A stretch of DNA of 64,000 bases from Nitrospira sp. (lineage in GTDB: Bacteria > Nitrospirota > Nitrospiria > Nitrospirales > Nitrospiraceae): positions 310,001 through 374,000 of the forward strand of contig CP126122.1 of assembly GCA_030123565.1 (NCBI GenBank), given 5' to 3'. The notes beneath the pieces are model-generated. The model was not told where the DNA came from. It made no database searches and saw only the letters and a list, made by a program, of their open reading frames with translations. A program made the position numbers and the translations under genes. Positions 1 through 64,000 of the stretch are shown here, one piece after another. How positions within the stretch are numbered: position 1 is the stretch's first letter; each line of letters opens with the position of its first letter.

Positions 1-185
1 TCGGCAATGACATGGGCTGCGAGGTCCACACAAAGTTGGACGGCTCGCTGGAGATTCAATGCGATGATGTCCTGCAAGTCGAGATCACGCGTCAGCTGGT
101 CGGCAGATGGAGGTGTCTTGGCCGCGATCCGCTCGACGCAACGACGGAGGGATTCGAGCTTGGCCTCGATCAGATCCCGATCCAT
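1..185 (-). CDS. HepT-like HEPN toxin (partial, cut by window start)
   Basis: Only the first 61 or so codons lie in the window. The reading frame begins with an ATG at 185 and gives MDRDLIEAKLESLRRCVERI, followed by a segment with NLQRAVQLCVDLAAHVIA. This is the start of the DUF86/HepT HEPN fold, in which a conserved Arg-x4-6-His pair later forms an RNase site. It overlaps the upstream nucleotidyltransferase gene by 16 bp on the same strand, the usual arrangement of an MNT antitoxin and HEPN toxin module. In characterised pairs the MNT partner AMPylates HepT to silence it. The catalytic part of this copy cannot be judged because the gene is truncated by the window edge. Confidence 0.75.
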   Translation of the reverse strand, partial: MDRDLIEAKLESLRRCVERIAAKTPPSADQLTRDLDLQDIIALNLQRAVQLCVDLAAHVIA

Positions 186-613
186 GCTTTTCTCCTGTCC
201 GCAAGTATTCGGCGATAGTACGGCATGAAGTCGGCTTCATCATAGACCATCCGGCGGAGCAGGTCGGCATAACGCGTTCGGTCTTTGCAGAGGATCAGTT
301 TCCCCTGCGTCAGGATTTGGTGAAGCAGCGGGCCATGCAGGTGATCGAGATCGATCAGATCTACCGGACGTCCGAATACCATGGCAAGGTCTTCGATCAG
401 GTCTAGCCGAGCTTGTGGGGTGAGCGGCGTAGCGGCGGCGACGGCCAGGTCGAGGTCGCTGTCGAAGCGGGCGCGTCCTGTGGCCATCGAGCCGAAGAGA
501 AAAGCCATGGTTATGGCAGAATGGTGAGCGAGGAGTTGTTCAATAGCGGGACGGACTTCGACTCGTTCATTCGGTGCGGGGTGGTTCATGGGGGAATTCT
601 CGCTCATGCCCAT
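170..613 (-). CDS. MntA-type nucleotidyltransferase antitoxin
   Basis: This 147-residue protein has the minimal nucleotidyltransferase signature: FLFGSMATGRARFDSDLDLA, i.e. Gly-Ser followed by Asp-x-Asp. A later VDLIDLD segment supplies the third acidic strand. It is the size expected of stand-alone MNT proteins that pair with HEPN toxins. The 16-bp overlap with the HepT-like gene implies translational coupling. The likely role is antitoxin activity by adenylylating HepT, inferred from the family. The start is uncertain: ATG codons at 613, 607 and 589 are all possible and none has a good Shine-Dalgarno sequence. Confidence 0.75.
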   Translation of the reverse strand: MGMSENSPMNHPAPNERVEVRPAIEQLLAHHSAITMAFLFGSMATGRARFDSDLDLAVAAATPLTPQARLDLIEDLAMVFGRPVDLIDLDHLHGPLLHQILTQGKLILCKDRTRYADLLRRMVYDEADFMPYYRRILADRRKAWIGI

Positions 614-851
614 CAGTTATCACGAATGGCGGGATGGCGCAAGGAGAGGGGAGGGGTGAGGCGACTGGTCCAAATGGAAACTCAAGACCAAAGAGGAGGG
701 GCGCCGGGAGGAAGAGTTTCCGGCTGCATCGCAGGCTCATGTCCTTGCTCGACGCCGCGCTGTTCATGGTCGATCCGCGTGCGCCACGGCGGCTGGCGCA
801 ACGAGAATCTCAACGGCCTGTTGCGCCAATGCTTCCCTCGCGATCACATAT

Positions 852-1823
852 TTATTTCATATGCTTGTCGATGAAGGGAATGATTTTTTCGGGAGAGCGC
901 CCGAAATAATTATACCCATCCTTGAACCGCCGCGTGGTGTTCTCGATCCACAGCAGTTCCTTCTCCTTGCTGCCGAGCAGGTCGAAGGTCTTCTGCGCGT
1001 CTTCGGGATTGCGAGTCCAGCTATCTTTCAGAACTTGGACCATCAACACCGGCATCTTCACACTGGCGGCCCACAGGTGCGGGGTCATTTCGGCGGCAAC
1101 AAACGCGCCCATCTTAAGTAGTTCCAGATCGATCAACTCTTGGTACTGCCTCACGCCCTGCAACTCCGAGAAGGCATCATAGATCGCCGCCATGGAGACG
1201 ACCATGGGACTCACCATGCATCGCACGTTTTCAAACAGGTCGGGGCGGCGGTGAATGGCATGATATTGCGAGTTTCCTCCCATGCACTGACTGTAGAGGG
1301 CGACCTTCATCTTCGAGAGCGTCGGGTGGTTGTCTACAAATTTCTTGACGCCGACACAGTCGCGCCACTCCCATTGCCCGATGCCGCTCAGGCCGTTGTT
1401 GGCGGCGCTGCTGTTGCCGTGATTGCGGATGTCATAGGTGAGCACGTTGTAGCCTGCATCGGTCAGGTGCTTGTACTGGATCACGAAGTCGATCTCGACC
1501 GCATCATACATGCTCCACGGCTCACCCAGATGGCCGGGGAAGCCGGCGCGGCACATCGGCAGAGCGTGGTTAAAGATGACCAGCTTGTCGCTCGCGCCAC
1601 CCTTGGCCGGGATGTACCAGGCTTCCAGCGGGGTGCCGTCATCTGACCGGATCACGAGATCGTACCACCCAGTCATCCCGTAATCATCGGGGGTCTTGAA
1701 GAGAAAGCTACGCAACGGCCGGACGATGTTGGCAATGTTTTTGACCTTGGCGTGATCTTCCTTTGAGATGGTCTTGAGTTGTTCCAAGGCCTTTTTCATT
1801 CTCTCTTTGGATATTCTGCCCAT
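852..1823 (-). CDS. alpha/beta hydrolase with cysteine nucleophile elbow
   Basis: A 323-residue alpha/beta hydrolase. The nucleophile elbow reads YSQCMGG, so Cys180 sits where most family members have Ser, as in dienelactone hydrolases. The oxyanion region is IFNHALPM, and a late Asp and the C-terminal segment could complete the triad. It has no signal peptide, so it is probably cytoplasmic. The start ATG has a GAGGTGA ribosome site six bases upstream. A second, unrelated-looking hydrolase with a Cys elbow lies 145 bp upstream on the same strand. The substrate is unknown, and the sequence does not show whether the Cys is catalytic. Confidence 0.65.
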   Translation of the reverse strand: MGRISKERMKKALEQLKTISKEDHAKVKNIANIVRPLRSFLFKTPDDYGMTGWYDLVIRSDDGTPLEAWYIPAKGGASDKLVIFNHALPMCRAGFPGHLGEPWSMYDAVEIDFVIQYKHLTDAGYNVLTYDIRNHGNSSAANNGLSGIGQWEWRDCVGVKKFVDNHPTLSKMKVALYSQCMGGNSQYHAIHRRPDLFENVRCMVSPMVVSMAAIYDAFSELQGVRQYQELIDLELLKMGAFVAAEMTPHLWAASVKMPVLMVQVLKDSWTRNPEDAQKTFDLLGSKEKELLWIENTTRRFKDGYNYFGRSPEKIIPFIDKHMK

Positions 1824-1967
1824 GATGTCACCTCATGTGTTGTTTAGTTTTAGTGGACGGAGTTACGAGCCAGATCAAGGAACGGGGCTGCCTACTCGTC
1901 GCACAGCCCCATCTTCCATCGACATGCGTGTCGCCTCGACGATGTGAGGATCCTCGCTCATCTGTCC

Positions 1968-2891
1968 TTAAAGATTTTCCTTGTAGAAAACCTCCAGTTT
2001 TTTCATAGCCTGATCCACATATTTCGGCTGGTCATATAGATCGTAGTGACTTGCACCAGCTACAACCAATAAATCCTTTTTCTTGGAGGCAGCCCGATTG
2101 AAGAGCTCATAGCCATCCCGATATGATCCGAACGCTCCTGGTTTATCGCCAATGATGATTTGCAAGGGCTGCGTCAGCAAATGTTCCGCCAGATGAAAGG
2201 CATCAAATCCCACTGCGGGTGCCAAACCGGAAAAGCGCAATTTGTTGGGCGAGCCCGGCTTCTGTCCTCGAGGTGTTTTGTAATAATCAATGGCTTCCGT
2301 GATATCGACATCCGTGATACCCGCCTTCTCTCTCTCTTCCTGCGAATTCGGGATATAGGTCGTTATCCTGGGTTCCGCACCGCGGGCTTCAGCCGTCTGT
2401 TGCTTGCCGATCGCTTCCAGCGTCTTGAGAGCCGCATCGGGAGACAAACCACCTTCACGCATGATTCTTCCGTAATTGGCAGCAACTATAGTCGCCACCG
2501 CTTTAAAACGATGTTCGGTCATCGCGGCATTGGCGGCATAGGCTCCCCCTCCACAAACTCCTACTACGCCGATTCGATCTTCATCGATATAATCGAGTGT
2601 TACAAGGTAATCGACAGCACAGCGAAAATCCTCGACGCGTGTGGCCGGATCCTCAAGATATTTTGGTTCACCGCCGCTATTCCCCTGGAATGATGCATCA
2701 AACGCAAGAGTCACATAGCCTCGTTCGGCGAGTTTCATGCCATAAATTTCTCCGGCTGTTTGCTCTTTGCAGCTACTGATCGGATGTGCACAAACAATCG
2801 CGGGATACTTCTTTTTCTGATCAAAATCCTTGGGAAAATGAAGATTGGCTGCCACATCCCAATTTCTGTTTTTGAATTTTACAGTTTTCAT
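1968..2891 (-). CDS. dienelactone-hydrolase-like alpha/beta hydrolase
   Basis: A 307-residue alpha/beta hydrolase beginning MKTVKFKNRNWDVAANLHFP. The elbow is GVCGGGAYA, so Cys113 occupies the nucleophile position. An AHPISSC segment lies near the oxyanion hole, and the late GASHYDLYD motif supplies a likely catalytic His. It resembles the uncharacterised YcjY/dienelactone hydrolase-type proteins often annotated as hydrolases of the X-Pro dipeptidyl peptidase superfamily. The start was chosen at 2891 because AAGGGAG lies eight bases upstream; the frame is open further but has no ribosome site. By eye the gene is more AT-rich than its neighbours, which suggests transfer. Confidence 0.65.
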   Translation of the reverse strand: MKTVKFKNRNWDVAANLHFPKDFDQKKKYPAIVCAHPISSCKEQTAGEIYGMKLAERGYVTLAFDASFQGNSGGEPKYLEDPATRVEDFRCAVDYLVTLDYIDEDRIGVVGVCGGGAYAANAAMTEHRFKAVATIVAANYGRIMREGGLSPDAALKTLEAIGKQQTAEARGAEPRITTYIPNSQEEREKAGITDVDITEAIDYYKTPRGQKPGSPNKLRFSGLAPAVGFDAFHLAEHLLTQPLQIIIGDKPGAFGSYRDGYELFNRAASKKKDLLVVAGASHYDLYDQPKYVDQAMKKLEVFYKENL

Positions 2892-3047
2892 TGTTGAACT
2901 CCCTTCAGCCCACATTAAGGCGGGCGGTGATCATTGATGGTTTCGTTCGCCTACGCCGCGCACATCTATTTGCCACTTGTTGATGTCATCTTTGTACTCC
3001 TGAAAGCACAAAACAAGGTAGACCAATCCTGCGCATTTCTTGCCTAA

Positions 3048-4418
3048 CAGTGTGTTGACAAACCCTCTTGCCTTCGGCGAGCCGTGTGGTACAACGGGGC
3101 GCCAACTGGAGGGGCACCCCGATGATGGGCACATCCGATCCGCAGCCAGCGATGTTCTATCACATCAATTTGGAGCAGTTCGTGACCGCCGATCATCCGA
3201 TGCGGAGGATCCGGCCGTTGATCGACACCGAGCGGATTCGTCAGCTCTGTGCCCCGCTCTATGCGGACACCGGCCGCCCGTCGATTCCGCCGGAGCAACT
3301 GTTTCTGGCCCTCCTGGGCGGCTATCTGCTGGGCGTCACGTCGGAACGCGCCTTGGTGCGGGAGTTGACCGGTAATCTGGTGCTTCGCTGGTTTGTGGGC
3401 CTGGATTTGGACACCGCCCCGTGGGATCACTCGACGTTCTCGCAGAACCGGAAGCGGCGGTTTACTGAGAGCGGACTTCTCGAACAGCTGTTTGATGAGA
3501 CCGTGGCCTTGGCCATCAAGCAGAAACTGGTCTCCCATCATACGACGCTCGATGGCACCCTGGTGCAGGCGAATGCCTCGCACAAGAGCTTCGTGCCGAT
3601 CGAAGTGTTCCTGAAACCGGAGGAGTACAAGCAGCGGATCCGGTCGCTGGATCAGACACCGGATCAGGATCCGGGTAACCCCACCATCATGTTTCGCGGA
3701 GAGCCGCGCTCCAACCAGACGCATGTTTCGACGACGGACCCCGATGCCAAACTGGCCAACAAAGGGAATGGGACCGCGGCCATGGTGGGCTATACGGTGA
3801 ACGGACTGATGGAGAACCGGCATCGGCTCTTGCTGGGGATCAATGTGGAATCGTTCCGGGGCCCCGCCTCGGAGACGGACGGTGGGCGCGACTGGATCGA
3901 CACATTCCATCGGAAACATCGCCGGCGAATTCAGACAGTCGGGGCAGACAAAGGCTATTTTGCCAAGCCATTTTTAACGGCCCTCGTCACACGACGGATC
4001 ACGCCACACATTGCCGCGAAGACCACAGGCCGAGAGCCCGTGCCTCAACGGGTGAGGCGGCTGAGCCGGACGGTGGGCTACCGCCTCTCGCAACGGGCGC
4101 GCAAGAAGATCGAAGAGCTGTGGGGCGAAGCGAAATGTTGGCACGGGTTCCGACGGTTTCGGCGCCGCGGGCTCCTGCAGGTCCGAGATGAGGCCTATCT
4201 GATGGGCTGGTTGCTCAATCTGAAGCGGCTGGCAAAACTGCTTCCATCTCCAGCCTAGTGGGTGAACCCACAGCGCCTGCGGCGTGGGAGTAAGCGGGAG
4301 ATGGGGAGCAATGAGGGACGGTAACCATGAGAGACACACAACCCATCAATCACTGCAGTGAACTGATGAGTGCAACACCGCCGGTGGGTTTCAAAAACCA
4401 CCGTTTGTCAACAGCCTG
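3048..4418. mobile_element. complete DDE insertion sequence (IS5/IS1182-like), 1371 bp
   Basis: The element is bounded by 16-bp imperfect inverted repeats. The left end is CAGTGTGTTGACAAAC (3048-3063) and the right end reads CAGGCTGTTGACAAAC on the opposite strand (4403-4418), 14 of 16 identical. A CTAA copy lies immediately outside each end (3044-3047 and 4419-4422), which fits a 4-bp target duplication. A single full-length transposase fills it. The intact ends, duplication and frame suggest a recent and possibly still mobile copy. It landed between genes, and no obviously split reading frame joins across it. Confidence 0.85.
3122..4258 (+). CDS. DDE transposase of the 3048-4418 insertion sequence
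   Basis: The protein is 378 residues when started at ATG 3122, which is preceded by GGAGGGG at seven bases; the frame is open from 3068. The N-terminal part (DHPMRRIRPLID, SERALVRELTGNLVLRWFVG, DHSTFSQNRKR) matches the DUF772-type domain of IS5/IS1182 transposases. The catalytic core starts with the Asp in TTLDGTLVQANAS and continues with VGADKGYF for the second Asp. The last acidic residue is probably in KKIEELWGEAKCWHGFRRFR. No frameshift is visible. It catalyses cut-and-paste movement of the element. Confidence 0.85.
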   Translation: MMGTSDPQPAMFYHINLEQFVTADHPMRRIRPLIDTERIRQLCAPLYADTGRPSIPPEQLFLALLGGYLLGVTSERALVRELTGNLVLRWFVGLDLDTAPWDHSTFSQNRKRRFTESGLLEQLFDETVALAIKQKLVSHHTTLDGTLVQANASHKSFVPIEVFLKPEEYKQRIRSLDQTPDQDPGNPTIMFRGEPRSNQTHVSTTDPDAKLANKGNGTAAMVGYTVNGLMENRHRLLLGINVESFRGPASETDGGRDWIDTFHRKHRRRIQTVGADKGYFAKPFLTALVTRRITPHIAAKTTGREPVPQRVRRLSRTVGYRLSQRARKKIEELWGEAKCWHGFRRFRRRGLLQVRDEAYLMGWLLNLKRLAKLLPSPA

Positions 4419-4508
4419 CTAATTGTCTGAGCGTTGCGAAAACTGGGTTGTGCAGTGAAGTGGGGGCTCGTAATATGAGGCGCTCGTAAAATTAGATCGG
4501 AGGCGTCA

Positions 4509-5441
4509 ATGCGCAAGCAGGTGTTCGATCAGGCGTGTGAGAGTAACAGCATGGTGGTTGCGCTCGAAGCGTTGGCGCAGAGCATTGCCCGATGGACCGA
4601 CAAGGGCGATCAACTCGTGACCGCGATCGCGGGCGTGTCATTGCATCGGCGGGATGCTCCCACGCAGCCGGCGAGCTACATGTACGAGCCGAGCCTCTGC
4701 CTGGTCGCACAAGGGGCCAAACGCGTGCTACTCGGAGACGACGGGTATGTGTACGACACTCACCATTTTTTGATCACGTCCGTGGATCTCCCCGCGGTTT
4801 GGCAGATCATCAAGGCGAGCCGGGAGAAGCCTTATCTGGGTCTCGTCTTGAAACTTGACCGAGGCGAGATGTCACAGTTGATGGCGGACAGCAATCTGCC
4901 TGCGCCGCATGCGCAGCCATCACGCCGTGGAATGGCGATTGGTAAAGTCACGTTGCCGCTGCTCACCGCCTTTCAGCGGTTGATCGATCTGCTTGCCGAA
5001 CCACAGGATATTCCGATTCTTGCGCCGATCATCCAGCGGGAAATCGTGTACCGATTACTTGTGGGCGATCAAGGTGCACGTCTACGCCAGATGGCGTCGG
5101 CGGGAAGTCAGAGTCATCAGATCGCGCGGGCCGTTGATTGGTTGAAGAGTCACTTCACACAGCCGTTCCGAATCGAGGAACTCGCCAATCAAGTCAATAT
5201 GAGCACCTCTACCTTCCACCATCATTTCCGAGCACTGACGGCCATGAGCCCGTTGCAGTACTAAAAATGGCTGCGTTTGAACGAAGCGCGGCGGTTGATG
5301 CTTACCGAACGTTCGGATGCTGCAACCGCGGCGCTTCAGGTCGGCTATGAAAGCCCCTCACAATTTAGCCGAGAGTACAGCCGTTCATTCGGCGCGCCGC
5401 CGTTACGCGATGTTACCAGCTTGCGCCACATGACTGGTTGA
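4509..5441 (+). pseudogene. AraC-family regulator broken by an in-frame stop
   Basis: The frame starts at ATG 4509, with GGAGG nine bases upstream. It encodes an AraC N-terminal cupin-like domain (YMYEPSLCLVAQGAKRVLLG) and the first helix-turn-helix (FRIEELANQVNMSTSTFHHH). It then stops at TAA 5262-5264 just after SPLQY. The same frame continues without a break as [13 protein letters not shown] and [19 protein letters not shown], the second helix-turn-helix, to TGA at 5441. Family members have Gln or a similar residue here, so a CAA to TAA change is the simplest history. The truncated product would lack one DNA-binding half. Stop readthrough is possible but less likely. Confidence 0.85.
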
Positions 5442-5466
5442 GGACGGCAGGCCGAAGGCTGTCCTT
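5441..5466. terminator. bidirectional hairpin between convergent genes
   Basis: AGGACGGC and GCTGTCCT form an eight-base stem with one G-T pair around a short loop. It lies exactly between the end of the AraC pseudogene and the end of the gene on the opposite strand. There is no clear U-run on either side, so terminator function is inferred from position. Confidence 0.4.
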
Positions 5467-5467
5467 G

Positions 5468-6760
5468 TCAATAAAAAGGAATCTCAATCGCCATCTGAGC
5501 CGCGGGGGACGGGTCTCGGCTCACGACGTAGGTGGCCTGTTCCTGCAAGCCGGTCGGCTCGCCGGGAGAGACCGGTTCGATGAGAAGATCGGCTGAGAAG
5601 CGGTCGAGCATGGCGGCTTCCTGGATCGTCAGAGGACCGAAGGGTTTGGGAGAAAGTCGGATGGTGAGTGTGAGCGCTTCGTTCTCTGCCGGTGGAGGCA
5701 AGGGAATGTCGGTTCGTTGTCCGGCGAGAAGCTTGAGCGAGATCTTCCCTGTTTCCTGCTGAGGCCACCAGAGTCGAGCGCCGGAAGAGCCGACGGTCTT
5801 GAGGACTTGAAGATAGGCATCCTGAGTTGCCTCCACCGTGAGGCGCGCAGGTTCCGTCCTCTTGGCGGCGGTTGCTGCTGTCACCTCCCTTTCTTGCCCA
5901 TCGCGTCCACGCACCACGAAACTATAGCGCAAACCTAGTGGCTTGGGTCTGGCTGCTGCGTCTGCCGCCTTGTGTTCGGCCACGGTCCGTTGATCGGAAC
6001 GGTTCGCCTCGCCTCCATAAAACAATGCTCGAGCGCTCACGATCGGCGCGATCCCGGCTGCGGTAGGAGCGTTGGCTGGAGCTTGCAATGGGTGCGGTGC
6101 CGGGGTTGCAGCTGCCGGCGCAAGGCTCTTTTCGACTTGCCTCCGTGTTTCGTCTCGCTCGACTTGTTGCTTGGGCCGGTCCGGTGCGGAGTCTGAAGTT
6201 TCTTGCTCCTGTGGTGCGGTCGGTGCGACCTTCCTCTCTCTCTTGACGAGGTCGTCGGCCCTTCCCTCGTTCTTCGTCGAGGCATTCGACGATCCCACGT
6301 TTTCTTTGGCCTTCAGCTGAGGTTCAGTGTCGGACGGTCGTGCCGGTCTTAAAGGTTCAGATGCAGGGGTTGGCGGCGCGGCAGGCTTTGCCGCTTCGAT
6401 AGCCGTCGATGGGGCTGCTCGATAGAGGCTCTCCTGATAAATCTTCGTGCCGAACGCGACGGCAAAGATGACGGCGGCGAGGCCGCCTGCGAAGGCGAGC
6501 CCTGCCGGACGTCCGAACCAACCGAGCCACGAGAGCCGGTTGTCCCTTGCGGATGTGCCCGGTGGCTTCAATTCCTCGAGCAAGCGGCGCCGTACGGCCG
6601 GATCGTTCAGCAGTTCTTTCAGCGCCTGTTCGTCTGCCAGGGTATCGAAGAGCCGTTGGTCCAGCAGGGCGGCATTGTAGAGCGCGTGACGTTCTTCCGG
6701 CGTCAACGTATCCGCCGCAAACCCGCCGAGTAATTTTTCTACATCGTGTTCAGACATCAT
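5468..6760 (-). CDS. membrane-anchored ECF regulator / anti-sigma-like protein with DUF4384-like domain
   Basis: The start at 6760 (MMSEHDVEKLLGG) is preceded by GAGAAGGA; the frame is open to 6928 but that extension is compositionally odd. Residues 1-70 resemble the short cytoplasmic domain of anti-sigma factors, without the zinc Cys/His motif. A single membrane helix follows near residues 87-106. After a long Pro/Ala/Glu-rich linker comes a C-terminal domain with AYLQVLKT and LWWPQQETGKI, like the DUF4384 sensor domains. It lies downstream of an ECF sigma gene on the same strand, so it may tether or inhibit that sigma factor. That role is inference from context. Confidence 0.6.
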   Translation of the reverse strand: MMSEHDVEKLLGGFAADTLTPEERHALYNAALLDQRLFDTLADEQALKELLNDPAVRRRLLEELKPPGTSARDNRLSWLGWFGRPAGLAFAGGLAAVIFAVAFGTKIYQESLYRAAPSTAIEAAKPAAPPTPASEPLRPARPSDTEPQLKAKENVGSSNASTKNEGRADDLVKRERKVAPTAPQEQETSDSAPDRPKQQVERDETRRQVEKSLAPAAATPAPHPLQAPANAPTAAGIAPIVSARALFYGGEANRSDQRTVAEHKAADAAARPKPLGLRYSFVVRGRDGQEREVTAATAAKRTEPARLTVEATQDAYLQVLKTVGSSGARLWWPQQETGKISLKLLAGQRTDIPLPPPAENEALTLTIRLSPKPFGPLTIQEAAMLDRFSADLLIEPVSPGEPTGLQEQATYVVSRDPSPAAQMAIEIPFY

Positions 6761-6787
6761 TCCTTCTCTTTTGCACCCTTTTATCCA

Positions 6788-6950
6788 GGAGCGGCAGGCA
6801 GACTGGCTACTGCGCGCATCGGACGAGCACCGCTTTATCGTGCGCGTTCTGCGAGATGCGCGACGCGAGCAAGAACGAGCGTCACGTGTGCGCACGCCGG
6901 CGAGACGGTGAGCCGGCCGTGTCTTCAAAGGCCAGTCTGCCTGCCGCTCC
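6788..6950. repeat. 163-bp hairpin element with perfect 20-bp arms and a shared core
   Basis: GGAGCGGCAGGCAGACTGGC at 6788-6807 is the exact reverse complement of 6931-6950, enclosing 123 bp. Inside, 6809-6855 begins ACTGCGCGCATCGGACGAGC and ends GTGCGCGTTCTGCGAG. It is closely matched, in the opposite orientation, by 51273-51318 in a second hairpin after ntrX. The arms of the two elements are unrelated to each other. It separates the ECF sigma gene from its downstream partner, so it could limit read-through. No open frame in it looks coding. Confidence 0.75.
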
Positions 6951-6955
6951 CATCC

Positions 6956-7453
6956 TCACTCCCACTTTCCACCCAAGAGATTCAACAACTGCTTTCGACA
7001 GCGCAGATCCCACGTGTAGATCGTGTTGATCGAGGTCTGGCCCATGAGCCGTTGAATCTCAGGAAAACTGTTCCCCTCCAGCTTCAATTTGAACAACTCT
7101 CGGCAACGTTCTCCGAGCTGAGTGATGGCTGCCAACAATCGGTCCACCCGTTGCTTTTGATCCAGTTGCTGCGCCGGGTCGTCGCCGGGATCGGCAAGCG
7201 CAAGGTTCTCCACCGGTTCCTGATTATACTCGCCGTGCCGGAGGGACTTGCGATGGGCATCCAGCATCTTGAACCGCAGAACTTGAAAGGCCAACGGCAC
7301 CAACTCAGTCACCTCGGTGATGCGTGCATACTTCTCGTGCAGCAGGACGAGGACCTCTTGCGTCAAGTCTTCTGCCGCTTCTCTCGATATCCGTGATGTC
7401 GCGAAGGAAAGGATCCTTGCGCGAAGATTGGTCAGTATCTGGTCTCGTTCCAT
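6956..7453 (-). CDS. ECF-type RNA polymerase sigma factor
   Basis: This 165-residue protein has region 2 (REAAEDLTQEVLVLLHEKYA, then LVPLAFQVLRFKMLDAHRK) and a region 4 helix-turn-helix (GNSFPEIQRLMGQTSINTIYTWDLRC). Both are typical of extracytoplasmic-function sigma-70 proteins. It would direct RNA polymerase to a small regulon, probably in response to an envelope signal sensed through the membrane protein encoded downstream. The two genes share a strand but are separated by a 163-bp hairpin element. The start at 7453 has a weak AAGG site. Confidence 0.8.
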   Translation of the reverse strand: MERDQILTNLRARILSFATSRISREAAEDLTQEVLVLLHEKYARITEVTELVPLAFQVLRFKMLDAHRKSLRHGEYNQEPVENLALADPGDDPAQQLDQKQRVDRLLAAITQLGERCRELFKLKLEGNSFPEIQRLMGQTSINTIYTWDLRCRKQLLNLLGGKWE

Positions 7454-7525
7454 GGACCTTAACGGATATTCTTCTCTTTTCCAACGAGACGATGTTCCAC
7501 GCGTCGCTTGTGCCGCACAGACATC

Positions 7526-8188
7526 TCACGCTCCGGTTGCTTGCCGGCAAAGCGGCAGGATCGGCGGTTCATGCTTGTCATCGGCGGCCAGCGCGCGCAA
7601 GGCGCGATCGTGGCCTCGTCCCAGGAGGAGTTGTGCGGAAAGCGCTCCCACAAGGGCCAGGAACAGGTCCCATTGTGTATCCCACTGGTCTCCCTGGGTA
7701 CCGAGGAACGCATCGGCGGCTTCCTCGGTCGCGAGGGCCATTCCCCATTCGAAGAGTTCGTAACAGGCGCTGAATGCCAGGCAGACCGAGGTGACCAGCC
7801 AGAATGCCCAAGGCCCCGCCTGTAACGGTGAACGGCGCAGGAGAATTTCTCTCACGACTATGGCCGGAACAAACCCCTGCATGAAGTGGCCGATCCGATC
7901 GAAATGGTTGCGGGCAAATCCGAACAGATCTTGCAGCCAGTATCCGAGGGGAACTTTCGCGTAGGTATAGTGTCCGCCGACGAGCAGGACGACGGCGTGC
8001 ATGGCCAGCAACCGATAGGCGAGCGGCGTCAGGGGAAAGGTGCGAGCGGTGAGCAGCAGGATCGGAACGGCGAGGAGGACCGGCAACACTTCCAAAAACC
8101 ACGTAAACCGATCGTGCGGCGCCAGGCCTGACGCGAGGAGCCCGACCACGACGAGCCCGATCAGCATCGTCCGTTCGCGTCCATGCAT
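7526..8188 (-). CDS. DUF2238 (YjdF-like) inner-membrane protein
   Basis: A polytopic protein of 220 residues with about six hydrophobic helices. The conserved stretches NHFDRIGHFMQGF, ACYELFEWG and DAFLGTQGDQWDTQWDLF define the DUF2238/YjdF family. Function is unknown; the conserved Asp, His and Glu residues near the membrane hint at a lipid or metal substrate. It starts 12 bp after the stop of aas, with GAGGGGGTGA before its ATG, so the two are probably co-transcribed. A role next to phospholipid remodelling is possible but only inferred from the neighbour. Confidence 0.8.
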   Translation of the reverse strand: MHGRERTMLIGLVVVGLLASGLAPHDRFTWFLEVLPVLLAVPILLLTARTFPLTPLAYRLLAMHAVVLLVGGHYTYAKVPLGYWLQDLFGFARNHFDRIGHFMQGFVPAIVVREILLRRSPLQAGPWAFWLVTSVCLAFSACYELFEWGMALATEEAADAFLGTQGDQWDTQWDLFLALVGALSAQLLLGRGHDRALRALAADDKHEPPILPLCRQATGA

Positions 8189-8199
8189 GAGTCACCCCC

Positions 8200-11100
8200 T
8201 CACCGCGCCAGGTTCAACCGTTCCATCGCGATGCGTTTGAGGGCGCGGAGATCTACTTTTCCCGTCCCCAGGATCGGCAGGGCCTCGACCTTGATGAAGT
8301 GGCTGCGCGCGGGGAGAAATAAATTGGGCAGGCCGCCGGCGGCCGCTTTGGCCAGGAGCTGTGGGACCATCCCTTCATCGAGCGTATGGAGGACAGCCAG
8401 CTGCTCGCCTTTCCGTTCATCCGGCACACCGGTGACGGCACAGATCTGGACCTCTTCGCCTGACGCCAGTTGGAGTGCATCTTCCACTTGCCGATGCGGG
8501 ACCATTTCACCGCCGATCTTGGAAAAGCGCGACAGGCGATCGGTGATGGTGAGGAAGCCGTCGTCGTCGAGGGTCGCGATGTCGCCGGTGATGTACCAGC
8601 CGTCCCGGATGACTTGAGCCGTCAGGTCCTCGCGGCCCAGATACCCGTTCATCACGTTCGGCCCCTTCACGAGCAACATGCCGGGCGTACCGGGTGGGAG
8701 CGGGGTGAAGCTGTCCGGATCCACGATGCGGACGGAGACGCCGGGAAGCGGTTGTCCGACGGTCCCGCGACGGGAGGCCGGTTGGAAAAATCCGGCGGCG
8801 CGAAAATCCGGACAGTTCACGGCGATGACCGGGGCGCATTCGGTGACGCCATACCCTTCGATCGGCCGGATGCCGAACCGGTCTTCGAACGACTGGTAGA
8901 GGCGAAGCGGCAGCTTCTCGGCTCCCGTCAGGACGACCCGAAGGGAACTGAATTGCTCCGGCGTGCAGCGGCGTTGGTAGAGCTGTAAAAAAGTGGGCGT
9001 GCACACGAGAAACGTGAGCCGATGCGCGACGCAGAGTTCACCGATTGTCGCCACATCGAGCGGAGAGGGGTGGAACACCGTTGCCGCGCCGTTCAGCGTG
9101 ACGAACCAGAACACCAGGTAGCCGAATGAGTGGAAGAGGGGAAGGATACCGAGAATGCGGTCGTGGGCGTCGAGGTGGAGCACCTGGGCCGCCCCCTGCG
9201 CGTTGGCATCGATGCTGAAATGGGAGAGCATCACGCCCTTCGGCTCGCCGGTACTGCCGCTGCTGAAGATGATGGTGGCCAGATCATCCATCGTGACGCT
9301 GGTGCGTTGGCCGCAGGCCAGTTCGATCAGGCGAAGGGGGGCGAATAGGGCCAGGGCGGCAGCCACGGCTTTCTGCGCTCCGCCGATCCCGGCGGCGATG
9401 TCTTCCAACCAGAGCACCGTCGGGCCGTCGGGGAGATCCAGCTTGGCCTTCTCCACGAACTTACGGCTGGTCACGATGGTACGGAGTTCTGCTTGGCGCA
9501 CCGCCGATTCCAGACCTGCCTTGCCCACGGTGTAGTTGAGGTTCACGCTGGTGCGTCCTGCGAGCGTGGCTGCGACGTTGGTCAGGGCTCCTGCGACGGT
9601 GGGCGGCAACAACAGGCCGACATGTCGTTGATCCTGCCAGTGGGGGTTGAATATGCGGGCCAGGGCAATGGATCCGATCAGGGCTTGGAGGCAGGACACA
9701 CGCGGCCTGGTGGCGTCGGCCATCGCGAGCCGGAAAGGATGGCGGCGCATGGCCCTGATGAACGCGCGGTGCAGCGGGCGCCGCTCGGGTTTCCGCCGAC
9801 GCCAGGCTGCTTCGCCGAGTTCACGCACGTGGCGGCGAAGTTCGTGGGCGGGCGTGTCGGCGGGAACCGGCGCGCCGAACGAGACCGTGACGGGATAGGG
9901 GATGCGCTCCGGCCACTTGCTGAGAAACCGGCCGCCGACGAAACTGAAGATACTGCCCCAGACGCGGTCCAGGTGAACCGGCACGATCGGGACGTTTCGT
10001 CCCTTGACGATCCGCTCGAAGCCCCGGCGAAAGGAGAGGAGATTGCCGGTGCGGGTGATTTGACCCTCCGGAAAAATACAGACGATCTCGCCTGCGTCGA
10101 GCGTCTTGCCCGCTTCGCGCAAGGCCCGCAGGATGCCACGGAGGCCGCCGGACGAGGAGATAGGAATGACCTGCAGGGCCTTCATGAAGGGGTTGAACAG
10201 AGGGTGGTTGACATATTCGGCATCGACGACGAACCGGATGGGGCGATCCAGGCTGGCGATCAAGAGGAATCCGTCGATGAACGACACGTGGTTGGGAACC
10301 AACAAGGCGCCGCCCGTCATCGGCACGTGCTCATGTCCGACGATGCGGAGCCGGTAGAGGGTATTGGTCACCAGCACGAGGACCAGCCGGAGGAAGGTTT
10401 CCGGCATGAGCCACATCGCCCATGTCGTGCCGAGCGTGGTTGCGAGGGCCGTGGCCAGGAAGATGCCGACGGTAGAGAGGCCCAGGTTGGCCAGGACGCC
10501 GCCGCTCAGGGAACCCAATAGAATACCGGTGAAGACACAGATGTTCTCCAGGGCGATGACCGAGCCCCGCCGGTCATGCGGCGCACGCCATTGGATCAGG
10601 GCATTGATCGGAATGAAGATCAGCGCGCTCGATATCCCCAGCGCGATCATCAGCGCGAGGGTGCCGCTGAACGGTGGAATCCACCAGCCGAGGATCAACA
10701 GGAAGGTCGCGACGCCTGCCGCTCCCAATGGCACGAGGCCATATTCCACGCGGGAGCGGGAGAGCCGGCCGACGACCAGGGCGCCCAATCCGATGCCCAC
10801 GGAGATCAGGGCCGAGGGCACCGTCGCCAGCGCGTCCGAGAGGCCCAGCACGGCCTTCGCGTAGACCAGTACGTTCTGAACGACAAGACTGGCAATGGTC
10901 CAGAAAAACACGGCACCGGTGATTGCGAGACGCAGCAGGCGGTCTGCTCGCAAGGCAGACAAGGCGCCCTGCAATGTATCGAAGAGGCCTCCGGCCGCCC
11001 GGGCGGGCGGAACCCTTGGGATCGACCAGGCTGCCGTCAGTCCGACCAGGGCGAGCAGGGCCAGGACGAACGGCGCGATCCAAACTCTCTCTCCTGCCCC

Positions 11101-11643
11101 GGCCAACAAGAACCCGCCGGCCGTCGTGCCGGTCAAGATGGCCAGGAAGGTCCACAGTTCCAGGACGCTGTTGCCGCGCGCGAGTTGTTCGTGCGGGAGC
11201 AGCTCGGGAAGGATGCCGTACTTGGCAGGACTGAAGATGGCACTGTGGACACCCATGCCGGCCAAGACGGCGAGTGCCCAGACACCGCCCGTCGGGTGCG
11301 CCAACAAGGCCAGGGTTGCAGCGGTCATGAGCAGGACTTCCACCGCCTTCATCGTGATAATGACGGTGCGCTTGCTGAGGCGGTCGGCAAAAAAACCGGA
11401 CACGACCGACGTCAGGATCAGCGGTAAGGTGAAGACCACCATGGCGAGGGTGGTTTGGGACTGCGAGGCCGTTTCCAGCTCTTGTCCAGGCGACAGGGTG
11501 GCGGCGGCTGCCCTGATACCCAGGAGCGCGACCATGAATTTCCAGGCGTTGTCGTTGAAAGCGCCGCAGAACTGCGCGGTCAGCAGCCCACGCAACGGAA
11601 GACGAGCAGCTTGTGAGGAGTCGGGCTGTGGATCGATGGGCAT
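8200..11643 (-). CDS. aas: lysophospholipid transporter / acyltransferase / acyl-ACP synthetase fusion
   Basis: A 1147-residue three-part protein. Residues 1-420 or so form an MFS transporter like LplT. Next is a PlsC acyltransferase with the NHVSFIDGF (His-x4-Asp) and FPEGQITRTG motifs. The C-terminal half is an adenylate-forming ligase with IIFSSGSTGEPKGVMLS, GYGVTECAP and YITGDIATLDDDGF. This is the fused form of LplT and Aas: it flips lysophosphatidylethanolamine inward and reacylates it with fatty acid activated on ACP. The ribosome site AAGGAG directly abuts the ATG, which is unusually close; no better start is visible. DUF2238 follows in the same operon. Confidence 0.9.
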   Translation of the reverse strand: MPIDPQPDSSQAARLPLRGLLTAQFCGAFNDNAWKFMVALLGIRAAAATLSPGQELETASQSQTTLAMVVFTLPLILTSVVSGFFADRLSKRTVIITMKAVEVLLMTAATLALLAHPTGGVWALAVLAGMGVHSAIFSPAKYGILPELLPHEQLARGNSVLELWTFLAILTGTTAGGFLLAGAGERVWIAPFVLALLALVGLTAAWSIPRVPPARAAGGLFDTLQGALSALRADRLLRLAITGAVFFWTIASLVVQNVLVYAKAVLGLSDALATVPSALISVGIGLGALVVGRLSRSRVEYGLVPLGAAGVATFLLILGWWIPPFSGTLALMIALGISSALIFIPINALIQWRAPHDRRGSVIALENICVFTGILLGSLSGGVLANLGLSTVGIFLATALATTLGTTWAMWLMPETFLRLVLVLVTNTLYRLRIVGHEHVPMTGGALLVPNHVSFIDGFLLIASLDRPIRFVVDAEYVNHPLFNPFMKALQVIPISSSGGLRGILRALREAGKTLDAGEIVCIFPEGQITRTGNLLSFRRGFERIVKGRNVPIVPVHLDRVWGSIFSFVGGRFLSKWPERIPYPVTVSFGAPVPADTPAHELRRHVRELGEAAWRRRKPERRPLHRAFIRAMRRHPFRLAMADATRPRVSCLQALIGSIALARIFNPHWQDQRHVGLLLPPTVAGALTNVAATLAGRTSVNLNYTVGKAGLESAVRQAELRTIVTSRKFVEKAKLDLPDGPTVLWLEDIAAGIGGAQKAVAAALALFAPLRLIELACGQRTSVTMDDLATIIFSSGSTGEPKGVMLSHFSIDANAQGAAQVLHLDAHDRILGILPLFHSFGYLVFWFVTLNGAATVFHPSPLDVATIGELCVAHRLTFLVCTPTFLQLYQRRCTPEQFSSLRVVLTGAEKLPLRLYQSFEDRFGIRPIEGYGVTECAPVIAVNCPDFRAAGFFQPASRRGTVGQPLPGVSVRIVDPDSFTPLPPGTPGMLLVKGPNVMNGYLGREDLTAQVIRDGWYITGDIATLDDDGFLTITDRLSRFSKIGGEMVPHRQVEDALQLASGEEVQICAVTGVPDERKGEQLAVLHTLDEGMVPQLLAKAAAGGLPNLFLPARSHFIKVEALPILGTGKVDLRALKRIAMERLNLAR

Positions 11644-11813
11644 CTCCTTTCAGCGGGTGTATCGGTTCTGTTTCTGGAGCGAGACTCTAGGAGTTTGTGA
11701 CGCTTCCGGTTTTTTCGAGCCGCGGCCTTGCATCTGCCAGCAGCTCTTTCGCCTTGCAACGAAGGATTACTCGGACAGTCTCCTAGTCTGCCGAAACAGC
11801 CGGAATGACGCAA

Positions 11814-13709
11814 TTATTTATCCTGTTTACCGTGGGGGATCGGGGCGGGGCTTTCAACCGGCAGTCCCTCCAGGGCCATGATCCGCAGGGCGTTGGTGGT
11901 GGGGCAGGGGCCGGGCCGCAAGCGGTAATCGAAGTGCAGCGCGCCTTCCGCCACGGTTTCCTGAAAATGCACGTTCGTCACGTTGGGAAGCTGTTGCTCC
12001 AATTCGGCCAATTCCAGGTCGTGGGTCGTGACCAGGCCGAACCCGTTGCCTCCCGCGAGTGCGGCAATGAGCGCGCGGCCTCCGATGAGCCGCTCCCGGT
12101 TGTTGGTGCCCTTGAAGACTTCGTCGATCAGCCACAGCACCGGCGGTCCCTGTTCATCCTGCGTGTCGTTCAAGATGGTCTTGAGTCGCTTCACTTCGGC
12201 ATAGAAGAACGAGAGACCGCCGTCGAGGGAATCGTCCACGCGGATGCAACTGCCGATCCGCACGAGGGACCAGCGGAACGAGTCCGCACAGACCGGGCCT
12301 CCGGCCTGCGCCAGGCAGGTATTGATGCCGATGGTTCTGAGAAAGGTGCTCTTGCCGGACATGTTGGAGCCGGTCACCAGGAACATACGCCCTCGCCCTT
12401 GGAGCAGGGTTTCGTTGCCGACGCGGACCCCGGCGGGAATGAGCGGGTGCGCCAGGTTCTTCGCGTCGAGGATCGGCCTGTCGCCGTTGAGATGGCCGGC
12501 CACACCGGGCTGGTGCATCGAGGGCCAGGGATAGTCCGGCTGCAGGTAGGCGAAGGTCGCCAAGGAGATCGCGGCGTCCAGCTCCGCCAGCGTCTCGAAC
12601 CAGAGCGGGGCGATGGAGGCGGTTCTATCCTGTAACTGTTGCAGGCGATAGGTGTGGTAGAGATCCCAGGGACCGACGGCATTGATGAGGTAGTGCACCA
12701 GGGGATGGGCCCGCACGCTGAGCCTGTTCATGATGGAAGCGGCCTGTTTGAGCGAGGCGGAAGGGCTGGTGTGCCGTTCCAGGAGCGGTCGGCAGAGCAG
12801 GGCCAGTTGCGGAGTGGACCGGTACGAGCGCCGTTCCACATAGCCGAGGACGGCGCTGAGCCGCTCCAGTTGCCGGTGCAGCGACTGGGCATGGTCGAAG
12901 ATTTCTTCCGAGCGGCTGCGGACCGAGAGGAACAGGAAGGCGTACAGTCCGAACGACAGCATCCAATAGTTGCCGAGGCCGTACAACAGGTCGGCGAGCA
13001 GGAGTCCCGCCGTCGAGATTGCCAGCAGCGTTTCGATTAACAGCATGGGGATCAAGCCGGCATCGTCCACGCGCTTCTGAAGCACCGAGAGCAGGCGGCG
13101 GCCGTCGATATCGGCTTCATCGACCGACCGGGCTTCCAGCGACAATTGGTCTCTGAGGAGGAAGAGGGGAGCCAATTCACGGATGAGTGCCTGACGTGCG
13201 GACCATTGTGTGGGGTGAGGCGGTTGATCGAACAGCCACGAGGCGAGCCGCTCCTGTCCTTGCGATGAAATGGTGTTGTCGATCAGGTGCAGCAAGGAAT
13301 GGGGGCCGGCCAGGTCGAGGTCCTTGGCATACCCATGCCGTTCCGGCACGGCGATAGGACGAAGCGGAATGTTCGGCCAGTCCAGGGTGATGCGAGCCAC
13401 ATGGGCTCGTTTGATTCCTTGCCACAGGCGGAGGCGATGCAAGCGGTCTTCGAGCCTGTTATGATACCAGGCCACGACGAGGAAGAGGATGAAGCAGGTT
13501 GCGAGTGCCGCGTTGCCGAGATTGGTCCAGCCCAGTTTGTGCGGAATGATGGAGCCGAGGAGTCCGACGGCAAAGATCACAAAACGCCAGGTCGTGAATC
13601 GTTCGCTGGCGCGGCTGCCCCTCGCATGCAGGCGATCAGCGCGGCGCAGGAGCCGCATCAGGCTACGTTCACGACTCGACGTGTTGTGCGATCGATTGTC
13701 CGGCGACAT
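11814..13709 (-). CDS. membrane-associated MutS-like ATPase
   Basis: The start was set at 13709, giving 631 residues; the frame is open to 13973 but that part overlaps the divergent prmA gene. Two hydrophobic segments lie near the N-terminus (FVIFAVGLLGSIIP, ALATCFILFLVVAWY) and another pair mid-protein. The C-terminal third is a MutS domain V ATPase: Walker A TGSNMSGKSTFLRTIG, then LWLIDEVFKGTNNRER and LVTTHDLELAELE. The DNA mismatch-recognition domains of MutS are absent. Such proteins are common in bacteria and uncharacterised. There is no Shine-Dalgarno sequence; a promoter-like motif at 13720-13748 would give an almost leaderless message. Confidence 0.8.
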   Translation of the reverse strand: MSPDNRSHNTSSRERSLMRLLRRADRLHARGSRASERFTTWRFVIFAVGLLGSIIPHKLGWTNLGNAALATCFILFLVVAWYHNRLEDRLHRLRLWQGIKRAHVARITLDWPNIPLRPIAVPERHGYAKDLDLAGPHSLLHLIDNTISSQGQERLASWLFDQPPHPTQWSARQALIRELAPLFLLRDQLSLEARSVDEADIDGRRLLSVLQKRVDDAGLIPMLLIETLLAISTAGLLLADLLYGLGNYWMLSFGLYAFLFLSVRSRSEEIFDHAQSLHRQLERLSAVLGYVERRSYRSTPQLALLCRPLLERHTSPSASLKQAASIMNRLSVRAHPLVHYLINAVGPWDLYHTYRLQQLQDRTASIAPLWFETLAELDAAISLATFAYLQPDYPWPSMHQPGVAGHLNGDRPILDAKNLAHPLIPAGVRVGNETLLQGRGRMFLVTGSNMSGKSTFLRTIGINTCLAQAGGPVCADSFRWSLVRIGSCIRVDDSLDGGLSFFYAEVKRLKTILNDTQDEQGPPVLWLIDEVFKGTNNRERLIGGRALIAALAGGNGFGLVTTHDLELAELEQQLPNVTNVHFQETVAEGALHFDYRLRPGPCPTTNALRIMALEGLPVESPAPIPHGKQDK

Positions 13710-13719
13710 CGTACCGCTG

Positions 13720-13748
13720 ACGATACTGATAGTCTGAGATGGCGTCAA
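13720..13748 (-). promoter_or_regulatory. candidate promoter for the MutS-like gene (near-leaderless)
   Basis: On the minus strand TTGACG (13748-13743) and TATCGT (13725-13720) are separated by 17 bases. Only ten bases lie between the -10 box and the ATG at 13709, so a normal start site would leave a leader of about three bases. It sits within the first codons of the divergent prmA gene. Confidence 0.45.
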
Positions 13749-14674
13749 CCACCAAGGCAGATCATTCCGCCGGTCCCGATTCCTCCATGCCGGTGACGCG
13801 CGACTGGATTCAAGTCGATGTGGCGACCTCACTCGATGCGGGAGAACTGTTGGGTGTGTTGAACGATCCCGCTGTGACAGGTGCCTGGCAGGAGGAAGAT
13901 TCGGTGCACCTTTACTGGCCCGGCGATCGCTGTGGGCCGGACACTTGGCAGGGGCTCCGGCTGGCGCTGACACGACTCGGCCATCCCGAACCGGCCTGCG
14001 CCATCACGATCAATCACCTGGCGGATCGGGATTGGAACGCCCAGTGGGCGAGCCTGGTGGAGCCGAGCAGGATCGGGCTGGTAGTCATCCGGCCGAGTTG
14101 GAAAGAGGCGGCGCTCAATCCCGGCGAGATCGAGTTGATCATCGATCCCAAGCAGGCGTTCGGCACGGGCCACCACGCGACCACGCAGCTGTTGATCGAA
14201 TGGCTGCAGCAGGTCGTCACCCCCACCGATCGCGTGCTGGATGTGGGAACTGGGAGCGGAGTGTTGGCGATGGTGGCGTTGCGGTTCGGGGCTGCGACGG
14301 CGAAGGGTATCGATTTCGATCCGGTGGCGATCGCCTGCGCGCGCGACTATGCCCAGGTCAACGGATTCGACGGACGGCTGACCTTGGCGGTGGAGAATGT
14401 TCAAACGGAGCAGGCTCAAGATAGGTTCGAGCCGACCCTTGTCCTGGCGAATCTGGATCGACAGACCCTGTTGGATACTGCGGAGACGCTCTGCCGCTAT
14501 GCGTCGGCCGGCGCGCGACTGCTGCTGTCCGGTCTGTTGGTCGAACAGCGTGGGGAGGTCGAAGCAGCCTATGCGTCCCAAGGGGTCTATGTGAAAGAGA
14601 CGCGGGAACGAGACGGATGGATCGCCCTGGAGGCGATGGGGATGGAATCCTGCGAGGGAGGCCTCTGTTCCTGA
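13739..14674 (+). CDS. prmA: ribosomal protein L11 methyltransferase
   Basis: This 311-residue protein trimethylates ribosomal protein L11 using S-adenosylmethionine. A substrate-binding N-terminal domain is followed by the IELIIDPKQAFGTGHHATTQ signature of PrmA. Then comes the SAM-binding core VLDVGTGSGVLAMVALRFGA with GIDFDP. The catalytic-site strand reads LVLANLDRQTLLD. It is divergent from the MutS-like gene (30 bp between starts) and is followed by a MOSC protein and another methyltransferase on the same strand. A later start at Met 21 (MPVTRDWIQVDV) is also possible. Confidence 0.9.
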   Translation: MASTTKADHSAGPDSSMPVTRDWIQVDVATSLDAGELLGVLNDPAVTGAWQEEDSVHLYWPGDRCGPDTWQGLRLALTRLGHPEPACAITINHLADRDWNAQWASLVEPSRIGLVVIRPSWKEAALNPGEIELIIDPKQAFGTGHHATTQLLIEWLQQVVTPTDRVLDVGTGSGVLAMVALRFGAATAKGIDFDPVAIACARDYAQVNGFDGRLTLAVENVQTEQAQDRFEPTLVLANLDRQTLLDTAETLCRYASAGARLLLSGLLVEQRGEVEAAYASQGVYVKETRERDGWIALEAMGMESCEGGLCS

Positions 14675-14690
14675 TGGGCCTCATTGCCCG

Positions 14691-15191
14691 ATGGGCCTCA
14701 TCGACCGACCGGTCCTCCCCCATGTGCACCAGGTGAGTCTGTCGGTCGGCGGCCTGCCGAAGCAGGCAGTGCCGTTTGCTCAGGTGACGGTCGAAGGAGT
14801 GACCGGTGATCGCCAGCGCAACCGGAAATATCATGGCGGGCCAGATCGGGCGGTCTGTCTTTTCTCACTGGAAGTGATCGAGTCCCTGCGCGCAGAAGGC
14901 CATGCGATCAGGCTCGGTTCGGCCGGCGAGAGCGTGACGCTGGCGGGACTCGATTGGACGTGCTTGAAGCCGGGCGACCGCCTCAGCATCGGGGATCGCG
15001 TGCAACTGGAGGTCATGAGTTACACCGAATCCTGCCGACAGAATGCGCGGTGGTTCAAGGGCGGAGATTACGAAAGGATCGCCCAGGAAAAGCATCCTGG
15101 CTGGAGCCGCCTCTATGCGCGGGTGTTTGTTGAAGGGCCGGTACGAATGGGCGATAGGGTGACGGTGGAAATGCTGAATGCTGAATGCTGA
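14691..15191 (+). CDS. MOSC-domain protein
   Basis: A 166-residue MOSC domain with GDRQRNRKYHGGPDRAVCLF near the N-terminus, the typical family signature, and SYTESCRQNARWF in the middle. That second motif contains the conserved Cys that holds sulfur or molybdenum-cofactor ligands in MOSC proteins. It lacks the MOSC_N beta-barrel of larger relatives such as the amidoxime-reducing enzymes. The specific substrate is unknown; detoxification of N-hydroxylated bases is a known role of small MOSC proteins. The 3-prime end carries a small ATGCTGA triplication that overlaps the leader of the next gene. Confidence 0.8.
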   Translation: MGLIDRPVLPHVHQVSLSVGGLPKQAVPFAQVTVEGVTGDRQRNRKYHGGPDRAVCLFSLEVIESLRAEGHAIRLGSAGESVTLAGLDWTCLKPGDRLSIGDRVQLEVMSYTESCRQNARWFKGGDYERIAQEKHPGWSRLYARVFVEGPVRMGDRVTVEMLNAEC

Positions 15192-15219
15192 AAGACTTCC
15201 CCAATACCTAGGATTAAAT

Positions 15220-15879
15220 ATGAAGCGTGTCTTGGAGCCGGAACTGATGGATGACGTGGCACAGGCCTACGCCTATGCGAAGGCGGACTTTACCGAAGAG
15301 AACCAGGGGTTCGTCGATCGCTTTCGCGAATACTTTCCTGACTGGACCGGCAGCCATGTGGTCGATCTGGGGTGTGGTCCGGCAGATATTCCGATTCGTT
15401 TTCTCCGCGCCTTTCCTGGTGTGCGAGTGACTGCGGTGGATGCCAGCCGGCCCATGCTGGATCTGGCGGCAGAGGCCGTTGCCGGCGCCGGGTTGGCACA
15501 GAACATCACCCTTTGCTGTGAGCGATTTCAAACACTCGACTTGCCGGAGCAGGCCGATGCGTTGCTTTCCAACAGTCTTCTGCACCATGTGCCGAATCCG
15601 TTGCAGTTCTGGTTTCGCATCAAACAACTGGCGAAACCGGGAGCCTGTATTTTGGTGATGGATTTGCTGAGGCCGGAGTCTCCTGAAGCAGCCCAGGCCT
15701 TGGTGGACCATTATGCGGCCGACGAAGATCCGATCCTGAAACGAGATTTCTACAACTCGTTGCTGGCTGCGTTTACCGAGGATGAAGTCGCGGCGCAACT
15801 GGCCGAAATGAATCTGTCCCGACTCCTCATCGACGTCCCGGACGACCGGCATTGGGTCGTGGGCGGCATAATCCCCTAA
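15220..15879 (+). CDS. class I SAM-dependent methyltransferase
   Basis: A 219-residue Rossmann methyltransferase, starting MKRVLEPELMDDVAQAYAYA. Motif I is VVDLGCGPADIPI, motif II is VTAVDASRPMLDLA, and the post-motif segment LLSNSLLHHVPNPLQFWFRI supports a small-molecule or lipid substrate. The start at 15220 was preferred to 15178 because the upstream codons run into the repeats at the end of the MOSC gene. The ribosome site is weak. The order prmA, MOSC, methyltransferase, formylglycine-type protein on one strand suggests co-transcription. The substrate is not identifiable. Confidence 0.75.
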   Translation: MKRVLEPELMDDVAQAYAYAKADFTEENQGFVDRFREYFPDWTGSHVVDLGCGPADIPIRFLRAFPGVRVTAVDASRPMLDLAAEAVAGAGLAQNITLCCERFQTLDLPEQADALLSNSLLHHVPNPLQFWFRIKQLAKPGACILVMDLLRPESPEAAQALVDHYAADEDPILKRDFYNSLLAAFTEDEVAAQLAEMNLSRLLIDVPDDRHWVVGGIIP

Positions 15880-15891
15880 TCGACCTCGACT

Positions 15892-16734
15892 ATGCACGCC
15901 TGTTTCCCCGCCCTGCTCATCTGCTCGTTGATCGCAGTTCTGACTCAGTCAATCGATGTTGCGTGGGGACAGCTCGAACGGTTGCGAAAGCCGCGATCGC
16001 TGCCCGAGACGCAGACTCTTCCCGAAGCCCCGATGGTTATGATCCCTGAAGGAGTCTTTGCCATGGGGGCAAATGGAACCGACGCGTTGGAGGATGAACG
16101 GCCTCAACATCAAGTGTGGGTCGATCGGTTTGAGATCGATCGCTACGAGGTGACCACCGGACACTATGCCGAATTTCTCGCCCTGACGAAGCGATCCGTG
16201 CCCTGGCAGTGGGAGGGGGTGGATCTGTCACAACATCGTGACCATCCGGTCATCGGAGTCAGCTGGTTCGATGCGGATGCCTATTGTCGCCGGCAAGGCA
16301 AACGTCTGCCGACAGAAGCCGAGTGGGAAAAGGCCGCGCGGGGAATCGATGGGCGGCTGTACCCATGGGGCAACCAAGTTCCTAGCGATGCGCTGGCGAA
16401 TTTCGGACTCGGCGCGAGATTCAGCTACAGCCAAGTGCTGACGCCGGTCCAGCGCTATGAGGCCGGTGTCAGTCCCTATGGCCTCTACCAGATGGCAGGG
16501 AATGTCGGGGAATGGGTGGCCGATTGGTACGGGGCAAATTACTATGAATCCAGCCCGACAAGGAACCCGACTGGTCCCGACTCCGGATCATTTCGAGTGT
16601 TGCGTGGCGGTTCTTGGTCGGACTTGCCGAAGTATCTGCTCACCTATGGGCGGTTCAAGCTGCCGCCGGATACTCGGAACAGCTATACGGGATTCCGATG
16701 CGCGAGGACTCCCGGGCTCACCACTCCACCGTAA
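15892..16734 (+). CDS. exported formylglycine-generating-enzyme-like (SUMF1) protein
   Basis: A 280-residue protein with an N-terminal signal peptide (hydrophobic LLICSLIAVLTQSI). Its SUMF1/FGE-sulfatase domain starts at VMIPEGVFAMGANGTDALED. Conserved motifs follow in order: YEVTTGHYAEF, PVIGVSWFDADAYCRRQGKR, LPTEAEWEKAARG, YPWGN, GLYQMAGNVGEWVADWYG, VLRGGSWSD and GFRCAR. Few cysteines remain in the C-terminal part, so the copper-dependent formylglycine activity of true FGEs is doubtful. Many such proteins are structural or ligand-binding. It is probably periplasmic or surface exposed. Confidence 0.8.
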   Translation: MHACFPALLICSLIAVLTQSIDVAWGQLERLRKPRSLPETQTLPEAPMVMIPEGVFAMGANGTDALEDERPQHQVWVDRFEIDRYEVTTGHYAEFLALTKRSVPWQWEGVDLSQHRDHPVIGVSWFDADAYCRRQGKRLPTEAEWEKAARGIDGRLYPWGNQVPSDALANFGLGARFSYSQVLTPVQRYEAGVSPYGLYQMAGNVGEWVADWYGANYYESSPTRNPTGPDSGSFRVLRGGSWSDLPKYLLTYGRFKLPPDTRNSYTGFRCARTPGLTTPP

Positions 16735-16763
16735 GCTGGGCGCCTACTGCGCCGCAGCTCACG
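16731..16763. terminator. hairpin between convergent genes
   Basis: AGCTGGGCGC pairs with GCGCCGCAGCT across a five-base loop, with one bulged base. It begins at the stop codon of the SUMF1-like gene and faces the end of the long minus-strand gene. No strong U-run is present. Confidence 0.4.
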
Positions 16764-16794
16764 GCCTGTCGTCTTTGTAGATTCACCCGAACAA

Positions 16795-19017
16795 TTAAAA
16801 CAGGCTCTTGCTGACCTCGTTGGATTTGGCGCTTTCATTGCCCGCCTTATCAAAGGCCGACACGGCAAAGAAATAGGTCGTGCCGACCGGCAGGTTCGGC
16901 ACGGTGAAGGTGGTGCTGTTGGTGACTTCGAAGGGGCTGGCGAAGCCATAAACTCCTGATCGCGTCCCCACGTAGACCCGGTACCCTGCCAGATCGGTTT
17001 CGGTGTTGGCGTTCCAAGTGACCGTGGCATTGGCTACCTTCGGCGTCGACGTTGTCGGCGATGTACCGGCGATCGGTGGAGGTGCAGTCGGGCTCGGCGG
17101 TGGAGGTGGGGGTGTGGTGACCGTCGGTTGACTTGGTGATGTCGGTGCGGGAGGCGATGCAGATGCCGTTTGTCCGGAGGCGATCGTTAACGTGACCGGA
17201 ATGCGAATGGTAGTGGCGATATTAGTTGGGCCAGAATCAACAATGTATACCACGCCGGAGTAGGTTCCGGCAGCGAGCCCGGCGGTCTGGGCTGTGATGA
17301 CGACTTGATCCGTTTCAGTAGTAATGGTCTGGGTGCTGCCATAGGGCGGATTCATCCCGACCCACCCCTGATTGGTGCTGAGGGAATAGGTGCGCCGATC
17401 CGTCCCCGATTTGCTCAAGTTTAGGGTACCGACGGGGTTGGCGCTTGTCAGGCTCAGGGCAGCGGGGCTGACTTGGATCAGTCCGCCGGTGACCGTCGCC
17501 GGTGGCGGAGGCGGCGGTGTGGTTGCCGGTGGGGGCGGTGTCACGGCGACGGGCGGTGGGGGCGTGGCGGCAGGAGGAGTTGGCGGCGGGGGCGGGGGGG
17601 CCGAGGCCGTGGGCGTTGCGGCGACCGTCAATGTCACCGGGACCCGTACTACGGTGGTGGCGGAGTTATTCGGCCCATAATCGACGACATACACGACTCC
17701 GGAGTAGGTCCCGGCTGCCAGGCCGGCGGTCTGGGCCGTAATGACGACTTGATCCGTTTCAGTGGAAATGGTCAGGGTGCTGCCGTAGGGCGGATTCATC
17801 CCGACCCATCCTTGGTTGGTGCTGAGATAGTAGGAGCGGAGATCCGTTCCTGACTTCTTCAAACTTAAGGTACCGACGGGGTTGGCGCTTGTCAGGCTCA
17901 GGGCAGCGGGGCTGACTTGGATCAGTCCGCCGGTGACCGTCGCCGGTGGCGGAGGCGGCGGTGTGGTTGCCGGTGGGGGCGGTGTCACGGCGACGGGCGG
18001 TGGGGGCGTGGCGGCAGGAGGAGTTGGCGGCGGGGGCGGGGGGGCCGAGGCCGTGGGCGTTGCGGCGACCGTCAATGTCACCGGGACCCGTACTACGGTG
18101 GTGGCGGAGTTATTCGGCCCATAATCGACGACATACACGACTCCGGAGTAGGTCCCGGCTGCCAGGCCGGCGGTCTGGGCCGTAATGACGACTTGATCCG
18201 TTTCAGTGGAAATGGTCAGGGTGCTGCCGTAGGGCGGATTCATCCCGACCCATCCTTGGTTGGTGCTGAGATAGTAGGAGCGGAGATCCGTTCCTGACTT
18301 CTTCAAACTTAAGGTACCGACGGGGTTGGCGCTTGTCAGGCTCAGGGCAGCGGGGCTGACTTGGATCAGTCCGCCGGTGACCGTCGCCGGTGGCGGAGGC
18401 GGCGGTGTGGTTGCCGGTGGGGGCGGTGTCACGGCCACGGGCGGTGGGGGCGTGGCGGCAGGAGGAGTTGGCGGCGGGGGCGTGGCTACAGGGGGTGCCG
18501 GCGGAGGAGTCGATACCGTGGGGGTCGTCGTGACCGTCAAGGTGACTGGGACACGCAACACGTTCATGAAGTTATTCGGCCCATAATCGACGACGTATAC
18601 GACGGCCGAGTAGGTCCCGGCCGCGAGGCCGGCGGTCCGGGCCGTGATCACCAATTGATCCGTTTCAGTGGTAATGGTATGGGTGCTGCCGTAGGGTGGA
18701 TTCATCCAGACCCATCCCTGGTTGGTACTGAGGTAGTAGGTGTGTTGATCGGTACTCGATTTCCGGAGCGTGATGGTACCGGCGGCGGTTTTGCCCATCT
18801 GTGCCGTCAAGCTCAGCGCAAAGGGACTCGGCACAATGGGGGCGGTTCCGTACTCGCCGGCCTTGGCAACGGCGGCGGCAATGGCAGGTTGTTGCAGGAG
18901 GCTATAGGTCGTCGAGCTGTCTGCTGCCGCGGCGATCGGGATCATGACTGTTTGGAGCAGTGTGGAATACAAACAACCGGCAACACTCACCATCAACAAG
19001 CTCGTGGGAGTTTTCAT
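16795..19017 (-). CDS. secreted repeat protein: four BACON-like Ig domains, proline linkers, fibronectin type III
   Basis: About 740 residues from ATG 19017, which has GGAGGT seven bases upstream. A signal peptide (LLMVSVAGCLYSTLL) leads into four tandem domains. Each carries YYLSTNQGWVGMNPPYGST, TETDQVVITAQTAGLAAGTY and VVYVVDYGPNN, which looks like the BACON/viral-Ig fold used in carbohydrate or mucin binding. Domains are joined by PPPP-rich linkers. The protein ends in a fibronectin type III domain (TETDLAGYRVYVGTRSGVYG, VGTTYFFAVSAFDKAGNES). The DNA of the middle domains is an exact 444-bp tandem repeat. It is probably an extracellular adhesion or matrix protein. Confidence 0.75.
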   Translation of the reverse strand: MKTPTSLLMVSVAGCLYSTLLQTVMIPIAAAADSSTTYSLLQQPAIAAAVAKAGEYGTAPIVPSPFALSLTAQMGKTAAGTITLRKSSTDQHTYYLSTNQGWVWMNPPYGSTHTITTETDQLVITARTAGLAAGTYSAVVYVVDYGPNNFMNVLRVPVTLTVTTTPTVSTPPPAPPVATPPPPTPPAATPPPPVAVTPPPPATTPPPPPPATVTGGLIQVSPAALSLTSANPVGTLSLKKSGTDLRSYYLSTNQGWVGMNPPYGSTLTISTETDQVVITAQTAGLAAGTYSGVVYVVDYGPNNSATTVVRVPVTLTVAATPTASAPPPPPPTPPAATPPPPVAVTPPPPATTPPPPPPATVTGGLIQVSPAALSLTSANPVGTLSLKKSGTDLRSYYLSTNQGWVGMNPPYGSTLTISTETDQVVITAQTAGLAAGTYSGVVYVVDYGPNNSATTVVRVPVTLTVAATPTASAPPPPPPTPPAATPPPPVAVTPPPPATTPPPPPPATVTGGLIQVSPAALSLTSANPVGTLNLSKSGTDRRTYSLSTNQGWVGMNPPYGSTQTITTETDQVVITAQTAGLAAGTYSGVVYIVDSGPTNIATTIRIPVTLTIASGQTASASPPAPTSPSQPTVTTPPPPPPSPTAPPPIAGTSPTTSTPKVANATVTWNANTETDLAGYRVYVGTRSGVYGFASPFEVTNSTTFTVPNLPVGTTYFFAVSAFDKAGNESAKSNEVSKSLF
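17437..18324. repeat. two identical 444-bp tandem repeats inside the surface-protein gene
   Basis: Positions 17437-17880 and 17881-18324 are head-to-tail copies in which I see no difference. A third copy starting at 18325 is the same for roughly 150 bases, apart from one C for G, and then diverges. Each unit encodes one Ig-like domain plus its proline linker. Such exact repeats point to recent duplication and may be collapsed or expanded in assemblies. Confidence 0.9.
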
Positions 19018-19291
19018 GGTCTGACCTCCGGGGAAAAAGGCAAGATGGTGGATGAGCAACCGCCATGCCATCCGTTTGGTCATATCCGTGGCCAGAAAGC
19101 CGCGTCACAAGCCGTTTTGTCGGCGATCCACGTCTGACGTTTAAATTGCCGGGTGGCGTCGTGCAAGTTGGAGCAGACGCTGAAGGGGAAATCCTTCGTC
19201 GGCGCCTCTATGCGAAATGGATAAACACAGATATGGAGAAATCGTCTTGTCGGCTGTCCTTGTCGGCTGCGAGAGGCGGAGTAAGGTTGCG
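19018..19291. other. intergenic region without a recognisable gene
   Basis: This 274-bp gap separates the start of the repeat-protein gene from the end of an alpha/beta hydrolase. Short frames here lack ribosome sites or family features. It probably carries the promoter of the repeat-protein gene, but no convincing motif pair was found. Confidence 0.4.
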
Positions 19292-20092
19292 TTAGAGGGT
19301 CGAGTGTCGGGAAACCCAATCGGTGAGCAACGTCAGCATCCGTTGAAAATCAGAAGGGTTGGTAAACCGGTGGTCTGCCCCTGGGAGAATCTCCAGACGT
19401 TTGAGGCCTGGCAACGCGTCGAAGAGCCGCCGGCTTTGGTGGAGGGGAACATATTCGTCTTGATCACCCTGGACGATCAGGGTTGGTACGGTAATGGTTC
19501 GAGCCAGCTCGTAGGCGATCCGGTCGAGGCAGTCTTCGTAGAACGCATAATCGAGGGGAAGACGAGTCGGACCCCCATGGAGATCCGGGATCGTGCCGGT
19601 TCGTTCCCATTCCTGTAACCCATTCTCTCCAAGTTCCAGGCGAAGTTCCTCTCCGAAGTCGACGACGGGACATTTCAGTGCGAGGCAGGTCAGCGGCGGG
19701 ATGGAGGCCCGGGTTGAGCTGTGTGTTCTGGTCCAGTCGGAGGCGGCGAGCAGTGAGACGAGACCGCCGAAGCTGGAACCGACCAGAGCCGGCCGACGAT
19801 AACCACGACCGACCAGATAGTCCAAGGCCGCGAGCGCTTGGCCGACCGCGAGCGTCGTCGTCAATTTGGCGAAGGGCCCGTCGCTGTCGCCATGTCCGAA
19901 ACAATCGAACCGAAAGGCGGCGATGCCTTGCTCGATCAACAGATCAGTCAGTGCCCGATTGCTCGTGCTGTTCTTGTGGGACAGAAAGCCGTGGCAGAGT
20001 ACGGCAATGTGATCGGTTGCCTGGTTCGGTACGGCAAGGACGGCAGCGATGCGATGGCCGAGGGGGTCGTGAAAGGATAGCGTTTCTTCCAT
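19292..20092 (-). CDS. alpha/beta hydrolase (serine)
   Basis: A 266-residue cytoplasmic alpha/beta hydrolase. It has the oxyanion motif LCHGFLSHKNS, the nucleophile elbow VGSSFGGLVSLLA with Ser, a catalytic Asp in VQGDQDEYVPL, and the His in GADHRFTNPSDF. The closest general type is the serine aminopeptidase / dienelactone-hydrolase-like group that acts on acyl esters. It lies downstream of the membrane protein at 20130-21422 on the same strand (37-bp gap) and could be part of a thiD-led operon. The substrate is unknown. Confidence 0.8.
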   Translation of the reverse strand: MEETLSFHDPLGHRIAAVLAVPNQATDHIAVLCHGFLSHKNSTSNRALTDLLIEQGIAAFRFDCFGHGDSDGPFAKLTTTLAVGQALAALDYLVGRGYRRPALVGSSFGGLVSLLAASDWTRTHSSTRASIPPLTCLALKCPVVDFGEELRLELGENGLQEWERTGTIPDLHGGPTRLPLDYAFYEDCLDRIAYELARTITVPTLIVQGDQDEYVPLHQSRRLFDALPGLKRLEILPGADHRFTNPSDFQRMLTLLTDWVSRHSTL

Positions 20093-20129
20093 AGGATCGA
20101 TGGGTACAGTAAGGTGCGATGTCGCGCGG

Positions 20130-21422
20130 CTAGCCTTTGGCGGCGCGTTCGTCGGTCGGGTATGTCCCGATCGCTTGCGTCATTTTTATCGTCATCACTA
20201 AGAGGTGAATCAGGAGCAACCCCAGACTGATCCCTGTTGCGGTATGGACCCAGAGCGAAGAAAGCGGGAAGTTCCAGGTCATCGACGCGACCAGTACGAG
20301 ACCCAAGGTTCCAAAGCTGAGGGTGGATACCTGCAGCGCCCGCCAGCGATTCATGATTCGATCGAGACTTTCCCGATAGGGGGTCTGTTTCTTGTGGCTC
20401 GTGACCCGTTGGGCGGACAACAACGCGGGCAAGGCATAAGACAGCGCACCGACGGCCGCTTGCAGGAGAAATCCAATAAAGGCCGTGTGGGTGTATGCGA
20501 CCAGGTGAAGGGTCCCGTAGGGCATCGCCGGGGGAGTCCACAAGGAATTGATGCCGACCGCCATGCCGATGAAAGTCATGATGAAAAAGAAAAACAGGCC
20601 CGTCATGAGGTGATCGACGGCGACGGAACCGGGCTGGCCTGCCTGGTTCCAGGTGCGGAAGAGATTCACGCTGCAGAGTCCCAATGTGATCAACAGACAG
20701 GTGCCGGCGACCAGTTGAATGTGGACCGAGGAGAGAAGAAAGCCCGTCAGCATCCCTGCAGCGACAGCTGGAAGCAGGAGCAACACTGCCTGGCTCAGGC
20801 CGGCTCTGTGCAACGGGCGGTGCAACAGGACAGGCACCGTCAGTTGGATCGTGCCGACGGTCGCGAGGCTGAAGAACAACAACAGGCCTGAGTGCAGATG
20901 GCCCAACCGGAGCATCCCATGCCAGGTGGGGAACCAGACTCCGGCGAGGAGTTCCCCAAGGACCAGGCAGCCGAACAGACCGGCCAAGGTCAACCCAAAG
21001 AAGAAGCCGGACAGAGGCGTCCAACCCGGACAGGTTCGAAGCGCCTTCATCATTTCGCGCGCCATGGGAAAAAAGAGAGCCATCAGCAAGAGTCCGGCGA
21101 TGAGGGTCAGGTTGGCATCGCGCAACCCGGCACCGATAGCCAAGCCGAGGGCCGTGAGGTTCAAGCCGATGAACAGCCCGCGGTGCTTCCGCCGTTTGGC
21201 CTGATGGCCGGCCAATTCGACGGTGGTCAGTGCCAATCCGGCCGTCATCTGGAGCAGGCCTCCAACGAGGGCGCCATGGACATGCAGCAGGCGAAGGCCA
21301 GGAGGGAGCGGAGAGCCGCGCACGATGCCGAGAAAGGTGGCCAATCCCACCAGCGAGGTCAGCAGAAGCCAGCCCCATCCGACCAGGAGAAACGATAGCG
21401 GCGACCCGAGGCCTCGACTCAT
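20130..21422 (-). CDS. polytopic histidine-bearing membrane protein, haem-copper oxidase subunit I-like
   Basis: About twelve hydrophobic helices in 430 residues. The His-bearing segments RLLHVHGALVGGLLQMTAG, LGHLHSGLLLFFSLATVGT and LHLVAYTHTAFIGFLLQAAV fall where cbb3-type/NorB subunit I proteins have helices with haem or copper ligands. The flanking pattern (a helix ending in IQLTVP or SYALPALLS) is also similar. The full ligand set of a true oxidase is not evident: there is no His-His pair for copper. It may therefore be a degenerate haem protein or a NnrS-like relative. It starts five bases after the end of thiD, so translation is probably coupled. Confidence 0.45.
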   Translation of the reverse strand: MSRGLGSPLSFLLVGWGWLLLTSLVGLATFLGIVRGSPLPPGLRLLHVHGALVGGLLQMTAGLALTTVELAGHQAKRRKHRGLFIGLNLTALGLAIGAGLRDANLTLIAGLLLMALFFPMAREMMKALRTCPGWTPLSGFFFGLTLAGLFGCLVLGELLAGVWFPTWHGMLRLGHLHSGLLLFFSLATVGTIQLTVPVLLHRPLHRAGLSQAVLLLLPAVAAGMLTGFLLSSVHIQLVAGTCLLITLGLCSVNLFRTWNQAGQPGSVAVDHLMTGLFFFFIMTFIGMAVGINSLWTPPAMPYGTLHLVAYTHTAFIGFLLQAAVGALSYALPALLSAQRVTSHKKQTPYRESLDRIMNRWRALQVSTLSFGTLGLVLVASMTWNFPLSSLWVHTATGISLGLLLIHLLVMTIKMTQAIGTYPTDERAAKG

Positions 21423-21426
21423 GGAG

Positions 21427-22221
21427 CTAGCCCTGATTCAGGAAATAGAAGTGGTTGGTGGGACCCTTGCCATGTCCGATGGCCAGACTATGTCTGATGG
21501 CTTCGGTGAGGTAGGTCTTGGCGGTTTGAACGGCGTCCGGGAGCGCCTTGCCGCGAGCCAGATGCGCCGCGATGGCCGAGGCGAAGGTGCAACCGGTGCC
21601 GTGAGTGTGCGGCGTGTCGATGAACTCGCCCTTGAAGATGTTGAAGAAGCGGCCGTCATAGAGGAGATCGGTTGCGCGATCGCCCGGCAGATGGCCTCCC
21701 TTAATGAGGACGTTGGCGCAGCCGAATTGATGGATGACCTTGGCGGCGCGGCGGGCATCGGCCAGCGAGGTGATGGCGATGCCAGAGAGTTGTTGGGCTT
21801 CGTGCAGGTTCGGGGTCACCAGCAAGGCCAGCGGAAACAGGTCCTTCTTCAGCCGGTCGATGGCGTCCGGCTTCAAGAGGGCCTGCCCGCCCTTGGCGAC
21901 CATGACCGGATCCACCACGAGATTCTTGACCTGTTGTGGTTTCAACAGTTTCACCACGGTCGTGATGATGTCCGCCGACGACAACATGCCGATCTTGACT
22001 GCGGCGACATCAAAATCGTCGAAGATCGCATCGAGCTGGGCTGCGACGATCGAGGTGGGCAACTCGAACACGTCGGCGACCTCTTCCGTGTTCTGGGCCG
22101 TGATGGCCGTAATGACCGACATGGCATAGACGCCGTTGGCCGACATGGCCTTCAAGTCCGCCTGGATTCCTGCCCCGCCGCCAGAATCCGAACCCGCTAT
22201 CGTCAAGACTTGTTTGATCAT
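21427..22221 (-). CDS. thiD: hydroxymethylpyrimidine / phosphomethylpyrimidine kinase
   Basis: A 264-residue ribokinase-fold enzyme that phosphorylates hydroxymethylpyrimidine and its monophosphate in thiamine synthesis. It begins MIKQVLTIAGSDSGGGAGIQ, the ThiD signature. The later parts VVDPVMVAKGGQALL, TPNLHEAQQLSG, NVLIKGGHL and the anion-hole motif HTHGTGCTFASAIAAHLA carry the catalytic Cys and Gly-rich turn. The start at 22221 fits the family length; the open frame further upstream does not resemble ThiD. A salvage gene for the same precursor, tenA, lies 6 kb away on the same strand. No TPP riboswitch was seen upstream. Confidence 0.93.
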   Translation of the reverse strand: MIKQVLTIAGSDSGGGAGIQADLKAMSANGVYAMSVITAITAQNTEEVADVFELPTSIVAAQLDAIFDDFDVAAVKIGMLSSADIITTVVKLLKPQQVKNLVVDPVMVAKGGQALLKPDAIDRLKKDLFPLALLVTPNLHEAQQLSGIAITSLADARRAAKVIHQFGCANVLIKGGHLPGDRATDLLYDGRFFNIFKGEFIDTPHTHGTGCTFASAIAAHLARGKALPDAVQTAKTYLTEAIRHSLAIGHGKGPTNHFYFLNQG

Positions 22222-22252
22222 GCTGTTCCCTGTACCGAGGTTGCGGAGACGA

Positions 22253-23230
22253 TTATGGTGTGGAGGTGACTGGTTCCTGCGTTGCAGGGGGTTCGGCACC
22301 GGTTGCCGGCGCTGCATCCAGTTTCAGCCCGTCCAGGATGACGAGGCGGTCCGGTCTGGGTGACGTTTCGTGGTAATGCAGACTGACGGTCCCCGGGGTC
22401 GGTCTGTCGTTCACCGGAAATGAGAGATTTGCGCGCTGCTGCTTCATGGGGTTCAGTTCCAGGCCGCGGGTACAGAGCCCTTCGCGACTCTGGGCGACAT
22501 CCTGTTTCCATTGCTCACCCTGCTCGTTCTGCAAGTAGGTATCCAGCAACTGGCAGCCGATCTTCACCGGTTGGGGAGAACGGTTTTCAAACAGCAGGTC
22601 GAGCGCGATCCGGTCGTCCCGCCGGGTGATGCCGAGTACGCTGACTTTGTACTGGTCATTCTCGTGGCTATCCAGCACAGGGACGGTCGGCTCCGGCGCG
22701 GCGATCGTTGCGGCCGGTGGCGAGGCATCAGGTTGCTTGAGGAGAGCGGCGAGCGGTCCGGCCTTCGGGACGACCGCCCGTGCTGCGCCGACCGGATAGA
22801 CCGTGTAGGGACCGATCAGTTTGGCCGTGACCTGGATTCCCTCGGGAATTTCCAGGTAGGCCCCGGTGACGAACAGGTCGGCCCTCAATGCCTTTGCGAC
22901 CTTTTTGGCCGCCTTGGCCTGTGAGGCTTCCAAGTGGGTGAGCTGATGTTTCTTCATGGTGGCAGCCAGGAGTTTGTGATCGACCACTTTGAGTTCTCCC
23001 GCCACGAGCAAGTGCGTCGCCAGTTCTTCGGAGAGGAACCGTCCGATCGGCGTCACCTCCCCCTTGCTGTCGACGAAGTCCATCACCGCCAGCCGCCCTT
23101 TTTTCATCTTGATGGCTTCCGCCGCCACACCTTCGGCCAATTCCTTCAGGCTCTCCTCATATTTCGACGCAGCCTGGACGGAAGAGTGCCAGAGCACGAT
23201 AAGAATAAGGAGGCACAGCAGGCGTGTCAT
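22253..23230 (-). CDS. exported FlgO/LpoB-like protein
   Basis: 325 residues with a signal peptide (LLCLLILIVLWHSSVQA). The N-terminal domain GRLAVMDFVDSKGEVTPIGRFLSEELATHLLVAG, VVDHKLLAATMKKHQ and ADLFVTGAYLE matches the FlgO/CsgG-like fold used by outer-membrane assembly and regulator proteins. A Pro/Ala linker and a C-terminal beta-rich domain (residues about 200-310) follow. The gene ends 31 bp before thiD, so it may share its transcript, but no functional tie is apparent. It probably acts in the periplasm; the exact role is unknown. Confidence 0.55.
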   Translation of the reverse strand: MTRLLCLLILIVLWHSSVQAASKYEESLKELAEGVAAEAIKMKKGRLAVMDFVDSKGEVTPIGRFLSEELATHLLVAGELKVVDHKLLAATMKKHQLTHLEASQAKAAKKVAKALRADLFVTGAYLEIPEGIQVTAKLIGPYTVYPVGAARAVVPKAGPLAALLKQPDASPPAATIAAPEPTVPVLDSHENDQYKVSVLGITRRDDRIALDLLFENRSPQPVKIGCQLLDTYLQNEQGEQWKQDVAQSREGLCTRGLELNPMKQQRANLSFPVNDRPTPGTVSLHYHETSPRPDRLVILDGLKLDAAPATGAEPPATQEPVTSTP

Positions 23231-23306
23231 CGATCGCTACTCACGGCCGAGTCAATAACCGCCCACATTATACTCAGGTGCTCGACGCTGTCCAGCCCGG
23301 CGCCAT

Positions 23307-23807
23307 TCAAGGCGAGCGCGGGGGCATGAGGAGTTTTGCCGCGAGTCGTCCCACCGCGTACCCGATCGGCAATAGGAGGAGCAGGGTGATCGGCAGAAAG
23401 ACATAGGCGAGCGCCCCTTGGGCATCGGGATGGAGGAGCACCGCAATGTGAGTCCAGCCTGCCAGGGCCAGCATGCCGAGCCATGCACAGGCGAGACCCA
23501 GCGTCCGGCGGTTCGCGATCAATGGGTCTTGGATCGAGGCAGTTCCCAGGTGAAGCAATATCACGACCGACAGGATGACGAAGGGAACCGCCGTCAGCAC
23601 GCCAATGAGGAAAAGATTGTAGCCGGGAGCGAAGAGGTGCAGGGTGAAGGATCGCCAAGCCTGCGCAAACGGAATGTGTCGAACCGTCTTGTCGACCGCC
23701 AGTATGATGGCCCAAGGAAGCAGAAGGCCAATCACCGAACTGGCCCAGAACCCAACGCGGGTGAAGAGCCTGAATCGAGAGGACCGGTCTTGCACCATTT
23801 CGGTCAT
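23307..23807 (-). CDS. four-helix integral membrane protein, unknown family
   Basis: A 166-residue protein with four strong hydrophobic segments: SSVIGLLLPWAIILAV, FLIGVLTAVPFVILSVVILL, LACAWLGMLALAGW and VFLPITLLLLLPIGYAVG. Polar residues are sparse and I recognise no catalytic motif. Its ATG overlaps the stop of the upstream HEAT-repeat gene by four bases (ATGA), so the two are translated together. The pairing suggests a small membrane complex, with the HEAT protein as its soluble scaffold; this is inference. Confidence 0.65.
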   Translation of the reverse strand: MTEMVQDRSSRFRLFTRVGFWASSVIGLLLPWAIILAVDKTVRHIPFAQAWRSFTLHLFAPGYNLFLIGVLTAVPFVILSVVILLHLGTASIQDPLIANRRTLGLACAWLGMLALAGWTHIAVLLHPDAQGALAYVFLPITLLLLLPIGYAVGRLAAKLLMPPRSP

Positions 23808-24853
23808 CGACGTTGTCCCTCTGCCGCCGATTCTGGGGATATTGCCGCGCTTGCCTCAATGGCCGCGAGCGCTTCCGCGACCGTCGTTCGAACGACCGGA
23901 TCGGGATCTTCGAGCTGTTGCCGGAGGGCAGGAAGTGCTTCCTTCGCCGCCGGGCCCATCGCGCCGAGCGCTTCCACCGCCAGGTATCGAATGAAAGGCT
24001 GGTCATCCTGCAACAGCGCCATGACGGCCGGCAAGGCTGTACTTGCCGCTGGGCCTGATTGTGCGAGTTGGTGCAATGCATAGTCGCGCGCGGTCGGTTG
24101 GCCTGCCATCAGGCCCAGCGACCGGAGATGGGCTGCATCATCTGACCTCGGCCTATCCAAGGCGCTGCGGGCTAATGAGGCGATCGTCTTATTTTGATCG
24201 TCGAGGAGCGGAGTCAAGGCGGTCACGGCATCCTGTGACAAGGGGACCGTAAAGGCAAATTGGGCGACGGCCGTATGGCGGACCAGCGCCGAAGAATCCC
24301 GCAGGCCGTTCAGCAAGGCCGCCGCAATCGGCGCCGATGGAAGGCCGATGTTCGCCAGTGCCGTCAACCCGTTGCGTCGCACCAGGTCATCGGGGTCATG
24401 CGAGAGGGCCAGCAAGGCCGGCACGGTTGGTTTGGCCACAGGTCCGAGATTGGCGAGCACGGCGCCGGCCGTGCGGCGTTGCTGGACGTCGGGATCCTGG
24501 AGGCGCGGCGTAAAGTGGGCCATGACCTGACGGGCCGCCGTCAAGTCGATCGATTTGAGCGCCGCAGCCGCCGTGGTGTTGGCATGCTGGTTGCCGTCTT
24601 GCGTGGCTTGTGTGAGCAGCACCGGCACGGCCGCTTTTGCAGCCGGTCCGACCTGTCCCAATTGCTCCGCCGCAATGATGCGCGTCGAAGGGTCGTCGTC
24701 CTTGAGCAGCTCGATCAACGCCGGCACCGCCCGCGCGCCGGTCGAGAGCCAATACCACAGGCCAAGCAAACCGATGCACAGCACGAGTCCGCCCAGGTGC
24801 AGGCCGATTTCCCGTGAACTCAGGATGGTGGGCGATGGAGAGGACGTGGGCAT
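23804..24853 (-). CDS. membrane-anchored HEAT-repeat protein
   Basis: About 349 residues from ATG 24853; a TTG at 24898 would add 15. An N-terminal anchor (LGGLVLCIGLLGLWYWL) is followed by eight or so HEAT/PBS-lyase-type repeats. Examples are VPALIELLKDDDPSTRIIAA, ALLALSHDPDDLVRRNGLTA and LPALRQQLEDPDPVVRTTVA. Such repeats form protein-binding solenoids. The gene is translationally coupled to the four-helix membrane protein downstream. There is no Shine-Dalgarno sequence at either start. It is likely a scaffold at the membrane; no partner is evident. Confidence 0.75.
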   Translation of the reverse strand: MPTSSPSPTILSSREIGLHLGGLVLCIGLLGLWYWLSTGARAVPALIELLKDDDPSTRIIAAEQLGQVGPAAKAAVPVLLTQATQDGNQHANTTAAAALKSIDLTAARQVMAHFTPRLQDPDVQQRRTAGAVLANLGPVAKPTVPALLALSHDPDDLVRRNGLTALANIGLPSAPIAAALLNGLRDSSALVRHTAVAQFAFTVPLSQDAVTALTPLLDDQNKTIASLARSALDRPRSDDAAHLRSLGLMAGQPTARDYALHQLAQSGPAASTALPAVMALLQDDQPFIRYLAVEALGAMGPAAKEALPALRQQLEDPDPVVRTTVAEALAAIEASAAISPESAAEGQRR

Positions 24854-24902
24854 AGGCGTGGTTGGTGAAACCTCAATCCGAATTGCACATGGTTCCAAGA
24901 GA

Positions 24903-25334
24903 TCATGGCAGCAACGGGCCGGCGGAGCAATGGATCACTGTGGTGCAGGAGTCGAAAGCCGACAGGTCTGATTGGCCGAGGTTTCGATCTGGCCCGGCTG
25001 CCGAAGTCCCAAGCGGTGGCCAGGATCTGACACAGGCTGGGGACGTAAAGCCCTGAACGTTTGCGCCGCCGCTTCCGAACATGCTGAAGGTCATGTTGGC
25101 TTGCGTCCCCCGGCTTGAGGAGGTGTCGAAGAAGGCCGCGATGTCGGCGCCCAACAGCTTGTCGACCCTCAGCACCTGCGCCTCGTCATCGAGCGTGTGG
25201 GTGAAACGGATCGTTTGCTCATCGAACACCTGCTTCAGTCAAGCGCGTTCACCGACCATCAGTCCGTGCTTTTTCAACCAGGTGAGCCACAGCTTCGCGA
25301 ACAGGGTCTGATACGGTAGGTTGCGAGATGGCAT
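24903..25334 (-). pseudogene. unknown gene interrupted by TGA
   Basis: A frame from ATG 25334 reads MPSRNLPYQTLFAKLWLTWL and on to GERA, where TGA (25241-25239) stops it. The same frame then runs on as LKQVFDEQTIRFTHTLDDEA, VDKLLGADIAAFFD and TFSMFGSGGANVQG for another hundred codons, to 24903. The protein-like composition on both sides of the stop suggests a single gene with a nonsense change (TGG or CGA to TGA). The last 40 residues look out of frame or degenerate. I do not recognise the family. Confidence 0.5.
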
Positions 25335-25415
25335 GGCGCAGCAGCCTTCTACAGCAATGGTCTTCACCAGGCAAGAGTAGGGAAGGACAGGCTGGGGGAT
25401 TAGGGTTGTCAAAGA

Positions 25416-26237
25416 TCAGGAGAGAGCCGGCTGCTGTTCGAAGGTCATGCCGTTGAGGTCGTGTAAGAGGCGAGGTTCGGCAAGGCCTGCGTCGCTGAGC
25501 TGTCCGGTCCAGAGGCGGCCGGCCTCGCCCCAGACCAGCCTAGTGCCATCCAGATCCGCCCATTCCCCACCCGGCTGTTTCAGGCAAAGGTCGGATTGTG
25601 TCCGGATGAGCTCATGCTCGTCCCAATAGCAGCCTTTGCCGGGAGGGCTACCAACCTGTGCATGGGCGTATTTCCGCAATAGCCAGCCGTTCCCAAGTGG
25701 TTTCTCGAAGATGTCGCATTGATCCGTGATGCCCGCCGAGAGGTAATCGTTGAGCATCCAGCCGTCTCGAAGCAGGCGCGGATAATAGATGCTGAGACAT
25801 TCACCGCCTTTTCCGCCGGACGGCCGATACCTCTCATCGCGCCGCAGTCGGGTCTCATCCCGGTCGTTTCCGTGGCACCCGTTGAGCCAATATCGGCTGT
25901 TGTCGATGAAGAGGCCTCCGCCGTTCCAGCAATCCCCCTTGGGAAAGAAGGCTGAGGCTTTCAGGTAGGGCGTGCGAGCGATCGCCGACCAGGACCCCCT
26001 CGACGGACTGTGCCACTTGCCGTCCATTGCGAAGTAGATGAAATGCTTGCCGTCCGGCGAGAGATCGCAGCGCCGCTCATAGATCCGACCCTTGAACCAT
26101 TGGCCAAGTGTGAACTCGTCGGTGTGGCGATCCCAAAGTATCGTACAAACCCGGCGCGATGGCCCCCGGCGGATGATCAGTCCGATCGGCGCCTCCCGCG
26201 CCAGGAGTACATGAAGTCTTGCCGGGAAGGATGGCAT
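25416..26237 (-). CDS. conserved hypothetical protein with WD/beta-propeller-like strands
   Basis: A 273-residue protein from ATG 26237, rich in Trp, Gly and Asp. Strand-turn patterns such as CDLSPDGKHFIYFAMDGKWH, SRYWLNGCHGNDRDETRL and LDGTRLVWGEAGRLWTGQL hint at a beta-propeller. It has no signal peptide and I see no catalytic motif. The frame is open further upstream but resembles nothing. No ribosome site precedes the ATG; instead a TGCTACACT extended -10 element ends seven bases before it, so translation may be leaderless. Function unknown. Confidence 0.55.
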   Translation of the reverse strand: MPSFPARLHVLLAREAPIGLIIRRGPSRRVCTILWDRHTDEFTLGQWFKGRIYERRCDLSPDGKHFIYFAMDGKWHSPSRGSWSAIARTPYLKASAFFPKGDCWNGGGLFIDNSRYWLNGCHGNDRDETRLRRDERYRPSGGKGGECLSIYYPRLLRDGWMLNDYLSAGITDQCDIFEKPLGNGWLLRKYAHAQVGSPPGKGCYWDEHELIRTQSDLCLKQPGGEWADLDGTRLVWGEAGRLWTGQLSDAGLAEPRLLHDLNGMTFEQQPALS

Positions 26238-26244
26238 GATGAGA

Positions 26245-26253
26245 AGTGTAGCA
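26245..26253 (-). promoter_or_regulatory. extended -10 element abutting the hypothetical gene
   Basis: TGCTACACT on the minus strand fits an extended -10 promoter (TGn plus TACACT). Seven bases separate it from the ATG at 26237, so transcription would begin at or next to the start codon. No convincing -35 box was found. Confidence 0.35.
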
Positions 26254-26405
26254 GAGGAACGCCGGTGGTTATGAGGAACCGCGCTCCCATCCTCGCCTCC
26301 ACTACAGGGAAATTTCATGCATAACCTAGGTGTTTCCCTTGTAGCCTATGGCCGATGGCAGGACTAGGATGAAAAGTAGGACAACCAGGAATGAAGGAGG
26401 TCTTT

Positions 26406-26564
26406 ATGCCGGTTTACTTCCTCATCGCCTTGACGATCCTGTTTTGCGCCATTGCTGTCTGGGCCTCTGTCACCCAGGAGAGTGATCCCATGATGGGTGA
26501 AGACGAGCCAGATTGGGATGTCGAACCGCTCAATCAGCAAGAAGAATACCGCAAGGCCAGTTGA
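26406..26564 (+). CDS. small single-pass membrane protein, 52 residues
   Basis: A perfect AAGGAGG (26394-26400) five bases before ATG 26406 supports translation. The product starts MPVYFLIALTILFCAIAVWA, one membrane helix, and continues with an acidic cytoplasmic or periplasmic tail (MMGEDEPDWDVEPLNQQEEY) to TGA 26564. The pattern is like the small subunits or assembly factors of membrane complexes such as CcoS, but I cannot assign it. It stands alone on the plus strand between two minus-strand genes. Confidence 0.65.
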   Translation: MPVYFLIALTILFCAIAVWASVTQESDPMMGEDEPDWDVEPLNQQEEYRKAS

Positions 26565-26733
26565 GCGTGTGGGTAGGGTGCTGTTCGGGCACGTCAGGCA
26601 CTACCCGCGTCAGCCCTCACACCCCTAAATAGACGGGAACGAGTGTATCGACTGTTTGGTGTGTCTGCGAGACCTCTCCTATGATTGAGCAGAAAAGATT
26701 CTCGACTCAAAGTCTCAATATGAACCTTTGTCA

Positions 26734-27612
26734 CTATCCACCGCGTGCCGTCTTTTTGAGAAGCAAACGAATCATTGCGAACATTCGGTGGAACAGGTAA
26801 TCCACTTGCTCGCTGGTATCAATTGGTGCTCTGTTGGTTTCGCTATGTCGAATCCTAAAGTTGTTTCCCGTTTCAGTTAGGTCACGCGCTTCTTCTTCCA
26901 GCAAGCGCCGAAAGGTTGGTTCCGAAGCAGCTTTGTCTAAAAGGAGTGAAACGGAAGTTCGTTTATCGGCGTGCTCCAGAGTTTTTAGCCTTTCCCAAGC
27001 ATCCCAAAGCTTTTCTAAAGAGTCTCTGCGGTTAGTCAAATCTGGGTCAAGGTACTTCGATCTCGCAGTTTCGAGAAGTGAATTGAGATCGTTGTCTCCT
27101 GTTCGGAACTGGGCTGAGTGGAGCGTCTCTCTTATCCCTTCAGGAGCCAGACGCGTTATTGCACCTTCTTCACTTAGTTCGAAGGCAATTCCATTTCTGG
27201 CGAAGACTAGATTGATATCCTCGCGGAGAGAATCCTGACCTTTTTGCTGATTGAAGTCCAGATGGTAGTGTTTGTAGAAGGAATGATAGCTATGTTGTAC
27301 GGGTTTTCCTGTGCTCTTAAAACAGAATTCAATTAGGTCAAGCACTGCCAGCTTAGGTGGAAGCGCTTGTGGATTAAGTGGCCAGTCAATGTCGGGAATA
27401 TGTCCTTTTTGAGCCAACGAAAAGTCACTTTCTGAACATCCACAAGCAACTTGCCCGTCTGGACATGTGGCTGGAAACCGAAAGCCAAATGATCCATCTT
27501 CTAGTCGAGAGTTAATTGCTGCAACAATGCCGCCCCATGCAGGCTGGGAAATTTCCTCGCTTGTTCGTGGTCTCGGTCCAGATTCTCGGTCGCTAAAATA
27601 CTGCTGTGGCAT
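26734..27612 (-). CDS. uncharacterised protein, AbiJ/HEPN-like C-terminus (possible defence gene)
   Basis: A 292-residue cytoplasmic protein. The C-terminal half has RDSLEKLWDAWERLKTLE and FRIRHSETNRAPI followed by QVDYLFHRMFAMIRLLLK. This order is seen in abortive-infection (AbiJ-type) and related HEPN-like proteins. The N-terminal half contains the Cys-rich stretch CPDGQVACGCSESDF and LDLIEFCFKSTGKPVQHSYH. The DNA is visibly more AT-rich than the surroundings, which suggests horizontal acquisition. No partner gene is adjacent. A role in phage defence is an inference, and the canonical R-x4-6-H motif is not clear. Confidence 0.45.
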   Translation of the reverse strand: MPQQYFSDRESGPRPRTSEEISQPAWGGIVAAINSRLEDGSFGFRFPATCPDGQVACGCSESDFSLAQKGHIPDIDWPLNPQALPPKLAVLDLIEFCFKSTGKPVQHSYHSFYKHYHLDFNQQKGQDSLREDINLVFARNGIAFELSEEGAITRLAPEGIRETLHSAQFRTGDNDLNSLLETARSKYLDPDLTNRRDSLEKLWDAWERLKTLEHADKRTSVSLLLDKAASEPTFRRLLEEEARDLTETGNNFRIRHSETNRAPIDTSEQVDYLFHRMFAMIRLLLKKTARGG

Positions 27613-27948
27613 ACATTTTCACCAATAGCATGTGAATGACAAAACGTAGGCATTGATCGGAATCATCGTTTCACCGCCGCAATTTCCTCAACTTTTCCCA
27701 TTCCAGCTCAGTGGACGTGCGCCTGGCGGGCGGAGAGGGGAGGTCTCGGAGCGCCATCAAAGCGGAGGCAGCATTCTCGATTGGACTGGGCGGGCTGTTC
27801 TGCTGCAGCAGATGGTGTCTCCTGTTCGAAGCTCTGTTCGCGCGTGGCGCTGAACAGAGCAAGTTGAGGCACCAAGGCCCGCTCAGCACTCGTCGCTGCC
27901 AAAGCTTTGGTCTCAGGCGCGAAGAGATCTCCCACTACGCCCGCCTCT
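27613..27948. other. gene-free 336-bp spacer with a perfect hairpin
   Basis: GCTCTGTTC (27831-27839) and GAACAGAGC (27852-27860) form a nine-base perfect stem around a 12-base loop. It lies between the ends and starts of two minus-strand genes. Open frames on both strands here lack ribosome sites and family features and look like remnants or noise. No U-run follows the hairpin. Confidence 0.5.
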
Positions 27949-28617
27949 TCACACCGGCCACTTCTCTTCGGTCCAGGCCATCTCCCAAAACATCCACTCA
28001 TATTTAGAACTGATCAAGAAGGCCTGCTCCATCCGTTTCTTTTCCTCGTGCCCCGTAGTCCGTGCCCAGGTATCGATCCTGGCCCGCATCCATTCCTGTA
28101 CCGCTTCGAATTCGGGCGAGGCATAGAGAAGCAACCAGTCTCGGTAGGGATGTTTGGCCGGGGGCGCGCCGTGCTTGAGGAGGTGTTTGCCGACGACGCA
28201 GTAGATCCAAGCACAGGGGAGGGCGACAACGGCGATCTCCGTGGCGGTACCGCCCTGGGCGACGGCGAGCATGTGGCGGGTATAGGCATAGTTGGTGGGA
28301 GCCATCGGTTCGTTCAGCATGTCTTGCGGCGAGAGTTTCCAACGCTTGCCGTAATTCTCGTGGAGGCTGCGCTCGACCGTGATGGTGTCTTCGGCCAGCT
28401 TGGCAAAGCGCAGTCCCGATTCGGAGTCCGGTGCGCGCAAGGAACCGGCGGCGAAGACGCGGGCCAACTCGGCGAGGAAGCGGGCATCCTGCAGGATGTA
28501 GTAACGAAACTTGCGCTCCGACAACGTGCCCTTGCCGAGCGCGAGTACGAACGGGTGAGTCAGCTGCGCGTCCCACACGGGCTGGGCCAGTTTGCGAAGA
28601 TGGTTCGAAAACGACAT
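27949..28617 (-). CDS. tenA: TenA-family aminopyrimidine aminohydrolase (thiaminase II)
   Basis: A 222-residue all-helical protein. The key residues sit at the positions known from Bacillus TenA: Asp44 (ILQDARF), Cys135 (ALPCAWIY) and Glu207 near the C-terminus (KYEWMFWEMAW). It hydrolyses degraded thiamine pyrimidine to hydroxymethylpyrimidine, which ThiD (encoded 6 kb away) then phosphorylates. The start ATG has AAGGAGG eight bases upstream. It is transcribed alone, downstream of the sthA region on the same strand. Together the two genes indicate thiamine salvage. Confidence 0.9.
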   Translation of the reverse strand: MSFSNHLRKLAQPVWDAQLTHPFVLALGKGTLSERKFRYYILQDARFLAELARVFAAGSLRAPDSESGLRFAKLAEDTITVERSLHENYGKRWKLSPQDMLNEPMAPTNYAYTRHMLAVAQGGTATEIAVVALPCAWIYCVVGKHLLKHGAPPAKHPYRDWLLLYASPEFEAVQEWMRARIDTWARTTGHEEKKRMEQAFLISSKYEWMFWEMAWTEEKWPV

Positions 28618-28726
28618 GCAAGGTCCTCCTTCGTCGGCGTCCCGCGTATCTCGTCGCTCGTGAATCGTATCTCGCGAACAACTATAGAGAAAAAATCATT
28701 CCCGTTTGCGCTTCACGAACGACGTG

Positions 28727-30130
28727 TCACGCCCGCGGCGCCCAGGGGCGGGGCAGTTGGTTGATGCCGTCCAGCGCCGCGACCCGATAACATTCCGCCA
28801 ACGTCGGATAATTGAAGACCGTATCCATGAAGTAGTCGATTTGTCCATGGTAGGCCATGACGGTCTGGCCGATGTGGATGAGCTCCGTGGCCCCGTCGCC
28901 GATCGCATGGACGCCCAGCAGCTCGCGTGTTTTGTTGTGGAAGAGGAGTTTCAACATGCCGATGTCGTCCCCGATGATCTGTCCGCGGGCGATCTCCCGG
29001 TAGCGGGCGATGCCGACGGCATAGGGGATGCCGTTTTTCGTGAGATCGTCTTCGTTGCGGCCGACCATGGAGATTTCGGGAATCGAATAGATGCCGTAGG
29101 GCATCAACTCCGACTGGGTGGTGCAGGGAATGCCGAAGGCATGGCAGGCGGCATGGCGGCCCTGCTGCATGGAGGTGGAGGCCAGCGAGGGGAACCCGAT
29201 GATGTCGCCGGCGGCATAAATATGAGGCACGGCGGTCTGGAAGTGTTCGTTGACTTTAAGGCGGCCTCGGTCGTCGGCGCTCAGGCCGACGGCTTCCAGG
29301 TTGAGCGCGGGGCTCGCGCCGATGCGGCCGACCGAATAGAGCACGGTGGTGGCGCCGATTTCCTTGCCGCTCTTGAGCCGAACGACGACTTGCTGTTCCG
29401 CCCGTGGCTCCACGGAGACGACTTCCTCGTTGAACCGTAATGTCACCCCGATGCTGCGCATCTGGTACTGCAGCGCCTCGATGATTTCGGTGTCGACGAA
29501 TTCGAGCAGGCGAGGCCGCCGTTCGATCAAGGTGACATGGATGCCCATCATGGCCAGGATCGAGGCATATTCGGTACCGATCACGCCGCCGCCGATGATC
29601 GTGATGGATTTGGGGAGCTGTTTGAGGACCAATATCCCGTCCGTATCGATGATGGATTGGTCGTCGAACGGGATATGGGTCGGCCTGGCCGGGATGGTCC
29701 CGCAGGCGATGACGATGAAGTCGGCCGTATGTTCGTGGTGGTCGTCGGAACCTTCGATGCGCAGGCGGTGCGGGTCCACGAAGCTCGCCGTGCCGAAAAA
29801 CATTTCGACATTGTTGCGGGCCATCTGATTCTGGATGATCTCGATCTCCCGCTTGATGACGTGGTTGGAACGGAAGCTGAGGTCGTCCATCGTGATGTCC
29901 TGTTTGACGCGGTAACTGGCGCCGTACAGGTTGCGTTGATGGAAGCCGGAGAGGTAGAGCACGGCTTCGCGGAGAGATTTGCTGGGGATGGTGCCGGTAT
30001 TGGTGCAGACGCCGCCGACGACCTGCTTGCGTTCGACGATGCCGACTTTTTTGCCCAGCTTGGCCGCCTGGATGGCGGCTTTCTGGCCGGCCGGGCCGGT
30101 GCCGATGACGAGCAGATCGTAATGCGCCAT
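28727..30130 (-). CDS. sthA: Si-specific NAD(P)+ transhydrogenase (soluble)
   Basis: A 467-residue flavoprotein of the pyridine nucleotide-disulfide oxidoreductase family. It has the FAD site DLLVIGTGPAGQKAAIQAAK, the NAD(P) site ITIIGGGVIGTEYASILA, and a C-terminal dimerisation domain. The redox-disulfide position reads GGVCTNTGTIPSK: the second Cys is Thr, which is diagnostic for SthA rather than lipoamide dehydrogenase or mercuric reductase. It balances NADPH with NAD+. The start has AGAGGCGAA just upstream. It is not visibly in an operon. Confidence 0.9.
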   Translation of the reverse strand: MAHYDLLVIGTGPAGQKAAIQAAKLGKKVGIVERKQVVGGVCTNTGTIPSKSLREAVLYLSGFHQRNLYGASYRVKQDITMDDLSFRSNHVIKREIEIIQNQMARNNVEMFFGTASFVDPHRLRIEGSDDHHEHTADFIVIACGTIPARPTHIPFDDQSIIDTDGILVLKQLPKSITIIGGGVIGTEYASILAMMGIHVTLIERRPRLLEFVDTEIIEALQYQMRSIGVTLRFNEEVVSVEPRAEQQVVVRLKSGKEIGATTVLYSVGRIGASPALNLEAVGLSADDRGRLKVNEHFQTAVPHIYAAGDIIGFPSLASTSMQQGRHAACHAFGIPCTTQSELMPYGIYSIPEISMVGRNEDDLTKNGIPYAVGIARYREIARGQIIGDDIGMLKLLFHNKTRELLGVHAIGDGATELIHIGQTVMAYHGQIDYFMDTVFNYPTLAECYRVAALDGINQLPRPWAPRA

Positions 30131-30358
30131 TTCGCCTCTTTATGGTGGCAGCCGATGTCCTCGCCCGGCCTGGCCGTTCTCAAGGACCGTAATACGTGAA
30201 TCGTGAAGCGTCTCTCATCGGAGCCCGAAGCGGAGAGCGACCGGCTGATGGTACGGGCAAGGCGAGGATTCCGTCCTCATTCTTCGGCTAAGGTTGTGCC
30301 CCCTGCGCCAGAGGTTCTTTGACGAGATACGAACGACTCTTCACGGTGGACGCTGACC

Positions 30359-31045
30359 TCAACTGGCCGTGACGAGTGAGCGCGCGAATCGAAAGGCCTC
30401 CTCCAGATCCGGTAGTTGCGCCAACTCGGGGGTGATTTGGAGGTAGCGGACCCTGTTGTCCTTGTCCACCACCATCACCGCGCGGCTCAGGAGATGGGGG
30501 TCTTTGAGCAACAGCCCGTGGGCCTTGCCGAAATCGGCGGCGCGAAAATCGGAGAGGAAGGTCACGTTGGCGATCTTCGCCTCTTCCGCGAAACGCTTTT
30601 GGGCGAAGGGGGTGTCGATGCTGACGGTGATGAGTTCCACCATCCGGTCCAGACCCTTGTTCTTCTCGCTCAGATAGTGGGTTTGTTGCTCACAGACCTT
30701 GGTGTCGAGGGACGGGACGATGCTGATGATGCGCACCTTTCCCTTCCCCTTGGTCTCGTTGATGTTGACCATCGACAAGTCCGTTTGCACGAGCTTCACG
30801 TCCCGCAGGCTGTCGCCGACCTTGATGCCCATGCCGGAGAGCATCAACGGTTTGCCTTGAAACAGGATGTTGTTGCCCTCGCCCGATGCCGCGCTGCCGT
30901 TGGCGACGGGGAGGTCTTTATAGGAAAAGTCCGGTCGGCCTGGATCGGGCAAGCTCCCGCACCCGCTGATCCCCAGGCAGACCAAGGCGATCATGAGGCA
31001 GGGAAGCGTGGGGGAACTTATCGCACGGGATTGAATCGGTGACAT
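30359..31045 (-). CDS. tpx: lipoprotein thiol peroxidase lacking the resolving cysteine
   Basis: 228 residues from ATG 31045, with GGGAG at about nine bases. A lipoprotein signal ends in LGISGC (Cys29), so the enzyme is exported and lipid-anchored, unlike cytoplasmic Tpx. The Tpx domain shows GKPLMLSG, the peroxidatic site PSLDTKVCEQQTHYL (Cys118) and SIDTPFAQKRFAEEA. In the last motif family members have a resolving Cys right after the Phe; here it is Ala153. No other Cys exists in the mature domain, so it should act as a 1-Cys peroxidase. It follows pycB and a lipoprotein hydrolase on the same strand. Confidence 0.85.
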   Translation of the reverse strand: MSPIQSRAISSPTLPCLMIALVCLGISGCGSLPDPGRPDFSYKDLPVANGSAASGEGNNILFQGKPLMLSGMGIKVGDSLRDVKLVQTDLSMVNINETKGKGKVRIISIVPSLDTKVCEQQTHYLSEKNKGLDRMVELITVSIDTPFAQKRFAEEAKIANVTFLSDFRAADFGKAHGLLLKDPHLLSRAVMVVDKDNRVRYLQITPELAQLPDLEEAFRFARSLVTAS

Positions 31046-31116
31046 GGAGCGTCTCCCTCGATGAACGGATGGCGGTGAATCTTTCCCCGCCACTCTATGG
31101 ATGCGCCGGCCCTCTG

Positions 31117-32082
31117 TCAAGGTTGTAGAAAGTCGATGAGGTGCCGGTTGACCACCTGCGGCTGTTCCCATTGGGGGATGTGGCCCGCGTCGGGAATCAC
31201 GATCAGCCGAGACCCTGGAATGGCGGCTTGGAGGTCGCGGCCGACCGAGGGCGGGAAGAGCCGATCATGTTCGCCCCAAAGAATCAACGTGGCGTGCCGG
31301 ATCTCCTTGAGCCTGGTGGCATAGTCTCGTTCCCACAGGGGCAGGCTGTCCCGGATCGACAGGAGGGGACCGATCAGGTTTGCCCGCTGTCGATTCCGGT
31401 TGGAGCGGTCGAGGACCGCCGGTGTCAACAGGGTCTGGTCGTAAACGATTTCTTTCAGCACGGCCTCCATCGTACGGCTGCCGAACAGCCAAGCGCCGAA
31501 ACGGGCCAGCCAAACCGGCATATGCGTATCAACCGCCCGTCGCATCAGCGGGCTGGCCAGACGTTCGCGTACATGGTCGGGCAAGCCGTCGATCAAAACC
31601 AGCCGATCGACCAACTCCGGGTGGGTCAAGGCCATGCCGATCGCCACGCCGCCTCCCATGGAATTGCCGACCAGCGTGGCGGTTGGGAGGCCGAGCCTGT
31701 CCATGAGCCCCCGTACGGATTCGATCAGCTCCTCCGGTCGATAGTCGAGGTTCGGCTTGTCCGAGAGGCCGGATCCGATCAGATCGGGCGTAATGACGCG
31801 GAAGTGTGCGGCGAGGGGCATTTGCTGATATTCCCATTGCCACATCGATCCGCCGTAGCCATGGATCAGGATGAGCGGCGGGCCTTGGCCATGGTCCAGA
31901 TAGGCGATGCGATGGCCGTTGACGGAGGCGATCTTGACGGGAAATCGCTGGATGGCGTCGAACCAGGGAGGCATCTCCGGAGTGGCTGCGCAGCCGGTCA
32001 TGAGGATACTCGCGAGACAGCAGGCAGCCACGTGATCGGGTGCAACGGCCGTGAACCGGACGAGCCACGCCGGAAGCCGCAC
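31117..32082 (-). CDS. lipoprotein alpha/beta hydrolase
   Basis: 321 residues starting at GTG 32082, four bases after the pycB stop, with GGAG upstream. A signal segment ends in a lipobox-like ASILMTGC. The hydrolase domain has LIHGYGGSMWQWE, the elbow VGNSMGGGVAIGMAL with Ser, Asp in LWGEHDRLFPP and His in DAGHIPQWEQP. That is a complete triad. It resembles esterase/C-C hydrolase types, and the substrate is unknown. The close spacing suggests co-transcription with pycA-pycB and the tpx gene, although a periplasmic hydrolase has no obvious tie to carboxylation. Confidence 0.8.
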   Translation of the reverse strand: MRLPAWLVRFTAVAPDHVAACCLASILMTGCAATPEMPPWFDAIQRFPVKIASVNGHRIAYLDHGQGPPLILIHGYGGSMWQWEYQQMPLAAHFRVITPDLIGSGLSDKPNLDYRPEELIESVRGLMDRLGLPTATLVGNSMGGGVAIGMALTHPELVDRLVLIDGLPDHVRERLASPLMRRAVDTHMPVWLARFGAWLFGSRTMEAVLKEIVYDQTLLTPAVLDRSNRNRQRANLIGPLLSIRDSLPLWERDYATRLKEIRHATLILWGEHDRLFPPSVGRDLQAAIPGSRLIVIPDAGHIPQWEQPQVVNRHLIDFLQP

Positions 32083-32085
32083 CGT

Positions 32086-34071
32086 CTACTCCAACTGAAT
32101 GACGGTTTCGTCGGTCTTGACGTTGTCTCCCTCGGCGACGAGAATGGCGACCACCCGTCCGTCCATGGGAGCAGGGACCTGGCTCTCCATTTTCATCGCT
32201 TCGATGATCAAGAGCGGATCGCCCGTCTTGACCTGGCTGCCCTCCGTCACCAGTACCTTCACGACGCGGCCCGGCATGGGAGGCGCCACGTCGCCCGGTT
32301 TGGTGGGGCGTGGCCGCTTGGGTTTGGCCGTGCTGCCGGTCTCTGGTGCTTCTGGCACGCCCGCGAGGACTTCCTGCAGGGGTTCCAGCGAGACTTCCTG
32401 CAGCCGGTCGTTGACGCGGATGTAGTAGGGCTTGCGGCCGTCGGTCTTACGGCCGGAGCCGGAGACGACGACATGGTACGTTTCGCCGTGGACCGAGATG
32501 TTGAATTCCGCCGGGGCCAGGTGCAGCTCGTGCGCAACGGCGGGGCCTTTGGCCTCGGAGGGCTCCAGCGGTTCCGGCCGTAGTTCGCCGCGTTCCCGCG
32601 CCTCGAAGAAATCCCTGGCGATCGCCGGGAACAGGGCGAACGAGAGCTGGTCCTCCGGCGTGGTCGCCGTTTCCGGCATTTCCGTCCTGAGCTTGTCGAA
32701 CTCCGGCTCCAACCGGTCGGCCGGCCGGCCCTTCACCGGTTCCTCGTCGCCGATGGCCCGCGCCATGATTTCTTTGTCGAGGGGACCAGGGGCGCGCCCG
32801 TAGAGCCCCAAAAAGTAATTCTTGGTTTCGGTGGTGATGACCTTGTACCGCTCGCCCTGTTCCCCGGTCAGCACATTGAGGGTGGCCTGGGTGCCGACGA
32901 TCTGGCTGGTCGGCGTCACGAGCGGCGGATAACCCATCTCCTTGCGCACGCGAGGCACTTCGTCGAGCACTTCCTTCATCCGATCGATCGCATTCTGTTC
33001 GGCCAGCTGCGCGGCGAGATTCGAGAGCATGCCGCCGGGAATCTGCGACGTGAGGATCTCGGCATCCACGCCGGTGAAGTCGCTTTCAAACTGCCGGTAT
33101 TTTCGCCGCACGTCGCGGAAGTGTTCGGTGATCGGCTCGAATTGCCGCAGATCCAACCCCGTGTCGTAGGGCGTGTTGCGCAGGCTGGCGATCAAGGTTT
33201 CGGTCGGCGGGTGGGAGGTGCCGCCTGCCAGCGGAGAGACCGACGTGTCCAGCATGTCGAGTCCACCCAGCACCGCCATCAATGCCGACATCGAGGCCAT
33301 CCCGGAGGTGTAGTGGGTATGGAGATGGATGGGGACCTTCACGGCGGCCTTGAGCCGGCGGATCAGTGTGTAGGCATCGAGCGGTGCGAGCAGGCCGGCC
33401 ATGTCCTTGATGCAGAGGGTATCGGTGCCCAGGTCTTCCAGCTGTTTGGCCATCGACACGAACCGGTCGATGCTGTGGACCGGGCTCACGGTATAGCAGA
33501 TCGTCGCTTCCACATGTTTGCCGCAGGCCTGGACTTCGCGAATGGCACGGTCGAGGTTGCGGACGTCGTTGAGCGCATCGAAAATGCGGAAGACGTCGAT
33601 CCCGTTGGCCGCCGACCGTTCGATGAATTTGTCGAGCACGTCGTCGGCATAGTGCCGATACCCCACGAGGTTTTGTCCGCGCAGCAACATCTGCAGTCTG
33701 GTGTTCGGCATCGCCTCGCGCAGGGCGCGGAGCCGCTCCCAGGGATCTTCCTTGAGGAAGCGGAGACAGGTATCGAAGGTGGCGCCGCCCCAGACCTCCA
33801 GGGACCAATAGCCGACGGCGTCGAGCTTCTGGGCGACGGGCAGCATGTCTTCCGTCCGCATGCGCGTCGCCAGCAACGACTGATGCCCGTCGCGGAAGGC
33901 GACGTCGGTCAACAGCAGCTTCTTCGCCGGAGCCGGCTCCAGGTGAAACCCCGGTTTCGCCGGACGCAGGTTCCGGACGGCGCGCGAGGCGGTCGGCCGG
34001 GCGGTTTTTGCGGAAGCCTTCTTAGAGGGAGTGTTCTTGGGAACGGCTTTCTTCGTCTTCTTCGTTGCCAT
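32086..34071 (-). CDS. pycB: pyruvate/2-oxoglutarate carboxylase subunit B (carboxyltransferase plus biotin domain)
   Basis: A 661-residue protein. A Lys/Ala-rich N-terminal extension (about 45 residues) precedes the HMGL-like carboxyltransferase domain. Its motifs are LTDVAFRDGHQSLLATRM, YWSLEVWGGATFDTCLRFL and CIKDMAGLLAPLDAY, the last with metal and lysine ligands. The C-terminus is a biotinyl domain with IEAMKMESQV. It pairs with the biotin carboxylase encoded 70 bp upstream. In autotrophs of the reductive TCA cycle such two-subunit enzymes carboxylate pyruvate to oxaloacetate, or 2-oxoglutarate to oxalosuccinate (CfiA). Sequence alone does not decide which. Confidence 0.88.
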   Translation of the reverse strand: MATKKTKKAVPKNTPSKKASAKTARPTASRAVRNLRPAKPGFHLEPAPAKKLLLTDVAFRDGHQSLLATRMRTEDMLPVAQKLDAVGYWSLEVWGGATFDTCLRFLKEDPWERLRALREAMPNTRLQMLLRGQNLVGYRHYADDVLDKFIERSAANGIDVFRIFDALNDVRNLDRAIREVQACGKHVEATICYTVSPVHSIDRFVSMAKQLEDLGTDTLCIKDMAGLLAPLDAYTLIRRLKAAVKVPIHLHTHYTSGMASMSALMAVLGGLDMLDTSVSPLAGGTSHPPTETLIASLRNTPYDTGLDLRQFEPITEHFRDVRRKYRQFESDFTGVDAEILTSQIPGGMLSNLAAQLAEQNAIDRMKEVLDEVPRVRKEMGYPPLVTPTSQIVGTQATLNVLTGEQGERYKVITTETKNYFLGLYGRAPGPLDKEIMARAIGDEEPVKGRPADRLEPEFDKLRTEMPETATTPEDQLSFALFPAIARDFFEARERGELRPEPLEPSEAKGPAVAHELHLAPAEFNISVHGETYHVVVSGSGRKTDGRKPYYIRVNDRLQEVSLEPLQEVLAGVPEAPETGSTAKPKRPRPTKPGDVAPPMPGRVVKVLVTEGSQVKTGDPLLIIEAMKMESQVPAPMDGRVVAILVAEGDNVKTDETVIQLE

Positions 34072-34141
34072 ACTGCGGCCTCGGGCGGCGGATCCGCTTA
34101 CGTCACAGGGTTGAGGTGGTGCTTGCCTGGTGGCTGGGAGG

Positions 34142-35560
34142 TCAGAGTCCTTCGTAGGCGGCGATCGCTGCAGAAATCGCCAACACCAGGTCCTCGGGCT
34201 CCTCGGATTCTTCGTATTGATACAGGTCCGGGTGGGTGTCCAGATAGGACGTATCGAATCGGCCGGCCTGAAAATCCTGTTCCATCATAATGTTCTTCAT
34301 GAAGGGAATCGTCGTCTTCACCCCGCGCAGAACATACTCTTCCAGCGAGCGACGCATGCGGCTGACGGTTTCTTCCCAGGTGCGCCCGCGGACGGTGAGT
34401 TTCGCCAACAGCGCGTCGTAGTAGGGCGGGATGGTGTAGTCCTTATAGACCGCCCCGTCGATGCGGACGCCGATGCCGCCGGGCGAGAGATAGGCCGTCA
34501 CCGTGCCGGTGCAGGGCATGAAGTTGTTGCGCGGGTCCTCGGCATTGATGCGGCATTGGATCGCATGGCCCTGCAGCGTCACGTCCTTCTGGCGGATCTC
34601 CAGCGGCTTGCCGGCGGCGATGGAGATTTGATTGCGGACGATGTCGATGGCCGTGATCTGCTCCGTGACCGTATGTTCGACCTGGAGCCGCGGGTTCATT
34701 TCGATGAAGTAGAAGCGGCCTTCGTGGTCCAACAGAAACTCGACCGTGCCGGCATTGTCGTATTGCACCGCCTTGGCGATGGCGATGGCGGCCTCGCCCA
34801 TCTGGGCGCGCAGTTTCGACGTCAGCACCAGCGAGGGGGCGATTTCGATCAGTTTCTGGTGCCGCCGCTGGATGGAACAGTCCCGTTCGCCCAGGTGGAT
34901 GGTGTTGCCGTGCTTGTCGGCCAGGATCTGAAACTCGATGTGGTGTGGACGCTCGATGAACTTCTCGATGAAGACGCTGCCGTCGCCGAAGGCCGCCTGC
35001 GCTTCCCGTGAGGCGACCTCCATGTTATCGCGCAGCTCCTGATCCGATCGCACCAGCCGGAGCCCGCGTCCGCCGCCTCCGGCGCTGGCCTTGATCATGA
35101 CCGGGTAGCCGATACCGTGGGCGAACGCGAGGGCCTCCTCGACGGTCGTCACGCCGCCTTCGGTGCCGGGGACGATCGGGACGCCCGCCTGTTTGGCGAT
35201 CTCCCGCGCCTTGACCTTGCTGCCCATGAGGAGAATGGCCTGCGGAGAGGGGCCGATGAACGTAATACCGGACGCCTCGCAGAGCTGGGCGAATTTGGCG
35301 TTTTCCGAGAGGAACCCGTACCCGGGATGGATCGCATCGGCGCCGATGCGTTTGGCGATCTCCACGATCTGCTTCATGTCGAGGAAACCTTTGACGGGTC
35401 CGGGGCCTACGAGGTAGGACTCGTCGGCCTTCTTGACGTAGATGCCGGAGGAATCCGCATCGGAATAGATCGCCGCGGTCGCGATGTTGAGTTCGCGACA
35501 ACCGCGAATGATGCGCATGGCGATTTCGCCACGATTGGCAACGAGGATCTTCCGGAACAT
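34142..35560 (-). CDS. pycA: biotin carboxylase subunit (pyruvate carboxylase subunit A)
   Basis: 472 residues, the length of AccC/PycA-type biotin carboxylases. Domains in order are the N-terminal Rossmann part (MFRKILVANRGEIAMRIIRG), an ATP-grasp core (HPGYGFLSENAKFAQL, MIKASAGGGGRGLRLV, FIEMNPRLQVEHTVTE) and the C-terminal RIDGAVYKDYTIPPYYD domain. It carboxylates the biotin carried by PycB. The adjacency to pycB rather than accB shows it belongs to that enzyme and not to acetyl-CoA carboxylase. No ribosome site is visible near the ATG. Confidence 0.88.
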   Translation of the reverse strand: MFRKILVANRGEIAMRIIRGCRELNIATAAIYSDADSSGIYVKKADESYLVGPGPVKGFLDMKQIVEIAKRIGADAIHPGYGFLSENAKFAQLCEASGITFIGPSPQAILLMGSKVKAREIAKQAGVPIVPGTEGGVTTVEEALAFAHGIGYPVMIKASAGGGGRGLRLVRSDQELRDNMEVASREAQAAFGDGSVFIEKFIERPHHIEFQILADKHGNTIHLGERDCSIQRRHQKLIEIAPSLVLTSKLRAQMGEAAIAIAKAVQYDNAGTVEFLLDHEGRFYFIEMNPRLQVEHTVTEQITAIDIVRNQISIAAGKPLEIRQKDVTLQGHAIQCRINAEDPRNNFMPCTGTVTAYLSPGGIGVRIDGAVYKDYTIPPYYDALLAKLTVRGRTWEETVSRMRRSLEEYVLRGVKTTIPFMKNIMMEQDFQAGRFDTSYLDTHPDLYQYEESEEPEDLVLAISAAIAAYEGL

Positions 35561-35735
35561 GACGGGATCGAGCGAGGGGCGGAGCCGTAGCTCACCTCTG
35601 GGTCGCCTCCAAAAAAGATGGCGTAACCTAGCATAGGGCCAAGAGAGTTGTCGAGACGAACAGGGGTGAGGGAGGGACTCTGTGGAGAGAGGCTGCTCAG
35701 GCAGGGGACGAGGCGCCCCCTGCCGCGAAAAGGAA

Positions 35736-36191
35736 TTACTTGGCCTTGATGAGCACCGGCTTAGACTGGGCGCTGCCCCCGCCGGCCACGACGATGATGA
35801 AGGACATGCCGGCCTTCGCTTCCGGCACGACGGCTTCGATCGTGGTGTCGTTCAGAAACTGATAGTCGACCTTTTCCTTGGAGGCGGCACTGAACGTCAC
35901 GCCGTGGAAACATTCCTTGCTGCCGAAGTTTTCCCCCTTGATTGTGACCTTCTCACCAGGCTTCGCTTCATCCGGTTCGACCTTGGCGATGGAGGGGCGT
36001 TTCGAGCGGTCGCAGACCGGGTCTTTCTCGACTTTGCCGGCATCGAATCCCTTGATGGATTCCGTGTCGAACAGGCTGAATCCGGCGCCTTCGACCATCG
36101 ATCCTTCCTGAGCGTGACCCTTGTGGACGGCGGTGAACGTGATGCCGATGGTGAGCGCGGTAGCGAGAAGGGTGGTGACAAGAGTGCGCAT
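35736..36191 (-). CDS. secreted IPT/TIG-domain protein
   Basis: 151 residues from ATG 36191, which has a GAAGGAGG site upstream in minus-strand reading. A signal peptide (TLLATALTIGITFTAVHKGHA) is followed by a single Ig-like IPT/TIG domain: PSIAKVEPDEAKPGEKVTIK, GENFGSKECFHGVTFS and SFIIVVAGGGSAQSKPV. Such domains serve binding or spacing in exported proteins. It starts 12 bp after the stop of the upstream PstS-like gene, so both are probably on one transcript and work in the periplasm. No binding partner can be named. Confidence 0.75.
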   Translation of the reverse strand: MRTLVTTLLATALTIGITFTAVHKGHAQEGSMVEGAGFSLFDTESIKGFDAGKVEKDPVCDRSKRPSIAKVEPDEAKPGEKVTIKGENFGSKECFHGVTFSAASKEKVDYQFLNDTTIEAVVPEAKAGMSFIIVVAGGGSAQSKPVLIKAK

Positions 36192-36202
36192 GAAAACCTC
36201 CT

Positions 36203-37027
36203 TCATGGAGATGATGGCTTGGTGAGCGGCGTATAAAACTCACTGATGATTTTTTGTCCGGCATCAGATAGGGCGAATTGTTCGAACGCCTCGACCAGCT
36301 GGTTCGGCTCATGGTTCGAGAGCAGTAAGACCGGGCGGCGGAGGGGATAGCGGCCGTCCTTGACGGTGGGAGTTTCCGGTTCCGCCTTGTCGACGGGCAA
36401 GAGGCGCACGGGAACCCCCGAGGCGACGGCTTCCAGCGCCTGGCCGAGGGAGAGATAGCCGACAGCCGACAGCGGCGGGAGGGTGCCGGCTATCGTCTTG
36501 ATGACTTTGTCGTCCTTGGCGATGACTTTGGTGCCCTCGGGAATCTTGCCCACGATGCCGACCTGTTGTTCGAAGACATCGCGATTGTTTTGATTGCGGG
36601 GCCGATCGATCAAGAGGACTTTCGTGTCCGGCCCACCCAAGTCGGCCCATATCTTGAACTTTCCAGAAAACAGTTCGCCGACCTCTTGTTTGGTGACTTC
36701 CTTCGTGAAGTTTGATCGGTGCACCATGATGGCGATCCCATCCCAGGCGATTTGGAGGGAGCGTAGGTCTGCTTCCGCAGTTCCGGTGACGGCGATCTGC
36801 GCCTGCTTCGCCTTGACCATTTCCACCGGTTTGGAATTGTCATCCCAGACGATGTCAAGGTAGGCGCGGGGGTTGGCCTTTTCGAACGCCCGGGCCAACG
36901 ATTCCATCATTCGTTGTTCAGGACCGTGACCGGCAATGACCATCGACCCGGCCACTTCGGCCGAAGCGGGCATGCCCATGAGGAAGAGGAGACCGGCGAA
37001 GACAAGTCCACTGATACGGTTGTGCAT
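36203..37027 (-). CDS. PstS-like periplasmic phosphate/anion-binding protein
   Basis: 274 residues from ATG 37027, behind GAGGGAGA. It has a signal peptide (LVFAGLLFLMGMPASA) and a PBP-like fold with GSMVIAGHGPEQRMMESLAR, IWADLGGPDTKVLLIDRPRN and AVGYLSLGQALEAV, as in phosphate-binding PstS-type proteins. No permease or ATPase genes are nearby, so it may act as a sensor or an orphan binding protein rather than as part of a transporter. It is probably co-transcribed with the IPT/TIG protein. Confidence 0.7.
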   Translation of the reverse strand: MHNRISGLVFAGLLFLMGMPASAEVAGSMVIAGHGPEQRMMESLARAFEKANPRAYLDIVWDDNSKPVEMVKAKQAQIAVTGTAEADLRSLQIAWDGIAIMVHRSNFTKEVTKQEVGELFSGKFKIWADLGGPDTKVLLIDRPRNQNNRDVFEQQVGIVGKIPEGTKVIAKDDKVIKTIAGTLPPLSAVGYLSLGQALEAVASGVPVRLLPVDKAEPETPTVKDGRYPLRRPVLLLSNHEPNQLVEAFEQFALSDAGQKIISEFYTPLTKPSSP

Positions 37028-37130
37028 GCTGAACGATTCTCCCTCGGTCCAGCGCTGGCATTGTTCCCATGCCGTCGGGCGCTGGAGGGTTAGTGGAGTG
37101 GGTCCCCGGCCCTCACGAATTGTTGCTTGG

Positions 37131-37448
37131 TCAGGAACCGTTGCCCTGGGTGGGGGGGGAGGATACGGCACCGGACATCATCTCCGGCGTGACATCCACC
37201 CGTTTACCCATGGCAGGAGGAAGCTTGGAGAACCTATCCATGCGTTCGTTCAGCATGTTATAGGCCTTCATTTCCTCGAAGCCCGGTTTGTGTGTTCCCT
37301 TTACTTTTGAGGCAAATGCCGAAAGCATCCTGGTGGCACCGAGGCCGTTGCATTGGGGGCACACGGTATCCTCCGGTCGCGCATGCATGGACTGAGTTGC
37401 CTCGAACTGGTGCGTGCATCGTTCGCAACGGTATTCATACACCGGCAT
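37131..37448 (-). CDS. FmdB-family zinc-ribbon protein
   Basis: 105 residues starting MPVYEYRCERCTHQFEATQS, with AAGGAGT upstream. The two Cys pairs CERC and CPQC make the zinc ribbon of the FmdB/CxxC_CxxC_SSSS family, followed by a flexible Met/Lys-rich tail. The family is thought to regulate or assist translation or enzyme expression, but this is not settled. It lies alone on the minus strand, divergent from a small plus-strand gene. Confidence 0.85.
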   Translation of the reverse strand: MPVYEYRCERCTHQFEATQSMHARPEDTVCPQCNGLGATRMLSAFASKVKGTHKPGFEEMKAYNMLNERMDRFSKLPPAMGKRVDVTPEMMSGAVSSPPTQGNGS

Positions 37449-37605
37449 AACTGACTCCTTGTATAAAGCCTCTTGGCCGAGTGCGGGATGTTCGGGCGGA
37501 ACACTCGATTCCATTATCGGAAACGCTTGACCCTGTGCAGCCCTTTGCACTATTGTACCGAAAATTCGTGTCGAAACGCGAGCTACAATTGGAGGGTCGG
37601 CTCAC

Positions 37606-37782
37606 ATGCCCCTGTTAATTCGGAAGTACAAAGGCTCCAGCGGCGTCATGCAAGAAGAACGGATCGACGATCCGGACCGGATCGAGCGCTACATGCGTCT
37701 CTTCGATAAGGATGACCTCAAGAAGCTGGAAACCGGCGCCAAGACCGTGATCGAGAAGGATGAGTGGCAGCTCCTGCCGTAG
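37606..37782 (+). CDS. small hypothetical protein, 58 residues
   Basis: ATG 37606 is preceded by GGAGGG at about nine bases, and the frame runs to TAG 37782. The product begins MPLLIRKYKGSSGVMQEERI and is highly charged, with alternating acidic and basic residues (DDPDRIERYMRLFDKDDLKK), suggesting a small helical soluble protein. I know no family. Good codon usage and the ribosome site support it as a real gene. Confidence 0.6.
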   Translation: MPLLIRKYKGSSGVMQEERIDDPDRIERYMRLFDKDDLKKLETGAKTVIEKDEWQLLP

Positions 37783-37928
37783 AGCACCCTCCTGGTTTGA
37801 TCTCACAACGTCAGGTAGATCGTGGCGACCGAGCGGCGGGACAGAGGCCCTTTCCGTGCATTGCCCCCATGCCGTTTTGCATGGTAGGGTGGTCGCAACG
37901 GCAGCGACGGAGGAGTCGGGCGGATATC

Positions 37929-38132
37929 ATGACCTATTGGCTTCATATTGCGCGGGCGATCGATCGGGTGACGCTCCATCGCGACCGTTGCGCGGAAGTG
38001 CCCTCCATTGTCTCAAGCAGCGATTTTTGGGAGGGGGGATGGTTCGATTATCCCGACAAGGAACGCGCCTTGGCCGCCATGGAACAGGCCGGCACCAGCG
38101 ACCAACGCAAATGTGCGCTGTGCAAACCATAA
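37929..38132 (+). CDS. small Cys-containing hypothetical protein, 67 residues
   Basis: The frame starts at ATG 37929 (MTYWLHIARAIDRVTLHRDR) and ends at TAA 38132 with KCALCKP. It has two Cys in a C-x2-C pair near the C-terminus and one more mid-protein, and could bind a metal or haem-like ligand. The open frame extends to 37764, but only this part has protein-like composition. No ribosome site is clear. Function unknown. Confidence 0.5.
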   Translation: MTYWLHIARAIDRVTLHRDRCAEVPSIVSSSDFWEGGWFDYPDKERALAAMEQAGTSDQRKCALCKP

Positions 38133-38146
38133 CCGAGCCCGGTTTG

Positions 38147-38234
38147 GAGTTCTGAGTTTGGAATTCTGAGTTTAGAGTTCGAGTCTGGTCAATTTCTTCA
38201 ATGCGTCGGACTCAACACTTATAACTCAGAACTC
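38147..38234. repeat. intergenic inverted repeat (GAGTTCTGAG)
   Basis: GAGTTCTGAG (38147-38156) is exactly repeated in reverse complement as CTCAGAACTC (38225-38234); the match extends to 12 of 13 bases. A second GATTCTGAG-like unit lies just inside the left arm. It sits between two plus-strand genes and may act as a transcription boundary. Confidence 0.6.
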
Positions 38235-38249
38235 ATAACTTACCTGACC

Positions 38250-39125
38250 ATGCCTCAACTCGCGCTGTTCCTCACAACCGTGGTGTGGGGGGCAACGTTT
38301 CCCGCGACGAAAGCGGCGCTCGAGCAAATCCCTCCGCTGTCGTTTCTCTTCCTACGGTTTCTCCTTGGCATGGTGGTGGTGTTTGGCGTTCTGCTGCTCG
38401 GCCGCCGGCGGCTGGCGCAAGATTCCCTGACGTTGCGGATCAGTCTGATCGCGACGGGTTGGTTGTTCCTCGGCTATGTGTTGCAGACGGTAGGGCTCAG
38501 GTTTACGTCGGCGTCGAATTCGGCGTTCATCACGGTGTTGTACGTCGTGTTCGTGCCGCTGTATTTGCGCCGGCTGGGCTTGCATACCTGGATCTCCAAC
38601 GGAATCGCGCTGGCCGGACTCTGGGTGCTGGTCCGGCCGACTGCTTCGGCGAATCTCGGGGATCTGATGACGTTGGGCAGTGCGGCGGCCTTTGCCGCCC
38701 ATATCGCCTGCCTTGAACGCTATACCAGGATGGTCGATCCGGTGTCCCTGTTCGCATGGCAACTGTTATTCATGGCATTGGCCATGCTGGGCACGATGTG
38801 GTGGGAGGCTCCCGCTCTGTCGGCGTTTGAACCGACTCGCGTGCTGGTGGTGGGATTGGTCGTTACCGGTGTCCTGGCCACCGGGGCCTTTGCGGTGCAG
38901 ATGTGGGCGCAGCGTCTCCTGCCGGCGCAACAAGTAGCGCTGTTGTTTGCGGCAGAACCGGCCGTCGCGGCCTGGCTGGCCTGGTACTTCCTGGGTGAAA
39001 CGTTGGATGCGCAGGGCTGGTTCGGCAGCGCCATGATTTTGGGCGGCGTCTTGCTCGGGTCCTGGACGACGGGCGAATCGGCGCCACGTCCGGAGTCTGC
39101 GCCGGCGCGTTCAAAAGGAGGATGA
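38250..39125 (+). CDS. DMT-superfamily (EamA) transporter
   Basis: A 291-residue protein with ten hydrophobic helices in two EamA halves. The first begins LFLTTVVWGATFPATKAALE, and the second contains AAFAAHIACLERYTRM and LLFAAEPAVAAWLAWYFLGE. This is the drug/metabolite exporter family, which moves amino acids, nucleosides or dyes out of the cell. The substrate cannot be predicted. The ATG has no ribosome site. The next gene starts two bases after its stop, so the two are co-translated. Confidence 0.85.
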   Translation: MPQLALFLTTVVWGATFPATKAALEQIPPLSFLFLRFLLGMVVVFGVLLLGRRRLAQDSLTLRISLIATGWLFLGYVLQTVGLRFTSASNSAFITVLYVVFVPLYLRRLGLHTWISNGIALAGLWVLVRPTASANLGDLMTLGSAAAFAAHIACLERYTRMVDPVSLFAWQLLFMALAMLGTMWWEAPALSAFEPTRVLVVGLVVTGVLATGAFAVQMWAQRLLPAQQVALLFAAEPAVAAWLAWYFLGETLDAQGWFGSAMILGGVLLGSWTTGESAPRPESAPARSKGG

Positions 39126-39126
39126 G

Positions 39127-39597
39127 GTGGCGCAGAAATTCGGCAACGGCCGTTGGGTGCAGGGTGGGTTTCTCGATAACCGGCAGGAGGGCACGGTCGT
39201 CGGGCGGATGACGTTCGCCGTGTTGGGAACGGTGGACTTTTACCTGGCCGGCAATTGTCGTGGGGAAATAGCCGGTAAGGTGATTCGATTCAGGAACAGC
39301 CGGTTTGTCGATGAGGACCTCGCCGGCCATGTGTTGGGTGAGATGGAAATTCCCCAGATCGGCGACGCGAGTCTCATCTCTTTCGATCCGCATCCCCACT
39401 TGGTGCCGCATCCCTACATTGAGTGGTTTTCGATGCGAAAAAATCATTACCGCATTGAGCTGGCGCCGGAAGATGCCTGGATTGCGACTGAAGCGGAGCT
39501 GGCGGAGATCGACCCGATCAGTCGAGAGATCCGTGAGCGGCTGGCGCCCCGTTACGGTCGCCAACCTTCGTCTGATGCTGGATCGGAGTGGGTGTAG
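39127..39597 (+). CDS. conserved hypothetical protein, 156 residues
   Basis: Begins at GTG 39127 with GGAGG upstream, two bases after the DMT transporter stop. The sequence MAQKFGNGRWVQGGFLDNRQ and IEWFSMRKNHYRIELAPEDA has no signal peptide or membrane helix. The beta-strand pattern in GRMTFAVLGTVDFYLAG and IAGKVIRFRN suggests a small beta-barrel. I do not recognise the family. A terminator-type hairpin follows directly. Confidence 0.6.
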   Translation: MAQKFGNGRWVQGGFLDNRQEGTVVGRMTFAVLGTVDFYLAGNCRGEIAGKVIRFRNSRFVDEDLAGHVLGEMEIPQIGDASLISFDPHPHLVPHPYIEWFSMRKNHYRIELAPEDAWIATEAELAEIDPISREIRERLAPRYGRQPSSDAGSEWV

Positions 39598-39606
39598 GTC
39601 GGCTCG

Positions 39607-39634
39607 AAAGGCGGGCGTCTGGCGGCCCGCCTTC
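39607..39634. terminator. bidirectional terminator hairpin
   Basis: AAGGCGGGC (39608-39616) and GCCCGCCTT (39625-39633) form a perfect nine-base stem around an eight-base loop. It lies between two convergent genes. AA and TT flanks give short U-runs on both strands. Confidence 0.65.
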
Positions 39635-39643
39635 ATCCTCAAA

Positions 39644-40645
39644 TTAGGCGAGTTTGTTCTTGCCCTCCCGCACGTGCGAAGGCACCTCTCGAATATCCCA
39701 AACCAATCCCACCGCCTGCATCGCCCTCAGGATGTAATAGGTAATATCGATTTCCCACCAGTAGAAGCCCTGGCGGGTCGAGGCAGCGTAGTAATGGTGG
39801 TTGTTGTGCCATCCTTCGCCCAAGGTGATCATGGCGAGGAAAAAATTGTTCTTGCTGTCGTCGCCGGTCTTGTAGCGCTGGGACCCGTAGACGTGTGAGA
39901 GCGAGTTGATGGTGCAGGTGCCGTGGAGCAACGCGACGGTGGAGACGAAGAACCCCCAAATCAGCATTTGCGGGCCGTTGGTGCCGAGGCCCGGCGCATA
40001 GGTTTCCAGCAACTTCCCCAGGCCGAACATGCCGAATCCACAGAGCGTCGGGACGAGGGTATCGAATCGATCCAGGAACCGCAACTCGGGAAACTTGGCG
40101 AAATCGCCGATGCTCTTCAGGCGCGGCGGAAAAAATTTATCGGATGTGATCCAGCCGATGTGGGACCAGAGAAATCCGTCTTGGCGCACCGAGTGCACGT
40201 CTTCCGGCTTGTCGGAATAGATATGATGGTGGCGGTGGTGTCCGGCCCACCAGAGCGGACCGCGTTGTGCGCAGGAAGCCCCGAGGAGGGCGAAGGCAAA
40301 CTGACAGGCCCGCGAAGTCTTGAACGTGCGGTGCGAGAAATAGCGATGGTACCATCCGGTGATGGCGAACATACGCACGAAATAGAACGCGGCCGCAACG
40401 CCGACGGCCGTCCAACTCCAGCCGACGATGAACACGCCCAGGCAGATCAAGTGCACGGTGATGAGGGGAATGGCCCGCAGCCAATCGACGGTCTTAGGGC
40501 CGTCGGTCCGCATGTGCTCAAGGCCGGCCCAGGAGTCGAACCAACGGAGGACTGAGAGCCAGGCTGCGCCACTCTTGGGCGGTTCTTCGACTTTAGATAG
40601 CTCACCGGTCTCTGGTAGGGTGAGCGGATGCAGGTCACTACTCAT
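39644..40645 (-). CDS. acyl-lipid / acyl-CoA delta-9-type fatty acid desaturase
   Basis: A 333-residue membrane desaturase with the three diiron His boxes: HRYFSHR, HHRHHH (GHHRHHHIYSD) and HNNHHYYAAST. Four membrane helices are placed as in the DesC/stearoyl-CoA desaturase family. It inserts a double bond into saturated acyl chains with oxygen and an electron donor. The start has GGAGGTGG. It is convergent with the preceding gene and divergent from hemE. It should adjust membrane fluidity. Confidence 0.9.
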   Translation of the reverse strand: MSSDLHPLTLPETGELSKVEEPPKSGAAWLSVLRWFDSWAGLEHMRTDGPKTVDWLRAIPLITVHLICLGVFIVGWSWTAVGVAAAFYFVRMFAITGWYHRYFSHRTFKTSRACQFAFALLGASCAQRGPLWWAGHHRHHHIYSDKPEDVHSVRQDGFLWSHIGWITSDKFFPPRLKSIGDFAKFPELRFLDRFDTLVPTLCGFGMFGLGKLLETYAPGLGTNGPQMLIWGFFVSTVALLHGTCTINSLSHVYGSQRYKTGDDSKNNFFLAMITLGEGWHNNHHYYAASTRQGFYWWEIDITYYILRAMQAVGLVWDIREVPSHVREGKNKLA

Positions 40646-40955
40646 GCCACCTCCACATTACATTGGGTGGGAATCGACGAGGGGTCAACAGGGGGTTGCG
40701 CCGTGGTCCCACTGACGTTGCCTAATCATCGCGGCGCTTATGATCGAGACAGCTAAGGTAGGCCGCTGGATGCTTTGGATTGTGCCGCTGGCTGATCGAA
40801 GTGACTCAGGTTGGACGACACGTGAGTCAATTATACACACAACGAGGAGCAAATGTCGTGAGATTTTTTCAGATTGTCGAAGAACGTTTCTTACAAGCGA
40901 TGGATCATATGACGGTTTGACTCCATTCGGACCGCCCCTCTACAATGCCCCCACC
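40646..40955. other. 310-bp divergent region between the desaturase and hemE
   Basis: No gene is apparent; the open frame that continues upstream of hemE lacks family features. The region must hold the promoters for both divergent genes. The clear one is the hemE promoter at 40917-40946. GGAGGTGG of the desaturase lies at its left end. Confidence 0.6.
40917..40946 (+). promoter_or_regulatory. hemE promoter (near-leaderless)
   Basis: TTGACT (40917-40922) and TACAAT (40941-40946) are separated by 18 bases, a strong sigma-70-type pair. Nine bases separate the -10 box from the hemE ATG at 40956, and no Shine-Dalgarno sequence is present. A normal start site would leave a two- or three-base leader. 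Confidence 0.65.
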
Positions 40956-41981
40956 ATGAATGATCGATTTCTCAAAGCCTGCCGGCGCGAACCGGTGGAT
41001 TGCACGCCGGTCTGGTTCATGCGTCAGGCCGGCCGCTATATGGTCGAGTATCGCCGATTGCGGGAGAAGCATTCGATCCTGGAGCTGTGCAAGACGCCGG
41101 AGTTGGCGGCCCAGGTCACGATGCAGCCGATCGACCGGTTCGCGCTCGATGCCGCCATCATTTTCGCTGATATTCTCCTCCCCCTGGAGCCGATGGGGCT
41201 CTCGTTGGAGTTTGCCGAGGGCGAAGGGCCAGTCATCCACAATCCCGTGCGGGATGGGGCTGCAGTGGAGCGGCTCAAGGTGATCGACGGCGGCGAACTC
41301 CAATACGTGATGGATGCGATCAACCTGACCCGCACGAAGCTGGCGGGTCGCGTGCCGTTGATCGGGTTTGCGGGAGCGCCTTTTACGTTGGCCAGTTATG
41401 CCATCGAAGGGGGCAGCTCCCGAAACTACGTGCGCACGAAACAGATGATGTATGGGGAGCCGCAAGCCTGGCACCGGTTGATGGACAAGTTTGCCCGGGT
41501 GATCACCGGCTACCTCCGCCGGCAGATCAAGGCCGGCGCCCAGGCCGTGCAGCTTTTTGATAGTTGGGTCGGTTGCTTGTCCGCCGGAGACTATGCTGAA
41601 TATGTCATGCCGCACGTGCAGCTCATCTTCGAAGGATTGAAACACGAAGGGGTTCCCCTCATTCATTTCGGCACCGGCACGACGGCGATTCTGAAGGCGA
41701 TGCGCCGCGCGGGCGGTGATGTGATCGGGCTCGATTGGCGGATCCCTCTCGACGAAGCCTGGGACCTGGTGGGCCATGATCGCGCCGTGCAGGGGAATCT
41801 CGATCCGGTCGCGCTCTTCGGTCCAATCCCTGAAATCGAGCGGCGGGTGACGGACATTCTCCGGCGAGCTGCAGGACGCCCGGGGCATATCTTCAACCTG
41901 GGGCACGGAATCCTTCCCAATACCCCCGTGGAGCATGTGGCAGCCGCGATCGACCTGGTGCATAAGCTCAGTACAAAGTAA
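40956..41981 (+). CDS. hemE: uroporphyrinogen III decarboxylase
   Basis: 341 residues starting MNDRFLKACRREPVDCTPVW, then FMRQAGRYMVEYR with the conserved Arg residues and the Asp of FALDAAIIFADILLPLE. The later motifs IHFGTGTTAILKAM and GHGILPNTPVEHV complete the UroD signature. It removes the four acetate carboxyls of uroporphyrinogen to give coproporphyrinogen III. The start at 40956 was chosen by family length; the frame continues upstream as noise. It leads the hemE-hemH-hemY cluster and has a near-leaderless promoter just before it. Confidence 0.95.
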   Translation: MNDRFLKACRREPVDCTPVWFMRQAGRYMVEYRRLREKHSILELCKTPELAAQVTMQPIDRFALDAAIIFADILLPLEPMGLSLEFAEGEGPVIHNPVRDGAAVERLKVIDGGELQYVMDAINLTRTKLAGRVPLIGFAGAPFTLASYAIEGGSSRNYVRTKQMMYGEPQAWHRLMDKFARVITGYLRRQIKAGAQAVQLFDSWVGCLSAGDYAEYVMPHVQLIFEGLKHEGVPLIHFGTGTTAILKAMRRAGGDVIGLDWRIPLDEAWDLVGHDRAVQGNLDPVALFGPIPEIERRVTDILRRAAGRPGHIFNLGHGILPNTPVEHVAAAIDLVHKLSTK

Positions 41982-42043
41982 AAAGGCGAAGGGAAAAACC
42001 AGCTCCGCATTTTTTCCTTTTCCCTTTTGATGTGGATTTCCAT

Positions 42044-42988
42044 ATGCCTGTTCCCCAACGACCGGTCGCCGTGCTGCTGATGGCCATGGGCGGGCCGGAC
42101 CGTCTGGAGAATGTGGAGGCCTATCTCAAGGATGTGCGGGGGGGACGACCGACCGCGCCGGAGCTGGTGGAGGAAATTCGCGAGCGGTATCGCGTGACCG
42201 GTGGGAAATCTCCCGTGCTCGGCATCATGCGCGAGGTGGCACGAGCGTTGGAAGAGCGGTTGAACGGAGCGGAGGGAGAGCGATATCGATGTTATGTGGG
42301 GTTGCGGCATTGGCATCCCTTCATCAAGGAAACCTATGGCGAATTGCTCAGGGATGACCCGGAACGCATCATCGGACTGTGTATGGCACCGCAATATCCC
42401 TCGCTCAGCATCGGGGCCTATATGAAAAAGGTCGAGGAGGCGCGGGTGGAGTCGGCCAGCGAGGTTCCGATCAGTTTCGTGACGAGTTGGCACCGCCATC
42501 CATTGCTGATCGTCGGCATCGCCGACAACATTCGGCAGACCCTGCAAAAATTTCCGGCGGATGTTCGCCCGCATGTGCCGGTATTATTCACGGCCCACAG
42601 TCTGCCGGAGCGGGTGGTTGCCATGAAGGACCCCTACCCGGAGGAAGTCACAGGGACCGTTGAGGCGGTTTGTGAGCAGCTCGGCGCCCAGCCCACGCGG
42701 TTCGCCTATCAAAGCCAGGGGCGGTCAGACGAGAAGTGGCTTGGACCTTCGGTGGAAGAAACGTTGGCTGATCTGGCCCGAGAAGGCCATCGACATGTGC
42801 TGGTGGCGCCGATCGGCTTCATCTGCGACCATGTGGAAACCCTGTACGACATCGATATCGAGTTGAAGCAACAGGCCCATACGAAGGGCATGCAACTGGA
42901 ACGTATTCCGATGTTGAACGCCTCGGCTCCGATGATCGACATCGTGACGTCGATCGTCGAGGCGCACGAATCCTCGCTGGTCCATTAG
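42044..42988 (+). CDS. hemH: ferrochelatase
   Basis: 314 residues from ATG 42044; GTG at 42032 is also open. Motifs are VAVLLMAMGGPDRLENVEAY, ITFVTSW-type strand ISFVTSWHRHPLL, the active His in FTAHSLPERV, SQGRSDEKWLGPSVEETL and APIGFICDHVETLYDID. It inserts ferrous iron into protoporphyrin (or coproporphyrin) IX. It lies 62 bp after hemE, with a palindromic A/T-rich stretch between, and 11 bp before hemY, so the cluster is likely one transcript. Confidence 0.93.
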   Translation: MPVPQRPVAVLLMAMGGPDRLENVEAYLKDVRGGRPTAPELVEEIRERYRVTGGKSPVLGIMREVARALEERLNGAEGERYRCYVGLRHWHPFIKETYGELLRDDPERIIGLCMAPQYPSLSIGAYMKKVEEARVESASEVPISFVTSWHRHPLLIVGIADNIRQTLQKFPADVRPHVPVLFTAHSLPERVVAMKDPYPEEVTGTVEAVCEQLGAQPTRFAYQSQGRSDEKWLGPSVEETLADLAREGHRHVLVAPIGFICDHVETLYDIDIELKQQAHTKGMQLERIPMLNASAPMIDIVTSIVEAHESSLVH

Positions 42989-42999
42989 CGGCACAACCT

Positions 43000-44454
43000 G
43001 TGGCGCGCATTTCACGTTCAGTCGTCATCGTCGGCGGAGGCATTGCTGGCCTCTCCACGGCCTTTGCCCTGTTGGAGCAGGCGGCTGCGGCAGAGGTTGC
43101 GCTCACCTGCACCATCCTCGACGCCGCGCCGGTCTGGGGCGGCAAGATCCTGACGCATCGGGTCGGCCGGTTGGTGATGGAGGCGGGGCCCGACTCCTTC
43201 CTGTCGCAAAAACCCTGGGCGATGGATCTCTGTCGACGCCTGGGCATGGCCGATCAGCTCATCGACACCAACCAAGTGGAAAAAAAAGCGAGTGTGCTGT
43301 GGGGCGGCCGGCTGCATGAATTGCCGGAAGGGCTGGTCACGTTCACCCCGAGTCAATTGGGGCCGTTCTTTCGCAGCGGCCTGCTGTCCTGGGTGGATCT
43401 GGTGCGCATGGGCTGTGATGTGATGATTCCCCCGCGCCGGTCGAACGAGGACGAATCCCTCGCTGCCTTTTTCCGCCGCCGATTCGGGCGACATGCCTGC
43501 GAACGGGTCATGGAGCCGCTGATGGCGGGCATCTATGCCGGTGATGCCGAGCAAATGAGCCTGCGCGCGACCTTCCCGCGTTTCTACGAGTTGGAACAGG
43601 CGCACGGCAGCGTGATTCGCGGTATGGTGGCGGCCCGCCGTGCAAGGGCGCAGCAGGCCTCAGACGGGCGCCCGAAACACACCATGTTCGTGACGTTGCG
43701 CAACGGCCTCGGTGATTTGGTGACGGTCCTGGCGAGTCACATTCAGAAGGCCGGCGGCGTCCTGAAGGCCGGTGTCGAGGCTGAGGCATTGCGGGTGCGG
43801 TCGCACCAGGCTGGCCGCTGGATGTACGATGTCATCTGTAGCGACGGTACGACCCTCTCGGCCGAGTCGCTGGTGTTGGCGACACCGGCCTATGTGAGCG
43901 CTGAGTTGGTCCGACCCTTGACTCCTTTAGCCGCCGGATTGATGGGCATGATTCCCTATGCCTCGACCGCAACCATTTCCATGGTCTATCCGGCTGTGGC
44001 GGTGGGCGACCGGCTGCAAGGGTTCGGATTCGTGGTTCCACGCATCGAGGGACGCGATCTGATTGCCGCCACCTGGACCTCGATCAAGTGGCCCCATCGG
44101 GCACCTCCGGATGAGGTCTCCGTGCGTTGTTATCTCGGCGGGGTAGGGCGTGAGGCGATTTTGCAACAGGACGATGAAGCCTTGACGCGCTGTGTGCAGG
44201 AAGAACTCGCCTCCATCGTCGGCCTACGGGCGACACCCCACTATGTGGAGGTGAACCGGTGGCATCGGGCGATGCCGCAGTATACGATCGGACATCTCGA
44301 CCGGCTTGAGCAGTTGGAGGCGGCGCTCTCACGTTTCGGCGGCCTCGCCGTCACCGGCGCGGCCTATCGCGGGGTGGGCATCCCGGATTGTATCCGAGAC
44401 GGCGCGGACACGGCGGAGCGGACGCTTCGTTACCTGCAGGCGGCTGCTGCATGA
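43000..44454 (+). CDS. hemY: protoporphyrinogen/coproporphyrinogen oxidase (HemY type)
   Basis: 484 residues from GTG 43000, 11 bp after hemH. The FAD site is SVVIVGGGIAGLSTAFALLE. Then follow WGGKILTHRVGRLVMEAGPD, DSFLSQKPWAMDLCRRLG and the C-terminal FAD-closing GAYRGVGIPDCIRDG-like segment (AAYRGVGIPDCIRDGADTAE). This is the oxygen-dependent HemY/PPOX family, which oxidises protoporphyrinogen IX or coproporphyrinogen III. Together with hemE and hemH it covers the late haem pathway except coproporphyrinogen decarboxylation. Confidence 0.9.
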   Translation: MARISRSVVIVGGGIAGLSTAFALLEQAAAAEVALTCTILDAAPVWGGKILTHRVGRLVMEAGPDSFLSQKPWAMDLCRRLGMADQLIDTNQVEKKASVLWGGRLHELPEGLVTFTPSQLGPFFRSGLLSWVDLVRMGCDVMIPPRRSNEDESLAAFFRRRFGRHACERVMEPLMAGIYAGDAEQMSLRATFPRFYELEQAHGSVIRGMVAARRARAQQASDGRPKHTMFVTLRNGLGDLVTVLASHIQKAGGVLKAGVEAEALRVRSHQAGRWMYDVICSDGTTLSAESLVLATPAYVSAELVRPLTPLAAGLMGMIPYASTATISMVYPAVAVGDRLQGFGFVVPRIEGRDLIAATWTSIKWPHRAPPDEVSVRCYLGGVGREAILQQDDEALTRCVQEELASIVGLRATPHYVEVNRWHRAMPQYTIGHLDRLEQLEAALSRFGGLAVTGAAYRGVGIPDCIRDGADTAERTLRYLQAAAA

Positions 44455-44497
44455 CGGGTCTGGTTGTGGATGGATTCGGTAAGGAAGGAACAGACCC

Positions 44498-44914
44498 ATG
44501 TTGAATGACCAATTGGTGATCTCGGCTGTGACCGGGCCCTTTCGCGAGCCGCGGGAGCCGGTGTTGTCCTACGACTATTCCATTCAGCGGGCGACCTGGG
44601 CTGCGACCCATGCCGTGCGGGTGAAAATTGCGCTGGCGGAAGAGTTGGACTATGTGAAAGGGAAATTGTTGGGCACCGTCACCGGAAGCCCAGGGCAACA
44701 ATTGCTGTTGAACAAACTCCTCTCCCGCAAGATCGGCGACGAAAAACTTCGGATCGCCGAGGCGGAAGGCCTGTTGAAGGAACGAGGCGACGTGTTGCTG
44801 CCGCCGTTTACCGGACCCTTTGCGCATTTCTTTCCGCAGTTGGAAGCGTGGGTTCAGGCGCAACAGGAGGCGCTGCGTGCCGAGATCAAGAACACCGTCG
44901 GTCTCTCGGCCTGA
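44498..44914 (+). CDS. conserved hypothetical protein, 138 residues
   Basis: Starts MLNDQLVISAVTGPFREPRE at ATG 44498, with AAGGAAGGAA eight bases upstream, 43 bp after hemY. The protein is helical and rich in Ala, Leu and Glu (HAVRVKIALAEELDYVKGKL, LRIAEAEGLLKERGDVLLPP), with no signal peptide or catalytic motif. It may be carried with the haem cluster transcript. I do not recognise the family. Confidence 0.6.
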   Translation: MLNDQLVISAVTGPFREPREPVLSYDYSIQRATWAATHAVRVKIALAEELDYVKGKLLGTVTGSPGQQLLLNKLLSRKIGDEKLRIAEAEGLLKERGDVLLPPFTGPFAHFFPQLEAWVQAQQEALRAEIKNTVGLSA

Positions 44915-45175
44915 GCAACCGTTCTTGCATCGGATCGGCCCGGGTTTCACACACAGAATCTGTGGATAAGCATGTGAATATCCACCACTCTCACGCTCGG
45001 CACGCTGAATAGGTCGGCTCCTCAGCAACCTGCACAAGTTTTAGGCATTGGGGTCGGTATCACCCGAACCCCCTAGATGCTGTAGAACAGTAAAACCCCT
45101 AGTGGCGTCCTTCAGGGCCGAATGGCGCCTGGGGATAGCGGAGGCAGGTTGTATGAGGTGTTTCGATGCAGAGGT
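44915..45175. other. 261-bp spacer with one consensus DnaA box
   Basis: TGTGGATAA at 44961-44969 is the exact reverse complement of the DnaA box TTATCCACA. I see no second good box, AT-rich unwinding stretch or dnaA gene, so it is not an origin by itself. No gene is visible in the rest of the gap. Confidence 0.5.
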
Positions 45176-45787
45176 TCAGAAAATACGGCGGTATTGTTTG
45201 CCGTGCACCCCGGATTCGTCGGCGAATCCGATGGAGCCGGTGTCGGGATTGCTCGTGTCGTTCAAATCGATCCGGTAATGTCCACGCACCTGTTCCATGG
45301 CCTCTTCGAACGGAATGGCCTGCGGGTAGAGATCGCCCGGCGCATGGGCTCCGCGGGCCAGCGTGCGGACGACGTCCTGCGTGGCATATTTCGGATCCGA
45401 AAAAATGTACAGATCGGCGACGGCCTGGTCGCCGAGTTTGTGGCCCGGACTGGTCGCGGGTAACATGGACGGCAGGGTCTGGTTCAACCGGGCTTGTTTG
45501 AATTGCTTCAAGAGTCCGACGACCTGGCTGGTCGTGACCTGTGCCGGCACGAGAATACTCATGGCGTTGAACTCCGTCAAGGTTGCCTGGACCTTGTACA
45601 TCACCGGGGCCGCATCCGGGTCTTCCGTGACCACCTGCGAAATCTCCGGTCCGACGGCCTGTTTTTGCTTGCCGCTGGGGACTGCGAGGTTGATCAGCAG
45701 CCACATCACCAGAATGGCGCCGAACAGGACGAGGAGCGGGTGGAGCCCCGCCCGTTTGCCTTCTTGATAGGGATTGTCGTCGCTCAT
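45176..45787 (-). CDS. membrane-anchored hypothetical protein
   Basis: 203 residues with one helix near the N-terminus (LHPLLVLFGAILVMWLLINL) and a mostly polar exported part. The latter includes YKVQATLTEFNAMSILVPAQ, VADLYIFSDPKYATQDVVRT and DLYPQAIPFEEAMEQVRGHY. Its ATG overlaps the mazG stop by four bases, so it is translationally coupled to mazG. I do not recognise the domain. The coupling is probably positional and gives no functional clue. Confidence 0.6.
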   Translation of the reverse strand: MSDDNPYQEGKRAGLHPLLVLFGAILVMWLLINLAVPSGKQKQAVGPEISQVVTEDPDAAPVMYKVQATLTEFNAMSILVPAQVTTSQVVGLLKQFKQARLNQTLPSMLPATSPGHKLGDQAVADLYIFSDPKYATQDVVRTLARGAHAPGDLYPQAIPFEEAMEQVRGHYRIDLNDTSNPDTGSIGFADESGVHGKQYRRIF

Positions 45788-46680
45788 GGCAGAGCCTTTG
45801 TAGTTCCCGTCGCAGGAGGGAGGGCTGCTGTGGCTTCAATGGACTGGGAAGATTCCAGCCTCTTCGCCTCATCCCAATAGCGATCCATTTCAGCCGTCGT
45901 CAGGTCGCTGACGCTTCGCCCGCTGCGTTCAGCCTGTCGTTCGATAAAATGGAAACGGGTCGTGAAGCGATTCGTGGCTTGGCGGAGCGACTCTTCCGGA
46001 TTCACCTTGAGGTGCCGGGCGACGTTGACCAATGAAAACAGGAGATCGCCCAGTTCCGCGGTCATTTCCGATGTAGGCTCCGGTGAGGATTTGGTGGTCG
46101 CAGCCGCATCGCCGACGGCCCGGCGGAGTTCGTCGATCTCTTCGTCCACCTTGGCGAGGACATCGGCCAGCCCCTGTTGGTTATCGGGCCAGTCGAACCC
46201 GACGCGCGCGGCTCGAACCTGGGTTTGATAGGCGCGCAGCAGGGCCGGAAGGGCTTGGGGAATGTCGTGCAGGAGCGACTCCGGTTTTCCGGCGTCCTTG
46301 CGCTCGGCCCGCTTGATGTCTTCCCACCGATGGACCACCTGGTCCGGATTCAGGGCCGGTTTGCCGTCGGCCCCGTCACCGAACACATGGGGATGGCGAC
46401 GCACCAGTTTCTCGGCCAGTTGTTGCAACACGTCGTCGATGGTGAAGGTGCCCAGTTCCGTTCCGATTTGGCTGTGAAACAGCACCTGCAACAACACGTC
46501 GCCCAGTTCTTCCTTCAACTTGGCAAAGTCGAGCCGGTCGATCGTATCCAAGGCTTCATAGGTTTCTTCGATCAGGTAGGGCTTGAGGGATTCGTGGGTC
46601 TGTTTGCGGTCCCATGGGCACCCGCCTGGTGCTCGAAGCTGGGCCATGATGGCTACGACTCTGTCGAACCGTTCGGACAT
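45784..46680 (-). CDS. mazG: nucleoside triphosphate pyrophosphohydrolase MazG
   Basis: 298 residues with two MazG helical repeats. The first begins LRAPGGCPWDRKQTHESLKP, with EETYEALDTI and LKEELGDVLLQVLFHSQIG carrying the E-x2-E and E-x2-D metal ligands. The second has DEEIDELRRAV and AELGDLLFSLVNVARHL. It hydrolyses (d)NTPs to NMP and pyrophosphate, cleaning damaged nucleotides and lowering ppGpp in E. coli. The start has GGAGGGGGA. A membrane protein is co-translated downstream. Confidence 0.93.
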   Translation of the reverse strand: MSERFDRVVAIMAQLRAPGGCPWDRKQTHESLKPYLIEETYEALDTIDRLDFAKLKEELGDVLLQVLFHSQIGTELGTFTIDDVLQQLAEKLVRRHPHVFGDGADGKPALNPDQVVHRWEDIKRAERKDAGKPESLLHDIPQALPALLRAYQTQVRAARVGFDWPDNQQGLADVLAKVDEEIDELRRAVGDAAATTKSSPEPTSEMTAELGDLLFSLVNVARHLKVNPEESLRQATNRFTTRFHFIERQAERSGRSVSDLTTAEMDRYWDEAKRLESSQSIEATAALPPATGTTKALP

Positions 46681-46815
46681 GCGGATTCCCCCTCCGTGGC
46701 GTCACTCTAACTGAGTTCGTTCTCACCTTCAACGGGGCATCCTGTCTTGCGCCCCTTCAGGGCCTATGGTAGGGTACGGCCCGGCTTTCCAGGCCTGTCG
46801 GTCGGAGGGTGTTCC

Positions 46816-47244
46816 ATGGGAGATGAAAAGGAACAGGGGTTCGTCATCCGCGACCGTCGCGGGCGGGGCGAAGGGGCTTCCGCGCCCTCATCACCTCCAC
46901 AGGAGGCTGCTTCGGCTGCGTCCTCCGCATCAGAGGTGTCTCGCGAGCCGGTCGATCAAAAAGGGCAGGCCGGGCACCTTCCGGTGAATTTTTCTTCCTT
47001 CGTGATCTCGATGGGGAGTTCGGCCCTGATGTTGATGGGGGAGCAGTTGGATCCTCAACAGCCTAAGATGTCCCTCAATCTCCCACAAGCCAAAGAAATC
47101 ATCGATTTGCTCTCCATGCTGGAAGAGAAAACGCGGGGGAACCTCACCTCGGATGAACAGTCCGTGATGACGGATATGCTCTATGCGTTGAGGATGAAAT
47201 TCGTGAGCTTGACCTCCGGGAAATCGACGCTCCACACCCCGTAG
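46816..47244 (+). CDS. DUF1844 protein
   Basis: 142 residues starting MGDEKEQGFVIRDRRGRGEG at ATG 46816. After a Ser/Ala-rich linker, the domain VNFSSFVISMGSSALMLMGE, NLPQAKEIIDLLSMLEEKTR and LTSDEQSVMTDMLYALRMKF is DUF1844, a small helical domain of unknown role found widely in Nitrospirota, Deltaproteobacteria and other phyla. The open frame upstream of 46816 has no family match. It is alone between mazG and ntrY. Confidence 0.8.
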   Translation: MGDEKEQGFVIRDRRGRGEGASAPSSPPQEAASAASSASEVSREPVDQKGQAGHLPVNFSSFVISMGSSALMLMGEQLDPQQPKMSLNLPQAKEIIDLLSMLEEKTRGNLTSDEQSVMTDMLYALRMKFVSLTSGKSTLHTP

Positions 47245-47369
47245 CCTCCGCCTGCGCGCCGTCCTGCTGAGTGTTGCCCGTTTCTCCCCTGGTTGAGCCT
47301 GCTCCGTCGGCTGTGTGCCCCATCGGCCGCCTCATGATCGAAAAGAGGATGAGCGGATTTCCAGCTTTT

Positions 47370-47398
47370 TTGAGACTCCCGTCGGAATTCGTTATAGT
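47370..47398 (+). promoter_or_regulatory. candidate sigma-70 promoter of ntrY-ntrX
   Basis: TTGAGA (47370-47375) and TATAGT (47393-47398) are separated by 17 bases, 39 bases before the ntrY ATG. No other strong pair was seen in the gap after the DUF1844 gene. Confidence 0.5.
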
Positions 47399-47437
47399 GG
47401 TGCAGGGTCGATTGAACTGGGATAAGCCGGAGAATTC

Positions 47438-49735
47438 ATGCCGGATTCGATGGACATGACGAAGCTCGTCCCGCCTGGCGTCCTGCAAGAAAATAAGCCG
47501 CCGTCGTCTTCCTCCATCGAGCATGAGCGGCGAAAACGCCATGTCCGGCCGGTCTGGATCGTCCTGATCCTGTTGCTGCCCTGTCTGGCCCTCACCGTCT
47601 ACTATGCTCAAACGGCGATTCCTCTCGGCGAGGAGTCGGACTCTTTTCTGCCCAGCACCGGGTATGCCTTCGTGCTCTTGCTGGTCAATCTCGACTTGAT
47701 CGGGTTGGTCGTCCTCACCCTGCTCCTGTCGCGCAACCTCATCAAGGCCTATTTCGAGCGGCGGCATCGGCTCGTGGGGTCGGGCTTCCGGGCGAAGTTG
47801 GTCGCCGCCTTCATCGGGTTTTCCCTGATCCCCACCGTCTTGCTGGCGTTGGTCGCCAGCGGTCTGGTCAATAAGGCCGTGGATGTTTGGTTCAACGATC
47901 AGATCGAACATGTCATGAAGGATTCGTATGAAGTCGCGCGCATGCACCATGCCGGACATGTGTCGCTGGCAATCAACAGCGCACGCGCCATCAGCCATGA
48001 GATCTTCCGCGAAGAGCTGCTGTTGCCCGAGCAACGGGATCTGCTGGTGGCGGCGATCGCCCGCAAGCGAACGGAATATGCGACGGCCGGGATCGAAGTC
48101 TTTTCCTCGAAGATGGAGACCTTGACCAAGTCGCTCGATCCTGAAGTGCCGGTCGCGGTGCTGGATCTGCCGATCGGCCAACTGGTGCTGCAGGTCATCA
48201 ACGGCAAGCAGGAACTCACCTCCGTCCAGGAGGCCCAGACTGGGCGGCTGGTGAGGGCCGGCGTCCCGATCGCGTCTACCCTGCGCCGCGGCGAGGTCGA
48301 AGGGGTGGTGGTCGTGGATGCCTACGTGCCCGAGTCGTTGCTCGGCAAGATGGAAAGCATCGGGCGCCAATACTCCGAGTATAAACAGATGAAGGCGATG
48401 AAGAACCCCATCAAGGCCGGGGCCTATCTGCTCGTGGCGGTGATTACCGTCATGATTCTGTTCAGTGCCACCTGGTTCGGGTTCTATGTGGCGCGCGGCA
48501 TCACCGTGCCGATTCAACGGCTGGCCGAGGCCACGGAAGCCATTGCGCAGGGGGATTTGTCGGTGCGGATCGAAGCCAAGGCGACGGATGAAATCGGCAC
48601 CCTGGTCGAATCCTTCAACCGCATGACGGCCGATTTGCAGAGCAGCAAAACGAAGGTGGAGGAGGCCAACGTGTCGCTTCGGCAGTCCAACCTGGAACTG
48701 GATCGCCGGCGCGCCTACATCGAAACGGTGGTCGATACGATCGCGGCGGGGCTCCTCTCCATCGATCGGCAGGGGATCATCACCACGTTCAATCCCTCGG
48801 CGGAGCGCATTCTGGGGCTCTGGGCCGACCGGTTCCGCGGCCGGTCCGCCAACGAGGTGTTCAAGGAATTCAAACTGGACCTGTTTCAGTCCGTCTACGA
48901 TCGCATGTTGGCCGACCATCGCGAGAACATCGCGCTCGAAGGGCAGTTGGACTTGCAGGGGCGGTTCCTGACCATCGGCGTGCATTGTTCCCGGATGAAG
49001 GACGAGTCGCACAAGGACCTCGGGTTCGTGCTGATCTTCGAGGACCTGTCGGAATTGATCAAGGCGCAGAAGGCGGCGGCCTGGCGTGAAGTCGCGCAGC
49101 GGATCGCCCACGAGATCAAGAACCCGCTCACGCCCATTCAACTGTCCGCGCAACGGCTGCGAAAAAAGTTCCAGGACAAGGCGCCGGACTTCGACCGGAT
49201 CTGCGACGAATCCACCCAGGTGATCGTCAACGAGGTCGGCAGCCTCAAGCAAATGCTGGACGAGTTCTCGAAATTCGCACGGATGCCGGCCCCGCACATG
49301 ACGATGGGGTCGCTGGACGATGTCGTGAAGGAAGTGGTCGCGCTCTATCAGAGTGCGCATCGCGAGATCGAATGTGTGGTGGATCTCGACCCCGATCTGC
49401 CGCCGTTCAACTTCGATCGGGAACAAATCAAACGGGCGTTGGTGAATCTGTGCGATAACGGCATTCACGCGATGAATCACAAGGGGCATTTGTGGATCAC
49501 GACCCGTTACGACATGAAACAACGCCGTGCGATTGTGACGGTGGCGGACGAGGGCACCGGGATCGCGCCGGAAGATCAGGAAAAGTTGTTCGTGCCGTAT
49601 TTCTCCCGAAAGAAGACGGGAACCGGGTTGGGCCTGGCGATCGTGCGGCGGATCGTGACCGATCACGACGGCCAGATTCACGCGGGGAACCATCAGCCCA
49701 AGGGGGCATCGTTTACCTTCGAGCTGCCGGTGTGA
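47438..49735 (+). CDS. ntrY: NtrY-type membrane sensor histidine kinase
   Basis: 765 residues with GGAG before the ATG. Four membrane helices lie in the first 350 residues, with a periplasmic segment between the third and fourth. Then follow a HAMP domain, a PAS domain (VDTIAAGLLSIDRQGIITTF) and the kinase core: H-box RIAHEIKNPLTPIQLSAQRL, N-box NLCDNGIHAMNHK, and the G boxes DEGTGIAPEDQE and KTGTGLGLAIVRRI. The domain order is that of NtrY. It phosphorylates the NtrX-type regulator encoded 108 bp downstream. The natural signal is probably envelope or redox state, not established here. Confidence 0.9.
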   Translation: MPDSMDMTKLVPPGVLQENKPPSSSSIEHERRKRHVRPVWIVLILLLPCLALTVYYAQTAIPLGEESDSFLPSTGYAFVLLLVNLDLIGLVVLTLLLSRNLIKAYFERRHRLVGSGFRAKLVAAFIGFSLIPTVLLALVASGLVNKAVDVWFNDQIEHVMKDSYEVARMHHAGHVSLAINSARAISHEIFREELLLPEQRDLLVAAIARKRTEYATAGIEVFSSKMETLTKSLDPEVPVAVLDLPIGQLVLQVINGKQELTSVQEAQTGRLVRAGVPIASTLRRGEVEGVVVVDAYVPESLLGKMESIGRQYSEYKQMKAMKNPIKAGAYLLVAVITVMILFSATWFGFYVARGITVPIQRLAEATEAIAQGDLSVRIEAKATDEIGTLVESFNRMTADLQSSKTKVEEANVSLRQSNLELDRRRAYIETVVDTIAAGLLSIDRQGIITTFNPSAERILGLWADRFRGRSANEVFKEFKLDLFQSVYDRMLADHRENIALEGQLDLQGRFLTIGVHCSRMKDESHKDLGFVLIFEDLSELIKAQKAAAWREVAQRIAHEIKNPLTPIQLSAQRLRKKFQDKAPDFDRICDESTQVIVNEVGSLKQMLDEFSKFARMPAPHMTMGSLDDVVKEVVALYQSAHREIECVVDLDPDLPPFNFDREQIKRALVNLCDNGIHAMNHKGHLWITTRYDMKQRRAIVTVADEGTGIAPEDQEKLFVPYFSRKKTGTGLGLAIVRRIVTDHDGQIHAGNHQPKGASFTFELPV

Positions 49736-49746
49736 GCGGAAGTTGT

Positions 49747-49819
49747 CAGTAGTCAGCGGTCAGCCGGCGCAGAAGTATATCCTCGAATGACGACGCTGAC
49801 AGCTGAGGGCTGACTGCTG
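49747..49819. repeat. imperfect 18-bp inverted repeat between ntrY and ntrX
   Basis: CAGTAGTCAGCGGTCAGC (49747-49764) matches the reverse complement of 49802-49819 at 15 of 18 positions, with about 37 bases between. It could attenuate expression of ntrX relative to ntrY. No U-run follows. Confidence 0.5.
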
Positions 49820-49843
49820 TCGGCTGAAAAAGTTGGAGAAGAC

Positions 49844-51244
49844 ATGTCTGCCTCGATTCTCATTGTCGATGATGAAGTGTCCATCCTGAACTCCTTAAGC
49901 AGCATCCTGGAGGATGAGGGCTATGAGGTCACCGTGGCCAAGAGCGGCGTCGAGGCCCTCAAGCTCTGCGCGGTGAATCCTCCGGAACTGATGATGTTGG
50001 ATATTTGGATGCCTGAGATGGACGGGTTGGAGACGCTGCGGCGATTGCGGGATTTAGTGCCGAACACGCAGGTCATGATGATGTCCGGCCATGGGTCGAT
50101 CGAGACGGCGGTGAAGGCCATCAAGCTCGGGGCCTACGACTACATTGAAAAGCCGCTCTCGCTCGAAAACGTCACGCTGCGGGTGAAACATGCCTTGGAT
50201 CAACACCGGTTGGAGCAGGAAAATCGCACCCTCCGCACGAAGGTGGAGGGGAAGTTCGAGCTGATCGGGCAGGCGCCGGTGATGCAGCAGTTGAGGCAAA
50301 TCATCGAAACGGCCGGCCCGACCAACAGTCGAGTCCTGATCGGCGGCGAGAACGGAACCGGAAAAGAGTTGGTGGCGCGGGCCATCCATCAGCACAGCGC
50401 CAGGGTGGGCCGTCCCTTTGTCGCGGTGAACTGCGCCGCCATTCCTGAAACGTTGATCGAGAGCGAATTGTTCGGGCATGAGCGAGGTTCATTCAGCGGC
50501 GCCACGGCCATGAAGCGCGGCCAGTTCGAGCAGGCGGACGGCGGTACTCTGTTTCTCGATGAAATTGCGGACATGAGCCTGAACACCCAAGCCAAGGTCT
50601 TGCGGGCCCTGCAGGAGCAGCAGTTCACACGGGTGGGGGGCACGAAACTCATCAAGGTCGATGTGCGGGTCTTGGCGGCCTCCAACAAAGATCTGCTGAA
50701 GGAAATTGAAAAGGGTACCTTCCGGGAAGACCTGTTTTACCGACTCAACGTGGTGCCGATCGTGGTGCCGACCCTGCGCGACCGCCGCGAGGACATTCCA
50801 TTGCTCGTGAAACATTTCCTGCGGGTGCATGCGGAAGAACAGGGTTTGAAGATCAAGCAGGTGTCGCCGGAAGCCATGGACGTGTTCATGCAGTATGAGT
50901 GGCCGGGCAACATTCGCGAGTTGCGCAACCTCATCGAACGACTCATGATCATGGTGCCGGGCTCCGTGATCGAGGCCTCGCATGCGTCGATGGCGCTGCA
51001 GGTGCGTCCCCAGTTGTCGGCGCCGCAATCGGCCGTCGCCGCTCAGCCGGCCAATACGTTGCTGACCAAGCACTACGATTCCCTTCGCGATGCCAGGAAC
51101 GCCTTCGAGAAGGAGTTCATTGCCCGCAAACTCCGCGAACACCACTGGAACATCTCCCGCACGGCCGAAGACCTCAAGATCGAGCGCAGTCACCTGCATC
51201 GGAAGATCAAATTGCTGGATGTCGAGATGCGGCCGGAAAGCTAG
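49844..51244 (+). CDS. ntrX: NtrX-type response regulator with altered sigma-54 contact loop
   Basis: 466 residues with GGAGA before the ATG. The receiver domain has Asp53 (MLDIWMPEMDG), followed by an AAA+ domain with Walker A GGENGTGKELVARAIH and Walker B TLFLDEIADMS, and a C-terminal Fis-type HTH (NISRTAEDLKIERSHLHRKI). The loop that contacts sigma-54, normally GAFTGA, reads GSFSGA at residues 215-220. Several NtrX proteins have altered loops and act without sigma-54, so this one may too. It is the partner of the upstream NtrY kinase. Confidence 0.9.
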   Translation: MSASILIVDDEVSILNSLSSILEDEGYEVTVAKSGVEALKLCAVNPPELMMLDIWMPEMDGLETLRRLRDLVPNTQVMMMSGHGSIETAVKAIKLGAYDYIEKPLSLENVTLRVKHALDQHRLEQENRTLRTKVEGKFELIGQAPVMQQLRQIIETAGPTNSRVLIGGENGTGKELVARAIHQHSARVGRPFVAVNCAAIPETLIESELFGHERGSFSGATAMKRGQFEQADGGTLFLDEIADMSLNTQAKVLRALQEQQFTRVGGTKLIKVDVRVLAASNKDLLKEIEKGTFREDLFYRLNVVPIVVPTLRDRREDIPLLVKHFLRVHAEEQGLKIKQVSPEAMDVFMQYEWPGNIRELRNLIERLMIMVPGSVIEASHASMALQVRPQLSAPQSAVAAQPANTLLTKHYDSLRDARNAFEKEFIARKLREHHWNISRTAEDLKIERSHLHRKIKLLDVEMRPES

Positions 51245-51546
51245 GGGGAACGAGGCCCTATAGCCTCCCTTGCTCGCAGAACGCGCACCTCGGAAGGTGC
51301 TCGTTCGATGCGCGCAGTCAGGAGGCCATAGGGCCCTGTTCTGTGAAGGGGGATGAAGTACATAGGCACGCCTCCGATTCTTTCTCGCATGGGAACGGGC
51401 GCGTCTTCGTGGGCCCCGTTCGACGTCACCGGCGGGGTTTTCTTGCTGGATGCTATGTCCCACCATCTGCAAACCGGCAATGCAAGCGGCATTGCGCACG
51501 GAGTGTGATGCCTTAAATTAGCTGGCCGTTTGAAGGAGGATGTTAG
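51245..51546. other. 302-bp gap after ntrX
   Basis: The first 90 bases hold the hairpin element just described. In the rest I see only short, weak inverted repeats and no coding frame. The Shine-Dalgarno sequence AAGGAGGA of the next small gene lies at its right end. Confidence 0.5.
51253..51336. repeat. 84-bp hairpin element sharing the core of 6788-6950
   Basis: Arms 51253-51268 and 51321-51336 are inverted copies (14 of 16 bases). The interior 51273-51318, read on the minus strand, begins ACTGCGCGCATCGAACGAGC and ends GTGCGCGTTCTGCGAG, as in the element after the ECF sigma gene. A small perfect stem GCACCT/AGGTGC lies at 51285-51300. It follows the ntrX stop codon by eight bases and may act as a terminator. 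Confidence 0.75.
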
Positions 51547-51723
51547 ATGGATTTGGAGAAAATTGATCTCGAAAGGGCAGGGGAAATGGACCCTGAAGTG
51601 TTTTCTGAAAAGCGCTGGCTCCAGGCCATATCGTTGGGATTGTCCATGTTACACAACGACATGGTTGATGTTCAGGATAGCCTTAAGCGACTTCAAAAGA
51701 CTTTTGAATACTTGAAACGCTAG
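51547..51723 (+). CDS. small hypothetical protein, 58 residues
   Basis: ATG 51547 follows AAGGAGGA by six bases. The product MDLEKIDLERAGEMDPEVFS continues as LGLSMLHNDMVDVQDSLKRL to TAG 51723. It is helical and acidic with heptad-like spacing and no Cys or signal peptide. It is more AT-rich than its neighbours, hinting at transfer. The strong ribosome site makes it a likely real gene. Function unknown. Confidence 0.6.
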   Translation: MDLEKIDLERAGEMDPEVFSEKRWLQAISLGLSMLHNDMVDVQDSLKRLQKTFEYLKR

Positions 51724-51761
51724 CAATAGAAGCCTAATCACCACCGAATGATCCTCCACTG

Positions 51762-51791
51762 TTGACCAAGGGTCTGCTGCGTAGCTAAGAT
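51762..51791 (+). promoter_or_regulatory. purM promoter (near-leaderless)
   Basis: TTGACC (51762-51767) and TAAGAT (51786-51791) are separated by 18 bases. The -10 box ends nine bases before the purM ATG, exactly as for hemE, and there is no Shine-Dalgarno sequence. The predicted leader is two or three bases long. Confidence 0.55.
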
Positions 51792-51800
51792 GCCGACCCA

Positions 51801-52838
51801 ATGACTACCTATCGTGATGCCGGTGTCGATATCGATGCCGGCGATGAATTCGTCGAGCGGATCAAACCCCATGTGCGGGCCACGTTTCGCCCCGAAGTCC
51901 TGACCGATCTGGGTGGGTTCGGGGGGCTCTTCCGGTTTCAGGCCGATCGCTATCGGGACCCGGTCCTCGTGTCGGGGACCGACGGTGTCGGGACCAAGCT
52001 CAAGATCGCGTTCCTCATGGACAAACACGACACGGTCGGGATCGATCTGGTGGCGATGTGTGTCAATGATATCGCTGTCAGTGGTGCGGAACCGTTGTTC
52101 TTTCTCGATTACTTTGCGACCGGGAAACTGTCGTTGAAAACGGCCGAGGCCGTCGTGCGAGGCATTTCCGAGGGCTGTCGCCAGGCCGGTTGTGCGCTGA
52201 TCGGGGGAGAAACCGCCGAGATGCCGTCGTTCTACGCGGCAGGAGAATACGATCTGGCCGGTTTTGCCGTCGGGGTGGTCGATCGCCCGAAGATGATCGA
52301 CGGCCGGCAGATCGCGCCGGGCGATGCCGTGATCGGGCTTGCTTCGACCGGCGTCCACAGCAACGGATTTTCGTTGGTGCGCAAGGTGCTGTTGGAGGGG
52401 CGCGGGCTGACGGTCGATAGTGTCGTGCCGGAACTGGGCGGGGTACTCGGTGAATCGCTCCTGACGCCGACAAGAATTTATGCGAAACAGATCCTTGCCC
52501 TGGTCGATGCCTGTCCCATCAAGGGCATCGCCCATATTACGGGCGGCGGGATCACGGACAACCTGCCGCGTGTCTTTCCGGCTCGTTGCGGGGCACGCAT
52601 CCGGCGTGGTTCCTGGCCGGTGTTGCCGATCTTCCAGGTGATCCAGGAACGAGGGGCGGTCGCGCCGGACGAAATGTACCGCGTCTTCAACATGGGTATC
52701 GGATTGATTCTCGTGGTAGCCCCTGACCATGTTGACCTGGTCCTTGCCAAGGCGACGGAACTGGGCGACCGGGGCTATCACATCGGCGAGATCGTGGCGC
52801 AGGCAGGCGATGAAGGCGCGGTGGACTATGTCGGGTAA
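51801..52838 (+). CDS. purM: phosphoribosylformylglycinamidine cyclo-ligase (AIR synthetase)
   Basis: 345 residues. Motifs are the N-terminal [20 protein letters not shown], the glycine-rich [35 protein letters not shown], and the ATP-binding [20 protein letters not shown]. It closes the imidazole ring in purine synthesis (FGAM to AIR). No ribosome site precedes the ATG; a promoter ends nine bases before it. The purN start overlaps its last 11 bases, so the two are translated together. Confidence 0.95.
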
Positions 52839-53502
52839 TCCGTCACGACTTCTGCGCCTGGCGGTGCTGGTGTCCGGTCGCGGCTCCAATCTCCAGGCCA
52901 TCATCGATGCGATCGAGAAGGGCTCCCTTTCGGCTGAAATCGTCGTGGTCCTCAGCAATAAACAGGATGCCGGGGGGCTTGAACGCGCACGCAAACATGG
53001 GCTGAAGGCTGTGTGGTTGGATTCGAAGCCCTTTGCCGGGCGGCCGGACAGCCGCGAGGCCTATGACCGGGCGCTGTTGGAGGTCTTGCAGAAGTACGAA
53101 GTGAATCTCGTGCTCCTGGCCGGGTACATGAAGATTGTAACCGGGGTGCTGGTGAAGGCCTATGAGAACCGAATGATGAATATCCACCCGTCGCTGTTGC
53201 CGTCTTTCCCAGGGCTCGACGTGCAGAAGAAGGCCATCGACCACGGATGTAAAATTGCCGGCTGCACGGTCCACTTCGTGACGGAAGGGGTAGATGAAGG
53301 CCCTATCATCATCCAGGCCGCCGTACCGATCCTGGAAGGGGATCAGCCGGATGTCCTGGCGGCCCGCATCCTGGAGCAGGAGCACAGGATCTATCCCCGG
53401 GCGATTCAACTGTATGCTGAGGGAAAGCTGCGGGTGGAGGGGCGACGGGTGGTGGTATCAGAAGCAGGCCGGCCCGCAGAAGGCTTTATGAATCCCGCGT
53501 GA
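52828..53502 (+). CDS. purN: phosphoribosylglycinamide formyltransferase
   Basis: 224 residues from ATG 52828, overlapping purM. The motifs [67 protein letters not shown], and [20 protein letters not shown] are the PurN signature, with the catalytic Asn-His and Asp. It transfers a formyl group from 10-formyl-tetrahydrofolate to GAR. Start choice rests on family length; the frame is open further upstream inside purM. Confidence 0.95.
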
Positions 53503-53715
53503 TGTCTTGTTGAAAATTATAAGTTCGTATAGAGACCGGCGCGACGGTTGTGTATAATGCCGCTGAGTCAGGGCGAGCGCCGGCCTTTCTCCCCGTCTCC
53601 TCCGCAGACCATGACCACCTGCGCACTTCCGCTCAGGTTTACCTGCGGTCAATCAGAAGGCGCTCGCTCTTCCTGTTCGTCGGTCGGAGACCTACTCTAC
53701 GCACACAAGAAATTT

Positions 53716-53791
53716 GGGGGGCTAGCTCAGTTGGGAGAGCACTACGTTCGCAACGTAGGGGTCGGGGGTTCGACTCCCCTGCCCTCCACCA
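53716..53791 (+). tRNA. tRNA-Ala(CGC) with encoded CCA
   Basis: A 76-base cloverleaf. The acceptor stem GGGGGGC pairs with GCCCTCC (one G-U), and GCTC pairs with GAGC in the D arm. The anticodon stem CTACG/CGTAG holds loop TTCGCAA, anticodon CGC, reading GCG. The T arm is GGGGG-TTCGACT-CCCCT. Discriminator A is followed by encoded CCA. A TATAAT box lies 158 bases upstream. It marks the boundary between core genes and the mobile region on its right. Confidence 0.95.
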
Positions 53792-53792
53792 G

Positions 53793-53864
53793 CCTTCGCT
53801 GAAGCTTCGGCTGGCAAGCCAAACGCAAACTTTGGCAGCAAGCCAGGCGGAAGCTCCAGCGGAG
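53793..53864. repeat. imperfect inverted repeat just after the tRNA
   Basis: CCTTCGCTGAAGCTTCGGCT at the left (53793-53815) is mirrored by 53842-53864, which reads CTCCGCTGGAGCTTCCGCCT on the opposite strand. The 23-base arms are separated by 26 bases. It could be the tRNA terminator, or a remnant of the recombination site used by an integrated element. Confidence 0.55.
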
Positions 53865-53913
53865 ACTGTCCCCCGAAGCAGATTTCCGAGTATCTGCAAA
53901 GGGGGACGATTTC

Positions 53914-54432
53914 ATGGACTGCGTCTATCTCATCCCAAGCCTCGCAGTTCCAAGCCAGCGCTACACAGGCCTCACTACCACTCTTGATGAGCGGCTGCAG
54001 GCGCATAACGCGGGCGCTTCGCCTCATACGTCCTCATATCGTCCTTGGAAGTCAGTGATGCATCTCTGCTTTCAGGATGAGCGGCGAACGCTTGAGTTTG
54101 AGCGGTACCTCAGCCCCCTGGTCCTACCATTGCCAACGGGTGCACGGTCGAAAGTGCCAATGGGGGCATGGATAAAGGTGTCTGCGCCAAACCAGGCAGT
54201 ATATTGTGTGAGAGGGGAGTTATATCTCTTCCTCGTTCTGGAAGATCACTCATCCTATAACCCTGCGCGGCATTTTCTCAGGCCCGGTATTGTGCCCTTC
54301 CATCCTCAGACCTGTAAGCTGTTGGAGAAATCATCCATCCTGTGGAAACAGCGAATGATTGTCAGGTATGACCAACGGTCTTCTCTCAGAACAGTGTGGC
54401 CTTTTGGAACAACTTCAAAAGATCCTGCGTAG
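53914..54432 (+). CDS. GIY-YIG nuclease-domain protein with foreign C-terminus
   Basis: 172 residues from ATG 53914, behind GGGGGA. Residues 1-65 form a GIY-YIG domain: CVYLIPSLAVPSQRYTGLTT, LDERLQAHNAG, YRPWKSVMHLCF, and the Glu of LEFERYL. After FERYL the normal KSGSG-type ending of small GIY-YIG proteins is missing and replaced by unrelated sequence. That suggests a frameshift or fusion. Such proteins are often carried by mobile DNA. It lies 122 bp after the tRNA, the first gene of the inserted region. Catalytic Tyr and Arg appear present; activity is uncertain. Confidence 0.6.
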   Translation: MDCVYLIPSLAVPSQRYTGLTTTLDERLQAHNAGASPHTSSYRPWKSVMHLCFQDERRTLEFERYLSPLVLPLPTGARSKVPMGAWIKVSAPNQAVYCVRGELYLFLVLEDHSSYNPARHFLRPGIVPFHPQTCKLLEKSSILWKQRMIVRYDQRSSLRTVWPFGTTSKDPA

Positions 54433-54625
54433 AGTTATTCCTCACAAAGAATTCTCAGTCCCCAAAGCGATGAGTTGTCAATGAATCGAAAATATCATTT
54501 TCATGGTTTTATTGGCTTGCTGAGGCAACGGCACTGATATTGCTCACTCCGCATTCATGCGCACGATCGTTAAGGCCGCCGACGTCGAGTGGTCGCTTCT
54601 TCAATGCACGAATGGAGCAACCACT

Positions 54626-55089
54626 ATGCATGATGCAATAACGAACATGTTCAAGCTGTTCCCCGTCTTCCTGTGCGCACTCGCACTGAGCACTCTCTCC
54701 TGCGTAGAACGTCATCCTACCAAGCCCTGCTTCCCGAACATCATATGGAGGAGGCCAAGGGCTGGATCTCGCCGTTCGGGGATTCGCGGACCGCACAGCC
54801 GGCGATAGTGGCAGAAGGGAAAAAACTGTCTGAAGGGAAAGGCTCCTGCATTCTGTGCCACGGAATAACCGGAAGGGGTGATGGCCCGGCAGCCCATATG
54901 CACCACCCGCATGCTCCTCACGACTTCATGGACTGTGCCTTCCAGAAGGCGCGGACCGATGGGGAGTTGTTTTGGACGATCAAGTATGGCAGCCCGGGAA
55001 CCGGCATTGTGCCGCTCGTTCCGTGAACCCTCAATGAAGAAGAAGCATGAACGTTCGTCGCCTACCTACGAACCTTCTGCAACGCGTAG
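54626..55089 (+). pseudogene. lipoprotein c-type cytochrome gene, frameshifted and with two internal TGA codons
   Basis: ATG 54626 (GGAG upstream) opens a lipoprotein signal with box LSTLSC. A frameshift near 54715 then moves into MEEAKGWISPFGDSRTAQPA and the haem site GKGSCILCHGITGRGDGPAA (CxxCH). The frame next meets TGA at 55024, where relatives have Gly after PLVP, and TGA at 55048, where Trp would follow EEEA. It continues as TFVAYLRTFCNA to TAG 55089. The axial Met region reads GTGI, so the ligand is lost as well. Three independent lesions show a decayed single-haem cytochrome. Confidence 0.8.
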
Positions 55090-55121
55090 CCGGTTCATTG
55101 AGCTGGTCAGTGGAGGGCAGG

Positions 55122-55250
55122 ATGCATCTGCAAACACTCCAGCGAAAAATGCTCATTTTCCTCTCGCTCGGTATCATCGCGTGGGGAAGCATGGACATAA
55201 GTTCTCGCGTCGAGGAGGCGCAGTCCCTCCTCTTCTCTCGGGCTCCCTAG
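55122..55250 (+). CDS. small exported peptide, 42 residues, ending at the IS5 junction
   Basis: ATG 55122 with GGAGGG upstream encodes MHLQTLQRKMLIFLSLGIIA followed by WGSMDISSRVEEAQSLLFSR. The hydrophobic segment looks like an uncleaved signal or single membrane helix. It stops at a TAG that lies inside the CTAG target copied by the insertion sequence. A SHOCT segment begins right after the insertion in another frame, so the peptide may be the front half of one frameshifted SHOCT-domain gene. Confidence 0.45.
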   Translation: MHLQTLQRKMLIFLSLGIIAWGSMDISSRVEEAQSLLFSRAP

Positions 55251-56428
55251 GGAAGGTCTGATTTATTCTCCGCTCGCGATGTGCTACGGGTAGCGCAGCA
55301 CTGATGAGGAGGCGCCCCCATGCAGCAATCGACGTTTGCCGAGGTCACGTTTGAACAGTATCGCAAGCCCACCCGCCGGGAGCGATTTCTCGACGAGATG
55401 AACCGCGTGGTGCCGTGGGCGGAACTGGCTGCCGTGATTGCGCCGGTCTATCCCAAGGCCGAGGGCCCTGGGCGTCCGCCGGTGGGCGTCGAACGCATGC
55501 TGCGCCTCCATTGTCTGCAACAGTGGTTCAACCTGTCGGACCCGGCGGTGGAGGAGGCGTTGTACGACTCGCGCGCCATGCGGCAGTTCGTGGGCATTGA
55601 TCTCGGCCGCGAGCCCGTGCCGGATGAGACAACGATCTGCAAATTTCGGCATCTGCTGGAAGCCCACCAGGTGGGCGAACAACTCTTTGCGCGGATCGGA
55701 GCGTATCTGGCCGCCCAAGGCATGACGGTCAGCCGGGGCACCATCGTGGATGCGACCATTATTGCGGCGCCCAGTTCGACGAAGAATCGCCAGAAGGAGC
55801 GGGATCCAGAGATGCATCAGACGAAGAAAGGGAACCAGTGGTACTTCGGCATGAAGGCCCATCTTGGGGTGGACAGCCGGACCAAGCTGATCCATTCGGT
55901 GGCCGCCACGGCGGCGAATGTGCATGACAGTCAGGTGTTGCCCAAGCTGCTGCATGGACAGGAGACCCGCGTGTGGGGGGACGCGGCCTACAGCGGGCAA
56001 CGCGACGTGATCCGGCACCACGCCCCCGGTGCCCAGAACTTCATCCAGACGAAAGCCCATCGGCATCGGCCCCTGAGCGAGGCGGAGCGCGCCCGCAATC
56101 GAACGAAGTCGAGGGTCCGCGCCAAAGTCGAGCATGTGTTCTTGGTGATCAAGCGAATCTTTGGATGGTCCAAAGTCCGCTACCGCGGGTTGGCGAAGAA
56201 TACCCACTGGCTGTTCATCAGCTGCGGCTTGGCGAATCTGTACGTGGCTCGACGGCGCCTGTTGGTGGGGGCCTAGCGGGCGGATGTGCGAACGAGGGAG
56301 CGGGCGCCAGATGATGGGCGAACCCCGACAACGACGCTCCCGGACTATCGCAGTTCAATACGGATAGCCCTTGTTGACCACCCCAGAAACAGATTTCTCA
56401 GCGCAAACGTGAATTAATCAGACGTTCC
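55251..56428. mobile_element. complete IS5-type insertion sequence, 1178 bp
   Basis: Ends are GGAAGGTCTGATTTATTC on the left (55251) and GGAACGTCTGATTAATTC, read on the opposite strand, on the right (56428); 16 of 18 bases match. CTAG is duplicated outside both ends (55247-55250 and 56429-56432), the usual IS5 target. One intact transposase is inside. The element split or adjoined a SHOCT-domain gene upstream of the ATPase operon. Confidence 0.88.
55320..56276 (+). CDS. IS5-family transposase
   Basis: 318 residues starting MQQSTFAEVTFEQYRKPTRR. It has the IS5 N-terminal domain (RPPVGVERMLRLHCLQQWFN, DLGREPVPDETTICKFRHLL), then the DDE core. The first Asp is in IVDATIIAAPSSTKN, the second in WGDAAYSGQ, and the Glu in RVRAKVEHVFLVIKRIFG. 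No frameshift. GAGGAGGCGCC precedes the ATG. The enzyme moves the 1178-bp element. Confidence 0.9.
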   Translation: MQQSTFAEVTFEQYRKPTRRERFLDEMNRVVPWAELAAVIAPVYPKAEGPGRPPVGVERMLRLHCLQQWFNLSDPAVEEALYDSRAMRQFVGIDLGREPVPDETTICKFRHLLEAHQVGEQLFARIGAYLAAQGMTVSRGTIVDATIIAAPSSTKNRQKERDPEMHQTKKGNQWYFGMKAHLGVDSRTKLIHSVAATAANVHDSQVLPKLLHGQETRVWGDAAYSGQRDVIRHHAPGAQNFIQTKAHRHRPLSEAERARNRTKSRVRAKVEHVFLVIKRIFGWSKVRYRGLAKNTHWLFISCGLANLYVARRRLLVGA

Positions 56429-58348
<1,920 letters not shown>

Positions 58349-58352
<4 letters not shown>

Positions 58353-58618
58353 ATAACGACGACGAGCTGAAGCGGCGCGTATCGAAACAGGTCGCTCGCA
58401 TGCAACAGGCCGACAAGGACCGGCCGACATTGCTTGCACAAACGGCCTACCTCGGCACGCTCGGGCTTCTCCTCGTCGTGCCAGTCATCCTGGGGGCCTA
58501 TCTCGGCCGTTGGCTGGACGGCCTTGTGGAAGGGTATTCGCTCCGATGGACCCTCAGCTTGATCATGCTGGGAGTGGGTGTCGGAGCGATGAACGTCTAC
58601 CTTTTTATCAAGGAATAA
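58349..58618 (+). CDS. atpQ: AtpQ/AtpI-like small membrane subunit
   Basis: 89 residues with two membrane helices (LGTLGLLLVVPVILGAYLG and LSLIMLGVGVGAMNVYLFIK) joined by GRWLDGLVEG. The GxYLGxxLD pattern is that of the ATPase_gene1/AtpI-like family, thought to assist c-ring assembly or magnesium transport. It overlaps the epsilon gene by four bases and ends four bases before atpB. The AtpR subunit that normally follows AtpQ in N-ATPase operons is not present. Confidence 0.75.
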
Positions 58619-58621
58619 GCC

Positions 58622-59308
58622 ATGCACGGATTGGATGCAGCCGGAACCGCTTTTCAGATCGGACCGATCCAGATCACGCAGTCGGTCGTGGTCACGTGGG
58701 GGATCATGCTGGCGCTCGTCGTCTTTTCATGGGCTGCTACTCGCCGGTTTCGCCTTGAGCCGGGCCCTCTGCAAGCGGTGCTGGAAGGTGCCATGGGAGC
58801 CATCGATGATGCCATCCGTTCCGTGCTGCCCGGTCATTCAGAACGAATCCTCCCCTTCATCGCCACATTATGGATTTTCATCGTCCTAGCCAATCTCATC
58901 GGGCTCATCCCCGGCATTCATGCGCCGACAGGCGATCTATCGGTGACGGCGGCGCTCGCCGCCTTGGTCTTTTTCTCAGTGCATTGGTTCGGCGTCCGCA
59001 TCGAAGGGATCAAGCACTACCTTCTTCACTACCTGGCGCCGTCGCCGCTCCTGCTTCCCTTTCATCTGATTAGCGAGATTACGCGCACCCTCACGTTGGC
59101 CGTCCGTCTGTTCGGGAACATGATGAGCCTGGAAATGGCGGCACTGTTGGTGTTGCTGGTGGCCGGATTTCTGGCTCCCATTCCCCTCTTGATGCTCCAT
59201 ATCGTCGAAGCACTGATCCAGGCCTATATTTTCGGCATGCTGGCGTTGATTTATCTCGCCGGCGCGATCCAAACACGAGCACTCCAATCACCATCAGGAA
59301 AAGGATGA
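58622..59308 (+). CDS. atpB: N-type ATPase a subunit
   Basis: 228 residues with five or six helices. The conserved stator Arg lies in LTLAVRLFGNMMSLEMAALL, the helix that contacts the c ring. Preceding motifs are PFIATLWIFIVLANLIGLIP and the C-terminal HIVEALIQAYIFGMLALIYL with Glu and Gln of the half-channel. It forms the ion path with the c ring. It directly follows atpQ. Confidence 0.9.
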   Translation: MHGLDAAGTAFQIGPIQITQSVVVTWGIMLALVVFSWAATRRFRLEPGPLQAVLEGAMGAIDDAIRSVLPGHSERILPFIATLWIFIVLANLIGLIPGIHAPTGDLSVTAALAALVFFSVHWFGVRIEGIKHYLLHYLAPSPLLLPFHLISEITRTLTLAVRLFGNMMSLEMAALLVLLVAGFLAPIPLLMLHIVEALIQAYIFGMLALIYLAGAIQTRALQSPSGKG

Positions 59309-59311
59309 CCT

Positions 59312-59578
59312 ATGCGAGACATGACCTGGTTCATCATCACGTCTACCGTCATCGCCGCGGTGGCGATCGCAATCGGCACCCTGGGACCGGCCATTGCCAT
59401 GGGACGAGCCATCACGCAAGCCCTGGAAGCCCTGGCGCGACAGCCGGAAGCGGAAAAGTCGATCACTCGCACCTTGTTTATCGGCTTGGCCATGATCGAG
59501 TCGCTGGCCATCTACTGTTTGGTGGTCGTTCTGATCATTCTCTTCAGAAATCCGCTGCTGGAATATCTGCTGAAATGA
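59312..59578 (+). CDS. atpE: N-type ATPase c subunit with partial Na+-site
   Basis: 88 residues forming two helices joined by ARQPEA. Helix two carries the ion-binding Glu63 with Ser64 and Tyr68 (AMIESLAIY), the Na+-type pattern. Helix one reads [11 protein letters not shown]: Met30 stands where Na+ rings have Gln or Glu (Gln32 of Ilyobacter). So one of the usual Na+ ligands is missing. Ion specificity (Na+ or H+) cannot be predicted from sequence alone. It lies between atpB and atpF; 61 bp follow before atpF. Confidence 0.9.
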
Positions 59579-59639
59579 TCAAGGCTAAACCGGCAAGTTC
59601 GGGCCGATCCCACCTGCCATAAACAGAAAGAGGCTACGC

Positions 59640-60404
59640 GTGGAATTGGATTGGACAACGTTCGTGCTGGAAATCATCAACTTTCTGGTTCTGGTCTGGG
59701 TCCTCACCCGCCTGCTCTATACACCCGTTCTGAACGTCGTCGCCCAGCGGAAAGCCGATATCCAGAAAACCCTCTCCGACGCGGACACGCTGCGCCAGGA
59801 AGCTCAAACTCTGCGGGAACAGTATGAACATCGGCAGTCGGATTGGAACCGGGAGAAAGAAACGGCTCGAAACCGGATGTTGGAAGAAGTGACCGCCGAG
59901 AAAGCTCATCTCTTGGCTGGGCTCCAGGCTTCGTTGGAACAGGAGCGCGAAAAATCCAGGGCATTGGAAGAACGACGATTGACTGATCTGACACGCCAGG
60001 TGGAAGACGCGGCTATGACCCAGGGCGGGCTGTTCGCCGCTCGGCTGCTGGCACGGCTCGCGAGTCCCGAACTCGAAGCCACGCTGGTGAAGGTTGCGAT
60101 CGAAGATCTGCGCCGGCTTCCTGAAGAACGACGGCAGGCCATCCGAACGGCTTGTACGAAGGGTGACGCGCCGGTCATCGTCAGCAGTGCCTATGTCCTG
60201 AGCCCGCCTCAACGGGAATCTCTGTTGGAAGCGGTCCAGTCGTTACTCGGTCAGTCCATTTTCTGTGAGTGGCGGGAAGATCCCCACTTGCTGGCCGGCC
60301 TGCGTCTCAGCCTCGGTCCGTGGATGCTGGGAGCAAACCTGCAAGACGAATTGAAATTTTTCTCGGAAACATTGCGACCTGTGAGCCCCACCCATGCTTC
60401 GTAA
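59640..60404 (+). CDS. atpF: N-type ATPase b subunit fused to delta-like domain
   Basis: 254 residues from GTG 59640. An N-terminal membrane helix ([20 protein letters not shown]) is followed by a long coiled coil of Glu, Arg and Gln residues. The C-terminal region ([36 protein letters not shown]) resembles the delta/OSCP domain. N-ATPases lack a separate delta gene and fuse it here. Its end overlaps the alpha gene by 11 bases. It is the stator stalk. Confidence 0.85.
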
Positions 60405-61866
60405 CTCACTCCTCGCCAGTCAAGCCGCTTGGCTCAACGAGTACCGACTGGGTTTACGCCTTCTGGAACAAGGACATGTCCGGTCCGTCGGCGACGGTAT
60501 TGTCTGGATTGAGGGACTCCCCTCCGCCGCCATAGAAGAAGTCCTGTTGCTCGAAGATGGCAGTCGTGCGCTGGTGTTCCACCTGGCCAAGGAGCGGCTC
60601 GGGGCCATCCTTTTGACGCAAACAGCCCGGTTGACTGCGGGAACCATCGCGCATCTGTCCGGTCAAGGTCTGGGGCTTCCTGTTGGAGACACGCTGATCG
60701 GACGCGTGATCAATCCGCTGGGTGATCCGCTGGATGGGCATCCTCCGTTGGATTCTCCGAACCAACGTGAAATGTTCAGCCCCTCGCCGCCGATCATTGC
60801 CCGGGACTTTGTCCATCGTCCCTTGTACACGGGGAGTAAGGTTGTCGACACCCTCATCCCCATTGCGAAAGGACAACGACAGCTGGTCATCGGAGATAAT
60901 GGAATCGGCAAACGCGCCTTCGCTTTGGATACGGTCATCAACCAGCGAGGGAAAGAGGTGCGTTGTGTCTATGTCTTGATCGGTCAAAAGCGGTCGAGCA
61001 TTGTCAATACGATTGAGACGCTCAAGGCCTATGGCGCAATGGACTACACGGTCGTCCTTGCCGCGGAGGCGACCGCGCTGCCCGGACTGAAATACCTGGC
61101 GCCCTTCGCGGGATGCGCCGTGGCCGAAGCGTGGATGTGGCAGGGCAAAGACACGCTCGTGGTCTACGACGACCTCACCACCCACGCGCAAACCTATCGG
61201 GAACTGTCGTTGCTGTTGCGTCGCCCTCCCGGCCGTGAGGCCTATCCGGGCGATATCTTCTTTCTTCATTCGCGCTTGCTCGAACGTTCCACCTGTCTGG
61301 CGCCGAAATTAGGAGGCGGCAGCATGACCGCCCTCCCCGTCGTCGAGACCACACAAGGAGAAATCGCTACCTATATTCCGACGAACCTGATTTCCATTAC
61401 TGACGGGCAGATTTACTTTGACGCACGTCTTTTTGCGGCAGGAATTGTTCCCGCTATTGATGTCACCAAATCAGTCTCTCGGATCGGTGGCAAGGGACAG
61501 CATCCGCGGATCAAGGAACAGGCCGGGCGCATGAAACTGGACTATCTTCAGTTTCTGGAACTGGAGGTGTTCACCCGCTTCGGAGCCCGACTGGAAGTCT
61601 CCATGGAGGTCAAAATCAAACGCGGCCGCCTGCTGCGTGAAATCTTGAAACAAGGCCGGCTGTCTCCGTTACCCATTGAGTTTCAGCTCGCATGGCTGAT
61701 GGGATTCAATCGCGGCTACTTCGACGATGTGTCGCCGGAGAAGATTGGGCCGCTGCTGGAACGCATCGCGTTGCGCATCCCCACGAGTCGTCTCACCCTC
61801 GACCAGCAGGACGAGCAATGGGCTGAGGCCGTGAAGAACTGGAGTCAGGAGACGCCCCCCCCATGA
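60394..61866 (+). CDS. atpA: N-type ATPase alpha subunit with altered Walker A
   Basis: 490 residues. It has the usual alpha order: [36 protein letters not shown], the P-loop region, and the Arg-finger segment [20 protein letters not shown]. The P-loop reads GDNGIGKR at residues 167-174; most alpha subunits have GDRQTGKT, so the Thr that binds magnesium is replaced by Arg174. The noncatalytic nucleotide site is therefore likely defective. It overlaps atpF and atpG, giving a tightly coupled operon. Confidence 0.92.
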
Positions 61867-62714
61867 GCCGGCGCCGAGAATTTGAAGATCATCTGCATGC
61901 CTTGCGCGACATCAGCGGGATTCTTCGTGCCATGAAAAACCTTGCGCTCATGGAAACCCAAAAGTTGACCCGCTTCCTGGCAACACAGCGCCGAGTGGTA
62001 GAGAGCATCGAGACCGCCGCGGAGGACTTCTTCACCTCCTATCCCCAGGCCGCGCGAGAATTGGGCAGGGGGATACCGGTATGGTTGGTGATCGGCTCCG
62101 AACGGGGCTTTTGCGGAGATTACAACGAACGTCTGGTGGCGGGCGTGGAAGAGCATCTCCGTCGGCGTTCACAGCGCCATCCGCTCCTGATTATTATCGG
62201 ACAGAAGCTCAGCGCGAAATTGGAACACGATCGGCGCGTCGCGGGGTCTCTGCGCGGTCCGACTGTTGCTGAGGAGGTTCCTGCCGCCTTGATCAACCTG
62301 ATGGACAAGCTGAGAGCGTTGCAGGCAAGCCAGAAACCAGGAGTTCGATTGGAATTCACGATCGCTCACCAAAGTCCCGCCTCCGAAGGAGACCAGATCC
62401 ACATGCATGAGCCGATGAAGCGCCCCGGACACCGTCCGGCCCGTTTTGCATACCCGTCTCTTTTGAACCTCGATCCTCTTGCGTTTGCGACGGATCTCAT
62501 CGACCAGCACTTGTTCAGCCTCTTACACGAAGTGTTCTATAGCTCATTGATGGCGGAGAACCTGCGCCGCTTTCGACATATGGACCAGGCCATCCAACGG
62601 TTGGAGAAAGACATGGCCGACCTTGTCCTCACACGTAACTCCTTGCGGCAGGAGGAAATCACCGAAGAAATCGAGATCATCCTGCTGAGCGCGGAGGCGC
62701 TGAGGCAGCCGTGA
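61863..62714 (+). CDS. atpG: N-type ATPase gamma subunit
   Basis: 283 residues from ATG 61863 overlapping atpA by four bases. The two long helices at the N-terminus ([20 protein letters not shown]) and C-terminus ([37 protein letters not shown]) form the rotor coiled coil. The globular part has [18 protein letters not shown]. It is the last gene of the operon. A decayed IS630-type transposase begins within about 15 bases of its stop. Confidence 0.9.
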
Positions 62715-62717
62715 CGC

Positions 62718-63689
62718 GCGCGGCTGCTCTTGACCCTGGCAACGGGCAACGCCGCTGGTGCGGTGGCCGCAGAGTTTCGCACGCGCCCCTCCACGGTGAG
62801 TAAATTGAAAACCCAAATCAGCCCAGGGGCTCGTCGGCTTGCAGGATGCTGCCCGTCTCGGCCAGTCGGTGATCTATGGCCCATCGACGGAGACCCGATT
62901 CTGGCGATGTTGGATGAGGCGCCCCCGGCTGGTTATGTCCGCTGGAACGACCGGCTGTTGGCGAAGGCCCTGGGCATGGTCAGCCGGCATCACATTTGGC
63001 GCGTGTTGCGCGCGCATGGGATCAGCCTGGACCGCCGTCGCTCCTGGTGCCTCAGCACGGATCCGACATTTGCGCGGAAGGCGGTCGACATTGTGCGCCT
63101 GTATCTGAACTCGCCGGAGTACGCCCTTGTACTGTGCGTCGATGAGAAGCCAGCCATCTGGAGCAGGCGCAAGGTTGGCTGAAACTGCTCACCGGCAAGG
63201 CCCTCACCGGTTTCAACCATGCGGACATGCGCCATGGGACGACTATCCTCTTTGCCGCCTTAGAAGTTGCCACCCGCCTAGTCCGGCGGGTCACTACCGA
63301 CGACGGGTCGAGTTTCTGGACTTCATGAATCGCGTCGTCACGGCGTATCCGGGTAAAGAACTCCACGTGATCGTGGACAATTTCCATACACACAAGCCGA
63401 AACAGGACCGCTGGCTGGCCCGGCATCCGCAGGTACCCTTCCACTTCACGCCGACCACGCCTCCTGGCTCAATCAGGTGGAAGGTCTGTTCAGCATCTTG
63501 AAGCGGGCGGCCCTCAAGGGCGCCCGCTTCCGGCCGGTCCAGGACGTGCGGAACCGGATCGATGCCCTCGTGGCGAATACGGCGTGCCGAATCAATACCT
63601 CCAATGGTTGTCTTTTTTTGCGCTTGTGCGACGCGGCGGCTTATCAGGCCACGCTTCTCTTCCTTGTCGGGAGAAGTGCTGGTCATTGA
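62718..63689 (+). pseudogene. IS630-type transposase, truncated and frameshifted
   Basis: Homology starts near 62718 as RARLLLTLATGN and runs through AAEFRTRPSTVSKLK, then shifts frame into ARRLAGCCPSRPVGDLWPID and FARKAVDIVRLYLNSPEYAL with VLCVDEKP, the first catalytic Asp. A shift near 63165 changes to WLKLLTGKALTGFNHADMRH, another near 63290 leads to RRRVEFLDFMNRVVTAYPGK and HVIVDNFHTHK with the second Asp. A last shift around 63460 gives GSIRWKV versus WLNQVEGLFSILKRAALKGA with the Glu. At least three shifts show a dead copy. No ends were found. Confidence 0.8.
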
Positions 63690-63833
63690 CCGCAGCCTTC
63701 GATAGGGGCGCCCCTTTTTCCTGTCCGCGACGTGTTTAAACCAGAGCGGACGCAATCGATACGCAATAGTGGCCTAGGCACCAGATAGATGTCAGTTTGC
63801 AAGACCTTGTATCTTGATGGGAGGTTTTGCATC

Positions 63834-64000
63834 ATGGCACGACGTGAGCGGGACAGATCGCAAAGATCTGGGTCATTGAAGACCGCGGGTCAGCTTGGGT
63901 CGTCTCGTTCCTCCGGTCACCAACCCGGACAGTTGAGAGGGCCGCGAGCCCGCATTCTGCAAGGACGGGAGACACGGAGGGATGCCATGAGTCCAGAGAT
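63834..64000 (+). CDS. hypothetical protein, partial (runs off the window)
   Basis: ATG 63834 is preceded by GGGAGG at nine bases. The first 55 codons, MARRERDRSQRSGSLKTAGQ, then SSRSSGHQPGQLRGPRARIL, are open to the window end. The start is basic and Ser/Gly-rich like a low-complexity linker. No family can be assigned from this part. Confidence 0.5.
   Translation, partial: MARRERDRSQRSGSLKTAGQLGSSRSSGHQPGQLRGPRARILQGRETRRDAMSPE

Follow-up and report, generated by a model that had tools for sequence, protein, structure and literature searches.

A dispersed hairpin family of Nitrospiraceae with a conserved apical core and an orientation bias behind stop codons

We identified a family of short, non-coding hairpins that is dispersed through the genomes of Nitrospira and its relatives, that lies outside predicted genes and that preferentially follows stop codons in one orientation. 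The family is real and mobile, its layout is unusual, and its strand signal is unexplained. The reading we prefer, with a probability of about one half, is that it represents a non-autonomous, REPIN- or MITE-like mobile hairpin of the Nitrospiraceae that moved as a folded single strand and of which some copies have been kept in operons. As the palindromes are abundant and occur in occupied, empty, nested and core-swapped versions, they make the movement of REP-like hairpins directly testable, along with their one-way facing behind stops and the maintenance of paired arms. The strand-specific wobble signal allows structure in a single strand to be told apart from a mere palindrome in the DNA. 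Nitrospiraceae are important in nitrification, and one of the copies, that between atpD and atpC, lies in a central energy operon.

Structure and distribution of the family

Each copy consists of an imperfect hairpin of approximately 95 nt in a unit of approximately 129 nt, with a conserved asymmetric apical core on a stem of about 20 bp. Read along the strand of the adjacent gene whose end lies at the element (gene sense), the layout is arm, TGCTCGCAGAACGCGCAC, loop, GTGCTCGTTCGATGCGCGCA, arm. Two copies, at sites A and B, are described from the window, the whole 64,000-nucleotide stretch of DNA that was analysed (Table 1); site B was first read on the other strand. Direct reading of the sequence shows that the minus strand at 51273-51315 and the plus strand at 6812-6855 share GCGCGCATCGRACGAGCACC, a short loop and GTGCGCGTTCTGCGAG, the last of which has exactly two exact matches in the 64-kb window. 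The earlier note's claim of one core present at both sites in inverted form is therefore correct. A third GTGCGCGTTCTGCGAG match in the window has three mismatches and was discarded as noise.

Table 1. Coordinates of the elements and associated features at sites A and B
Feature	Position	Strand	Basis
Site B element	6788-6951		
Site B 3' arm, pairs with 6931-6951	6788..6807	-	sequence, folding
Site B core, 3' strand GTGCTCGTCCGATGCGCGCA	6811..6830	-	sequence
Site B core, 5' strand CTCGCAGAACGCGCAC	6840..6855	-	sequence
70-nt multi-hairpin module between 5' arm and core at site B	6856..6925	-	without counterpart in the G006 ortholog (L429)
Site B 5' arm; upstream gene on minus strand, ends at about 6956	6931..6951	-	sequence, folding, ortholog comparison
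Gene upstream of site A: sigma-54 NtrC-type response regulator, 466 aa (named from its translation, not from a family search)	49844..51244	+	ORF list
Site A element	51245-51344		
Site A 5' arm (5' as read along the upstream gene)	51248..51268	+	sequence, folding; G042 (L257) has a homologous arm with compensated changes
Site A core, 5' strand TGCTCGCAGAACGCGCAC	51271..51288	+	sequence and 96-copy alignment
Site A core, 3' strand GTGCTCGTTCGATGCGCGCA	51297..51316	+	sequence and 96-copy alignment
Site A 3' arm, pairs with 51248-51268	51321..51342	+	sequence, folding
Remnant of second hairpin family ACGCCTCCGATTCTTTCTCGC	51368..51388	+	compared with L243-L269, by eye

The arms are GAACGAGGCCCTATAGCCTCC and GGAGGCCATAGGGCCCTGTTC at site A and GGAGCGGCAGGCAGACTGGC and GCCAGTCTGCCTGCCGCTCC at site B. 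Folded as DNA, site A gives -33.0 kcal/mol on the plus strand (z -6.5) and -36.7 kcal/mol on the minus strand (z -7.9, each against 200 shuffles); folded as RNA, site B gives -88.6 kcal/mol (z -4.45 against shuffles). The site B hairpin carries the 70-nt insert, which corrects the earlier picture of its shape.

In an alignment of 96 copies the 13 pairs of the apical core, which include conserved mismatches and an asymmetric internal loop, hardly vary in sequence, and their pairing is at least 99%. Variation is found in the 19 outer pairs, every one of which shows at least one double change. Cells with double changes number 280 compared with 119 after shuffling, a count reached in 0 of 500 shuffles, and 81.9% of cells are paired compared with 75.0% in shuffles. 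Sliding the register by one to three columns lowers pairing to 31-53%. Among 182 copies an arm scores a mean of 13.8 with its own partner, 8.1 with a swapped partner and 6.2 when shuffled, so that the arms are indeed inverted relative to each other site by site, as the earlier note had it.

The same note regarded the arms of the two sites as wholly different and as inverted copies of the local flank. The site A arms are strongly diverged. However, those of site B resemble the family consensus, which in a column profile of 140 copies is GGGAGYGGCCAGGTGCCCTTC with a near-complement and small bulges. The 5' arms of different copies are also more alike than shuffles (9.5 versus 6.2, 182 copies), and many copies in a sister genus still carry near-intact consensus arms. 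Because the consensus is common to copies and nearly intact in the sister genus, the arms belong to the element and have diverged from a shared ancestor while staying paired, rather than having been copied from the flank. We therefore rejected arms as pure local inversions: young copies share consensus arms and orthologous copies diverge by compensation. Shared arms, as in ordinary REPs, had been named beforehand as the sign that would speak against the flank-derived reading, and they are what we found among the young copies.

The genome searched is a single contig of 4,616,681 bases. A 16-mer with up to two mismatches matches it 35 times, compared with 8 for the reversed control. A covariance model (R1) was built on 96 copies, these being the ones used out of 159 distinct references. 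At E<=0.1 it returned 66 rows, or 57 places once nine opposite-strand rows of the same place are removed. The model matches all 29 same-genus genomes (7-56 rows each at E<=0.001). In the order as a whole, 57 of 117 genomes have matches, and 53 of these belong to the window's own family; most genomes of the sister genus g12 have at least 34 matches. Of 25 genomes from the same genus, 23 contain the core pattern, which was not found in any of the 16 genomes examined from other genera of the order. For all 80 loci with this pattern among the matches listed, drawn from at least 120 stretches, the contigs are titled Nitrospira, Nitrospirae or Nitrospiraceae. Chance resemblance was rejected on the basis of the reversed control, the model matches and the distribution of the core pattern, and the proposal of a dispersed family is confirmed by the 57 places and the 29 genomes. 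One significant model match each was observed in G025, G037, G083 and G086, which belong to two other families of the order; these may represent transfer, contamination or old relatives.

Our literature searches returned no description of this Nitrospira hairpin family; the excerpted text of PMC12306157 gives a repeat count for Nitrospira moscoviensis and describes no family there. An Rfam scan of the whole window returned only a tRNA above the gathering score, and a known RNA family was rejected for this reason.

Position relative to genes and variation among orthologous sites

Positions were counted for core-1 elements flanked on each side by 400 nt or more, using approximate gene calls from a home-made gene finder. 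None of the 230 distinct elements is inside a predicted gene. The 5' neighbour ends toward the element in 138, and its stop is -20 to +12 nt from the arm base in 74. The 3' neighbour runs toward the element in 45, with its stop in the same range in only one. This agrees with the earlier suggestion that the sites lie behind stop codons. The orientation bias is found in both consensus-like copies (26 versus 1) and diverged copies (9 versus 0). In the source genome the upstream gene ends toward the element at 41 of 56 places, 22 of 57 places start -17 to +5 nt from a co-directional stop, and only 6 are between convergent genes. A general survey of hairpins after stops in the window, based on rough gene calls, identified them at 5 of 30 gene ends and at 34 of 150 shuffled controls and was uninformative. 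A hairpin with CAGTCAGC-type repeats is present at 49736-49850, immediately after the gene at 47438-49735.

The fixed orientation right after the stop favors a different explanation, namely a host RNA element: a 3'-end hairpin that would stabilise the upstream message or tune co-transcribed genes and be kept by selection on the mRNA. Its case is strengthened by the 88 of 230 elements that are between two co-directional genes compared with 16 between convergent ones, and by vertical maintenance at the atpD-atpC site. At this site 18 of 28 orthologs have a detected core, and hairpin variants can be made out by eye in the others; the gene names atpD and atpC come from reading of the sequence. The arms at this site form three groups by eye, all self-complementary and with compensated changes, and four loci have kept the arms and lost the top of the core. 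Since the next gene begins only a few tens of nucleotides beyond, the copy lies inside an operon. Against a host RNA element are the recent copies within loops of other hairpins, the absence of a T-tract after the stem in the 140-copy profile and of any terminator-like match in a scan of site A, and the strand asymmetry described below. We consider it possible but on the unlikely side. Host use at sites such as atpD-atpC is plausible. An intrinsic terminator was rejected given the missing T-tract, the negative scan and the many copies between co-directional genes.

Evidence for mobility comes from comparison with relatives. In the source genome one copy is located within the loop of a related core-2 hairpin (...CGCGGCCTCAGAAGG^CCCTCGTTGG...). 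The nested copy is seen in L186, while the same host loop is without the element in L224, L177 and L125. L044, with a nested copy, and L207 provide a second with/without pair of the host hairpin. The host half GCGGCCTCAGAAGG is directly upstream in 40 of 206 simple core-1 copies, the downstream half follows in 26, and 11 have both; the unit between the two halves measures 129 nt in five of these 11 and 126-143 nt in the remaining copies. In the sister genus, copies with shared arms have unrelated flanks inside single genomes. Empty sites in relatives and copies in the loops of other hairpins indicate that the element is mobile, as the earlier note had suspected. The nested copies may be descended from amplified composites and therefore may not be independent insertions. 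In the 83 young copies that are not nested, the left flank is a purine run with a consensus like GAAGG, and the right end is GGAAGG. The GAAGG on the two sides could represent a target, a signature of the element's ends, or the two combined.

Orthologous sites vary extensively. The stop of the gene upstream of site A is TAG (51242-51244), and ortholog ends were aligned in 28 loci. Only two of these have the core (the source genome and G042), with homologous, compensated arms; most of the others have a different long hairpin instead. By eye, this second family fills the slot in most relatives (L243-L269). It follows the stop as GCTGCTGAAAANGG... / GTTCTCGGCTCGAA ... GGGTACGCCTC ... CTGCGGCCTTG, and its variable arms are self-complementary as well. 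The site B element is likewise present in two orthologs (the source genome and G006); in 22 orthologous loci the 420 nt next to the stop contain no core, and 2 of the 26 could not be judged. Behind the L189 gene, 10 of 27 loci have a core right after the stop in core-1, core-2 or long module form, and five further loci have one more than 200 nt away. At one orthologous site (L162:3528 versus L310:848) the arms are homologous and the core is switched between core-1 and core-2.

A further explanation is that the hairpin is templated, so that after insertion template switching copies one arm, including the host gene end, onto the other without selection. This would account for the wholly different arms at one orthologous site (L090/L098). 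It is also consistent with the pairing of stop codons located inside an arm. From 54 near-stop elements, with the main count on 20 clusters, all three stop bases are paired in 9 of 20 clusters, compared with a mean of 4.35 and a maximum of 7 over 20 partner shuffles. In L124:4429-4530 and L104:428-529 the palindrome extends past the stop and into the upstream gene's final sense codon (CTGTAG / CTACAG), and it differs between the two species with partial compensation. However, the last sense codon shows no overall pairing excess (51 versus 54.75, 36 clusters), young copies share consensus arms, and changes between orthologs, judged by eye, are mostly scattered compensated substitutions and not block copies. 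The earlier note had suggested a mobile or templated hairpin; what stands of the templated idea is a weak remainder, the over-paired stop codon, and we regard templating as quite improbable.

Strand asymmetry and the search for a transposase

Mismatches were counted in 202 of 226 elements, those with at least 12 paired positions. In gene sense the arms contain 266 A.C and 61 G.U mismatches. After clustering at 75% identity the counts are 89 and 24 (68 clusters, p=6e-10). The A.C excess is found at many positions and in both polarities, and on the opposite strand these mismatches become G.T wobbles. When both strands are folded as RNA, the antisense one is more stable in 155 elements versus 45, and in 55 clusters versus 12. 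An excess of A.C over G.U of about 4 to 1 in mRNA sense, with the mRNA strand less stable, is the opposite of what selection on RNA predicts and counts against the host RNA element; it also weakens our first idea, an mRNA hairpin of the upstream gene. Selection against a stable mRNA hairpin would yield the same counts.

Core-2 hairpins have the same asymmetry (36 versus 12), and the other family at the site A orthologs shows the same tendency in a less independent sample (19 versus 6). The asymmetry may thus not mark movement of the core-1 family. Changes between orthologs lack the asymmetry: we counted 25 gene-sense and 30 antisense wobbles with 25 double changes, in 9 groups of which at least one is of doubtful orthology. 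Our interpretation is that the folded antisense strand is under selection during spread and not while the element is resident.

On the mobile-hairpin reading, the element would be mobilised in trans in the form of one folded strand, that antisense to the upstream gene. A recombinase would recognise this strand by the core and the conserved mismatches and would join the element beside a purine-rich GAAGG-like target on the gene-sense strand. Such movement would explain both the fixed orientation and the wobble asymmetry. Following insertion the arms have diverged and stayed paired. Copies just behind stop codons may be those that were tolerated, and some, for example that at atpD-atpC, have persisted throughout the genus, probably because a strong intercistronic hairpin brings a benefit or does no harm. 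Nested forms would be built by insertion into existing hairpins together with module insertions. A stronger version, in which insertion of the folded antisense strand is locked to stops and hairpin loops in one orientation without a Y1 enzyme, and template switching afterwards extends the palindrome into the gene end until the arms mirror the gene, seems to us very unlikely.

Y1_Tnp genes occur in 19 of 29 genus genomes; the other 10 have no match even though all carry the hairpin element. In 31 loci, taken from 47 Y1_Tnp places of which three are in the source genome, no true copy was found within about 1.5 kb; fuzzy matches nearby are single half-cores with up to four mismatches. Linkage to a Y1 transposase was therefore rejected, with Y1_Tnp placed in the source genome and the genus and no true copy adjoining. 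Copy number correlates only moderately with the total Y1 count (Spearman rho 0.52, 29 genomes). The data do not support a strict-sense RAYT as the mover, and a Y1-type enzyme acting in trans is possible. In L031 an IS200-type transposase is beside another transposase and has its own end hairpins, CCCCGCAGC...GCTGCGGGG, which are unrelated to the family.

Comparison with known repeats

The elements could also be ordinary REP or BIME repeats mobilised by a RAYT, unusual only in their divergence. They are extragenic, palindromic, nested, mosaic and dispersed. According to the available part of PMC3116915, REPINs are mobile REP doublets, one of which may insert into or beside another, and the Nitrospira hairpins similarly form clusters by insertion into or next to one another. 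According to the portion of PMC2817692 at hand, REP palindromes are kept by complementary changes, as here, and the GC-rich, mosaic composition is also alike. The consensus hairpin base is GGGAG on both strands, which resembles the GT(A/G)G-type REP head only loosely. The differences are considerable. REPs and REPINs have conserved inverted ends and a variable middle, whereas here the conserved part is apical and nearly invariant and the arms vary. REPs always flank RAYT genes in the sections of PMC2817692 consulted, whereas no RAYT flanked by copies was identified and none of the 31 Y1 loci carries the element. The Nitrospira element is several times longer than the single REPs tabulated there, and the richest genus member has 56 rows, compared with the more than 100 per genome that the same paper calls usual. 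The strict orientation behind stop codons is a further difference. Ordinary REPs are in our view an unlikely explanation.

MITEs are non-coding units with complementary ends and possible short direct repeats. The Nitrospira unit is also non-coding, its arms are complementary ends, and the GAAGG-like runs on both sides are possible short direct repeats. However, the arms form a continuous stem around a conserved core, and a limited search found no autonomous partner. Intercistronic REP hairpins, such as that of malE-malF, stabilise the upstream mRNA. They resemble the present elements in their location between co-transcribed genes behind a stop codon; in the Nitrospira case the wobble evidence points instead to the antisense strand. 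Insertion sequences that target REPs (IS1397, ISPpu9 and ISRm22) strike one exact base of the palindrome, as reported in the accessible text of PMC1525189. Insertion at one exact palindrome position is a shared feature; the piece inserted in Nitrospira is, however, a gene-less hairpin of a related family.

Several other repeats were observed. The core-less orthologous post-stop sites in L083, L090, L098 and L128 contain near-simple palindromes (AGGTTAAGGTCGAGG..., GAGTGATGGGTGATGAG..., CGTGAAACGTTAAACGTG), and at 38142-38239 the window has an inverted repeat of this simple-sequence kind (GAGTTCTGAGTTTGG... / ...ACTCAGAACTC). A unit of 444-462 bp is present in four tandem copies at 17209-18858 of the window, separated by GGCGGTGGGGGC-type repeats.

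What the first reader, a model, noticed from the sequence alone, without database searches (positions are those of the whole stretch)
59312..59578. c subunit keeps Glu-Ser-Tyr but has Met at the helix-1 ligand position
By alignment on the ARQPEA loop, Met30 replaces Gln32 of the Ilyobacter Na+ ring, where N-ATPases often have Gln or Glu. Glu63, Ser64 and Tyr68 are retained. A mixed site could bind H+ or Na+ with different affinity and stoichiometry, so the ion coupling is an open question.
Basis: partly seen in the sequence, partly recalled or inferred. Interest (0 to 1): 0.7.

Follow-up and report, generated by a model that had tools for sequence, protein, structure and literature searches.

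The report
Proton-type rotor of a spare ATPase
A nitrite-oxidiser-like bacterium carries a second, 'N-type' rotary ATPase whose rotor lacks two of the polar groups that hold sodium, so it probably moves protons; this is an ordinary, widespread variant already described in this family in 2025.

Summary
The 88-aa c subunit has Met30 where the Ilyobacter Na+ ring has Gln32, and it keeps Glu63, Ser64 and Tyr68 (gapless alignment). The operon also lacks atpR (atpQ and atpB are 3 bases apart; no AtpR over the family cut-off in the genome).
These traits are not an oddity of this window. All 102 sampled c subunits of the M/ESL type share Met, Glu-Ser-Leu and Tyr, and none of the 99 with readable gene order has atpR. 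On a subunit-a tree they form one clade, spanning several phyla. Other N-ATPases carry Glu or Gln with EST (Na+ set) or with ETM. The ETM type includes Burkholderia; the B. pseudomallei ring was measured as H+ selective. Met also arose separately, with atpR present, in three genomes of the Geobacter phylum sample.
A 2025 Nitrospirales paper (PMC12342949) already reports that most Nitrospiraceae N-ATPases lack Glu32, have Leu for Thr67, lack atpR and probably move H+. Verdict: real, already known, most likely a proton pump. The coupling ion has not been measured for any member I found.

The parts
59312..59578 (+). atpE: N-type c subunit, 88 aa, site M30 / M61-I-E63-S64-L65-A-I-Y68
59399..59401 (+). 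Met30 codon (Ilyobacter Gln32 position)
59498..59506 (+). Glu63-Ser64-Leu65 codons (Ilyobacter Glu65-Ser66-Thr67)
58622..59308 (+). atpB: subunit a, PRK13420 (356.6 bits, cut-off 272)
58349..58618 (+). atpQ: AtpZ/AtpI-like subunit (PF09527), ending 3 bases before atpB; no atpR between them
57906..58352 (+). atpC: epsilon subunit (true start may be later; ORF overlaps atpD)
56545..57945 (+). atpD: beta subunit; best match is the alternate F1F0 beta model TIGR03305 (below its cut-off)
59640..60404 (+). atpF: b subunit with C-terminal OSCP/delta-like part; the operon has no separate delta gene
60394..61866 (+). atpA: alpha subunit (PRK13343 over cut-off)
61863..62714 (+). atpG: gamma subunit

Best explanation
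This is the rotor subunit of a second, AtpR-less N-type F1Fo-ATPase in a Nitrospiraceae genome that also has an ordinary F-type ATP synthase. Shown: the operon order atpDCQBEFAG with no atpR; the site M30-E63-S64-L65-Y68; membership of one clade whose sampled members all share this site and, where readable, lack atpR. Inferred: Glu63 is the ion carrier. In the resting state it is protonated and locked by hydrogen bonds to Ser64 and Tyr68, in a pocket made hydrophobic by Met30 and Leu65. Without the side-chain oxygen of Gln/Glu32 and the water-holding hydroxyl of Thr67, Na+ is bound poorly, so the ring is H+ selective at physiological Na+ and pH. The complex most likely works as an ATP-driven proton pump, or a reversible one, beside the main ATP synthase.
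For: Gapless alignment gives Met30 and Leu65 in place of Gln32 and Thr67. In the F. nucleatum Na+ ring, Glu32 Oe1 touches Na+ at 2.35 A and Thr67 Og holds the bound water at 2.69 A; the same paper says H+ sites are simpler and mainly hydrophobic (PMC3692424). The H+-coupled Spirulina ring 2WIE has Leu at the Leu65 position in a gapless alignment (its ion coupling is from general knowledge). All 102 M/ESL sequences keep M30, E63, S64, L65 and Y68 without exception and form one clade on a subunit-a tree (99 SH-aLRT; 100/97.8). The closest other large clade (E/Q-ETM, joined at SH-aLRT 88) holds Burkholderia-type c subunits, and the B. pseudomallei ring was measured as predominantly H+ selective (PMC5376962). 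The same conclusion is published for Nitrospiraceae (PMC12342949). No NqrB (TIGR01937) match was found in the genome. A separate F-type beta/alpha pair (4.14 Mb) and F-type a/c genes (3.22 Mb) are present.
Against: Glu63, Ser64, Tyr68 and the backbone carbonyl at Met61 remain. PMC10532065 argues that Thr67 is irrelevant and cites modelling in which three polar ligands sufficed for Na+ coupling of the Methanosarcina acetivorans ATP synthase. No member of the clade has been assayed in any paper I found. The strict conservation of Ser64 is not explained by H+ binding alone. The absence of NqrB does not exclude other Na+ pumps.
Confidence: 0.78

Rival explanations
1. The site is promiscuous: it carries H+ at neutral or low pH, but Na+ (or Li+) competes at high Na+ and alkaline pH through Glu63, Ser64, the Met61 carbonyl and water, so coupling depends on conditions.
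For: Ser64 and Tyr68 are kept in 102 of 102 M/ESL sequences. PMC10532065 cites work on M. acetivorans in which fewer ligands gave a concurrently Na+ and H+ coupled enzyme, with selectivity falling smoothly as ligands are lost.
Against: Both the helix-1 oxygen and the water-anchoring Thr are gone. In B. pseudomallei, with one more carboxylate, 15 mM Na+ lowered NCD-4 labelling only to 40%, similar to Li+ and Cs+, and the authors call it predominantly H+ selective.
Confidence: 0.17
2. It is a Na+-translocating N-ATPase as the subfamily is usually described, with Met30 simply tolerated.
For: N-ATPases were predicted to be predominantly Na+ selective (as quoted in PMC5376962); an ATPase of Aphanothece halophytica pumps Na+ (PMC2928168).
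Against: The sampled E-EST N-ATPases keep Glu32 and Thr67 (49 of 49) and form a different clade. The window lacks both. Published re-analysis predicts H+.
Confidence: 0.04
3. The operon is decaying: atpR is lost and the Met is a degenerative change (missing subunits were suggested to mark non-functional N-ATPases in Nitrosococcus halophilus, PMC4154653).
For: Loss of atpR; flanking insertion sequences; an unusual alpha P-loop GDNGIGKR.
Against: All eight genes of the operon are open and full length. The site and the atpR-less order are conserved across phyla over long branches, which is purifying selection, not decay.
Confidence: 0.01

Closest known systems
Nitrospiraceae N-type ATPases without E32 and atpR (PMC12342949, 2025)
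   Same: Same family of hosts, loss of helix-1 Glu, Leu for Thr67, no atpR, gene set atpGAFEBQCD, predicted H+
   Different: No difference found; the paper names the missing Glu, not Met, in the passage read
Burkholderia pseudomallei N-ATPase c17 ring (PMC5376962)
   Same: N-type operon in addition to F-type; H+ measured; helix-1 packing motif AxGxAxAxG, against TxGxAxAxG here
   Different: Glu30, Thr62, Met63 site instead of Met30, Ser64, Leu65; atpR present; neighbouring clade, not the same clade
E-EST N-ATPases (Nitrospira lineage IV, Picosynechococcus PCC 7002 and others)
   Same: Operon plan DCQ-BEFAG and fused b/delta
   Different: Glu32-EST-Tyr Na+ ligand set, QQPD loop and atpR present
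Ilyobacter tartaricus Na+ c11 ring (PDB 1YCE)
   Same: Glu, Ser and Tyr of the site
   Different: Gln32 and Thr67 replaced by Met30 and Leu65

Membership tests
N-ATPase (N-type F1Fo-ATPase) | Present in addition to an ordinary F- or A-type ATPase | tested here: met
   F-type beta (52% identical) and alpha at 4.14 Mb, F-type a/c at 3.22 Mb in the same genome
N-ATPase (N-type F1Fo-ATPase) | Gene order atpD-C-Q-(R)-B-E-F-A-G, beta and epsilon first | tested here: met
   met except for atpR
N-ATPase (N-type F1Fo-ATPase) | No separate delta gene in the operon; long C-terminal extension on b | tested here: met
   254-aa b with OSCP/delta-like C-terminus
N-ATPase (N-type F1Fo-ATPase) | atpR (PF12966) present between atpQ and atpB | tested here: not met
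   atpQ to atpB gap 3 bases; no PF12966 match over cut-off in the genome. The literature still files atpR-less operons as N-type (PMC12342949, PMC4154653)
N-ATPase (N-type F1Fo-ATPase) | Closer by sequence to N-type than to F-type subunits | tested here: met
   c best to PRK13468 and TIGR03322 (TIGR03322 below its cut-off); b best to TIGR03321; beta best to TIGR03305 (several below cut-off); subunit a falls inside the N-type tree apart from F-type outgroups
Na+-coupled c ring | Gln/Glu32, Glu65, Ser66, Thr67, Tyr70 set | tested here: not met
   Met30 and Leu65 replace the first and the fourth
H+-coupled c ring | Measured H+ selectivity | not testable with these tools
   needs protein
AtpR-less M/ESL N-ATPase clade | Met30 + ESL + Tyr68, no atpR, one clade on subunit a | tested here: met

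The most novel reading that the evidence does not exclude
AtpR-less, Met30/Leu65 N-ATPases are a distinct, cross-phylum clade that settled as dedicated proton pumps (possibly with large rings, given the alanine-rich packing motif), and in some genomes they work beside a Na+-type N-ATPase with atpR, giving one cell separate ATP-driven H+ and Na+ pumps.
Probability: 0.45. Interest if true: 0.45.

Novelty: already known. Interest (0 to 1): 0.25.

Why it matters
N-ATPases are routinely annotated as Na+ pumps and read as signs of salt adaptation. This case shows that the label cannot be applied from the operon alone: the clade with Met30, Leu65 and no atpR should be read as proton-type until measured. 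The clade spans several phyla and includes nitrifiers, iron and sulfur oxidisers and Legionella, so the correction affects many genome papers.

Tried and rejected
(1) A unique Met: rejected; it is invariant in the clade. (2) Sampling bias of the nearest-80 search: checked by family-based sampling in four phyla, which recovers all types. (3) Missed atpR through a weak model: rejected by gene spacing; model-normalised distances between atpQ and atpB separate the R+ and R- sets. (4) Met30 causing or requiring loss of AtpR: not supported; three Met genomes in the Geobacter phylum sample (M/ESI) keep AtpR with its invariant Arg, a single Met clade is rejected (AU p=1e-5), and too few independent events (2-3) exist to test the link. 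(5) AtpR marking Na+ coupling: not supported, since Burkholderia-type operons, of the kind measured as H+, have AtpR. (7) Ring modelling was not attempted; single-chain prediction cannot build the inter-subunit site. (8) Searches for an experimental study of the clade found none.

Full report
What is there. The reading frame at 59312-59578 is an intact 88-aa c subunit in a complete operon: atpD, atpC, atpQ, atpB, atpE, atpF (b fused to a delta-like tail), atpA and atpG, 56545-62714. The host is a 4.62-Mb single-contig genome. Its nearest c-subunit relatives are labelled Nitrospira (89% for L003), and the genome search places the other Nitrospirota genomes by kinship to it. It also has an ordinary F-type set: beta 52% identical and alpha at 4.14 Mb, a and c at 3.22 Mb.

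Check of the observation. Met30 sits at Gln32; Glu63, Ser64 and Tyr68 are kept. In the F. nucleatum Na+ ring, Glu32 Oe1 lies 2.35 A from Na+ and Thr67 Og holds the bound water at 2.69 A (PMC3692424). So two of the polar groups around the ion are replaced by hydrophobic side chains. The H+-coupled Spirulina ring (2WIE) also has Leu at this position.

The operon lacks atpR. atpQ ends at 58618 and atpB starts at 58622. The best PF12966 hit in the whole genome is 13.7 bits, below the 26-bit cut-off.

How general it is. All 80 nearest loci in GTDB species genomes carry Met and ESL. That search favours close relatives, so I sampled by the c-subunit family model in four phyla and from plasmids. Three main types emerged. 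Type 1 is Glu30 with EST, a QQPD loop and usually atpR. Type 2 is Glu or Gln with ETM/ETT, an RQPE loop and atpR in most. Type 3 is Met30 with ESL, an RQPE loop and no atpR in any of the 99 with readable gene order. Within type 3, Met30, Glu63, Ser64, Leu65 and Tyr68 are invariant in 102 of 102 rows, which include the window's own sequence.

Rows called R- among types 1 and 2 were inspected. Several have an AtpR-sized gene that the model missed: L171 and L176 are annotated so, and L132 has the matching spacing. L160 (E/EST), L161 (Q/ESL) and the haloarchaeal L174 (Q/ESQ) look truly without it by spacing.

In the Nitrospirota sample 15 loci, the window's own included, are of type 3. In Pseudomonadota there are three, one of which is the sampling centre. 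None is among the loaded Desulfobacterota loci, although the centre genome G020 itself has one. One is in the Acidobacteriota sample, also the centre.

Tree. A subunit-a tree, made without the c subunit, puts all type-3 rows in one clade (SH-aLRT 99; 100/97.8 in a careful tree). Type 2 is the closest other large group (support 88). Three Met/ESI rows from the phylum of Geobacter sp. OR-1 have AtpR and nest within type 1. Forcing all Met rows together is rejected (AU p=1.06e-5). Met therefore arose at least twice, once without loss of AtpR. Only two or three independent events separate hydrophobic helix-1 residues from AtpR presence, so a functional link between them cannot be tested. AtpR's second-helix Arg is invariant in 72 of 72 rows, whatever the c-subunit residue.

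Function. The most likely reading is a proton-coupled ring. The B. pseudomallei N-ATPase ring has a second Glu, yet it was found predominantly H+ selective and forms c17 (PMC5376962). The window keeps a similar packing motif, TxGxAxAxG against AxGxAxAxG, which hints at a large ring but proves nothing. The contrary view is that Thr67 is dispensable and that three ligands can suffice for Na+ coupling (PMC10532065), so a promiscuous site remains possible. I found no assay of any clade member.

Prior knowledge. PMC12342949 (ISME J 2025) states that most Nitrospiraceae N-type ATPases lack E32, have Leu for Thr67, lack atpR and may translocate H+. PMC4154653 noted N. halophilus N-ATPases without atpR and suggested degeneracy. 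What is added here is the breadth of the clade, its monophyly on an independent subunit, the second origin of Met with AtpR kept, and genomes that hold both types: G377, with L124 and L136, and G006 and G018, whose type-3 loci L008 and L036 coexist with the AtpR-bearing E-EST loci L085 and L084.

Scores. The finding is accurate but describes a known, common variant; interest 0.25.

Noticed in passing
55250-56400: IS5-type transposase element (DDE_Tnp_1) directly upstream of the operon; an identical 1151-base copy lies at 1792500-1793650 of the genome and an 86-89% copy at 2093235-2094215. It may separate the operon from its former promoter.
   Followed up: partly
62730-63689: Broken IS630-like transposase (DDE_3 match) directly downstream of atpG, so the operon is flanked by insertion sequences on both sides.
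   Followed up: partly
60394-61866: Alpha subunit P-loop reads GDNGIGKR; type-3 relatives mostly have GDNGxGKS or GDAGTGKS instead of GDRQTGKT. Among the commonest of 43 type-3 P-loops, GKR appears once.
   Followed up: partly
56430-56533: Short open stretch reading [34 protein letters not shown] just before atpD, resembling a SHOCT domain fragment by eye; may be a gene cut by the upstream IS.
   Followed up: no
L174:4501-5049: Haloarchaeon Salinigranum marinum plasmid carries an N-type operon without atpR and with a tandem double c subunit (183 aa); its first hairpin reads Q / ESQALY.
   Followed up: partly
L113, L115, L192, L198: Nitrospirota and Geobacter-phylum-sample N-type c subunits with Leu at the helix-1 position (ESI/ESIV) and no AtpR found; a further hydrophobic variant.
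   Followed up: partly
L194, L196, L197: c subunits from the Geobacter phylum sample with Met at the same position and ESI, but with no N-type atpQ or atpB found within the 5-kb stretch, perhaps ordinary F-type genes.
   Followed up: no
L185:2043-3272: Acaryochloris plasmid N-ATPase operon has a cation:proton antiporter gene inserted between atpQ and atpR.
   Followed up: no
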